Source of the DNA: Citrus sinensis
Lineage: Eukaryota > Streptophyta > Magnoliopsida > Sapindales > Rutaceae
Assembly: GCF_022201045.2 (NCBI RefSeq)
Contig: NC_068560.1
Span: 36,543,001 to 36,607,000, forward strand
Reading direction: 5' to 3'
Length of the DNA: 64,000 nucleotides
Shown here piece after piece: positions 1 through 64,000 of this stretch; positions within the stretch are counted from its first letter, which is position 1, and every line of letters begins with the position of its first letter. Made by a program: the position numbers and the translations under genes. The notes beneath the pieces are model-generated. The model was not told the origin of the DNA. It did not search any database and saw only the letters and a program-made list of their open reading frames with translations.

Positions 1-459
1 GCGTTTCCGACCCTGGCCTCTCAAAAACCATTAGCATCGTAATGCAAAGGTGACGTGAATTTGCCGGCACGTGTCCGATATTTTAGGTTGTAGCAAGTAG
101 CAACAACGAAACACAACTGAGGGTGCTCGGCGAGACAACTGAAGAATTCTAAATACGGTATTTTTTCTTTTTATTTTTCCCCTCAAAAGAGCCTCTATAT
201 ACATGCAACAATTTCACTTGTAACCCCAACCCCACTTCAAAAATATGATTCCAGGAGCTAATGAGATTACATAGTGCCAGATGATAAAACCCTAGGTGAG
301 ATGATTACAGGAATACACCATCATTTTTATACACATGCAAAATTACAAAAGGGCTCTAAGTTCGTCTAACCATTTTATCTTTCAAGTTAATCGAGTTTCT
401 ACTAGCAAAAGTACACCGACAAAAATAAGAGGTGAACTCCATAAGATCATGATAAGTAT
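1..459. other. 3' flank of the GH123-like gene
   Basis: This stretch lies downstream of the stop codon at 460-462 and probably contains the 3' UTR. A T/C-rich run lies near 160-185. I see no other gene. Confidence 0.4.
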
Positions 460-3400
460 TCAATGTCGGCAAGCACTGAAAATCTCGCCCCGCATGACAT
501 CAATCGGCAGGTGCTCAATTGTGTACCGCTCGGGACCCAGGTACGTTCCTGTCTTCTCCAACAGAGCAAGCCCTTCATCTCTACCATATCTTGAAGCATA
601 GAGGTTTAGGTATTCAATGTCCTAATACAGCATCCAAAAGAACACATCAGAGACACAAAAGACAATTTTACTTATCTAAGCGAAAAATAACTAATTGGAT
701 GAAGGCACTGCACATAAATCTGTTTTTACTTAGAGCTAGAGATTCTGGTCAACTGAGAGTACTACTCGGAGACAAAGAATAAATGAAACCAAGACATGGA
801 TGAGCATTAAAATAAATAATAACAAATCCACCTGACCTGCAAACCACTCAGAATTCTCTCTAGTCTTAAGGAAGCAACAGGTTGACGCGAAGACGAGAAC
901 ACCTCACCAGGGTAGAATAAAACCCCATCACCAGGGGGAAGGCCACGCCTAAATCTTATCTGCTAGCAATTGAATGTCCTATTGTCAGGAAAGGGACAAA
1001 AAAAAAAAAGAAAGAAGAGAGAGAGAGGAGGAGAAGGGGCAGGCATCTTCGGACAAGACCAATCAAGCACTAAGCAGCCAGGCCAATACCTCAGCACTAG
1101 GAACTGTTGCCTTTTCATAACAGTTGGCACCCCAGTATAAGAATCCTGTTCCACCTTCTTTCCATACACGCCACATTACAGCACGATGCTGTGAACCTCG
1201 CATCCCAAGATGCCAATTCGGATGAGGATCAGATGGTCCCATGCAAACATATGTCCACCATTCCTTTAACAACAAAGAATTCAGTTGTCTTCAGCACCGC
1301 TTAAGAATGCTCGGAAATTTTATAACACATCCAAACTTCCAATTCTCCAATAAAAAGCAAATTGTCACAATGCATCAATATGGAACTGATGTGCCATTAT
1401 AAAGAAATGGAACCCTTAACACAGAACTAATGGGCCATATACCTATTTTGCAACTAAAAGTCACAACCATAAAAGTGCAAGCCTGTTCAATATTGAATAA
1501 GTACAAGTTGTAAGGCATAAGAAATTTCTGTCAATCATGTCATCCTTCATCAGTTTCCCCCAAAAAACAAGCTATGCACATTAGATGACAATCACCAGGC
1601 CTAACAAACAGATATTGATTGACAGAGTAGCCACCATTAACATTACACATAACATTCTAACTCACATGACATTGAAATATATTAGTAAATAAATATGCAT
1701 CTTCACAGGCTGAAGACAAAACCATGCTTGCCCTGTATGCAGAAGTCGTATACGCTTCTCCAGCATTGAAATCAAAACTAGAGGTTTGTACGGGTGACCT
1801 CTGTATTGAGATATGGCACACCTAGGCAATCAGCACAGATGTACTAGTTTCTACCGTTCACAAATGCTGATACTAAGCTTTGACTTTATATTTTTCAAAT
1901 ACATGTAATGTGGAGTCAAACCATTGTTCTTTTGAAAATAAAAATGTAAAAGATTCAATATGTGACAAGTAGGACATTACAACTCCAAACATATTTAAAA
2001 GGATTATTGCAAAAATTAAACCAATATCAAACTTCACCATGCTATACCAGGACACTTGAGCGCCATATAACCAACCACTCTCCCATTGGTCATTGTTCTA
2101 ACCAACCAGTAAAATTAGTAGCAACTTATATCTCAATCTTTTGGTAGTTAAAAAAAAGCTATGATATCAAGTGTAAAAAAGGCCGAAGATAAATTTGGTT
2201 CCTTATTCCCATCCTGAAGCCAAATATAAGTAAATTGATGAAGGAGGTTTGCATTCTAATATTAAAAGAAACCCATCCTCAAAATCTTCAAATGTTCGAC
2301 ATGTCCAAGGATGGAATAAAATAGTTATAACTAATATGCCATTTAGATTTCCACTGGTTCAACAGGCAATAATAAGGTAGCAGAGACCTTTTTCCCCCTT
2401 TTTAACAAAGAAAGCGCTAGGTTACTCTTAAAGCTCTCTCTTAAAACTTTCCATTAAGTGTTAAATTTTGAAGATCACTATCACAATAATATGAATAAGT
2501 GGAAGCCCTTATTTTCTGCGCAGGATAACATCAAATCATTACAACTTGGAATAGAAGTAAACCCTACCCTACCTCAGCTGGCCTGTACTCCCAACCTCTT
2601 ATTGTGAGGTCACCTGGGACACGCTCCACATACTAACTGAGCTATAGCTTGTTGGTAAAACCATAAGGCTTAAACTGTAAATTTCCTGTATAAGTAGTGA
2701 CACAACAATTCTGTTAATTGCTAGATGTTACTAATATTAGTTAAAAACAATGTAGTTTAATCTTGGGAGTAATTGAATTGAGGTCAGTTGCTTAAATTCC
2801 TATGCATTTGTCAACTCCTATCTGCAGGCACAAATTCAGTAGTCTTAACTCACTCCCCAGTTACCAACGTAGCAAGCAGCAAATCCAGTGCTGGATAGTG
2901 CAGTTACCATTCACCATATGTTTATCTTAGATTATGCAACTTATCAACTCAAATAGGCATTATTACCCCATTTAGTCAAATACAAACTGCAAAATCTTGA
3001 GTACTCAGTAATATAGTGCAGCTACCAGTCACCATACTGATTATCAAATCAAATGCGCATTATTAACACATTTAGTCGGTAGGAACTCCAAAATAACTTA
3101 AATATTCAGCCATTTTAAAATTGATAAATGTGATTACAATCACCAATATTTAACTAAAAGGTTCAGATAACAGAATAATCAATAAAATGATCAGCTCTAA
3201 ACTTGTCAGGTCAACGGTATCTGTACGCTTAAATAATCAGTTCTTTCGCGTTGAAGAAAAATGGATATCAAGGGAAAAGATATCCACCTTAAACATGGAA
3301 AATTTATGATCAGCCAAAGTTGCAAAGATAGCATTGTAAAGAACAAATCAGGGGGAAAAAAAGGATTGAGGCACATGGTGAGTAAAGGAGGCATGCATGC

Positions 3401-6400
3401 ATTGGGGCCATAAATGTGAAAAGCTGGTGATAAAACAATTATGTACAGCTCTAAGAACCAAAAACATGAGGACCAGTCAGTTGATAGTTAATTCCAAAAA
3501 TCATCAGCTGTCATGATAGGGTAATAATATACACAAGTTTTCCAAAGCAGTAGCCAAAAGCTCTCAACACAAATTACCTCACCATTCTCGGGCTGCAATT
3601 CAGTGACAATATCCTTTACCAAATCCTCTCGGTTACCAAGTACCCACTCACTGCGCATAAAACAATCAATCTTTTAATATGCTATCCAATGTTGAACTTC
3701 AATGTCTTTAATTAAAAAATAAAAACTTCTGCCACTTAAGTTTAAACAACTTAATGTAACTACAAGAAAAAGCAATTAAAGGCATATAAAAGAGTAGTTA
3801 ACTTTGGAAACAAGCATACAATGAAAAAAGAGTAACTAAAGTTCGGTAGGATTACTACTTGAAATAACAGAGAATACTACTTCAGAGGAATCCTTAGAAT
3901 GTAATGACAATCATGGTAGTATATGAGGTAAACTAGAGCAATAAAGCGTGAAACCAGTTAGAAGATAGTCCAAACCAGAGACCCTTCCAACAGTAATGGC
4001 CGTGAAATTTCCAAATTTTCTAAAATTAAATAGCCAGTCAAGGCAGGGGAATTCCCATTCTTAGACAAACATGAGATCTGTGGACTGTATAAAACTGCAT
4101 CCTTAGCCAAATGCTCCATTAACCATTTTAATCAATTGAATTCATTTAAATATAAAGCATCACAAATAAAATTATTCTCATAGCATATTACGATGATGCA
4201 ATAGCAATACAAGGACTCTAAAAGTAAAACTACTCACCTATAACACTAAATTGCAGTTAAAAGGCCAAAATATGGTCAATACCTTGTGCAATAGATCTGA
4301 GTATGAGGCCGTAGAAACTTAGGAACCTTTACAAAAGACTCAAAAGGGGTAGGTCCAAGAGGTGCGTCACTTGGCCCTATGTAAAACAAGAAAACCGTGG
4401 GAAAACATTTGAACAATCAGAAAATAGCTTAATCAACCAAACATTAAATAAAAGCACAGCAAAGTAGCATGCAAACATTCAAGAGTTATTCAAAAAACAG
4501 ATGTCTGTAATATGTAAACAGTAAGGAATTCTTTGCCAAAAACATGAAACGTCATCTAATGACATAGAATTAGAGCAATTTACTCCGCCAACTAAAAATA
4601 GCACACATAACCCCAATATAAATTTAATGGAGTTGACTAAACTAAGGTAATATCAGGAACACACACAGAGACGTCCACACATCTTAAACATAAAACACAG
4701 ATATGTAAGTTATATCATTCAAATAGAATTCTATTGATGGGTTGTCATAGCATATGCAGATTGATTTCGTACTGACCAGATAAAAGCAAAATCCAAAAGA
4801 ACATCCATACTCCAATAGTTACTGATTCAAATAAACTTGAGTTGTGAGGGATCTTGAAAGTGGAAAATACACCACTTACAAGATTTCACAAATATTATTA
4901 GATTAGCCAATTATTGACAGAATAAAAGCACAAAAATTCCATAATTGTCAATTCAAAGATATAAACCATTAACTGCAAGGTCCAAAGTCCACAACAGCAA
5001 CTCGACAATCACCCAAATGGTAACAGCAGGAAAGATTGACAAATCACTCCAATGAAATGGAAAAAAAAAAAATAATAAATTGGAAAGTACACGTAAAATA
5101 AGGTGATCAAACCATACCGCAATAGTACGTGGTTAATACACGAGCATCAGGGGCATAAGCATGAAGTTCACTAGCCATATTGCGAACAGAACTGTAATGC
5201 TCCATGTTCAGTGGCTGCCAATATATAATTCATAATACATTGCAATTGCATTAAGAACCATTTGCAAGTAGCATGAAGACCAATTACTATTAACACTCAC
5301 TGATGGCAGTTTCAAGGGAAAAAAGATAACGAAAATAATAGCAATGTCATCAGCAGTTATGTTGACTTGAAAAGCTCATGATTCCTGGCAATAGTAAGGG
5401 TGTTCATACCTCATCCCATAAGTAAAAATAGGCTTTCTTCCAGTGAGCTTTTGTCCTTAACAGCTCAATTTCCTTCCGCACGTAATCCTTTGCTCCGTCA
5501 TTGCTGCTGCAAATCCACAAACCAGATGAAGTTGATGATTTTTATTTGTAAAATACATCGAAGCAGTGATTATGGACAACAAACCAGATACCTTAAGACT
5601 GGACTATAAGGTACAGCATAAGCTGCTAGTCGTGGGTCTGAAAAGTATTCATCAGATTTTGGATGATCAGCTGCAGGTGGAACAATAGAATCAGCATACA
5701 CACCAAATGAGGAAGAGCAAGCAATAAGTCAATTTTGAACAAGTATATTTAAAATTGATGGATAACTTTCAGCTATATTGACTTACCTGGCCAAGGGCAT
5801 GTGTATGTCAAAACCCGCATGCTTTCACCCCACCTGCAAAAAAATGGGCTGATTCTATACTGAAGAAGCCACTTGAAATGCTGATCTAATGCCTCATACC
5901 ACTCATCGCTCCCATGTCGAACACCAAAACGATCCTCAATTACGGTATCAGATATCTAATATATAGTCAAAGAAGCAAGCACTGACATCTCATACTCACA
6001 GAAAAATGTACCTTAAATATGTCAGTTAGCAAACTAACAAGAAAAATGTACCCCCAGCCCCCTTTTTTACCCCTTTTATTACTTCTCATAGAAGGCTTCA
6101 GTAGAACTATATTACAGTAAACATTCTTTATCACACACATCAAGAGCAAACTGGCAACTAGATCCAGATATATCACAAATGACATAATTATTAAAAAACT
6201 TTTCAGAGTCAATTTTGTGTTCATGAACACAGTAGGTTGGGGTTGGGTGGGATTCAGAAATATAATAACAAAATAAGCAAATATACAGGATACACCAATT
6301 ACAGCTGGGAGTGACGGAGTTGCAGGAAGAATGAAGTCCCAAACTGTCAAACTTAACTTCACACGTACTGAAAGATTAGATATAGCATCTTCATCCATCA

Positions 6401-9161
6401 TATCAATTGGTCCGTTATCTGAAAAAAACTCAGAAAATAGTGGAGAAAAAATAACTCTTCTTAAAGTAGTAGCCGTAGACTTCGCTCTTTCTACCTAAAA
6501 AACAATGGCTTGTATGAAAACCCTGTAACAAGTTCTACCCAAACAATAAATAAGGAATTAAGTAAGGAAAAAAATAGATTCAGAAACTTACCACTTCATG
6601 CAAAGGTTTTCCTTCAATGGGCTCCACATTATCAAGACAGTTCCTAAGCTCCATAAAAAGTCGATGCTTCTCACCTTTGCCCAAGCATTGTGATGACAAT
6701 CTGTAATTAGCCAAAATGAATTATCCATGTTGGGCATAAAAAATAACAGAAACTGTAATCGTGTACTTAATGCACACCAACAAACACTTTTGACAATGTG
6801 GAACACAAATACATAAGTTAGTGAAGTAAAAGTGCAAAGAATGTTACTCTGTATCTGCTTTAGAAGTAATAGTGATCTCCCCTTCATACAGACCCGGAGG
6901 CTGAGCATATGGTGCATCTATGGAAACCCAAACTGCAGTTGTTTCCCTGCAGCCGAAGAAAAACCATCACTGCCTCAGCTTCACACAATGAGAAATTAAG
7001 GTCTTCTTTATATCACAACAGAATAAGCACTATCACAGCAGTAAAATGGACAGTACCCAGGAAGCAAACTTATTTGACAAACTGGTAGGTCAAGCGGTAC
7101 AAGGGCATCAGGGACACCTAATATGGGAACAACACGCCGCAACATTAAAGATTGGCCGACAACCAACCTGCCAGAGCCAATATTAGCAAAACTAAGAGCG
7201 AAAAGAGTCATTAATCAAGCTGCAGCAAGAAGAATATATTTTCAAGATACTAACCGATCACCAGATGCAGAGCATAAGTCACTACACTGGACCTGTACAA
7301 CCCCAGCAGTACTAGAACTGCTCCAGGAAACTTTTGGACGTAAAGCAATTTGTACACTTTCTCTCTCATTTCTAGCTGCCAGAAGATTTATCTTCAAAAA
7401 GGAAAAAAAAAATTAGGTACCAGAATACAACAGCCGCTCAACGTGTGTGCCAAACAATGTCCAAGGCATATTATTTATATAACAAATCAGAAATGATTAG
7501 ACATCTCCATTCTATTCTAACTAACAATGGTAACAGGGAACATGTTCCAAATGGCAGGTGCTTGGATCCAGCTCACTCACCACAAGGGGAAATAAGAGTA
7601 AATAAAAAAAAAGGATTTCGTTCCACATAAACCTTTTCTAAAATCTCTTAAACTTTTTTCTTTGGTCTAAGAATGTTATATTCATGTTGCTTAACAATTA
7701 GCAAAGCCCAACCCCATGACTGAATAGTAGCCCAACCCCATGACTGAATAGTAGCCCACCCTATCTGAACAGAAGAAGAATTATTTTCTTTCGTTTAAGT
7801 AGTAACTGTAAAGACATAACAATCACATAGGATTTAAGTAGCAACAGCAAAAGACCTAACAACTAAATTTGATGAGAGTTCTCGATTTTTAGTTTGTTTA
7901 CAATAATATACAATCTATGCCAAACTTTACCAATTTGGATATTCACATGTCAGAAATAAGCAGTAAGCACTGTGGTTCATCCAAATGTCATATATCCATG
8001 TTCTTAAGAGCAGCATTAGCTACTCATATAGGCTCACAACTGCGAAAACTAAGCGGTTAACATCATCATATTATTTAAATGTTGTTTGAATGAATCCAAG
8101 TCACATGTTCACCGAATTTACATGGAAGGAAACAAAAACTCTGACAGGAGCATTTTCATCCAGGAACATGTTCATAGACAGAACATTTGTATACACAGAG
8201 AAAGAATTATAAGAGTATTTAAGCATGGGTTACACTCATACAATGTAATGTGATCATATCAATAGATAAATTAACTGCAAGCGCAACACAACTGCAAAAA
8301 TTATGCATTAATACTTACAGGCTCCAAAGGTCTAGGCATTTCCTGTGGTCCCACATTTGCTGTGCTGGGCATGCACCACACGTGCACTAAATCTGCAGTT
8401 GGAATTTCTGTTGGATTGATAGACCCATTGAGTGGACCTGAACTTTGTGAACAATTATCATTCCATCCGTATGCTGTCCCTCCCCCGGCAACACCTTCAA
8501 CCGGTGGCACAACAGAATCCTGAGGATTACCTGCTAAGCATTTCAACATGTAATATAGAAAATAGAGACAAATTAATCACGTCACCATGATTGAACTATA
8601 ACAAAAGGAAGGAGCATTCAGACTCCTGATTGATACCATAAACCTCACGATTATAAATAAACATAACTGAAATCAGCGTGATGAAGCAAAAGATCTCATA
8701 AGCTAATCTTTCTACTTAATTCATGAGTTTGAACCAAATTTTAGATAAATTCCTCAACCTTCAAGAACAACTTACTGAAATGAAACTTTACTTTAATCAC
8801 AAGAACCGAATATAATAATATAAAAAAATTTGCAGCCAGTTTTTTTTTTTTTTTAACTAAACCAGCTCCACAAAGTAAAGCACAAATTAAGAAAATAAAA
8901 TAAAATAAGAAACGAACAAATCCGTTTGGTTTTCGGGAAAATCCTCTGGGAATCTTGTGAAAAGAAAAAAAATAATAATAACGAAACAACTGTTTTAGAA
9001 TTCTTCCATTTTCCTCTAATTATCTCAGCGAACAAAAAAACAAAAAAAAAGGACACATAAATTATAATGAAGATATAGATAAAAGTAAAACCGGCATAAC
9101 GCAACGTAACAGAACTGATAAGAGAAGAACGTGAGTGCTGATATTTACCGCTATTATCCAT
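460..9161 (-). CDS. GH123/DUF4091-like glycoside hydrolase, 16 exons
   Basis: Splicing 16 GT-AG exons gives an open 649-aa protein. Exons: 9161-9149, 8530-8319, 7391-7255, 7167-7057, 6946-6848, 6700-6592, 6494-6294, 5955-5787, 5670-5592, 5506-5410, 5214-5118, 4376-4283, 3650-3578, 1263-1090, 959-837, 621-460. The summed length is 1950 nt, a multiple of three. The first exon has only 13 nt (MDNS plus one base). The C-terminal third carries the DUF4091 signature: YLWDEPL, then GDGVLFYPG and the PVASLRLERILSGLQDIEY stretch. In bacterial GH123 enzymes a neighbouring Asp-Glu pair does substrate-assisted catalysis on N-acetylgalactosaminides; the DE of WDEP is the likely equivalent. There is no signal peptide at the chosen start. 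The substrate in plants is unknown to me. Family membership is fairly sure; enzymatic activity is inferred. Confidence 0.82.
2575..2660 (-). repeat. tRNA-derived SINE-like remnant in an intron
   Basis: Read on the minus strand, the stretch holds TAGCTCAGTTAGTATG, which resembles a pol III A box. About 40 nt further is AGGTTGGGAGTAC, a decayed B box. The arrangement is that of a tRNA-derived SINE head. It lies in the large intron between exons 13 and 14 of the GH123-like gene. The ends are not clear. Confidence 0.35.
7708..7755. repeat. 24-bp tandem duplication in an intron
   Basis: Two identical 24-bp copies stand side by side, each starting CCAACCCCATGACTGAATAG. They lie in the intron between exons 2 and 3 of the GH123-like gene. 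Confidence 0.85.
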
Positions 9162-11687
9162 TACGGTGCGGTCTGGTGCTGTTTGTGCAATTACTTTGAT
9201 CCTGATAAATTCTTGTGAGTTCGGTTTCAGTTTGGTGCATATACAGAGCAGGTTGATAACCTGTGACAGATGATCGCGTTTTGAGAGTAAAGAGAAATGA
9301 CTAATGAGTTGCTAATTATAGAAGCGTGTTATATTTGTACTCCCGGCTTTGCTTATTGCACTCCACCTATTACCACTGGTAGTATGCTAGCATATCTGAA
9401 ATTCTGAAGCGGCCCCCAACAAAATTATTACTATTTCCACACCCAATGAATTATCCGAATTGGCTCATTTAGGGAGACAATTTCATTTTTTCTATAGGAA
9501 CCCAAATCAATAATTTAATATCAATTTTATTTAAACTCAAAAATTGAGTTTATTTAATTCTTGTAACTCCATATGTGTGTCATTACTTATATAATGAAAT
9601 TACATAATTAAAATATTATGTTCCTTCTTCTTTTCTTTTCTTTTTTTTCTAAAAGAAGATAATATTTATTTTATCACGATCTTCTTTTATCCATAGAATT
9701 AATAAAATGAACAAGAATAAGGAATCATTTGGGACTATTGTGCTGCCTAAAACACATATTAAAGTTTAAAACCAGCAGTCCCAACTGAGTCTAAATAAGT
9801 TCAAAAAAGAAAAAAGAAAAAGAATAGTTAATAGTTCAATTACCAAATATCTACTCGCAGCTGGTCGACAATAAATATCCAATTTGTATGCTTGACGAGT
9901 ACTGAGTCCACATGCCTGATCTTTTTTCCGCAAATTTTCTTTCCAAGCTAGCAGCATAATAAACTATAAAACGCACTCTTTCACCATGGTGTACTCCAAG
10001 TTACGAGAGTCTTTCAAATTTAACGAAGAAAAGTTAACTTAATTATAAATAAAGTGAAAGAAAATTAGTTTGATTATTAATATCAAATTTTAAATTTTAA
10101 TTTTAACCATTTATTTCATTATGAGAGAGAAAAAAAAATTACTAAGAAAAAATCCATATCTAAAAAGCCACAATCTTCTTCTTTAAAAAAAAAAAAAATC
10201 ATCAACTAGAACTATAAAATAGAAATTATCATGAAAATATCAGTAACCCATGGATGACATTGGTTTACTACCCCAGAGACTTCTCAGAGTTTACATCCAC
10301 AAAATCATCATTACGTCTCCATGCTAAATCATGGGACATATAATAATCAGTTCTATGCAAAATATATAACGAACTTAATACATATAACAGCTACAACGAA
10401 TTGTTGTTAATCTTTGCAAGTCTCATACCCCAAAGTATTGGTGGATTGGATTGTGGTGTTCAAAATTCAATTTGATCTGTAGAAATTTAATCCGTAAAAA
10501 TTCGATTTATGGATTGATGGATTAGATATGGATTTACTTATGTGAATCCGTAAAAATCTGCGAATGCGCAAAAAAAAAAATAATTTAAACTTGTAAATAT
10601 GATATTATACTTACTAATAAATAAATAAGATAAAATGTAGTTATATTAATAACATATTATGTCTTATCTGACAATAATATAAAATAAAAATAATTAAATA
10701 AAAAATATAACTTCCTAAGCAGTTAATTTTTATGTACTGATTTAAACAAATGATTTTTTTTCTTTTGAGTGTGTTATATTTTGAAACTATAAATGCATTT
10801 TTTATCTTTATTTAAACAATTAATTTATTTAAATCTTATTTAATTTTGAATTTGATCGGTAGTTGATTGAAAACATAAGAAAAAAACAGTAAAAAATAGA
10901 AGTTGATTGATAAATGTTTTTTGTCTTTTTCCAAAATTAGCCTTTTGTATTTTCAATTTTGAATTAACTTATTTATACCTGTGAATTCTCAATTGAAAGA
11001 GAAAAAATTATAGAAGTATTATAATTATTGCCAGAAAGATAATGTCACCAAAGTTTGAAGAAAAAAAAGAAGAAGAAAAATATGGAATTTAGAGCATCAC
11101 AAAAGGCCTCATTGGAAGAGCTACATCAATAATAAAAATTTTAAAAAACTTTTTAAATGTAATTTTTTAAATAAAATTATCCTCATCTCTCTTTAATATT
11201 AAAGAGTCATCTTTTCTCTCTTTAAATAATATTACACTACTTTGATATCATCATTATTGAAGAGGGAGGTGTAAAAACACATATAGTTTAATTTAGTGAT
11301 AGGCAAATTTAGTTAAAATAATATAAATTATTTAAAGAGTATTTGGGATTTTTTTTTTTTTGGCCATATAGGTGATTAAAGAAAGGAGTATTTGAAGCAT
11401 AAAATTAGATGAGTTTTTATTTTTTTAGTTATGTTTGTAAGGAACATGACGACATGTCATACACAATTAGTAGTGCTTCCGTGGCTCGTAAAAATAAGCC
11501 GAGACCATCCGGGAGCACCATACACAAAGAGACAAGAGTGGAAGGTTGATTCACGGTGAGGTGCCTGAGGCTCTGACTCTGAGGGAGCGAAGGAGGCAAA
11601 CGCTTCTCCTGATAATTCAGGGGATCAAAATTTTGCATATAACATAAAAAAATTCAACCTAAAATCACAAACACTAATTTAACAATC
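9162..11687. other. Divergent intergenic region between the GH123-like gene and CSN4
   Basis: This AT-rich spacer separates two divergently transcribed genes, so it should hold both promoters. The part just upstream of CSN4 (about 11430-11640) is less AT-rich and is probably its proximal promoter and 5' UTR. The stretch at 10440-10600 has repeated GATTGGAT/ATCCGTAAAAATC words, like the subterminal repeats of decayed hAT-type elements. I see no convincing protein gene here. A weak minus-strand C/D-box candidate at 10239-10312 is discussed under findings. Confidence 0.5.
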
Positions 11688-14600
11688 ATGGAAAGTGCAT
11701 TAGCGAGCGCCTCTGCTATCACTGACCAGAGGCAAAAGATCGAACAGTATAAGCACATTCTCTCTTCTGTTATCTCTTCAAACGACATCGTTCAAGCCAA
11801 GAAATTCATCGATCACAGTTACCTCTCTCCCTCTCTATCTATCTTTTTAATTAAAAATTTTCGCCTAGGGTTTTTTGAAATCCATTATTTTGGAAGGAAG
11901 CAAATTTTTGTTCGACCTTATCCTTTTTCTATCTTAAAATTTTTTTTCTGTGCAGTGCTATCCGATGATGTACCATTGGTTGTTTCGCGTCAGCTGTTGC
12001 AGACTTTTGCTCAAGAGCTGGGGAGATTAGAACCGGAGACGCAAAAGGAAATTGCCAATTATACCCTCGCTCAGATTCAACCTCGTGTTGTCTCCTTCGA
12101 AGAACAGGTTAGCTTTGGACTATATTTATATTCAAGCTATTGCTATCTGTGTACACTTTTTTCTTTTCTTTTGAACTTCTTGGATGCCACATTGTTTTTT
12201 TACTATAGGTCCATTTTCTGTTTGTAACTGGTTATTGCTGCTTGTTTGCTTTCCTCTTCCTGCTTTCTTTATCTCTGGAGTTTCTTTTCTTTATTGTTTT
12301 TGTTGTGAGGGCTATATCTGATGCATTGGCGATCACATGGTTGACAACAACATTGAATTTTCATGATCATTGAAGTTTAAGTGTTATAAGTAAAACTTGT
12401 TTTCTCAGGTGTTAATTATCAGGGAGAAACTTGCTGATTTATATGAATCTGAGCAGCAATGGTCAAAAGCAGCTCAGATGCTTAGTGGAATTGATCTTGA
12501 CTCTGGAATGAGGTGTGGAACCGTATTCTTTAATTTTTAATAAAATTAGGTATTCTTGCCCATTATCACGATTATGGATGTATTCCCTTTGTTTTATTTG
12601 CACCAGAGTCATTGACGATACATTCAGGTTGTCGAAATGTGTCCAGATTGCTCGCCTATATCTTGAGGTATTGACTGCATGATGCTACTGCATTTTAATG
12701 CTGAAAAAATTTCATCTTGTACATGTCAACATGAAGGAGTCTTGTGATGGGGCAGAGTGTAGGCCTGTTGTCAATGGTTGGAGACATTTCATTTTAAAGA
12801 GGATTGTGCTGCAGACTGGAGTTTGTGTGTCTGATCAACAATCACTGCATGTTTTATTCATGTATTTTTCATTTATGGACATATACTCTACATTTGGTTT
12901 TAACCAATTCGAGGATCAGAGGTTCATATAAATATGGAGGGTCTTAAAATAGTTTTCATTAGCAACTGTATATTTTGCAGGATGATGATGCTGTTAATGC
13001 AGAGGCTTTCATTAATAAAGCGTCATTCTTGGTTAGCAGCAGTCAGCAGGAAGTGTTGAATCTACAGTACAAGGTTCGATATTTGTTTGAGAGTGAGGAT
13101 GTTTGTTTCCTCAGAAGCTTTAGTATTTTCTGAACTCTATTTGGTGTTTCCTTTTCCTGTCATTAGGTTTGTTATGCCAGGATTTTGGATTTGAAAAGGA
13201 AGTTCTTGGAAGCAGCACTACGTTACTATGATATATCTCAGATTCAGAAGCGGCAGATAGGAGACGAGTATGTGCTCTCGTAACATTTAGTTGTATTTTG
13301 TTTTTCAAGATTTAGATAATAAACCTGGAATCATCCAATAATTATTAATATTTATCCTGAGTGTTCATGATTCTATCCTGTTTTCTAATTTAGTACTACT
13401 CTGGCCTGTCCTTTGGCCAACTGGTGTTTGCATAGGTTTTAGAATTCAGAGGCTGCTAAATGTTCTGTTTCTTTTACATCATTGATTTATCTGTGACAGA
13501 CTTGATATACACTAGCACCTTCCCCTTGTGAATCTTATAAAATGAATTCTATTGTTTAGAACAATTGATGAGGAAGCATTGGAGCAAGCTCTGTCTGCTG
13601 CTGTGACATGTACAATTTTGGCTGCTGCGGGTCCTCAACGCTCTCGTGTTCTTGCCACTCTGTACAAAGTAAACAATCATTGAAACAACACACATTTCAA
13701 GAATTTAATTTTCAATTTTTATTTTAAATTATGCTGATGTATTGGGATATGATTCAGGATGAACGGTGTTCAAAATTGAAAATATATCCAATATTACAAA
13801 AGGTTCTCTCCATCTTTCTCTCTGTCTGTGCATGTACAAATTCCATGAAGTTGTTTCTCATGCCTAACTATTTTGAAGAGTTTTTGCTCATATGATACTG
13901 AAGTCGTTATATGGAATTTATCAGGTATATTTGGAGAGAATTTTGAGAAAACCTGAAATTGATGCATTCGCAGAAGAGCTGAAACCTCATCAGGTTATAA
14001 ACATTTGATACTGCTTTCAAATGTCAAATCTATGGCTTGTACCTTTTTGTTTTATGTAAGCCGCATTGGCTCACCTTTCACTTACTTTTCAGAAAGCACT
14101 TCTGCCGGATAATTTTACCGTGCTGGATCGTGCCATGATTGAGCATAATCTTTTGAGCGCAAGCAAACTTTACACCAACATAAGTTTTGAAGAGTTGGGC
14201 ACTTTGCTTGGTATTGCACCTCAAAAGGTATTGTATCATATTGATTACCCTAGTTTTTCCCCTATTCTGCTGATGGTCACCATGTTTTCATCGGACTGCT
14301 TGTCATTCGTGTCCATGGATCTTTAGACTGACTGATATTTTATATTCCCAACATACTAGCTGCTTGGCAGTTGCAGCAATGGTGAGGGGAGTGGGCAAGG
14401 GTTGGTTTTCCCTTACCCAACCTCTTCCATCCCAGGCATTCCTGGTTTTGAGCCTTTTTTCCCCCCTTCCCCTGAAGGGGTAATGAGCGTGTTGCTTTTC
14501 GAGTTCCTGTGCACATTTCCTCTGTTGAAGTTGACCCCGCTTTTACTTCAATTATGGTTTTTGGTTATTTTTGTCTTCTCTGTCTTTGGAAAGTATACTT

Positions 14601-15511
14601 ATGTCCTTTCTATTTTAATGTGTCACTGGTTTTCCTTTACAGGCAGAGAAGATTGCATCAAGAATGATTTTTGAGGACAGAATGAGGGGATCCATTGATC
14701 AGGTATGACATACTAGCTAAAAGTATTTTCCCAAGGCCAAAAGATTCATTGCAAACGTGAATTTGTAACTTCATTTCCTGTTTATCACTCAAATTTATTA
14801 TTGCTAGGTCATCTGGAGAGTTGTAATTTGAAGTTTTTTCCAAAATATGTTAGAATCTTAAGACCTGTCTTGTTTATTACTTTTTTGCTTTTAGATTCTG
14901 TTAGAGATTTAGGGTATGTTTGGAACTGTCTACTTCTACTTAACTTTGAAAGCGCAACAATAAAAGTGCTTGGTAAATGCCATCTTTTACTTGGCAGCTA
15001 ATGGTTACCATTCACCCACTTGCTTATTATCGTGGATTCAAAGCCACGCACCTCTGTTCTAAGCATAACCTTAGTTCCAGCTTACTCTGGGCTGATCAAT
15101 GTCATATGGTCTAGGGGATAAGTTAAGTCTGTTAAATGCAAAATGCACAAATCACTAACACCCATCGAATAATTTAATATGTTAGGTGGAAGCTGTTATA
15201 CATTTTGAGGATGATACTGAAGAGCTGCAACAATGGGATCAACAGGTCAGTTTCTACCTGATAACAAGCACCAACTGTTTAACAATTTATATGATTTGAA
15301 CTGTGCATGGTTATAATTATCTTTTAGTGGCTCTTAATTTGTAATACACCAACTGATTCACAATTTATATTATTTGAACTGTGCATGGTTGTAGTTATCT
15401 TTTAGTGGCTCTTAATTTGTAACATTGATTTTGCAGATAGTTGGACTCTGTCAAGCTCTCAATGATATATTAGATAGCATGGCTAAGAAGGGATTGCCGA
15501 TTCCTGTATGA
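11688..15511 (+). CDS. CSN4: COP9 signalosome complex subunit 4 (CSN4/COP8)
   Basis: Thirteen GT-AG exons give 397 aa, the length known for Arabidopsis CSN4. Exons: 11688-11817, 11956-12107, 12409-12512, 12607-12667, 12981-13073, 13167-13267, 13560-13668, 13758-13802, 13925-13993, 14093-14227, 14643-14702, 15186-15245, 15437-15511. The start [20 protein letters not shown] and the PCI-domain end are typical. In the PCI part I see [20 protein letters not shown] and the [20 protein letters not shown] helix. CSN4 is a core PCI subunit of the CSN complex, which removes NEDD8 from cullins and thereby controls CRL ubiquitin ligases; in plants its loss gives the constitutive-photomorphogenic cop8 phenotype. 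All domains are intact and nothing is truncated. Confidence 0.97.
15269..15424. repeat. 78-bp tandem duplication in a CSN4 intron
   Basis: Two copies (15269-15346 and 15347-15424) share the words TTTGAACTGTGCATGGTT and CTTTTAGTGGCTCTTAATTT. They differ at a few positions, so the duplication is not very recent. It lies wholly within intron 12. Confidence 0.85.
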
Positions 15512-15764
15512 TCTATGCGATTGGCAATCTTTTTAGAAATTAAAGATTTGTTGATGCATAGAAACAATTCAGCATTTTGTTTCGTTTTCAATTTTGTGAA
15601 GATCACTCATTTTGTAATTGGAATTTTGCATGCCGTACTTTGACAGCAACGAGCATGGGGTATGTTTACATTCTCAGTTCTAATAGTTTTTGCTTCGGCA
15701 TTCTTTTGATACAAAAAATGGCTGAAGAGTAACCTTTCCTTTTTCTTAGTTACAAAATCAAAGA

Positions 15765-15840
15765 TTGGTGGATACGCCTTTCAGTTTCTGGATTGTAATT
15801 TGTTGGTGGATACGCCTTTCAGTTTCTCGATTGTAATTTG
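15765..15840. repeat. 38-bp tandem duplication in the CSN4 3' flank
   Basis: Two copies with period 38 share TTGGTGGATACGCCTTTCAG and differ by one base (CTGG versus CTCG). They lie about 250 bp after the CSN4 stop and may be in the 3' UTR or just beyond it. Confidence 0.85.
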
Positions 15841-16152
15841 TCAGGCTCTCCTGGTTTCATTGAGTCCTGCAAACTAAAATAAAGTTAAGCATGTTTATTG
15901 TGAACAAAAAGGGAAGGTAATCGAAATGGGATTGTGTTCATAATTATGAAGCCTGAAAGCCGGTCGTTGTCAAAAGCAGGCTTGTGATTGAAGGCTTAAA
16001 ATTTCAAAGCAAATTTTAACCATACATACATTAATATTAATAGACACATGGTGCAATTTTTTTTAAAAAAATTTAGAACTTAGACTATGATATCTTAATA
16101 TATTTTAATATCATTATTTTCTTCTATTGTTAAGGAAAAAATTTCAAAAAAG

Positions 16153-16410
16153 GAGCAACGCTATTTGCACGTGTTCAAACACAAAATATTGCACAGCCAA
16201 AACAGGACCATTTCGTTTAATTTTAAAATGTCATGTGATCTTAGTTGACCAAACGAATAAATCAAAAGAAATTAAAAGCTTATCTGAATCATATTTCACA
16301 TGAAAAGTAAAAGGACGTGGCGTTTTAAAAGTAAATGAAACGGTCCCGTTTTGACTGTCATGTGCAATCTTCTGTAATCTGTATTTGAACGTGAGCAAAT
16401 TGAATTACTC
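16153..16410. mobile_element. MITE-like element with long imperfect inverted ends
   Basis: The left part reads TTTGCACGTGTTCAAACACA, then ATTGCACAGCCAAAACAGG and ACCATTTCGTTTAATTTTAA. The reverse complement of the right part reads TTTGCTCACGTTCAAATACA, then GATTGCACATGACAGTCAAA and ACGGGACCGTTTCATTTAC. That makes imperfect inverted ends of about 80 bp around a short middle, with no coding capacity. The flanks are A-rich, so a target duplication cannot be defined. It lies between the convergent CSN4 and IRE genes. Confidence 0.65.
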
Positions 16411-16657
16411 TAAAAAACAGAAGTACAAGATCCTGTTATTTTCCTCTCATTCATTTTAAAAAAAAAAGACTATTTGTATTTCTTTACATGAATGAAAATA
16501 AGGCTGCAGAAAAAGCAACGTACAAATATCAAACTTCTTTTTAGCCTCTTTTGGCCTCTATTCTATCTCTCTCCCTCTAATTTTTCTAATGCTAAAATTG
16601 AACAGAGTTACCAGTAAAAGGAAAAATATGTCTGGCACTGTCAAAAGAAAAAATGTA

Positions 16658-26199
<9,542 letters not shown>

Positions 26200-29143
26200 T
26201 ACAGCAAATAAGTTGCAGTTCAAAAAAAGAAATCAACAATCCAAAATTCCAAAATAAACCCCTGCATCTGTTGCTCCGATATTTTCATCATCCTAATCAG
26301 AAACATTAAGAGCTATGAAGCCAATTAACGCGCGGTCAAAATTCAATTTTTTAAAATTGATTTATTAAGTTAAGCGAAATTCCAAAAACAAGTTTAAAAA
26401 AACAAAAAACGATTAGGAGGTTAAGTAACGTTGAGTTTGGTAGATAATAAGAGGCACGCACGAGGAGTAGAACGAGTCTTGCTTTATGTGGCTGTCGTCC
26501 GTTGGCGTTTTAAACATTGGAAGGAGCGCAACGCAAGTGCTTTTGCGTTTGCGTTAGTTGGCTGCGACAACGACTGATATTATAAAAACTAATAAGGAAA
26601 TAAATTCTTTAAAAAAAAAAATTATAATAAGGATATAAATATAAGCCAATAAAAATTTGTCCTTAACTTTTATATTTGGCAAAATATCTTCTTACAATGT
26701 TTATCTGTCACGGAGTATTTCCAATTTTCTGTAGATACATTTGGATCTGTCGACTGTCACATTATGTGACGTGAAAACTGCTGCTTCTAATTTCTCTATC
26801 GCACAACCAAACTATGTCGAGGATTCGTTTAGTGTTGTTGCATTTTTTAAAATAATTTACTAGTTGTCTTATAATTTTTTTTTCTTTTTTTAAAAGGTAA
26901 AAGGGAAGGTAAAATGGGGGCCGTCAAGCCCAAATATAATTTTTAACTCTTTTAGACTTTTATTACCTTTAAGAATCGAACTTAAATTTTAGTAGAAACT
27001 ACAACTGCACTGCAATCAACCTGACCATACACTTAAGAGAAGTTGTCCTATAAAAATATTTAATTGTGAAGAATATTAATTAAGTATTTAATAAAAATTA
27101 TTTTAACAAAGAATTTTAAAAATAATTATGTGTTTAATAAATCTACTATTAAATGTGTGTGTGTATACGAACTAAGTATAAACTTAATTCTTAAAATTAA
27201 ATTTTAAAAAAAATACTAAAATTAATTTTTGTCAAATACTAAAATTAATTTTTTAATTTTTTATAATCACTTTTAAACTTCCTAAATATAATCTCAAATG
27301 AACCTTAAATAATTTCAACATACATGAGCTCCAAAATCAACTACTCTTATTTTTTATATCGTAATTAAGAATTTACAAGACTACTTTAATCAGCATTAGT
27401 GACGACAATATTGACCTAAAAATGAACTTCTACCCTAATCAACATTGTGGCAAAAACTCGATCGCGACATAACGAGCATGGTGCAAAAAAATGGAAAATC
27501 TTTTTTCAATGAATTTTATCAAGAAATTGTTATTGTAGAAGTTAAAATCCTTTCAACTTGTAATTTTTGGTCTGTCTTTAGGGATTTTTTAATAGAAAAA
27601 TCTCTCCTTTCTGATAGGTCGGGAAAGGAAGTCTTAAATTGGAAAAAAAAAACACTAATATTTGGTTTTGTGGATACAATGCATATGATAGTTAGAATAA
27701 AAAAGGAGGCTAGTGTTCAAGTCATCAAGTGAAAGGGTATAATTGCAACCCAAAAAAAAGTAATAATTATAATAATTTAAGCTTTTATTTTATTATTTAT
27801 AGTAGCTTGCTGGATCATCAGATTCATCAACCTCTTGGAACGGCAAATTCCTTAAAATTTTGGATTTGATGATTAAAAATAATGCGCGGCAACAGTTGAC
27901 CTCCGGTAGTTGGTTCAAAGAGTGCCCGCTGCTACCATTTTTTTGCCCGGGTGAATTGTTATTAATTGAATACTCAATATCTCAAATTATTCGTGGTCAT
28001 AGTCCAAAGCGGGGGCTTTTATAAAAATTTAAAAATTAAAAATTCAAGTGTACAAAAGAGATGGTTTTAAATTCCTCGAATTGGAGAATTGAGTGGAGCC
28101 GTCACAATTTCTGCCACGTACAAAACACGTGGCCTTTAAAGAGCAGTGTCTAGCTCCAACAAATGAAAAGTCCTTGATTCGAGAAATGTTCAGTTACGGC
28201 TTACGACTACTTCCGTTGTGCTGACGCAGTCCTGATAGTGGGTAATGGATTGCAGATCAAATTTTCGGCAGGCTCTTCAACTTGCACTCCACTTTTTTTT
28301 TTTTTTAAGTCTGTTATATATAGATATTACTGATATTATATATTTATAATCATACTATATAACTGGGACCATCATCATACGTTGATACACTGAAATATAT
28401 GTTCAGATATTTTAAATCCTCTCTAATATTCGAGGGGTGCCTACTCCACTCACATTTCGTGAAGGAGAGACTATCTCCACTCAATTAATTGATAATTGAG
28501 GAAGAACTGAAACTAATCTCCATAATACTTTTATGGAGGCTCGAATCCTTACACTCAATATTGTAAGTGTAAGACTTCTCATATTGGACCAAAGGCCCAT
28601 TGGCACTTGTACTCCACTTCTATTGTCGATAAAAGGCAATCATTTATTCCATACACGGATGCGGGAACTGGGTGTGTTTGAAGGATGAAAAGAGGTATCT
28701 TTTACGCCTACTAATCAGTCGTTCATTTTTTATCATTCTTCACAAGAAAGCAACCTTTCTGGAAAGTTAAAATCACCCTTTATAGTTTATAAATTATAGT
28801 TAATATATCCATCCGAAGATTTCAGCTGTAACTCAAAATTTTGAATGTGCTGCAAGCAGTATCGGTGTAGGAGACTTGAAAAGTTATCTACTTCATTGGT
28901 CAATGGTCAAGTAAAATAGACAAGTATTGCAAAAGTCGAGTAGCATTTTCTCTCAACTACAATGTAAAATACAACATTGCATGTTCAAAAGGCTCCACAA
29001 TGCCAAATGAAATTTTTAAGGATAAATCTAAAACATGCATGATTCTCAGAATAAAAGTTAAGAGAAACCCCCCCACCCCCCCCCCCCCCCCCCTCCCCCC
29101 CAACAACAACAAAAAAAAAAGGTTCAAGCAATTGTTTCGCGAA
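26200..29143. other. Intergenic region upstream of IRE4
   Basis: This is AT-rich DNA with the IRE4 5' UTR and promoter at its left end and the 3' UTR of the At1g75140-like gene at its right end. A SINE-like head is seen on the minus strand at about 26930-27010 (GTTCGATTC with an upstream CAGGTTGATTGCAGTGCAG). The region 28370-28620 has a TE-like GGCTCGAATCCTTACACTC stretch. I see no supported protein gene. Confidence 0.45.
29068..29101. repeat. C-rich tract (C7-A-C18-T-C7) in the 3' UTR zone
   Basis: The tract begins 43 bp past the stop codon of the minus-strand gene at 29144. It would therefore be a long G run in that mRNA's 3' UTR if the transcript extends so far. Length may be affected by assembly error. 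Confidence 0.85.
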
Positions 29144-31111
29144 TCAATTGCTATCGTCAACAACTTGATTGTTTACATATAGACTTCTTTTAGGGAAGCC
29201 TGCAGATTCTAGTGTTGAGCCCCTAAACTTTAGCTCAGAAGCTGATCTAAAATTGGGATCAACTGGAGGCCTGGCATTGGTATCAGCAGAACCTGGCCTG
29301 AAGGAACTTGTTGTTCCACCAGGATATCGTGAAGGAGAGGCATATCTCCTTGATGGTCCCCTCATACCACCACTCCTCAAGTCCATAATATCAGCATTTC
29401 TTGAAGAAGAGTCCACAAAAGGCCTTTCTCCAGCACCCGACCCTATTGGAGCCCCAGTTGCAGCAGTTGTCGAGCTAAAAGGGTCATCTGGTCCCCATGA
29501 AGTAAGTGCTTCTTTTTTCTTAGCAAAGAAATGCCATACTCCAAACAAAAAAAGTATAAAGAAGAACACAGGGCCGGTCCATGACATCACACTCGATTCT
29601 CCTTTGAAAACCGGAAGGTTAGAGCGGTACATTCCCACATACCCACCACCAAGACCAAGAACAAGAAGCTTATCACGGTCACTAGCTATCAAGGGAACTG
29701 ACCTTCTTTTCTCGTCATTCACATCCACATCCATTACTTGATAGTTTAGAAATGATGATCTGATCTCATCCAAACCAGCTGAAAAAAGAAGACGAGGCCC
29801 ACCACTCCTCACATAATGCTGAGCAGAAACATTATACACAAAAATCTTCTCTTCACAAACAACAAGCAAATACCCCTTAATTGCCTGAAAAGCGAGAGGC
29901 TCACTCATGTCAAACTTTCTCTTGGATCTAACCCTGCATTTGAAGTTTGTTACATCCCCCAAAAGCAATACATGAATCAAATCCCCCTCCGATGTATACC
30001 CATATGCTTTAGACCTCTCTGTGGCATCAAAAACATAATTCCTAACCAGAGAATTATTCAATCCTTCACATTCAGTTTCCCTGAGTTTCATAGTCCTCAA
30101 ATCCAATGAACCTGCACCACATTCCGTCAGAAACAAAAGCCTCTGCTTCAAGAAAACAAGTGGCTTACTACTCAGCATAGCAGCAGTACCATGGACCATC
30201 CCATTTTCTTTAAAAACCCTAATCTTCCCACTAGCATCTGCTGATAATATATACCTCATCCTCCCAATATGATGTACTTCCAACAAAGTAACAGACAAAC
30301 CCTCTTCACCATTCTCAGTTGCCACATATTTACCAACATTTTCAATTACAAGTGAACTCCAATCTTCCCCATTTGGCTTCTCATAAACCTTATGAATCAA
30401 GATCACACCATTTTCATGCCCCGTGACCAGAACACTCTCATTCTTATAAACCGACACATAAGAAACCATTGCAGTAACAGGCAACTCAGACATAGTATAA
30501 AACTCAACCGAAACATCCCCATTTCTCAAAAACACAAAAACCCTCCCTTTATCATCACCTACAGCAACATATTTACTATGACCCTCATAATCACGAAAAG
30601 GCAATATGTTAATACAAGTGGGATCAGATTCCAGTTTCACAGCTGAAACAAACTGAAATCTCTCGGACCAAAATGGACTGTACTTAGTTACAGAAACCGA
30701 TCTCGCTCTCTCTCCATCTCGAATCATATCCTCTTCTTTAAATTCTTTGATTAATTTTTCGTCATCATACTTTCTTCGCTTAATCTTATCTTTTTCTTCA
30801 AGAGCTATTCTTAAACTCCCAAGATTCCGCTTCTCATCAAGAGATGAAACTTTTGAAGTCTCAGAAAATTTAGATTCTAATTTAGTAACTATATCACTAA
30901 GGTTTCTCACTAACTCTTCAAGTTTATGCAATAACAAATCTTGTTGGCCAAACTTAACTTCACCTTCACTTTCAGTCTCTGATGGTTCATAGTAAGGAAC
31001 ACGGTCGTGCTCGGGTTGGATTGAACTGACAAGGATTTTATCATTAGGTGAAAAAGCGAAAATAAAAAGCAAATAGAGCAAAAAGAACTTGCCTTTATGG
31101 AAATTTGCCAT
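29144..31111 (-). CDS. At1g75140-type membrane protein, single exon
   Basis: One uninterrupted 655-aa reading frame starts MANFHKGKFFLLYLLFIFAF, a clear signal peptide or anchor. It is followed by an acidic stretch and a coiled-coil-like segment (about residues 55-120). The middle (about 130-520) has beta-propeller-like repeats such as FRDYEGHSKYVAVGDDKGRV, typical of WD40-like folds. A single membrane helix lies near residue 540 (GPVFFFILFLFGVWHFFAKK), followed by a basic, Ser/Gly/Pro-rich tail. I recognise it as the family of the uncharacterised Arabidopsis membrane protein At1g75140. The layout suggests a lumenal or extracellular propeller with a short cytosolic tail. The molecular role is unknown. 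Confidence 0.88.
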   Translation of the reverse strand: MANFHKGKFFLLYLLFIFAFSPNDKILVSSIQPEHDRVPYYEPSETESEGEVKFGQQDLLLHKLEELVRNLSDIVTKLESKFSETSKVSSLDEKRNLGSLRIALEEKDKIKRRKYDDEKLIKEFKEEDMIRDGERARSVSVTKYSPFWSERFQFVSAVKLESDPTCINILPFRDYEGHSKYVAVGDDKGRVFVFLRNGDVSVEFYTMSELPVTAMVSYVSVYKNESVLVTGHENGVILIHKVYEKPNGEDWSSLVIENVGKYVATENGEEGLSVTLLEVHHIGRMRYILSADASGKIRVFKENGMVHGTAAMLSSKPLVFLKQRLLFLTECGAGSLDLRTMKLRETECEGLNNSLVRNYVFDATERSKAYGYTSEGDLIHVLLLGDVTNFKCRVRSKRKFDMSEPLAFQAIKGYLLVVCEEKIFVYNVSAQHYVRSGGPRLLFSAGLDEIRSSFLNYQVMDVDVNDEKRRSVPLIASDRDKLLVLGLGGGYVGMYRSNLPVFKGESSVMSWTGPVFFFILFLFGVWHFFAKKKEALTSWGPDDPFSSTTAATGAPIGSGAGERPFVDSSSRNADIMDLRSGGMRGPSRRYASPSRYPGGTTSSFRPGSADTNARPPVDPNFRSASELKFRGSTLESAGFPKRSLYVNNQVVDDSN

Positions 31112-32167
31112 TCGGAGGAGAAGCTTGAAGGATTTGGATTCAGTGCAGCGCCATTGTGATTTTGCAGATCTAGGGAAATTAATAATGGATCTAGATAAGA
31201 AATTTTCAGGAGGAATCTATGTTAGATTTGATTATGGGATTTTAGAAACTTGGGGTGCAGAGTGTATGAGCTGAGAAGTTTTGACTTGGGTCTGTGCGTT
31301 GAATTAGGGCAAGAAATTATGATTTTGCGAGCGAAACTCGGTACTCTGGTAAGAATCCGTGGTGAAAAGATCTGGTCAGGTCGGATTACAACTGTTTTAA
31401 TTAGCAAATCATAACAAAGCGACACGTGGAGACTTGCGGAATTAAGTCAGATTACCAAACCCATAATAAGACGACACGTCGACATTTCCGCAATTGAGAG
31501 GATACAAAAGCTTTAGCTCATACATTTTTCACCTACTTTATTGGGTCATTCACGGCCATCGGTTGCAGATTGCACTGCATGTGACATTGAAAACGCACAC
31601 CTGAGCTTTCAGATCCTCAAACTTCAAAGGCCAGAAAGCAGCTCTACGGGATCGATGACAAATTCTTCCCGTATACGTGTGAACCAATATCAGGAGCCAC
31701 CGAGGCAAGACTGTATCCTTATCTAATGAATCGTCTTTTAGCCCGGAACAGAATCTTACAAGTTAAAAAGTTGGGAGAATACAATCGCATCTTTGGCATC
31801 CATACAAGCTCTATAGGAATCATAGTAATTGTTTTCGCATGAGGTGTCTGCAGCACTGGACAGTATCACATGATAACAGCAATGCAATTAGAACAACATT
31901 ATCTGAATCGCTTGAACTGCAATCAAATGCCCTCGTATTTTAACTGGCCGTGAAACGCTAAGACAATTCCAACTAGATAATATCCAATAAATTGAGGGAT
32001 TGTATAATCAGAAGCCTGCGAAGGCATCAACAATAAACAATAGGGATCATATGTTCACTACCTTGCTAACTGCCTAATGCATTAATCACTTCAACACATA
32101 AAAACTAAAATAGAAATTACCTAACTCAAAAACATAACATGAATTGGAACTTTATGGGCAAATAGCC
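31112..32167. other. Spacer between the At1g75140-like and Claspin-like genes
   Basis: It should hold the promoter of the minus-strand gene at 31111 and the 3' UTR of the gene ending at 32168. Two ACACGTGGA/ACACGTCGA-like words near 31420 and 31475 resemble ACGT-core bZIP sites. No other gene is seen. Confidence 0.4.
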
Positions 32168-35100
32168 TTAGAGAGTTCTTAGAGACATGTTAGGTTCTTT
32201 CTTCATCAGCTTCTCCAATTTAAACGTTGCTAATACGGATTCAGTATGGCTAACCACTCTATTTTCATTGCAGCGGCTAGATTGCAGTGAAGAGCGCCTC
32301 AAGATCTCAATTAATTCAGTTCTGGAATTTGCTTCTGCTGAAGCTTTTGTCTTTTGAGCACTAGGTCTAATTTGTGAGCTATAAAGTTGGGTTGAAGCAG
32401 TTTTTGTATGTGCATTTTCCCTCTGAATCTGCAAGTTATAACCCAATAGAATTAATATCTGGAAATAAGCTAAACCCAATAAGCAATAGAATTGATATCT
32501 GGATATAAGCTAGTCTTTCAAAATCAGAAATGAGAAGTCAACAGAACTTTAGCACATCAAATGAATGTTGAGAGCTTAGTAGAGCCTACCATATCTGAAG
32601 AACCTTCTGACACTGACATTGCACTCTTGTTACGGCCATCACCTCGTTCAAAGATAAAAGACCGCACCATGCCAGAGCCATGCTTCTGCTGTAATGGCAG
32701 AGAAAGGTTTGATCCCCGACGTAGGAAAGTTGACTGAAATATTTTTTCAGTGGAAAACTTTTAGTTAATGATATCATGCAACAGTAAAACTTCACTTCAA
32801 ATGGCAGATTCTACCATACAGAGGATAAGAGAAAAAGGTTTTCTAAATCAATTTAAGTTGTTGCCTAACAAAGGAAAACTTTGACAACTGCAAATTCTTG
32901 CAAGCTTATAATTTGTGTGCTCATAGGTACTCAATTTCATCCTAAGGTGCTTCTATGAACATGGAGATGAGGATCGATAATCAATAATACAGAGAGAATA
33001 AACAAACACATAGAGTGCATAAGGTTTGGGGCACCTTTGTTGCTAAACCAGATGACAATTGAGTTATTTAAAGATTTTGCCAGGATTTATTATATTCTTT
33101 AAATCACTAGACCAGATAATTGACTAAAGCACAACCCTCCAACTACTGCAAACTAGCTTACCTTTGATGACACTGTTCTGTTTCCTCCTATGAGTCGCAT
33201 ATCAGAAAGGGCTGCAGATGAACAATGATAACAGTTAAAGAGGGAATTTCCCAGAAAATAAAACTTATTTATCATTCTTTGAAAAATAAGTGGACTTGGT
33301 AACATGCATCATATAATAACTCCAATTATGATTAAAGTACCATAGCTCTTACCTGACATTTTTGGTTTTTTCCTAGTGTCAGGCACAATATTCAGCTTCT
33401 TTATAAGACTAAAAACTTCTCTGGAATCTTTATCCTCTGCTGGCGACAGGAATGCAGCTTTCTTTTCCTGTCCCGCATCATAATATTTATTAAGTCACGT
33501 GAAATGACCACAACAAAATCAACAATCCATATGTACTCCTATAACAGATGTAGACTGATGGATATTGAATTTAATAAATAAAGCATTCAAGTATCAAAGA
33601 AATTTAAAAAAAAAATTCAAAAAAAATTAAGAAAACGGTCTGTGATGAGCTTCTTAAGACTCACTGATTTCTCAAAGAGGCACTGCCTAACAAGACTTGT
33701 TTCTGTTTCTTCGTCATCAGATGAAATGTATGCATCATCTTTGTCTGTAAACATATGAGGAATCATTTCCTTTACTTTCCTTAAATTTATCCGCACAAGA
33801 TCTGTTGGAGCTAAATCTTCAATAGCTTCACCACTGTACTCTGCAGTATCTTGTTCACTTTCCTCATCTTCCTCCTCTTCCACCATAGTCTTGTCCAGCT
33901 GTTTTGAACCACATTTAAATCTCTGCAAAAGTTTCTCTGTTCCAGCAGCATCCTGTTTCTCAAGCCATTTTTGATGGAGTTCATTGCGCCTTTCATTATC
34001 AATTGGATTTTCTTCATATTGGGTTGCTATCATATCCTTGAGTTCTTCATCATCTTCATTATCCTCATCTTCTTCACTATCTCGGAAACGGAGCTGGTCA
34101 TTGTCACTGTCATCTTCTTCTTCAGCTTCCTCGTCAACAAAGGCTTTAACAGGATCACCATTTGGAGACGAAGACAAGTCAGCTGATTCTTGTAGACATG
34201 GATCAATGTTCTCCTTGTCATTATCCTCTTCGTAATCAGAACTGAAAAAGACATAGTGATCAATCATACTTTTTGTAATTAATAAAAGGTCGAAAGAGTT
34301 CAAAGCTCAGCATGGCAGGTTTCACCTTTACCGATGCCGAGATACATTAAAACCTCCAGACCAGAAAATGTATGTCAAATCCATACCCAACACCTTATCA
34401 AACTAAAAATTAAACCTAGCTCTACATAATGCACGATTTCATCCCCACGACTAGGATTTACCAATTGCAATGAAATCACATGGTCCAAGGAACAACTAAT
34501 AAATTAAAATTGAAAGAAAGAAGGTATATCACAGCAGATGTTGATTCTGTAGAAACACATTAGTATTATTTGCGAAACAATACAATTAGAGCCCTAGCAA
34601 TTATACCAGTAGGTGTAAATGTAACCATTCGGTAATTAAATAGCTATTAAAGGCCAATGGCATTGACATTGCTTCCAATAACTGGCAAAAGAAAAAAGAA
34701 TTTCTAGGACACTTACAAATCATCAGGAGGGGCAGAACCAAGCTTCAAGTTCATAGCAAGTAAGGATGGTGCTAAAGCTTCTTCAAGAGGGCTCTTAGGC
34801 ATGTCATCTAAGAGATCATCTTGGGAGGTACTTGTTTGTGGAACAGAAAACAGGTCCTTTAACATGTAAATGGACAAGCAACCCTAAGTTACAAACAGTA
34901 CATAGGAAGAATGGAAACAATTTTAAACAGAAGAAACTTTGAAAAAAGAAAATGTAAATATGAAGGAACCTGAGTATCATCAATAGGAGCTCGAAACTCC
35001 TGCTTTGGTTCCTCATCCACAGCCTAATGACCATTAAAATAAAAGAGACATTAACATAGCAATATAACATTACTTTCCATCAAGAAACTTACCCAAGTTA

Positions 35101-36630
35101 AAAGCACTAAATTTAGAGTATTAACAATCCAAGTGGTAATAGGAACAACATTTGGCAGCCTCCAAAATGTTGCAACTTCTCTCAGAAACCAAAGCCTACT
35201 TGCTATATTTCTCATTTAAAAATAAATTGGTAACAGATTTTTACAAGCTTCCAATCATTACTTTATACACTTATCACAAGACTTGGCAAGAACTAATTCT
35301 TTGCTAGGGTTGTAAACCCAAAGAAACTCGGGAAATCATCTATGCTAGCAAGAAACTTCATTAATAGAGAATCAAGAATATGTCATGACCATGCACTCAC
35401 CATTTGGGCACAAATACTTTCATGACTTGCGGGATTTACCATATTATTAGAAGTATCAGCAGAAAAGTCCCTTAACCCACTCTCCACATTAGCAGGACAG
35501 GAAATTGCATCCTCACTTGCCAATTTTGTGGCCTTGTCATCTCCTCCATCCTTGTCAGCGGCATTTTTGGATTCAACATTGACCATAAATTCTTGTGAAA
35601 TATCAACATAATCATCACCCTCATCATAATCATCAATAAAAGAAGTTTTGTTAACTTTGACAGATCTGTGAACAGAACAAAATTATAAATACAAAATTAA
35701 CACTGTATTTCAAAGATAAACTGCACAGAATAATAATAGAAGTTTACCACTCACTTTTTTGAAACCTCTAATTTTCTTCGTCGAATCTTGTCTAAAACTG
35801 AAGATATGGGCTTCTGAATAATTGGTACTGATTTAAATGCTGCATCTCTTGTTTCTAAACAAATGGAATACACATTTGTAAGAGCAAAAGTAGGCTGTGA
35901 AATAAAAATTGAAGAGTTCCAATGCTACCTCGCAACAGTCTCTGAGACTCAGCACGGAGTTGCTTAAGCTGTTCTCTTCTGTCCTGTCAAATTATAGCAA
36001 CCAGAAATCAACATCCAAAACTCAATTGTAAAGGCAATTAATCAGTAGCAAAATTACAAATAGAATTACCTTGTCAGTCGTTCGTTTTGGAACGACGGTT
36101 GATTCAAACTTATCATCTTCGCTGACACTCTTGACTCTTTTCTTCTTATCTTTCTTTTCCTCAAAGCCATCATCAGAACTACGTCGTCTCTTCTCGGATT
36201 CCTCCACTCTTAAATCCTCATTTTCCTTCACCATTTCTGCGACATCACGTCGATCCACGCCTCTTTCATCGAACTCCTCCGACACGGAGTCACAATCTAA
36301 AGTCCACTTAGCACCAGACGCCTCTTCCTCAATATGCAAACCACCGACATCAGAATCCAATCCATTTTCATTTTCAAAACGCTCTTCAAACCGAATATCA
36401 GAATCAGCTTCCTCCAAAACCTGGCTATTTGACTTCTCAAGATCTAGGGTTTCAAGATTCAGTTCTTCGGAATCCTGGGTATTCGACTTACCGGTATCTA
36501 GGGTTCCAAATTTTGGAGATTTCTCGTCGAGCGTTTTGGCTTTTTTCAGTCGTTTGAACTGTCTTTCAAGGACTGGAGAAGAAGGTGCTTCGGTAGGCGA
36601 AAACGATTCAAAATCATTGACGCTCTCCAT
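32168..36630 (-). CDS. Claspin/Mrc1-like DNA replication checkpoint protein
   Basis: About 11 exons are seen: 36630-36070, then near 35980-35930, 35854-35757, 35664-35402, 35024-34972, 34856-34718, 34241-33650, 33467-33357, 33211-33163, 32733-32591 and 32429-32168. The protein is highly charged: an acidic Ser-rich N-terminus, a DDEDEELKDM-type acidic block, then the conserved stretch EENPIDNERRNELHQKWLEK and AAGTEKLLQRFKCGSKQLDK. That stretch is the Claspin/Mrc1 core. Mrc1 and Claspin travel with the replication fork and mediate ATR-to-Chk1 signalling. Plants have ATR but no clear Chk1, so the plant role may differ. A KEN box (DKENIDP, exon at 34241) is present. The start MESVNDFESFSPTEAPSSPV is the first ATG of the open frame. 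I am moderately sure of the family. Confidence 0.78.
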
Positions 36631-37492
36631 TTTTGCTATGATTAACGAATCCGACCGGAAATAAATAATTAGGATATTATGTGTATTGTCGGTTTTATTA
36701 GTTCCTGAGAACTAAGGATGAGATGATAAAATGATAAATGATGTTAAAGCGTGTTGGCGGGTTTTTTGCGGGAAATGTTTTAAAATTTAGTGGGAACTGG
36801 GAAGCGTATTGCTTTTGGAACCCGCCAGCGTCGGCGGTTCCGTCTAGGGAGTAGGGACCACTTGCATATACTATAACATTTGATAAGCTGTTGTTATTAG
36901 ACATAAGATAAGACGTCACAAGTAGGATCATTTATGCCCTTAATACTTTTATTAATTATTATTTGATAAACCCTAAATTTACGTACCTTTCCTCTCACAT
37001 TACACACTATTTATGTGAATAGATATAAAATATATATTCATGTGAGGAGATATAAAGTATATAAAATGAAATGTAACTTAAGACGATCCTTATTATTTAT
37101 ATGTTTAGTTAATTAATCAATTTTAAAACTTGCAGTAAAATTATACATCACAGCATAAATGATCTAACAACATTGATACCACTCAGCTCATTTGCATCCA
37201 TTACGCCCCTTACATCCCGAGTTTCTACTTCTTTGGCAATACGAGTAAAATTTTGCACACTAGAGTAATCCCAAGGCAAAACGGAGCATTCATGAATCAT
37301 GATTTAATACGAAGAATAAGCCATCAGACGGCAAGGTAACCAGCTCATAAACAATTCTGACAGTAATCGAGGAACAAATTGCTAGCTTAAATTCATTAAA
37401 TATGCAGCCAACGGGTAAGCTGTGGATCCAAGTGTAAGAAATCCCAACACTCAATTGAAACAAGAGAGACTAGTTTAAAAAAAAAAAATAGG
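36631..37492. other. Spacer between Claspin-like and OEP24 genes
   Basis: It contains the upstream region of the Claspin-like gene. A TTTGGCGGG-like E2F word might be expected in a replication gene, but only imperfect forms are seen (GTGTTGGCGGGTTTTTTGCG near 36751, TTTAGTGGGAACTGGGA near 36785). The right part holds the 3' UTR of OEP24. No further gene is seen. Confidence 0.4.
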
Positions 37493-40400
37493 TCACATCT
37501 CGAAGTTCCACGTGCTCTCAGCAGTCAATTTTGGGACTCTTAATTCCTCTGCCAGATTGAGAGCTGCTTGAATCTGGAAAAATAGTAATGTATCAGATAT
37601 AGAAATCATTTAATCAGATACAATCAACATGGAAATAAAAAATCACAACTTATCAACAGGGGTTCACACTGCTGCAGCAAATTACCACCACCCGGTTCAG
37701 AACAAACACTGTTACTAATATTGTACCGCAGAAAACATGACTAAAATTAAAGGCATGTGAACGTCGGTAGTTCTTTTGAATGGGAGCGATTATTACCATT
37801 GGTGGAATAATAAATTGAACAAAAGGTGTTTAACTTTTGGCCAACCCCCCCCCCCCCCCCCCCACCCCCAACCCCCACAAAAACCCTTTCCTTTCCTGAG
37901 CTACCAATGCCATGGACAAACAAGTTCAACTTTGACATCACAATTAACTTTATTCCAACCAAACCACCAGCACAATGCACAAACACCATCAAGACAGCCT
38001 CTGCTCTAACCAATAAACACCTCCAATCCAGACTGATGCCATTATCCACTCTATTATTACCATCATAACACCAATGTCATTTGATTTCTGATAGAACTTC
38101 CCAATGCCAATGTTTATATGCAAAAACCATTATTTTTTTTCACATTGCTTCCTCATGTCTCGTGGCCCATCACAATGAGAACAGTCATGGAAGATCAATC
38201 TCAAGACAATACCTTCCACATGAAGAGACATAAAAGTAACCAATTTAAACAAAATAAACCTACAGTGAACTGTGAGGGAGTGACAAATAATTAAGAAACT
38301 CTAGAATCGGATATCTGCTTCAAGACATCTATTTCAAAGGGCATTCTGAGTGTTTTAAATGTACCACCGGACATTTATGTTATTGTCAATCACTAATACA
38401 AAAAAATTAGCATAAAATGATTAATTTCGGAGGAAGTCAAGGTGTTTTGCAATCAAACAATGTTACCAAAACCTAATCATTAGACCATGTTTGAGGAAAA
38501 TACCATCTCTTGCTTTCTCTCACCTTCCCAATTCGCATATTATGAAAATCAAAACTACCTAAGCGCTTCCTGGGGAAGTGTACTGAGCATTTTTTGATTC
38601 ATCTAAGTTTCTAATATTTAAAGCCAGTCAAGCCCCAAAACGTTTCAACAAAGCAACCCAATTTCCAGAGGCAAACTCAACAGTCTAATGATATACTCTC
38701 CTTCCCTATTTTTGACCACCTCCTCTAGTGATTTGTTAAGTTCATCTTCCTAAATCAGAAATAAAACTTTAAAACCAACATGTACCTAATACCCTACAAA
38801 GCAGCCTAAACATAATTCAAATCTCATCAAGATGGTAGTCATTTTCATTGGAGAGAGCAAGTCCAACTAGACTGAACTGACATACACTCATTTCCTTAAT
38901 TAAGAGTGTGTGTGTGTATATATATAATTATGTACACGTGTTCACATGTAAAATTTAAATGTATAGTAGAAGCTCATTTCCCATTAAGTCGAAGAAAGCA
39001 ATTATATTATGTTACAAAAAATACAATTTTGAGCATGTAAAATTTAAATGTACAGCAGAAGCTTCATTTTCTATTAATTCAAAGAAAGCAATTACATTAT
39101 GTTATAGAAAATACGAATTGAAGCATCAATTATGCAATAAAGCCAATGTTCCATGGCAGTAATATGCTCCTATGATATGTGCAGAAAGGACCTACTTTAA
39201 TATAAAATAGGAAGATTACTAAAATCAGACATAATTTTGACATGAAATCACTTGATATGTAAGCTGATACAACTTTATTGGGAAAGGAACACACCGGACC
39301 AAACTATAGTGTACAATGTAAACAAGTTCTTTCCCTCTTTGAGCGATCAAAATGGGATTATGTACTGCGGTTAAGTAATTGAAACAAATATACCACAAGG
39401 CAATGCAGCAAACAACCACAATCAATCAAAATGATTATGTTGTGACATATTTTTCAAAAAATATCACTGAGAGGGAAAGAAACAACCCTTTTCCACTGTG
39501 CATTGTAGTTTAACATGGTGCATTCCTTTCCTAACACATATGTGAATTGATGAACCACAAATAGATTCTAGACTATTCTAGACTATGCCCAGGAACCAAA
39601 ATTTTCTTCTAATCCATTCCAAATCAATTAGCATGTCAGATTCTAAAATTTAATGTTTATGTCTAGTCAAATTAAAGATTGGTCAATCATGGGATGATAA
39701 ATTGAGAAGGAATGACAAATAACCGAATAAAACGAAGGGTTATAGCCAATGTACATGCTCGTTTCGAAGAATTTTCCAAGAAAAAGGCAAAATAAATATC
39801 CACCCAACAATCAGAGAAACAGTAAAAGCAAAACTTATCCCTTTACCTTGAAATCCCCATTTATCTTTGAATTCCTTGACCACTCCAGCGCTAATGCCTT
39901 GCTCGATGTCTGATAAGAAGCTCGAAACACGTCATCACCATAAACTTTCCGAGACACGGCAAAATCCCAAGAATTTTTTGCCAAATCGTACCATTGCTCA
40001 AATGTAGTCAATCCTCCATGAACATAGGTGTACTTCAACTTGCAATTCCCTGAACCAAGCACATGATTAGCCGACACCTTATTAGCCGAATCAAACACCA
40101 AAGTTCCCTCTAATATCGTCCGATTATCCCCTCTGCCGTGAATGTAAGTAAGGTTCAATGGTTTGTCCGCAACCCTAACTGAGTTCATAAACTGAAATCG
40201 AAAATCCTGCTCCAGCACAAACAACAGCTATAAATTTAACACCAGCTACTTGCGTCTAGAGATAGTAAATAGCTATCCCAATCACAAAAAATAAACATTT
40301 TTCTAAAAATCTTTTAATTACAATTAAACTGCGAGAAAATTACTTCCGCCAAACCTAATCCTTCCTAGTTCCGACAGTTCAATTTTATAAATATCAAGAA

Positions 40401-40739
40401 AAGAATAATGCAATTCTACCAGAAATAATCAAGTCAACCCTCAAGAAAAAAAGTCAGACTAAGTCACTGTGCTACAAGTTCTCAAAAACAAACAAGCGTT
40501 ACCCACAGAAAAGCTGTGTCGGCAATTAAAGGTACCTTCTTCGGGACGTTGTAATCGACGATGAAGAAGCCGGGTTTCTCTACGGCTAGAGCCAAGCCGT
40601 TCAAGCTGGGGCCATTTACAACGGTGGCGTCGGTCAAGGAGGCCCTGAGCTTAACATCGCCTGCGTTGAAGGCGACGGTTGCAGCAGCAACCCCCCTGTC
40701 TTTGTCTGTTTCGTACCTGCCCTTCAACGACGCCTTCAT
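37493..40739 (-). CDS. OEP24: Chloroplast outer envelope pore protein OEP24
   Basis: Three exons (40739-40536, 40206-39847, 37573-37493) join in frame to 214 aa, the known size of OEP24. The start [16 protein letters not shown], the [20 protein letters not shown] end of exon 1 and the C-terminus [11 protein letters not shown] are diagnostic. OEP24 forms a beta-barrel, high-conductance pore in the plastid outer envelope that passes triose phosphates, hexose phosphates, sugars, ATP and similar solutes. It has no cleavable transit peptide, as expected for an outer-envelope protein. Intron 2 is long (2.27 kb) and carries a C19 tract and an 89-bp duplication. No key part is missing. Confidence 0.96.
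37845..37863. repeat. C19 homopolymer in OEP24 intron 2
   Basis: There are 19 consecutive C, then A-C5-AA-C5. On the OEP24 transcript strand this is a G run. Confidence 0.9.
38945..39122. repeat. 89-bp diverged tandem duplication in OEP24 intron 2
   Basis: Copies at 38945-39033 and 39034-39122 both begin CATGTAAAATTTAAATGTA and share GAAGAAAGCAATTA/AAAGAAAGCAATTA and ATTATGTTA blocks. There are roughly a dozen or more differences, so this is an older duplication than those at 46.7 and 57.2 kb. Confidence 0.8.
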
Positions 40740-42614
40740 TTCGCGAGAAACAAAGAAAGACGGGGCGAGAGATACTAGGAGGTTGTTGATTTGCTTTCGG
40801 GCCTATATTTTGGACGTGTCTTTGTTTCTCGGGCGGCGCTCCTTGGCTTGGCTTAGTTGGCTACCAACCATTAGTGGCGCAAAAGTCGTAGTGTGGGTGC
40901 TGGGCCGTGGCCCGTGTGGTCAGAGTTCGGATTGTTTGTTGTGCCGTGGTGATGCTTCTCCTCTTCAATTTATGTCAGCCACCTCCCTTTTTAATCATTT
41001 TTTTTTTTCAGAATTATCTCTAAAAAAAAATTTCTTTTTCAAAGCTCTCCGTAAGTTGACTTCTAATATCTCAAATCTCTCTCATTCTCTTTTTCATTGA
41101 TTCATTATTTAAATTAAATATGTTCATAAAATTTAACAAAATCAAACATTAAAATTTATCATATATTCGTGAAAATGATGGATTAATGATAAAAAAATAT
41201 AGGTGGTGGTGATGAACTTACTGTTGAGCAAAATAGATGGCGATGGTGATTGTTATACTAGAGTGAGGGGAGAAGAATAAGATAAAACTAAACAATAATA
41301 TTTTTATTTTCAATAAAGGCAATTTTAGAAAAATAATAAGATAAATTAAAAAACGTGGGTTGGTGAGACAATGCATGGGGGTTGAAATATCATCTTTCTT
41401 GTTCGCTAGATGTTTAGTCGTTGAGAATGGTGGGAGTTTTATTTCATTTATTTCATTTTACTCCTTTTAATTGCTTATAACAGAATCCTCGTTTAATCAC
41501 TTGAATTTAGTATGCTTTTTTGGACAAATTCTTTTGAACGTATTATTTAAAGCACAATAAGACATCTTATACTTATTACAATATCTCAACGTCCAAGTAC
41601 TTGATAAATTTTACATGGTTTTAAGCATAGTTTTCATGATTTTAAGCATAATTTTCATGATATCTCCTTATTTATTTTATCAATGCCACGTCACATGTTA
41701 TATCATTTGAAATTAATTTTTTTAATATAATTTCAGATGTTTAATATTTCTCAAATATAAATTATACTCATTTTATCATAAATAATTATTAAAGCTTGAT
41801 TTCAAATTTATATGAATTAAATTTTAAGGTGAATTGGACAAATTTTCTAGTTTAACTTGTATAAATAAAAAAAAATGTAAATTTGTGGGTTATAGTATTC
41901 TCTTACAGAAAACAAAACAATAATAAAGAGATCTATATGTTATAAAATAGGTAGATACTATTGTAACAGTTCGAGATCAATGATCTCTTTTTGCTCATAC
42001 TTGTGCATATTATGAGGTGAGATTTGAGAACATATATATAAACGAGAACAAAAGTCAAACTTTGACGTAAAAAAATTTATGTTTATAGATATACAAGGTA
42101 GACTATTTGTATTTAATAGTTGTTTTGTATTCAAAGCTCAAATTTCTCCAATCTCATAATAAATTAAAAAACTACTATTGAGTATCTAATTGTTAGGCCT
42201 TTTTTTTCTCTCTCTCTTTCTCCCATTTTTACTTGCAACAATTTGAGTTTCAGAGACAACCCACCTGGCAATTGTTTTTTTTTTCCCCCTTGGTCCTGGC
42301 CACATTATATTTAATGATTTTCTCATCTTTGTTTATGTATGTATGTATATTTCTTTTTCTCGTTCCGCCATCTTTATCAAGCGATGGATTACGTCCTCGG
42401 CATAAACAAAATATTTAGTCTAATTATTCCTTTTAATAAAAATTACAGTTAGCAAAACACACACCTACAAGCAAACCATGTACGTACTGGCAAGCTAATT
42501 GCTGAAATGACAAACAAATCAAATAAAAATCAGCCATATTACAAACAACTCCTGCGATGCGAGTAATCCCGACCACAAAAATTGGAAAGTACAAACAAAC
42601 ACTTTTTTACTTGT
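40740..42614. other. Intergenic region upstream of OEP24
   Basis: The first 250 bp (40740-40990) are GC-richer and should be the OEP24 5' UTR and core promoter. The rest is AT-rich with pyrimidine runs at 42200-42290. No gene or clear transposon end was found. Confidence 0.45.
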
Positions 42615-43568
42615 TCAATCACAAAACAAGATCTCCCAAATATCCGAAAAAGCCTCCACAATGATTTGATGATATTTGCTAGAATTCAAAGACAAAAAAC
42701 AAAGCAAAAGTTGTTCTAAATCCTTGGCCTCAAACATCTGCTTCTGCAATATCATCTCCAACATGGACCTTTTAAAATCCTCGTACGGATCCACTGACTT
42801 CTTCGCCACTGCAACGCTTTCCCTCACCTTCCCTTCCACAGTGCCCGGTATTATCTTTCGCCTGAAAACTGAAGCCTTCACCGCGGCGTCAACTACCTCT
42901 GCCACCGTCGTCATGTCTGATGCCTTGCGCCTGTGTCTTCGGATCTGCTTTATGTTAGTGTTCGCATTTTTCTTTTTACGTCCGTTTTCGTCTTCAGCAT
43001 CCGGTGAATAATGATCGAGTCCTGTGGAGTAGTAATTGGACAAGCTTCTTGTTGAACTTGAAACTTGGGTGGATTCACTTTCATCTCCTTCTTCGTTGCT
43101 AGAACATCCACCATCACGTGATGAAAGGCTTGCTGTTGTTTTAATCCTGTTTTTGCTCACCCAAACTGGTGATGTATCATCGTTGCTATTTATAGTTAGT
43201 TTTGGTTGATGATCGTCTTTTGATACTACGTGGCATCGAGGTGCTGCTTCTAGATCTTTCTTCCACTGGGACCTGAAGCCCCGGCGATCAGTAGACAGTT
43301 CCTGCATTCCGCAACCACACTCGACCTTGGTCGATACGCGTCGCTTGATGAAATGGCATTCTGGCGTTGTTGGCGGTGGTGACGGAATTAAGTTACTGGG
43401 GAAACTGATATCAAATACTTTAGAATCGACTGGTGACAGCCGATGAATTGCCGGCACTGGTGTGTATACGGAATCTGAAGGGCCTTTGGGACGACAAATT
43501 TGAAGTGAAGGAATGACACGAGAAAGCGAAACGGCGCGAGAAGTCTTGAGCTTGAAGCGTTCAGCCAT
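42615..43568 (-). CDS. OVATE family protein (transcriptional repressor)
   Basis: This is a single exon of 317 aa. I start it at MAERFKLKTSRAVSLSRVIP (43568) rather than at an in-frame ATG 30 codons upstream, because the extra residues are hydrophobic and unlike the family. The C-terminal OVATE domain is complete (about residues 255-312): DPYEDFKRSMLEMILQKQMF and LLLCFLSLNSSKYHQIIVEA. A basic stretch (KQIRRHRRKAS) may act as nuclear signal. OFPs are plant-specific repressors that bind TALE homeodomain and TRM proteins and affect organ shape. The N-terminus resembles the OFP7/OFP8 group; the exact paralogue is not settled. Confidence 0.92.
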   Translation of the reverse strand: MAERFKLKTSRAVSLSRVIPSLQICRPKGPSDSVYTPVPAIHRLSPVDSKVFDISFPSNLIPSPPPTTPECHFIKRRVSTKVECGCGMQELSTDRRGFRSQWKKDLEAAPRCHVVSKDDHQPKLTINSNDDTSPVWVSKNRIKTTASLSSRDGGCSSNEEGDESESTQVSSSTRSLSNYYSTGLDHYSPDAEDENGRKKKNANTNIKQIRRHRRKASDMTTVAEVVDAAVKASVFRRKIIPGTVEGKVRESVAVAKKSVDPYEDFKRSMLEMILQKQMFEAKDLEQLLLCFLSLNSSKYHQIIVEAFSDIWEILFCD

Positions 43569-46478
43569 CTCAATGGGTTTAAGGGTTGAATGTAGATCAA
43601 ACGCATATATAATGGAGAAGGCCGGCCATACGATTAAAATAAAAAAGGGGCCATGCACGTACGCTTCTTGAATACTACTTTTGAACGGACCAAATCCAAG
43701 CGAGTATACACAGTTCGTGCATGAGAGCTACAACAAAATTCTCTTGTGAACGTTGTGTTCGAAAAATGCCCGTGAAGTAGGTGTTCGATCGGAATCACTG
43801 CCTGTAATTAACATTAATTACTTCCACGTGAAAACAAAACTTATTGATAATTATTGGATCGCATGATTAGTTCTTATTAAGTGTTTGAACGAGTCTCATC
43901 ACATGCTTCTTAATGTTACAACAACATGTACTACGTCATGACTGCTAGCTCGTAAATTATTCGAAAAAGAACAACGAGATGATGAATTTATAAGTGATTG
44001 CGCCTGTGCATGTAAAATTCAATACAAAGTAAAAGGAATCACTGACGACTGTGAATGCCTAGGCGGGTAGAAATTATACAAATATGAAATAGTAATGTGA
44101 AATTAGTTGGTTTTCTTTTTAGCAGCTGAGCACTGCTGTTGTCTGTGTCATTTTCTTTTGGCCATGGTCATATATAATAGTTAAGAGAGAGAGCAACAAT
44201 GGTAGAGAATGACAAAAGATGTTTGACCAATATTGCATGTCGTTTTCTTTGTACACCTTTAAAAAACTTTATCCAGCAATATCTATCTTGAAAGAGTCTC
44301 CATCAAACAATATTAAAAAAAAAACGGTGTCCTTCAATATTTACTAATCAATGGTTATTATTATATGATATATGAGGTTTAAATATATAGTTTGATTATG
44401 TATCTTTAGATTGAATTCGGATTCCAAATTGAATTTTAATTTGAATGAAACTTGAAGATAAAACTAGGGTTTAAGTACTCTAAAAGGAAGAATATATCTG
44501 CTGGAGAGTCTTTTGATATTTTCATAGATCCGCTTCTATCTAACCCTCACTTTCCAAACTGTGGCTCATAATTCTCAAGCAGATGTAGTTCATTTGGTAG
44601 AAAAACAAAATTTTGCTTTGACATTTTGGTATAAGCAAAATGCTTGTCAAATTCGATCATGATCACGATACATGATACCTTCTAATTTTGATCCCAATTA
44701 ACATCCCAAATAAATAGTAACTATCATTAACAACCCTGATTATTCTATACGTTTAAACCTAAGAATGGAATTGAAAAGAAAAGAAATAGAAGAATAACGA
44801 AAGGAACAAAAAATGCCGTCAAAAGCATAATTTTAATGGAGGTGATTGGGAAGAAAAGCTGTAAACAGGTCAGACGTACGCTTGACGAATTCAACACAAA
44901 CACCCAACCTGCTAAAAACTAAACAATCAATCCCTCCAAACATTTTCGATTATTACTTTTATACCTTAAGTTTATCTTTCGTTTTCAATCAAGCCCCTCT
45001 GACCCGAAAAAGACAAGTTCATGTCATGACCTTGAAGCAATACACATGGACAAAAAGTAATCACTAGAGCATTTAACCTCTCAGCTAACTCTACAGTTCT
45101 AGCTGGACGGCTCAGGCAACCTACCCTTTTTATTCCATGACGGCATACAAGAGGATCACCTTAACTTAGTCACCAATATGATCCAATGCATGTCATTTTT
45201 CCTATTTAACGTTGGTGAATTAGAAGACTCGCGCCAACCATTTTTGCCCTTAAAACTTCACAGATTTGAAAATTGACGATTTGACATTGTGAATTTAGTG
45301 GATTTGAATAGAAATAAGAATACGACACATTATAATTCTGGTTGTATATCAAGTTTGGCATATATTATAGTACATTAATATTTTATCTCCATATAAATAA
45401 AAATCATTAATAAAAGAAGGTGCTGATGTCTATTTTTATAACAATTAAATCTAACCATCCATTTTATAAAACCAGCGGAATCTATAATAAAATCTCTCTA
45501 TAAAGGATCAAATTTATTTTATTACTCTGAGGAGGTTATAACTTAATAAAAGTGTATAAAAACTATTGTTTTGGCTTAGTTATCCTTAGTGTAAGTGATA
45601 TAGCGATAAAATATCCTCTATATTAATAATTAATTAATGGACTACATCAAATTTAGTATTTCTCTAGAATGACTTATCTAATGGTCATAAGTGTTTATTT
45701 AATTCTATAAGCTCTTATAAAAAAATTTATGTTGTTGTTTGGTTATTATTTTAGTAGAATTTTTTAAAAATTAAATAAGCTAGTTTGTCTCTATTAGTAA
45801 AAACTCAAATTTTGAGTTCTTGTGAGTAGAGGTTGAAAAACGTTTTTTAAATGTCAAAATATATAAAATATCATTTACTTATTTGACAAACTTATTTCAT
45901 TATTTTCATAACATAACTTTAAAAAATTTATCTATTAAAATAATTTTATAAATTTTAATAAAAGTTCTCATTAACAATCAAATAACTAAAAATTTTTAGG
46001 TAAAAATTCTACCTGTAAAACTCTACTAATAAAAGTTTTTTTTTTAAATAAACTCTGTTTGAAAAGTTATACCAAATGGAGAGAGGCATAATTTCAAAAA
46101 ACTAACAGTATGTTTTCATACAAAATTCAAAACGTGGAAGCTAGTTCCTAAAGACAAAATCTAAAAAAAATATTATGTAATTGAGCTAAATCGGAATCAT
46201 GATTTTTTATAATTATATAAAAATTAATCTTATATAATATAGTGCTATACCTTGAGGGGTCCGTTAACATAACATTCCTCCGTCGATGCAAGAGTGATGT
46301 GAGACTGTGAGAGTGAGATTCAAGTTCAACAAGAGCTGGGCCTTGCATTCCGAAACAACTGTTCCTCTGATCGGTCCAAAAGATTGTCAGGCTCTCGCAA
46401 ACATTCAAATTGGGCTTCCTTCCAAGCGTGGTCAACATAATATTCGAGCTAATAGGGGGCCAAAAAGAAAAAAGGAAA

Positions 46479-46500
46479 AGAGAGAGAGAGAGAGAGAGAA
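46479..46500. repeat. (GA)n microsatellite
   Basis: An uninterrupted run of about ten GA units about 0.7 kb upstream of the DUF620 start. GA/CT repeats are common in plant promoters. Confidence 0.85.
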
Positions 46501-46656
46501 AATAGAATAGAAAAAGATGGAGCCGGCTGGATATGGTCCAACTAAAATCAAGAATCAAGATGCCAACCAACGAAGTCTTGAGTGTTCCATGACAGTCAAC
46601 CGTCAACCCAACGTCCAAAGGAAAAGCGTGCACAATTTCGATTGTTGATGCTCGAT

Positions 46657-46844
46657 TTTACCTGTCAAACTTGCAAACAAAGCTCACATTTTAAATTTAT
46701 TATAAACAAACCTTCATCTCTTTAGTGTCTGACATGTCGTAATGCTATTGTTTACCTGTCAAACTTGCAAACAAAGCTCACATTTTAAATTTATTATAAA
46801 CAAACCTTCATCTCTTTAGTGTCTGACATGTCGTAATGCTATTG
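46657..46844. repeat. 94-bp perfect tandem duplication
   Basis: Copies 46657-46750 and 46751-46844 look identical, both running from TTTACCTGTCAAACTTGCAA to GACATGTCGTAATGCTATTG. The identity implies a very recent event. It lies about 380 bp upstream of the DUF620 start codon. Confidence 0.95.
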
Positions 46845-47223
46845 GTTACATGTAAAAATAGAACCTACCGTGGGCCATGCTGGCTACTTAGAAGTGTGCT
46901 AAAATTAAACAGACATTACACTTTGCCGCTAAAATCGTGCCCTCACGACACCTACGCGCAAGGAGCACCTCCAGGAGAAAAAGGCCACCCACCGTCCTTC
47001 TTTCCCATTACCAATGAACATTAGTTTTGCAATCCATTTCCACAGAAAAGAAAATTAATTACCTGCTCAATCAGAATTAAGAAACAAATTAAGAAAGAAA
47101 GAAAGAAGGTTTCCAATTTGTCATTGGGATTCCTTCCTTCTCTCTTGTCTTCACAAAACTAAACTGAAACATCAGGGAGGTTAATTTTTGCTATTGTTTG
47201 TGTGCGCGGTGTGCCCAGTGCCC

Positions 47224-48721
47224 ATGAGGAAACTGTGCCCAAATTACGACAGAGAAGATGGGCTGGACACCGTCCTGGAGGTGCCAATACCTGAAGAAAT
47301 GTTCAACAAGATGGGGAGCACTGCAGCTTTACGTTGGCACAATTTGCGTGCATTGATGAAAGCTCAATCCCAATCTTGTGATAGGTCTTCATTCCTCCAG
47401 GCTAAATCAAGCAATGAGTTTATGGCATTGCTCAAACTTGTTGGTTCCCCTCTTATCTCTTTTCAGTTGCAATTGGACAACCCACCTAGCCGCTTCGTTA
47501 AAAATGCTAGCATTGTAAGTTCACGATCATATATAATTAATATTCTGTTTTTGTCTTCAACTCTTATATTAAACTCAAATGATAATGGATGCGGCTGCTA
47601 TATGTATGTGTTAACTTAATTAATTGTATAAGCAGGAGGCTTCTACGGCGAAATATATAGTGCAACAATATATAGCGGCAACAGGAGGACAGGCAGCGTT
47701 AAATTGGGTGAATAGCATGTATGCAGTTGGGGAGGTGAAGATGCTTGGGTCAGAAATGCAACAGGGTGATGATAGTGTGTCTGCAAAAGGGAATTGTGAG
47801 GCTGGTGGGTTTGTGCTGTGGCAAAAGAATCCTGACCTTTGGTGCCTTGAACTTGTTGTTGCTGGTTTTAAGATCTGTGCAGGAAGCAATGGCAAGGTTG
47901 CCTGGAATCAGTCCTCCTCTCAACCCAATGTTGCTCACAGAGGCCCGCCACGTCCCCTGCGCCGCTTCTTCCAGGTGTGTGCGTGTGCCTGTTATATTGT
48001 TGACCTGGGTAGTAGATATCTTAATTCACACTTGCATACCTGAATTGAAGACTCAATTATTCTCATTATTAAATGCTTTGAAATGGACTGCATTAATGCA
48101 TTTCTTTTTTACACGAGCAAGGACAATGTAACACTGTCAAAATCATATCCTTCTGCAATCATCAAATGTGAACATCCTGGTTATTATTCATTGCCTTTAA
48201 TATGCAATTATCAGGGATTGGACCCCAGGTGCATTGCTAGCTTATTCTCAGATGCCGTATGCATTGCAGAGGAAAAAATTGATAATGAGGATTGTTTTGT
48301 GCTAAAAGTTGAGGCTAATGCAGCCACACTCAGAGCACAAAACTCTCCCAACACTGAAGTCGTTCACCACACTATATGGGGTTACTTCAGCCAAAGAACA
48401 GGACTGCTAATTAAATTTGAGGATACAAAGCTAGTGAGGATGAAGAGTGCTAAAGGAACTGACAGTGTGTTTTGGGAAACAAGCATGGCTTCAACGATTG
48501 AAGATTATAGATATGTTGATGCCATTAACGTGGCGCATTGTGGAAAAACTGTTACAACACTTTACAGGTATGGAGGAGCACACAATCATAAGAGGAAAAT
48601 TGAAGAGACCTGGAAAATTGAGGAGGTTGATTACAATATTTGTGGGCTTTCGGTGGAAACATTTTTGCCTCCAGCTGAAGTCAGAAGAGGAAATGATGTT
48701 GGGGAGCAACCTGTGTGCTAA
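47224..48721 (+). CDS. DUF620 family protein
   Basis: Three exons (47224-47514, 47636-47974, 48215-48721) join in frame to 378 aa. The start MRKLCPNYDREDGLDTVLEV is the family start; an in-frame ATG 12 codons upstream adds a Cys-rich piece unlike the family. Conserved blocks include AKYIVQQYIAATGGQAALNW, FVLWQKNPDLWCLELVVAG, RFFQGLDPRCIASLF and VVHHTIWGYFSQRTGLLIKF. DUF620 proteins are plant-specific and soluble-looking. I know no established biochemical function; some database records call them lipase-like without clear support. All conserved parts are present. Confidence 0.93.
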
Positions 48722-50800
48722 ATTCGAGAAAGACCTGCAGGAGAGAAACAAAATTTGCGTGTACATAAATATATATATACGTATAGGAGAATTTGGAAAT
48801 CATTTTTTTCTTTTAGTGGTTGTTGGATTTGGAAACCAGATAGTCAAGTTCGGTTCTCTTTTCAAAAACCATATTTTTGTTTATTTTATGAGAATGAAGA
48901 GAAATTGTTGTTGGGAGCCACTAGCCACTAGCCATTAGCCATTTACTGATTTAGCTTCTTAAACGATTCAAAGATAAAAATAAAAATAACTACGATGATT
49001 TCCCTTGTTTCAATTTTTCCTTTGCCATCAATTTTTTTTTTCATGGAAGAATTATAATGCACTACAGTCATGGAGTTTTTATTTTTATTTTTATTACTAT
49101 TTTAAAAGAAAAGGGAGTATCCAAAGTCTAAATTTATTTTTTAACCTTTATTTCTCCCAATATTTAAACATAGGTGACCAAACAAGTAACGCTGCTAGAA
49201 AACCACACTCCAATGATAGAGTTAATTCGAAGTAATTCTAACATTATGCAGCATTTTAAATAACATTATTCACTGAAATTTGAGCTAAAAAGGTCTTAGT
49301 AAGTTTATATTTATGTGGGACTTGAAATGTCACTCATGGATAATCATCATAAGAATATCTTATTAACTTATATATAAAAAAAAATACAACTAAAACCGTC
49401 ACAAGATAATCATTCAATAAAGTCACGTTGTTTCAATTTTTTTAATTTTATAATTGTTTATCTTTTGTTACCGTCCATTACTATGAAAAACGAATATATA
49501 GGTGGTAAAATTTTATTAAATCAAAATATACGTATGACGTAAAATGTCCATTGCATAGACAACAACCCTTCATCCCTTAATAGATGGTGGTACATAAGTT
49601 TTCATTCAATGATAAACACCATAAAATTATCATTTATAAATAAAAAATCATCTATCACCCAACACATGATAATCGTTTATGTATAATTATGTGATGATTA
49701 GAATAGAAATTATATGTTCTGTGACTTTGTATGGGTAGCGGCCACATATTTCAACATTTTCCCCCCATTTCTTCAATTAGCAAATAGGCTTAGGAGTTGG
49801 GATGCCTTTTAACAAAACAGTTGATATGGTACAACTTTGAGTGTAGTTAGCATTTAGCAACATTCGTACAATGATTAATTGGATCAAAGCATATATCCAA
49901 GAGAACCCCCACCAACAAAAAAAAAAAAAAACCAAAAATAAAATAAAATTGGACTATTGTTCTCCCTTAATAAACCTTTAAAACCCCTTTTCTTTATTTA
50001 CTCTATTTTAATATTTAAAATAATATGAATTTCTCCTAACACCATTATCATGACAGAAATAAAGCTTAATTTAAACTATTCTTCATGAAATATTGGAACC
50101 CCGTAACCCAAGTATTACAATTTTCCTTCTCAAATTCCAAATTGACAGGGTTTTCATTGCTCTTGCTCACAAATTCTTTTTTCTTCTCTTGTCTCTTTTT
50201 TTTTTTTGTTCTTCTTACTCTTTCACTCTTGTTTAAAATACATTTCATTATCATTATCATTATTATTATTTCTAATTTTCAACTCCCGAAGAGAAAAGAC
50301 AATCCTTTGTAAATTACCATTTAAATTTGTTGCTCACCTAAAAATAAGAGAAATAAAACTTTCAATCAAAAGTATAAATATTAGATAATTATTAATTGAC
50401 ATAACCTTACTTAAAACTATGCTAAATTGTTTAATTTCATAAACAGACTACTCTCATCTTTTTGATGGCTCTGCTACTAATTAATGACTTTTGAAATGTA
50501 TTACAAAGATTTCTCTTTCGTGAAATAATTTATTTTAAAGTACTGCAGATATCAATTGCAACTTGCAATTATCGCCAATGAAAACTACAGGAGCAAGAAA
50601 AGAGATAAATAATTGCTTTCAGTAACCTCCAACAAATCAGGTCAGAAATTCGCACTTCCGTGTAATTTTGATGAAGGTTAAGGCTACACAATAATTGGAG
50701 GGTTTTAAAAGGTTTCTATGGGGGTGCCAATAGTCTAACTGAACGAAAAATAAAAGAAGCAAAAAAAAGGGCAGTTAGCTAGTCGTGATTTATTATCCGT
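48722..50800. other. Intergenic region downstream of DUF620
   Basis: This is AT-rich DNA. It starts with the DUF620 3' UTR and includes a CTAGCCACTAGCCATTAGCC minisatellite-like stretch near 48921-48940. No coding or RNA gene is supported before the promoter-like region at 50801. Confidence 0.45.
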
Positions 50801-50968
50801 TGGGCTGTATGGCCCATGGGGAAATTAAAAAACGGCCCATACGTTAAAAAAGAAAAAAAGAAAACCTACTTTATCAATTTAAGAATCCTATGAAAGCTAC
50901 TCGGAAGTCGGAACCCTCATCATGCCTAAAGGCTAAAAGTACTCTCGCGCCTCCTCGCCCTAGGGTTT
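50801..50968 (+). promoter_or_regulatory. Site II plus telo-box promoter of a snoRNA cluster
   Basis: Three site II elements are seen: TGGGCT at 50801, and GGCCCA (TGGGCC on the other strand) at 50811 and 50834. A telo-box, TAGGGTTT, is at 50961. This pair of motifs is the known signature of promoters of plant snoRNA clusters and ribosomal-protein genes. The four C/D-box candidates begin about 280 bp downstream on the plus strand. No TATA box is obvious. Confidence 0.6.
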
Positions 50969-51251
50969 CATTAGTTTTCAATGTTGACGATTCTTCACAT
51001 ATTATTTATTGTAATTTGGAGGGCAAAATAGATTATCTGTTGCATCAGTTTACCCTCTCCTTCATGAATCAGAAATGAACGCTGGAGGAGATAAAACTGA
51101 TGCAGAAATTCAAAGGTTGGCTTACCAGCCCATTGCATGTATCTTTATTTGCCTTGGCGTCAAATGGACCTACCGACACTCTCTTATCTTCGCTCCTTTC
51201 TGATTCTTCTTTTCGTTTTTATAATCTCTTCTATTATACTTGTAATTGTAC

Positions 51252-51325
51252 GGCAAGTGATGAAATTGTTTTATGCTACACTGATAAGCCGTGTAGACAA
51301 CAAACTCCGCTTATTATCTGATGCC
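51252..51325 (+). ncRNA. C/D-box snoRNA, predicted guide to the 5' end of 25S rRNA
   Basis: C box GTGATGA (51257-51263, perfect), D' CTGA (51281-51284) and D CTGA (51318-51321). A 4-bp terminal stem pairs GGCA 51252-51255 with TGCC 51322-51325. The guide just upstream of D (51305-51315) is complementary over 11 nt to AAUAAGCGGAG. As I recall it, that sequence lies about 50 nt from the 5' end of plant 25S rRNA. By the D+5 rule the methylated base would be the U of AAUAA. The D' guide has no target I can name. The length of 74 nt is typical. Confidence 0.72.
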
Positions 51326-51398
51326 ATCTCGTTTTATGATTCTTGATACATTTTTTTTTTTTGGGATTATGCGTTTTTTTTTAAAATTTTTTTGGAGT

Positions 51399-51490
51399 GG
51401 AAGGCAGATGATGTGATAAATAATAATCACTTATACTACACACTGAGTTTAATGAAGACAACAACTCTCTCAAGCTGTCTGATGTCTTCC
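51399..51490 (+). ncRNA. C/D-box snoRNA with two guides to adjacent 25S rRNA stretches
   Basis: An 8-bp terminal stem with one G-U pair joins GGAAGGCA (51399-51406) and TGTCTTCC (51483-51490). C box ATGATGT (51408-51414, one base off consensus), D' CTGA (51443-51446), C'-like ATGAAGA (51452-51458), D CTGA (51479-51482). The D' guide (51427-51441) complements GUGUAG-x-AUAAGUGG of 25S rRNA with one mismatch. The D guide (51466-51474) complements CUUGAGAGG, which directly precedes it in 25S rRNA as I recall it. Both targets are thus in one continuous stretch. Predicted sites by the five-nucleotide rule are a U in GUGUAG and the C of CUUGAG. The rRNA sequence is from memory and should be checked. 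Confidence 0.72.
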
Positions 51491-51594
51491 TATTTGTTGC
51501 AATTTTACTAAGATTTATTTCTTGGTTACTTAGTCAGTAGTTATATATGTTTTTTTTTTTTGCAACTTGGTCTTATTCGAATTATATTGTTGGA

Positions 51595-51698
51595 GTTGCG
51601 TTATTCAATGATGAGAAAAAGCAGACGGGCGGTCTGATACTGATGCCGTGTTGAATGTCTGTAATTTTTCCCAATTGGGATTATTTCTGAGATGCAAC
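51595..51698 (+). ncRNA. U43: U43-type C/D-box snoRNA (18S rRNA guide)
   Basis: C box ATGATGA (51608-51614, perfect), D' CTGA (51634-51637), D CTGA (51687-51690). An outer stem pairs GTTGC 51595-51599 with GCAAC 51694-51698, with unpaired bases between stem and boxes, so the ends are uncertain. The guide upstream of D' (51624-51633, GACGGGCGGT) is complementary over 10 nt to ACCGCCCGUC near the 3' end of 18S rRNA. The fifth base pairs with the C of ACCGC. That is the site served by human U43 and yeast snR70, and human U43 has the same GACGGGCGG guide. Confidence 0.8.
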
Positions 51699-51789
51699 AT
51701 AACCTCTGGTTTTGTATTATAAAATATTCTTATTGATCGATGGCCGTTGATATTTGATTGCTGATTTTTCAACCCAATTCAAATTCTTT

Positions 51790-51867
51790 TGCTATGATGA
51801 AGTTGCTAATCTATATGTCTGGACATATGAGACTCGTCTATGATATGATAATGCATCTTTCTGAGCA
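51790..51867 (+). ncRNA. C/D-box snoRNA candidate, target unknown
   Basis: C box ATGATGA (51794-51800, perfect), a D'-like CTGG (51819-51822), a C'-like TGATATG (51841-51847) and D CTGA (51861-51864). A short stem pairs TGC 51790-51792 with GCA 51865-51867. Size and position continue the series of the three preceding snoRNAs. Neither guide matches an rRNA stretch I can recall. The D' side shares nine bases with U6 snRNA (AGATTAGCA), but not at the distance the methylation rule needs. Confidence 0.5.
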
Positions 51868-54019
51868 CTATCTTTTTAACTTTCTTTTTACTAGTTATGT
51901 TTTTAATGCTACTTGAAACTTTGTTGCTCAAGTTCAGAAGTTTTCTTTCTTTTTGTAGGTTTGTCTTCATTGCCTATGCCATTTAGATTTATTGCTGGTG
52001 GTTATATTGTCAAAAGCATCCATAATGACAATGGGTCTCTTTGTCTGTTAATAGATTGTGTTGTGTAAAGTTGTGTAAAAACATCTTCACAACTGTTAAA
52101 TAGACCAGGTGAATAAAATAATGTTTGTTCATATATATACATGTGTGGTGGTAGCTTCTCTTCAGCTTTGGCCTTGGTGTTTGATGTCAGCATGTCAATT
52201 ACATCAGATTGCTGCACCAGACGAAGTTGTAATGCCTTGTTTCTTCTATAGTGGGATTCCAATTTGAGAATGAAGTTGAATGTGTTTAGGCTGCATTTGA
52301 GGCAGTTGCGCTGCCAAACGCTCCCTTAGATCAGTAGGTTTTGTTATGGATCCTCTCTTATGCGTTAAAAGTTTATTAATCCTATAAAATTAGTTTAATT
52401 GTTAATTATCAATGAGTTGTTAACTCTTTGAATTGTTAAATTTTCAAATCAGCGATATCAGAACTCCTCAAATACTAGGTGGGAAAGTAAAATTAATCCT
52501 TTTTTTTTTCATTTTATGTATGGGACTTTCTAATGTGAAATGAACACTTAAACAGGTTTGTAGACCGACCAATGAGTTTTTAGCCTAGTGGGACAGTCCT
52601 AGCACTCCCTCAAGCAATATGTAAGAGCTTTGGGATTTTGACTGAGTTTGTAAACTCACAATATGTAAGAATGAAGATTCGCGCCTCCATAAAATATTAC
52701 GATGGTTAGTTGCAGTCTATTTTCAATTATTTTATAAGAGAGTGGAGATTATTTTTTCTGATACGAAATATGAGTAGAGTTGATGCCTCTTGATCATTTT
52801 ACTGTAGAGTGCGTGGGAGATACGAGTTCTGCTAATATCAGTAATAGTTCTATATATCAGTATTGGAAAAAAAAAAAAAAAGGGTTCGGAGCTCTAGCCA
52901 ATAGTACAATTGAAAAGTCGAATATGTTGTGTCATCGGTGGTTACCTAGTCTAAGGTATATTAACATTCATTATATTAACATTTATTAAACTAGTTCCCA
53001 ACTAATTGTAATATACATGTATTAGTATTATGAGACCACTTGCTAGAACAATAATGTTTTGGTGAAAACAGTCACATATAATTTTAGAATATTTATGTTT
53101 TATTATTAAAATTTAATAATTGAATATACGGAGGCATACTTGAATCCCTAATATCTAATTACTTCGTAGGGATGAGTTACTATTCAATTACTAATACCCA
53201 ATTAGAAGGTCAAAAGGACAATGGATTTAGCTTTCGACCATGCCCCGGATGCGTAGTTGTAGTATGGCTACTATTTTGAGTGGTGCCATCGGCACCCCCG
53301 AATTAATCTTCTAAAATCCTGACTTATGCAATTACAATAAAGGACATAACTATCTAACCGAACCCATTCCGTTCCTTGTACCCTTCCCCTCGCTCTCTCA
53401 AAACTCTTTACAACTAACACACCCAAACAACCATATCCACATTTCTTTCTCATCGACTCTTTTTTTTGGTAATCTCAACATCGAATGGATTAAAAAATTG
53501 ATTACTGAATTTGGATCTAATAATTTTTTTTAAAATGACAATTATTCTATTGTGTAAAAGTACTGCCATGCAAGTAATTTCTCGCAAACTCAGCTCTCAA
53601 ACATTCAGAAAAATCGAGTCTTGTAAAAAGATTGTTCAGATAAATTAGCAGTTATGAATTCCTTTTAATCTTTATTAAAAAAAATTTAAAAGTCAGATAG
53701 AGCAAATAAGGTTAAGGGTTAAATATTATAGATATTAGTTTTAATCTATAATTTAAAATTATTGGAGATATAAATGATTGGTATTTAAACATTTTTCACC
53801 AAGAAAATTAAGGATAATGGGTAAAAATGGGTAGGAAGTGAGTAGAACACTCCATGATTGAAATCAAGAAAGTTGTGTTTAGTAAAAAAAAATCGTGGAG
53901 CGATAGAAAAAGAAAAATGCTGGGTTTACTTAAAGATAGGGCTTTAAGAGGATTTTAAAATAGCGCCAATAGTACAATTCTATTATTTTAAGTGGGCTCT
54001 TCCAATAATTGAGTGAAAA
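51868..54019. other. Intergenic region after the snoRNA cluster
   Basis: AT-rich with no supported gene. A minus-strand stretch at 52150-52262 reads QLRLVQQSDVIDMLTSN-like peptide and could be a remnant exon, but it has no continuation. A short A15 run lies near 52867. Confidence 0.4.
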
Positions 54020-54029
54020 AAGATTTAAA

Positions 54030-55124
54030 GGATAATTTTTAGGGACCTCTCTTGAGGTTTGGTGTATTAATATAAAGATAGAATGTATTATTGTAATTAC
54101 AGATACCTCTCCTACTCTTAGTATAAAAATACATAGAGCGTTATTATACAAGGATAAATGTGTAAAAACATATTTAAAATTAAAAAAAATTATCCAATCA
54201 ATAAAAATTTTGACCAACTTGCTTTCAAAAAAATAAAAACCCAGCCTTGACCAGCTGGCCGCGGCTCCACCAGCAGCTGGTGGTGGTGCTTTGCCACTGC
54301 CGGAGTACCCTCCTCAGTCCTCACCCTGGCAACCAACCCCATTCACAGCAGCCTCTAAATTAGCTCTGTCCACCACCAAATATTTACCCAAGAGCACGAC
54401 TTTTGTCTCACAACAACTAACACGCCACTGCTGCCCCTTTGGCCATCGCCGACGCCGCCCAACTGCCATTGCCATCACCTTTGAGCCATCGATACCATGC
54501 AGCAACCTCTGAGTCCCAAAACCCAACTGCACGGTCTCTCAAAACCTTTCTCGTGGCTTGTGATGCTAGATACCACTATTGCAAATTCTGCCGCTGGTGA
54601 TGGTTCATATCATCGCTGTCCATCTCCCCAACCTCTCCACAAGCAGCCCCAACCTCAATCTACATGCAACCCCAACCTCAATAACATCTTAACAGCCATG
54701 AACGCACAATTTTTTTTCAACCCGCAATTGCGGCTACTTTCAAGCATCAAACATCAAACATCAACAGCCATTTTCATTTTGAGGCCGTTGATGAAGCTTC
54801 ACTGCCAACAGAATCCTCTTTATACCCAACACACACCATCAAGCATCAACAACCATTTTATTGAAGTGGGTTTTCAAAGATTTTGTCCCTACTCAGACAC
54901 AATCTTTTGTTGACATGGGTTTTCAAAGATGGTTACAAATCGATTTTGTTGATTCTGATGTAGTCTATCATTTTTGCGAGAAGGTTATTTTAGTTATTTT
55001 AAGAGTCCACTAACGGTCAAACTAACTGATAACTAACGGTAAGGGAGGTATATGTAATTACAGTAATACATTTTATCTAGGTGTTAATACACCAAACCTC
55101 AAGGGATGTCCTTAAAAATTACCC
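54030..55124. mobile_element. Non-autonomous Mutator-like element (MULE)
   Basis: The left end starts GGATAATTTTTAGGGACCTC and the reverse complement of the right end starts GGGTAATTTTTAAGGACATC. Similarity continues for about 90 bp through CTTGAGGTTTGGTGTATTAA and TGTAATTACA. The element is flanked by AAGATTTAAA (54020-54029) and AAAATTTAAA (55125-55134), a 10-bp target duplication with one change. Long inverted ends and a 9-10 bp duplication are the hallmarks of Mutator. The centre (54244-54930) is far richer in GC than the ends and has Pro/Gln/Ser-rich open frames, but no transposase. It may carry captured host sequence. Confidence 0.82.
54244..54930. other. GC-rich cargo inside the MULE
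   Basis: The composition changes abruptly at the cargo borders. Open frames exist on both strands (54291-54512 and 54497-54913 plus, 54314-54532 minus). None matches a protein I know, and the sequence is rich in CCA/CAG/CTG triplets and CATCAAACATCAAACATCAA-type short repeats near 54745. It could be a fragment of a host gene or simple-repeat filler. I would not call it a gene. Confidence 0.4.
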
Positions 55125-55214
55125 AAAATTTAAATTGTACCATAATAAATTTTAGAATAAAAATTTAGATTGTACCATAATAAATTTTAGAATAAAAATT
55201 TAGATTGTATTATA
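55125..55214. repeat. 35-bp tandem repeat, about 2.5 copies
   Basis: Units start at 55125, 55160 and 55195, with the core TTGTACCATAATAAATTTTA. The array begins inside the right-hand target duplication of the MULE, so it may have arisen by slippage at the insertion site. Confidence 0.8.
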
Positions 55215-56374
55215 ATAGATTTCGTCTAAGACTCTTAGGTTGATCCAAATTATTCTATTGATTTTTTTTGTTATAAATATTAGTAACATTTAATTGCAAT
55301 GTACATATCAATTTTTAAAAAATAAATAAATAATAACACAACGTGAAATGAATGCATCCATTTTGGCATTTTCCATAACTCTACTTTGACTTGTTTTGGA
55401 CGACTTTAGTACTACCTTTTAGACTATTCAACCTCGAAGAATAGGAGAGCTAAGTATTAGTTGCATAGCAAAAATGCATTCCTCGTCGTTAATATGGTTG
55501 CTCACGGTAATTGTGGCCTCTCGGAAGAATCGATGATAAATCTAGTCTTTCACTAAAATTTTAAATAAATGTTCCGAATTCAAGTTGATTATATTTCGCC
55601 TCTTACTCGAAAAAAGACGACCAAACAATTCCCAATCGTGATCTTTGCGGATCGGATCATCCATTCTGCAATTCTATAGGGTTGAATAAAAATTCGATTG
55701 ATTTTTTTTTTTTTATATAATTGCTATGCTTAGTGTGCGACTCAAGACCTCCAACAAGAGATCCATTTAACCAATGGACTTCGGCCAGAAACATATCGAA
55801 GAACGGCCCTTTAAATATAGTCTTCCCCGAGTGAGAAAGGATGAGACAGTTGGGGGAATGGAAAGGTTGGAGATCCAATGTTCATCAATTATAGTCATCA
55901 ATCAAATCCTTACCCATAACATATCAAAGGGCGTAAGAATTCAACGATTACATTACCAGTAGAAAGTGGAAACGTGATGCTGACACCACAAAGTGAAAAA
56001 CGATAAGAATTTAAAGCCGACAAAATAACAATAACACCCACCAGGCTAATCTAAGATATGTTAACTTTACTAAGAAAAAAAAGTGTGACTGGAAACGTAA
56101 AATCAAAAGCAAAACAAAACACAAAGCAGAAAAAGGACGTGAAGTAAAACAAGGATTCATTGAAAAAATTAAATCCATAAAACATCGCATGGCTTCTCTA
56201 TGATCGAAATATCAAGGAACTCTTCTGCTAGAATAGTAACTAACAAAATCGCTCGAGCAGAATAAATTAGCTCTGCTGCAGACGCTATATAGAAAAACAA
56301 AAATTCTACGGAATATAAGAAATCATGTACAAAAGTTAAGCCAACTGTATTTACATCCGCTTCGCAAATCTTTC
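55215..56374. other. Intergenic region between MULE and EXA1
   Basis: AT-rich DNA that includes the probable 3' UTR of EXA1 at its right end. There is nothing else I can support. The 55400-55960 stretch has slightly higher GC and TE-like character without clear ends. Confidence 0.4.
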
Positions 56375-59300
56375 CTAATCTTCCACCGACTGAATCTCAC
56401 CCATCATGATACGGTTACTCACCACATTAAATCCCAAAACCGAAGGACTAACCTTCTTTCCTTTCTTCCCCTTTTTCTTGCCTCCCCCCTTGGCAGACCC
56501 ATCAGTGCCCACTGCATTATCCCGGCCAAAGTCTCCAATCCCTGCATTCTCAGAACTCGTATCTCCAGCGCTGACACCACTGAACTTCCGATCATTCCGA
56601 CTTTGAAAGGCAATGTCAAGTACATCTGCTGGCAACAACTCCTTGTAGTCGAGAAACTTGTCAATGAACTCATGATTGGGATCAAAGGATCCAAGGTTCT
56701 CTTTCAGAAGCAACTCAGCTTCTGATCTGGATTGCTTCAAACAAAACTCCAAGAAACTCGTATCTAGCAAGAGAAAAAAGATTTAAAGACCATTTTACCT
56801 CAGTTTCTTTTAAGTAAATTCCAAGGAACTAATCTTAAAAAAGAAGGAAAAAAAAAGTTAGCATGCAGTACTAAAATTACAGATCAAGCTCACCAGTAAA
56901 ATTTTTCATTTTTGTACTGGTTTTGTATTTTGATACACAACAGACAGAAGAACAGAAGTAAACCATCTTTTCTGGTCAGGGGGCATTAACATACCACTAA
57001 AAATATCTTTCTATTTGCTCATTTTAGATCTTATGGTCCGACAAGCCACATTTAACCATCTTTATATTTGCAGTTCTTTATAGGGAGAAAACCGAGAAGG
57101 AGGAAGAAGGAGGCACTATTAGTTGCAGCTACTACAGAAGACAGTATTATCCTTTGATCCTCTACTTCCACCGAAACTAGCAAATTAATTTTATGGCAAA
57201 CCAGAAAGTAGTAAAAGATACCTTTTGTCCCAATGATCCTAACACATCCTTTGATCCTCTACTTCCACCGAAACTAGCAAATTAATTTTATGGCAAACCA
57301 GAAAGTAGTAAAAGATACCTTTTGTCCCAATGATCCTAACACACTCTCTCTCACACCAATCTCTGAAGTCCATGGCCTCTGGGAGGGTTGAAAAAGTTAG
57401 AAAATGTCAGACCATAACTGAGTTTGAAAACAAGGACACCAAGCTTACAATATTTTTACCTGAGTGCTTTGTCAAGGCATCTTTTTTCCCTTTCAAGAAC
57501 GACTGAGCAGAAGCAGGTGAGGATGAAAGAGTGCGCTCGGCAGTTCTGCCACCCATCGATTTCTGACGGCTTAATGACCCGCCTGAAGTTGCTTTTACAG
57601 GGGTGTTTTTAGTTCCCCAACTGCCCTGGTTTGAAAGAAGAGGGAAATCTGACCTGTTTACAGGAAAGAAAACACAAATTACTTGGCCTTTCAATACAGC
57701 TACCAGGATTTGATCAAAAGAAAAGAAATCAAACAAAAGATAAACCCAGGGCTCAATTAAAACAAATCAGATATTTAAGAAACACTTCATTCCAAGAACA
57801 ATCAAAATTTTGATTAAAAAAATATTAGCACCGCAAAAAGAACAAAAAGAAAAAGAAAAAAGAGCAAGATGGAATAAGATTAAAATCATACTGCTTAGTT
57901 TCTTTCTTTGATTGTTCAAGTGGGCCCCAGAATAGATCGTCATCTCCTTTATATTTCGACTGAGTAACAGATTGGGAATTGATCTGGATAGGAGAAGCAG
58001 CTTTAGATGGAGAAGCGGAAACTGACCGGGATAGATTACCACCATCAGTAGCCTGAGGCGGCAGAGACTTTTGGGGAGTTGTTATTTGACTTAGGGGCTG
58101 GGAAGAAGAAACCTTCTTCTCTTGCTCTTTTAGGATATCCCTTAATGATGTAGGTTTAGGGGCCTTCTTGGCGTCAGTAGACCAAGCAGGACCAGTTGAA
58201 GTATTTGCGGACTCCCCCTTCCAAAGAACAAAATCTCCCAAAGATGGGCCTGATGGTATTGCTGGCAATACTTCCTTCTCCTGCTGTACCAGACGAGAGT
58301 TTTTGCCCTTCTCAATGGGACTTGTACCAACAGGAACATCAGAAGACGCTGCTGAGACCTTAGTAACTCCAGAACCCTTAGCTTTTGCAGACTTTTTGCG
58401 ACTCTTTTTAGTTTCTTTAGCCTCAATAAAGTTACCATCATCAACAGATTCAGCATGCACAATCGTACCCTGTAAGCTAGGAAAAGTAGACACACTATTA
58501 GGAGCCTCCACATCTCTTTCGATGGACTTTGCCAAAACTTCTTCTGCCAAGAGATCATGTAACTGGCTCTTCTTGCTCTTTGTTTCTGGAGAATTTTCTG
58601 GTTTCTCCACATTCAACTCAGCAACAACTACATCTTTTCGAATTTCCTTAGAAACTTTAGGGTCTGAATGGGCCACAATACCTGTCCAAGGGGATGACAA
58701 ATTTATGGAGTGGACAGAACTAGTGATCTCAGACACTGCCATTTCTGCCTGTGCCCTTCTCTGTTCTTCTTGTTGAATTTCCAATAATGACTTTGGCTTG
58801 AAACCAGGGGCAGGTTTCCATGCTCGATGTCCAGGCTCTATTTGACTATTTGGTACTGACGCAGACCCAACAGACCTGAATTCACTATCGATTTCAACAG
58901 TTTCAACATCATTCCCATAAAAATTTTCAGGTAATGAGCTCTTAATATGTTGAGCATCAGGATTTTCTGCAGTAACAGCCACAGAATCACTCTCTCTTTT
59001 CTTTTGTGTAGATGTTACATAGTGTGTTTCTCCTGCATTATTATTTGTCTCAGATTTTCTCTCACCAATTGGCCCTCCTGTTTCAGATTGCTTTGATTGC
59101 TGCAAAGAGGATATTTTTGTTACTCCCTTTGATTGGTCTGAAGATTGTGACTTACCAGACTTCTGCTTTCTTGACTTCTTCTCAGAACCTTTTTTCCCCT
59201 CACGAACCTCAACACTCTTTACCTCTGTCACCATTGAAAGTCCATCAATGCTTTTCTTGCTTTCAACCTGCAGTGCATCAAAAGCAACATCTGGTTGAAC

Positions 59301-62300
59301 TTTTACATCATTCGAATGCTCAGGCATAGATGCAATACTTTCACAAATTCCGGTAGGTGGTACAAAAGGAAGTTCACAAAACTCTGAAGGTAAAGAGTCC
59401 TCTGTTGCATCGTTTATAGTTTCATTAGCCCTAGGAATGTCTTCAGATGCCTTCTCATCACTTAGAGGAGCATGACCATCAGAAGCAAAGACTGGTTTCT
59501 CTACTAGAGAAGACTCGTGAAGAGATTTGTTCATCACATCTAACGAAGGAAAGCTTTCGCCTTCTATTGGTGCTGCCAACTTGTCCTTAAGATGGATATC
59601 ATCTATCTGTTCTGGACGAGTAGCAGTCCAGCTCTTCTGATGACTAAACACCTGATGTGGGAACTGCACAAAATCAGACCCACTAGAATGGCCTAAATCC
59701 TGAGTCACTTGTGGAGGCAAATTCAGTAGGTCTTTCATACGTTCATCTCGCATCTTTGGAACCGGTATCTGCAAGCCACCCTGTAGCAATTCTTGCGATG
59801 ACTGAAGCCGAGAAGGATCTGCTGGTATGGCTGCCTGTGATGGTGCATAAGACTGCTCATTCAAAAGCTGGTGAGAATGATGTTCTGACAGAACCTGAGA
59901 AAGTAACTGCTGTTGCCGTAGCAACTGTTGCTGCTCGTCCTGTTTCTGTTGCTGCTTAAACAACAAGAGCTGATCCAGCAACAATAGCTGCTGCGCTGGA
60001 ACAGGAGCCTGGGATTGAGCCTGCAATAAGTACTGGTGCTGCTGCAACATATTTAACACTTGTGGGTCTTGAGATAAACTAGAGGAAATTACTTTTTCAG
60101 GCGTTGATAAACCAGCAGCAGGATTATCTATAGTTTGACCTAGTAAATTCACTAAAGAGGTGGGATTCTGTGTTTGCAACCTTTGGTTTTGAATCCCAAA
60201 GGCGGATTGGGGAGGAAAGTTTTGAGTATGATGAATATCAGGTTTATTCTGAATTGGATCCAAGCCACTTTGGGCAGAGAAATTTGGCCAACTAGAAACA
60301 CCACCGTTTATGCTAGAGGCAGACCTGTCAGATAAACCTTGGAGGATGGACATCAATTCAGCACTTTGAGAATGAGGCGGTTGGCGAGAATTGTCAGTCA
60401 CTGAAGATAGGAGTTTCGCATGTGACGTCTGGGAGTCGGAGACTATATCAGACTGTGTAACCATAGGTGCAGCATCTCTTCCTGGCCAAAAAGAATAAGG
60501 ATTGGGTAAAGATCTCTGCCGTTCAAGTGACATTCTCTTCACCAAGAGATATGGGTCATTTGAAATATCTAAACCAGATGGAGGACCACCACTGGGATTA
60601 TTTCCAACATAACCTTGAAAACCTACAAATCAACCACAATCCTCAATTTTTCACTGTAATACAACAACAAATCGCAACGAGAAAAAGTATAGATAACAAA
60701 ATTTCTCCAATTCGGAAAACTTTTCACATTTATCTAGTGAACAACAAAATAGAACTTCTTCAAAAAAGAAAACCAACCTTGAGGAATATTACTCATATTA
60801 CCAGCCATTAATGACTCCAAGAACCTATTTTCAGCTTCCATTGCCAAACTCTCCTTATGCCTTGTCTCATTCCTCATTACATCAAAGCCACTGTAGTTTG
60901 GTCGATTTAATGCATCTGTTTCATTATGTTTTGGCACATTAAATCCAGGTGGTGGCCTGGCCTTAGCTCGTAAATGGGGCATAACATCACCAAGTAACGA
61001 AAATGGTGAGTCATTTGATGCACCAGCAAGGCGGACTAGTAAATCTATACCAAAATACCCAGCCTCAAACCATCCAATAATATCAATCCCTCTAAAAGGA
61101 CCTTGAATTTCACCCTGAGGATCTTTATAGTAAAGTACAAGTTCTTCTGGCGTCAGCTGTGAAATCTTTCTGGCTTCCTGTTCCCTGTCCATAACTATTG
61201 ATGACTGCCTTTTAATAACAGGATCCTCACTGGTCTGCCATTTAGCTTCATCTCTAGAATATAAAGATTTAGGCATATCACCTTCCCATTGCTTAGTAGT
61301 ATCCTTCTGCAGCTGTGACCAGGCCATATCAGGGGATTTTGCTCTAATATCACTTGGAATATCCCTCTGCCCATAAGAGCCTACATAAGAACTTTCTCCA
61401 AGTGATGAGGTTTTCCATGGGGTGCCAGACTGGACGGAATTATTTTCTTGCATGCTTGCTTCTCTGTTGATGGGAACTTCAGGCCTTCGATAAGGAGTGC
61501 TATCTTCTTTAGACACTATAAAAAAACAGTAAATAAATAAATCATACATCATGAAAGAAGAGTACAACTTTAAACAAAAGCCACTTCTATCTAATCTTCA
61601 TGATCCAGTGTTACATGTTAAAATTCTATGCAACAAGAGGTAGGACACAACATCAACTAAGGCTCAACAGCCAAAATAGCATACAAATTAAATCAAAATA
61701 GACAAAGTAATGTAAATAGAACCTACAAGTATTTTTAACAATTCCTCTTTTCCAGAAAATTCAAAGCTCAGGATATGTTAGAAGGCTAAAATCATATAAT
61801 TACACAAAATTCAGTTATTTTTACCAAGGTTTATCAAATTCAAGAATGGCCTGCAAGGCTATAATACAAATCTACACAAAATCTCACTTTCCATGCAATT
61901 CTGTACCTTCAGTTCTAAACTTGTTATCAGTGTGAGACTTTTGATCTTGAATGGTTTCCATCTTTGTGTTAGACACATAATTGTGAGTCTGCCTATCCAG
62001 GGATGAGCCGCCAGAGTAATTTGCATAGCCGCCCTTTAAATTGTCGGAATTTTCGTCTTTGGAATCATCAACTGCAAGCGATAAATCTTCTCTACTGTCT
62101 GCTCAAACAAGTCCATTAAAAAATTAAACAATTTTACACCATAATGAATGGATAAACATAGAGAAATATATCTTTGATAGGAATGACTACCATGTTTGGT
62201 TCGTCTTGATGGAGTAAAATCCACAGAATTCCGACCCACAGATCCATCTTTTGATATTTGAGGCGCACCACTACTTACTATGTCCCCTTTATCAATTCCC

Positions 62301-63646
62301 TTTAAAACAGCCTATTCAAACAGTAAAAATAATCAAATCAACTGCAGAAAGTGTTGGCAAACTCACCAAAAGAATTAATAGGTATGATTACCGATTCATC
62401 AGGATTAGGCGCATAAAATGCTAGAGGCTCTAATGGTTCTTCCTGTGTAAGAGAAGGCACCTGGGCAAGCCCTTCTATTAGTTTTTTATATGATCTCATA
62501 TCTGTCATCCTATACACATCAAGCAATTTGGTTCTACTGTATCTTAAAGGAAGATATTCTCCATGGTTACTTTCAACCCTGTCTGAGAGAATTGCCAGAG
62601 ACTGTGAATGTGTAGAAACACTGTTGATGGAGTTCCCACCAGAAATTAGCTTCCCACGACCAGCAGAAAAAACTGGAGGAGTGCCTTCTCCACGCCCACG
62701 GCTGTAGGAAAATGCAGGAACCTGTTTGTTAGGCGTCAGATTTTGGTGATGAGAAGTATCACCTCTTCCTCGGCTTTGCAACAAGTTGGATCTCCAAGGC
62801 CGATAATTTTCTCCCTCTCTCTCATCCTTTCCATGGCCAGAAACATGAGATAATCCTTTATCATGATGCATGTCACTGTCCTTACTAGAATCAGACCATT
62901 TCTCGCGTAAACCATCTGTCTCTTTATCATCAGGCCCCCAGCGTGTGTTCCATTTGCTCTCACGCCTTTGATCATAATTGGTGTCCCTGTTACCTGAATC
63001 AGTCCAACGATCAGAGGGAGTACGGCGTGCTTCCCCAAAATGTCTTGAGGATGAGTTTTCTGTCCACCGATCCATCCTGCGGTTGTCCCCATGTTCTTTA
63101 TCCCCATCCCTCCAGCGATCTTTGCGCACCAAGGAATTGGTGTCTCTTTCTTCATCACGCCAGCGGTCACGTCGACCAGTTTCCATATCAAGCAATGAAG
63201 GCCGAAACACATCCTTTTTCTTATGTATCTCATTCATCTCTTCTCCAGTTCCAGATGATTTTTTGATCTCTGAGTGATCTCCATGAGCTGGATGCTGGCT
63301 GAAGTGACTTTCCTGCAAAAAAAATGAAATCAATTGCTTTGAAGCAGCATCATAAATCATATCATTTCCAGTAAATAAAGCAAAATTGAAAACCAAGCAA
63401 TCTGCTCAAACACAGATGATGACATAGATGTTGATAGTCAATTCGTTACAAAAGCACAAAAAGAAATTAAAAAAAAATCATAATTGTGTTCTCTAATAAG
63501 TATGCTGCTCCGATAAACTGGAAAAATATGTAATTAAAACAGTAATTTATAACACACCCCAGTTCCTATTCCAGGTTTACTCTCCCCTGGCTTTGGCAGA
63601 AGCCACTGCGGTGAAAGTGGAATAGGATTGTCAGATCCTTGAACAT
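56375..63646 (-). CDS. EXA1: GYF-domain protein EXA1 (5' end outside window)
   Basis: Visible exons from 5' to 3': 63646-63559, 63312-62402, near 62312-62190, 62103-61907, 61514-60776, 60624-57894, 57653-57460, 57378-57319 and 56763-56375. The first visible residues are [20 protein letters not shown]; the start codon lies beyond the right edge. An Arg/Asp-rich (RDRWRD) region is followed by YSRTKLLD (near 62545), which fits the eIF4E-binding pattern YxxxxL-phi. The GYF domain is in the 61514-60776 exon: [16 protein letters not shown], then [21 protein letters not shown] Gln-rich stretch and a Lys-rich tail ([12 protein letters not shown]) follow. GYF domains bind proline-rich peptides. Arabidopsis EXA1 is a translation-linked protein needed for potexvirus accumulation and linked to immune-receptor control. 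Confidence 0.93.
57151..57344. repeat. 97-bp tandem duplication across an EXA1 splice donor
   Basis: Copies 57151-57247 and 57248-57344 differ only at the last base. Each starts CCTTTGATCCTCTACTTCCA and contains the same exon end and GT donor (GACAAAAG|GTATC on the minus strand). See the finding on alternative donors. Confidence 0.95.
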
Positions 63647-64000
63647 CTGCATGAATTAAACAGAAACATCAATTCAAAATATTTGACCAATAGCCAGATG
63701 CGAGATACAGAAACATTAATACTAGAAAAATAAAGAATGTGATGATGAACAACAAGCCACTAATAGACATAACAAATCATGCAACAATCAGTTAAACTGA
63801 AGTTTGTAAAAGCAAAGTATCAAACCAAGAAATTGCAAAAGGAAAACATCAGAAGTTAGGAAAACATCTAAATTTCTAGTCAGCAATGATTTAATAGAAA
63901 CAACACTCCACGACATTTATAATCTGAATTCGTATAGCTCCGGCATTAGTCTCGGAAATTTTGCAGAGTTTTGCTAGACTTGCATAATTCATTTGTTTCA
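63647..64000. other. EXA1 upstream intron, running off the window
   Basis: AT-rich sequence beyond the acceptor at 63647-63648 looks intronic. The N-terminal exon of EXA1 should lie to the right of the window. Confidence 0.5.

Follow-up and report, generated by a model that had tools for sequence, protein, structure and literature searches.

The stretch of DNA analyzed here (64 kb, plus strand, positions 36543001-36607000, hereafter the window) contains four box C/D snoRNA units in series, which very probably make up one RNA polymerase II gene with a site II/telo-box promoter, its single transcript being cut into four snoRNAs that each guide one rRNA 2'-O-methylation. A box C/D snoRNA is a stable RNA bound by fibrillarin, NOP56, NOP58 and 15.5K. 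An earlier, sequence-only reading had noticed the four-snoRNA cluster and interpreted it as a polycistronic C/D snoRNA gene; the observation was confirmed, and the interpretation was supported. Genome-wide patterns were run on the 299.7-Mb genome of 11 contigs; the snoR16 match and the promoter motifs mark it as that of a plant. The four units, with their boxes and assigned guides, are the following:

51252-51325, plus strand: snoRNA 1, snoR16; C box 51257-51263, D' box 51281-51284, D box 51318-51321; D guide to 25S Um48, 11 Watson-Crick pairs
51399-51490, plus strand: snoRNA 2, a snoR16 paralog; C box 51408-51414 (one mismatch), D' box 51443-51446, D box 51479-51482; D' guide to 25S Um2456, 13 of 14 positions Watson-Crick
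51594-51697, plus strand: snoRNA 3, U43 by its guide; C box 51608-51614, D' box 51634-51637, D box 51687-51690; D' guide to 18S Cm1645, 10 of 10 positions Watson-Crick
51790-51867, plus strand: snoRNA 4; C box 51794-51800, variant D' box ATGA 51827-51830, D box 51861-51864; D' guide to 18S Cm1219, 11 Watson-Crick pairs

All four plus-strand units, with their C, D' and D boxes and lengths of 74, 92, 104 and 78 nt, were re-found exactly as the sequence-only reading had given them. The first gap of 73 bp was likewise reproduced, whereas the other two, given as 104 and 91 bp, came to 103 and 92 bp by the re-measured coordinates. The D box is CTGA in every unit, and the C box matches RUGAUGA exactly in snoRNAs 1, 3 and 4, that of snoRNA 2 (ATGATGT) having a single mismatch. 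A terminal stem of at least 4 pairs is found in snoRNAs 1, 2 and 3, reaching 8 bp in snoRNA 2; the stem of snoRNA 4 is short, about 3 pairs by eye, and fails a filter of at least 4 pairs. When the boxes were searched mechanically, allowing one mismatch in the C box and requiring a D box at a distance of 45-100 nt and a stem of at least 4 pairs, 16 places on the plus strand and 17 on the minus strand were returned in the whole window; the four plus-strand places in 50700-52900 were snoRNA 1, snoRNA 2 (twice) and snoRNA 3. Requirement of an exact C box left four plus-strand places and one minus-strand place in the window, snoRNAs 1 and 3 among them. Downstream of the cluster, as far as 52900, no further snoRNA was found that combines a D box and a 4-bp stem with a C box of one mismatch or none; since this filter also misses snoRNA 4, similarly weak snoRNAs could escape it there. 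The sequence-only reading had seen no protein frame of note over the region; of 72 stop-to-stop frames of at least 30 amino acids in 50700-54400, the seven scanned around the cluster gave no Pfam match. In the wider window, an exon of a DUF620 protein precedes the cluster on the plus strand (48044-48721; Pfam E 1.6e-74), and an exon of a GYF-domain protein lies on the minus strand (60737-61597; Pfam E 8.8e-13).

Guides complementary to rRNA had been proposed for three of the units. Such guides are indeed present; their number, however, is four, one per snoRNA, each in the D+5 register on a nucleotide that is methylated in Arabidopsis. The agreement with listed sites in all four cases was obtained with Arabidopsis rRNA rather than that of the species itself, since a pair of short rRNA probes, the first exact and the second allowing up to two mismatches, had no match to rDNA anywhere in the genome. 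The Arabidopsis reference was compared without any offset with a published list of 111 methylated positions, and it agreed with the list at 35 of 35 positions in 18S, 68 of 74 in 25S, and both positions in 5.8S rRNA; the six disagreeing 25S positions all fall within 803-1067, and none is near the four targets used. Over all rRNA positions, the best score of snoRNA 1 was that of its D guide on 25S U48 (score 11), and the best of snoRNA 2 was that of its D' guide on 25S U2456 (11.5); the best score of snoRNA 4 was likewise that of its D' guide on 18S C1219 (11, with 11 of 11 positions paired). The D' guide of snoRNA 3 forms ten unbroken Watson-Crick pairs at 18S C1645, and its score of 10.0 is not the highest for this snoRNA: the unlisted positions 18S A1639 (10.5) and 25S A890 (10.4), both reached from the next CTGA, scored above it, as did 18S G715 (10.2), the best position of the D spacer, which is unlisted in Arabidopsis. 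These higher-scoring positions pair with interruptions or wobbles. Possible second targets, namely 18S G802 for the D' spacer of snoRNA 1 (10.2), 18S G715 for the D spacer of snoRNA 3 (10.2) and 18S A794 for the D spacer of snoRNA 4 (8.3), were dropped because they are not on the Arabidopsis list. That list assigns U48 to SnoR16, U2456 to SnoR16.1, C1645 to U43 and C1219 to SnoR166 (PMC8053127). Three of the sites, Um48, Cm1645 and Cm1219, have been mapped in Arabidopsis, tomato and tobacco alike, whereas Um2456 is recorded for the first two species and is not mapped in tobacco; methylation at the equivalents of Cm1645 extends to E. coli, an archaeon, yeast and human as well as plants (PMC11542601).

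The strength of these matches was judged against chance. Between 51201 and 51900, four listed-site matches scored at least 10; among 200 dinucleotide shuffles the mean was 0.095 and none had more than 2, the score threshold of 10 and the admission of ATGA as a box having been chosen after the first guide scoring had been seen. The same scan over the window, which covered 1318 CTGA/ATGA boxes on both strands including the cluster's own, gave 14 further listed-site matches of at least 9 in the rest of the window, 11 of them at least 10; two of those (12.4 and 11.6) outscore every match in the cluster. Thus, a single match means little, and it is the clustering that carries weight.

In the Rfam models, snoRNA 1 was recognized as snoR16 (RF00296) with 65.5 bits and E 3e-9 over model positions 1-86, the gathering cut-off being 45 bits, and this was the only match at a curated cut-off in the 64-kb window. 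The other three snoRNAs stayed below the cut-offs. At lax thresholds, snoRNA 2 matched snoR16 with 31.2 bits (E 0.012), under the cut-off of 45, followed by snoR26 with 24.5; snoRNA 4 had weak C/D matches (snoR1, 28.0 bits; snoR64, 26.7), none reaching a cut-off, and the matches of snoRNA 3 were weaker still (snR56, 19.7). No U43/SNORD43 match to snoRNA 3 appeared in Rfam at E up to 10, Rfam being the sole source through which its homology to U43 beyond the guide was examined. The description of the gene as unmarked is therefore right only in part, since Rfam marks one of the four snoRNAs.

The two first members of the cluster are related to each other. The alignment of snoRNA 1 with snoRNA 2 had a z of 5.9, equaled by none of 300 shuffles; for the remaining five pairs of snoRNAs, z was at most 1.9. 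We call snoRNA 2 a paralog of snoRNA 1 and not a member of the snoR16 family, because its 31.2 bits lie below the cut-off while its z to snoRNA 1 is high. The Rfam consensus of snoR16 contains both guides in register, a D' guide forming 11 bp with U2456 and a D guide forming 11 bp with U48, whereas here each of the two copies has one of them. In snoRNA 1 the U48 guide is perfect over 11 bp, but there is no in-register U2456 guide: the D' spacer is displaced by two bases, the remaining pairing comprising 9 of 10 positions, and the fifth base would consequently face G2458, a position absent from the list. Conversely, snoRNA 2 has the U2456 guide, with 13 of 14 positions paired, and is without the U48 guide. 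The neighboring snoR16 copies seem to have divided between them the two guide tasks of the parent. We infer that a snoR16 with both guides was duplicated in tandem and that the copies then underwent reciprocal loss, each of one guide, although the two may also be older or have arisen separately. The D spacer of snoRNA 2 additionally has a run of 8 pairs with 25S rRNA 2445-2452, adjoining the primary duplex. This run was equaled by 119 of 5000 shuffled spacers and by 3.2% of 61-nt rRNA windows; since a run as good occurs in 2-3% of controls, and was chosen post hoc, the extra pairing is only suggestive. In Arabidopsis, additional pairing close to the target is frequent, being described for 45 of 104 sites (PMC8053127).

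Relatives of the cluster have been described. snoR16 and U43 occur together in rice cluster 66 (U43a-snoR16) and in Arabidopsis snoR16.1-U43.1 (PMC5122169), and here, too, snoR16 adjoins U43. The same source dates snoR16 to the ancestor of flowering plants and recovers U43a only in BOP grasses by homology search, so that it does not itself demonstrate conservation of the snoR16-U43 pair through dicots. In contrast to the Arabidopsis and rice clusters as described there, the present one has four snoRNAs, with snoR16 doubled and an 18S Cm1219 guide added, although these additions may already be known in the Arabidopsis locus. Arabidopsis SnoR166 is assigned to the same 18S nucleotide, C1219, as snoRNA 4 (PMC8053127). 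Term searches of PMC7464842 and PMC8351944 yielded nothing on this cluster. Scans of public sequence collections returned no viral contig in two runs, no phage and three bacterial contigs, and thus no relative from a plant. With listed targets and previously described snoR16-U43 clusters, this is therefore an ordinary, well-supported plant four-snoRNA gene of a kind that is already known.

Upstream of the cluster, the site II elements and telo-box that the sequence-only reading had reported were found, together with a TATA-like stretch:

50801-50806, 50811-50816 and 50834-50839, plus strand: three site II elements (TGGGCY, both orientations)
50961-50968, minus strand: telo-box AAACCCTA
51000-51011, plus strand: weak TATA-like stretch TATTATTTATTG, not a strong TATA consensus
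51127-51132: fourth site II element, in the leader

Such motifs are published for plant snoRNA genes (PMC4660826), and the TeloSII arrangement, in which the two motifs precede a series of same-strand snoRNAs, is present here. Site II is not enriched over the whole window (31 seen versus 36.9 expected), yet three copies lie within 39 bp at 50801-50839. Telo-boxes number eight in the window versus 2.8 expected by shuffling, and none of 100 shuffles had as many. Two of the seven other telo-boxes, at 30214 and 36445, also have site II within 1 kb, one element each versus four at the cluster; the pair of motifs is thus not specific by itself. Transcription would probably start at about 51030-51040.

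At or just past the start expected from the weak TATA-like stretch sits a stable hairpin:

51040-51105, plus strand: leader hairpin, 66 nt; stems of 11-12, 9 and 3 bp, GAAA loop

Its fold stability had a z of -5.9 and -6.7 in two shuffle tests. When 76-nt tiles were taken every 160 nt, covering about half of the plus strand with 25 shuffles per tile, it was the most extreme of the 400 tiles (z -7.0, the next being -4.6). The spacers between the snoRNAs had fold z values of 0.2, -1.6 and 0.6; without a comparable fold in them, there is no support for a hairpin cut between each pair of snoRNAs. An H/ACA snoRNA at 51040-51180 was considered and rejected, there being no H box ANANNA in 51100-51140 and the sequence past the hairpin having a z of -0.02. 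The leader hairpin may be a candidate RNase III processing site. Most yeast C/D precursors have a capped 5' stem-loop that is cut by the RNase III Rnt1 (PMC5934358); the processing of plant polycistrons, too, is said to be initiated by an Rnt1-like enzyme (PMC4660826). What the locus shares with the yeast precursors is a stable stem-loop close to the start of transcription, in what is expected to be the leader; unlike theirs, the loop is GAAA and not AGNN. Among the papers listed in a literature search on polycistronic snoRNA processing, no plant RNase III cap-removal hairpin of this kind was found.

In the mechanism that we propose, RNA polymerase II would begin transcription just downstream of the site II/telo-box promoter and produce one polycistronic precursor, from which a cut by RNase III at the leader hairpin and trimming by exonucleases would release the four snoRNAs. 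Each would then assemble with fibrillarin and direct 2'-O-methylation of a single rRNA nucleotide, these being 25S Um48 for the D guide of snoRNA 1 and, for the D' guides of snoRNAs 2, 3 and 4, 25S Um2456, 18S Cm1645 and 18S Cm1219, respectively. A more elaborate history, tentative and somewhat short of probable in our view, would join the duplication to the processing: snoR16 was duplicated in tandem within one transcript, copy 1 lost its U2456 guide through the 2-nt shift beside D', in copy 2 the U48 guide was lost and its spacer taken over for binding rRNA next to the remaining target, and the leader serves as the RNase III cap-removal hairpin.

Other explanations of the cluster and its leader need to be weighed. 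One is that the cluster is alive only in part, snoRNAs 1 and 3 being functional while snoRNA 2, snoRNA 4 or both are decaying copies or chance look-alikes. The weaknesses of snoRNA 2 (31.2 against 45 bits, the mismatch in the C box, absence of the Um48 guide) and of snoRNA 4 (no Rfam cut-off reached, the ATGA D' box, a stem of fewer than 4 pairs) would fit this; nonetheless, both have guides exactly in register with a listed nucleotide, with pairs at 13 of 14 positions in the former and at all 11 in the latter, the terminal stem of snoRNA 2 is 8 bp, and snoRNA 2 retains precisely the guide that is missing from its neighbor, which is unexpected under random decay, so that we consider partial activity unlikely. 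Residence of the cluster within the intron of a host gene is very unlikely. A pyrimidine-rich stretch ending in TTTTTGTAG (51950-51958), downstream of snoRNA 4, could be a 3' splice site, and an ATG frame runs from 51075 ahead of the snoRNAs, but seven frames around the cluster are without Pfam matches and the promoter motifs lie directly upstream of it; clusters with their own promoter are, moreover, described as the common plant form (PMC4660826, PMC8053127).

The leader hairpin could alternatively be a microRNA precursor, so that the locus would join a snoRNA and a miRNA in one gene, as Arabidopsis sno-miR775 and sno-miR779 do. This is the less likely identity for the hairpin, and we give it little credence. 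Its fold, the most extreme among the sampled plus-strand tiles, would suit a precursor, but with about 24 pairs in total it is too short for the approximately 15-bp basal stem plus 21-nt duplex that base-to-loop cutting by DCL1 needs, though processing from loop to base could still occur. An Rfam miRNA match on the hairpin strand reached 21.1 bits against a cut-off of 70, and no second copy of the hairpin was found in the genome. Dicistronic snoRNA-miRNA genes are indeed published, but in sno-miR775 the miRNA is downstream of the snoRNA (PMC4660826).

One exact genomic copy was found for the pattern of the U43 guide with its D' box and for that of the U48 guide, whereas the U2456 pattern (at most one mismatch) and the C1219 pattern (exact) had two matches each. 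The second U2456 and C1219 matches lack a C box of at most one mismatch in the 90 nt upstream, and were therefore left out of the copy counts. At exact or one-mismatch stringency there is thus one credible genomic copy per guide, and more changed copies would be missed. A genome search with the snoR16 model, in which 86 of 25,587 first-look candidates were scored, returned snoRNA 1 only; since it missed snoRNA 2, it could miss other diverged copies as well.

A protein-centered annotation would overlook this cluster, and Rfam at its cut-offs detects only one of its four snoRNAs. At the stringency just given, the locus is the sole credible copy found of the guides for four rRNA methylations, Cm1645 included; if the guides are single-copy, loss of one gene should remove four rRNA marks together. 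Finally, the divided snoR16 pair offers a simple case in which the sharing of tasks by multi-guide RNAs can be tested.
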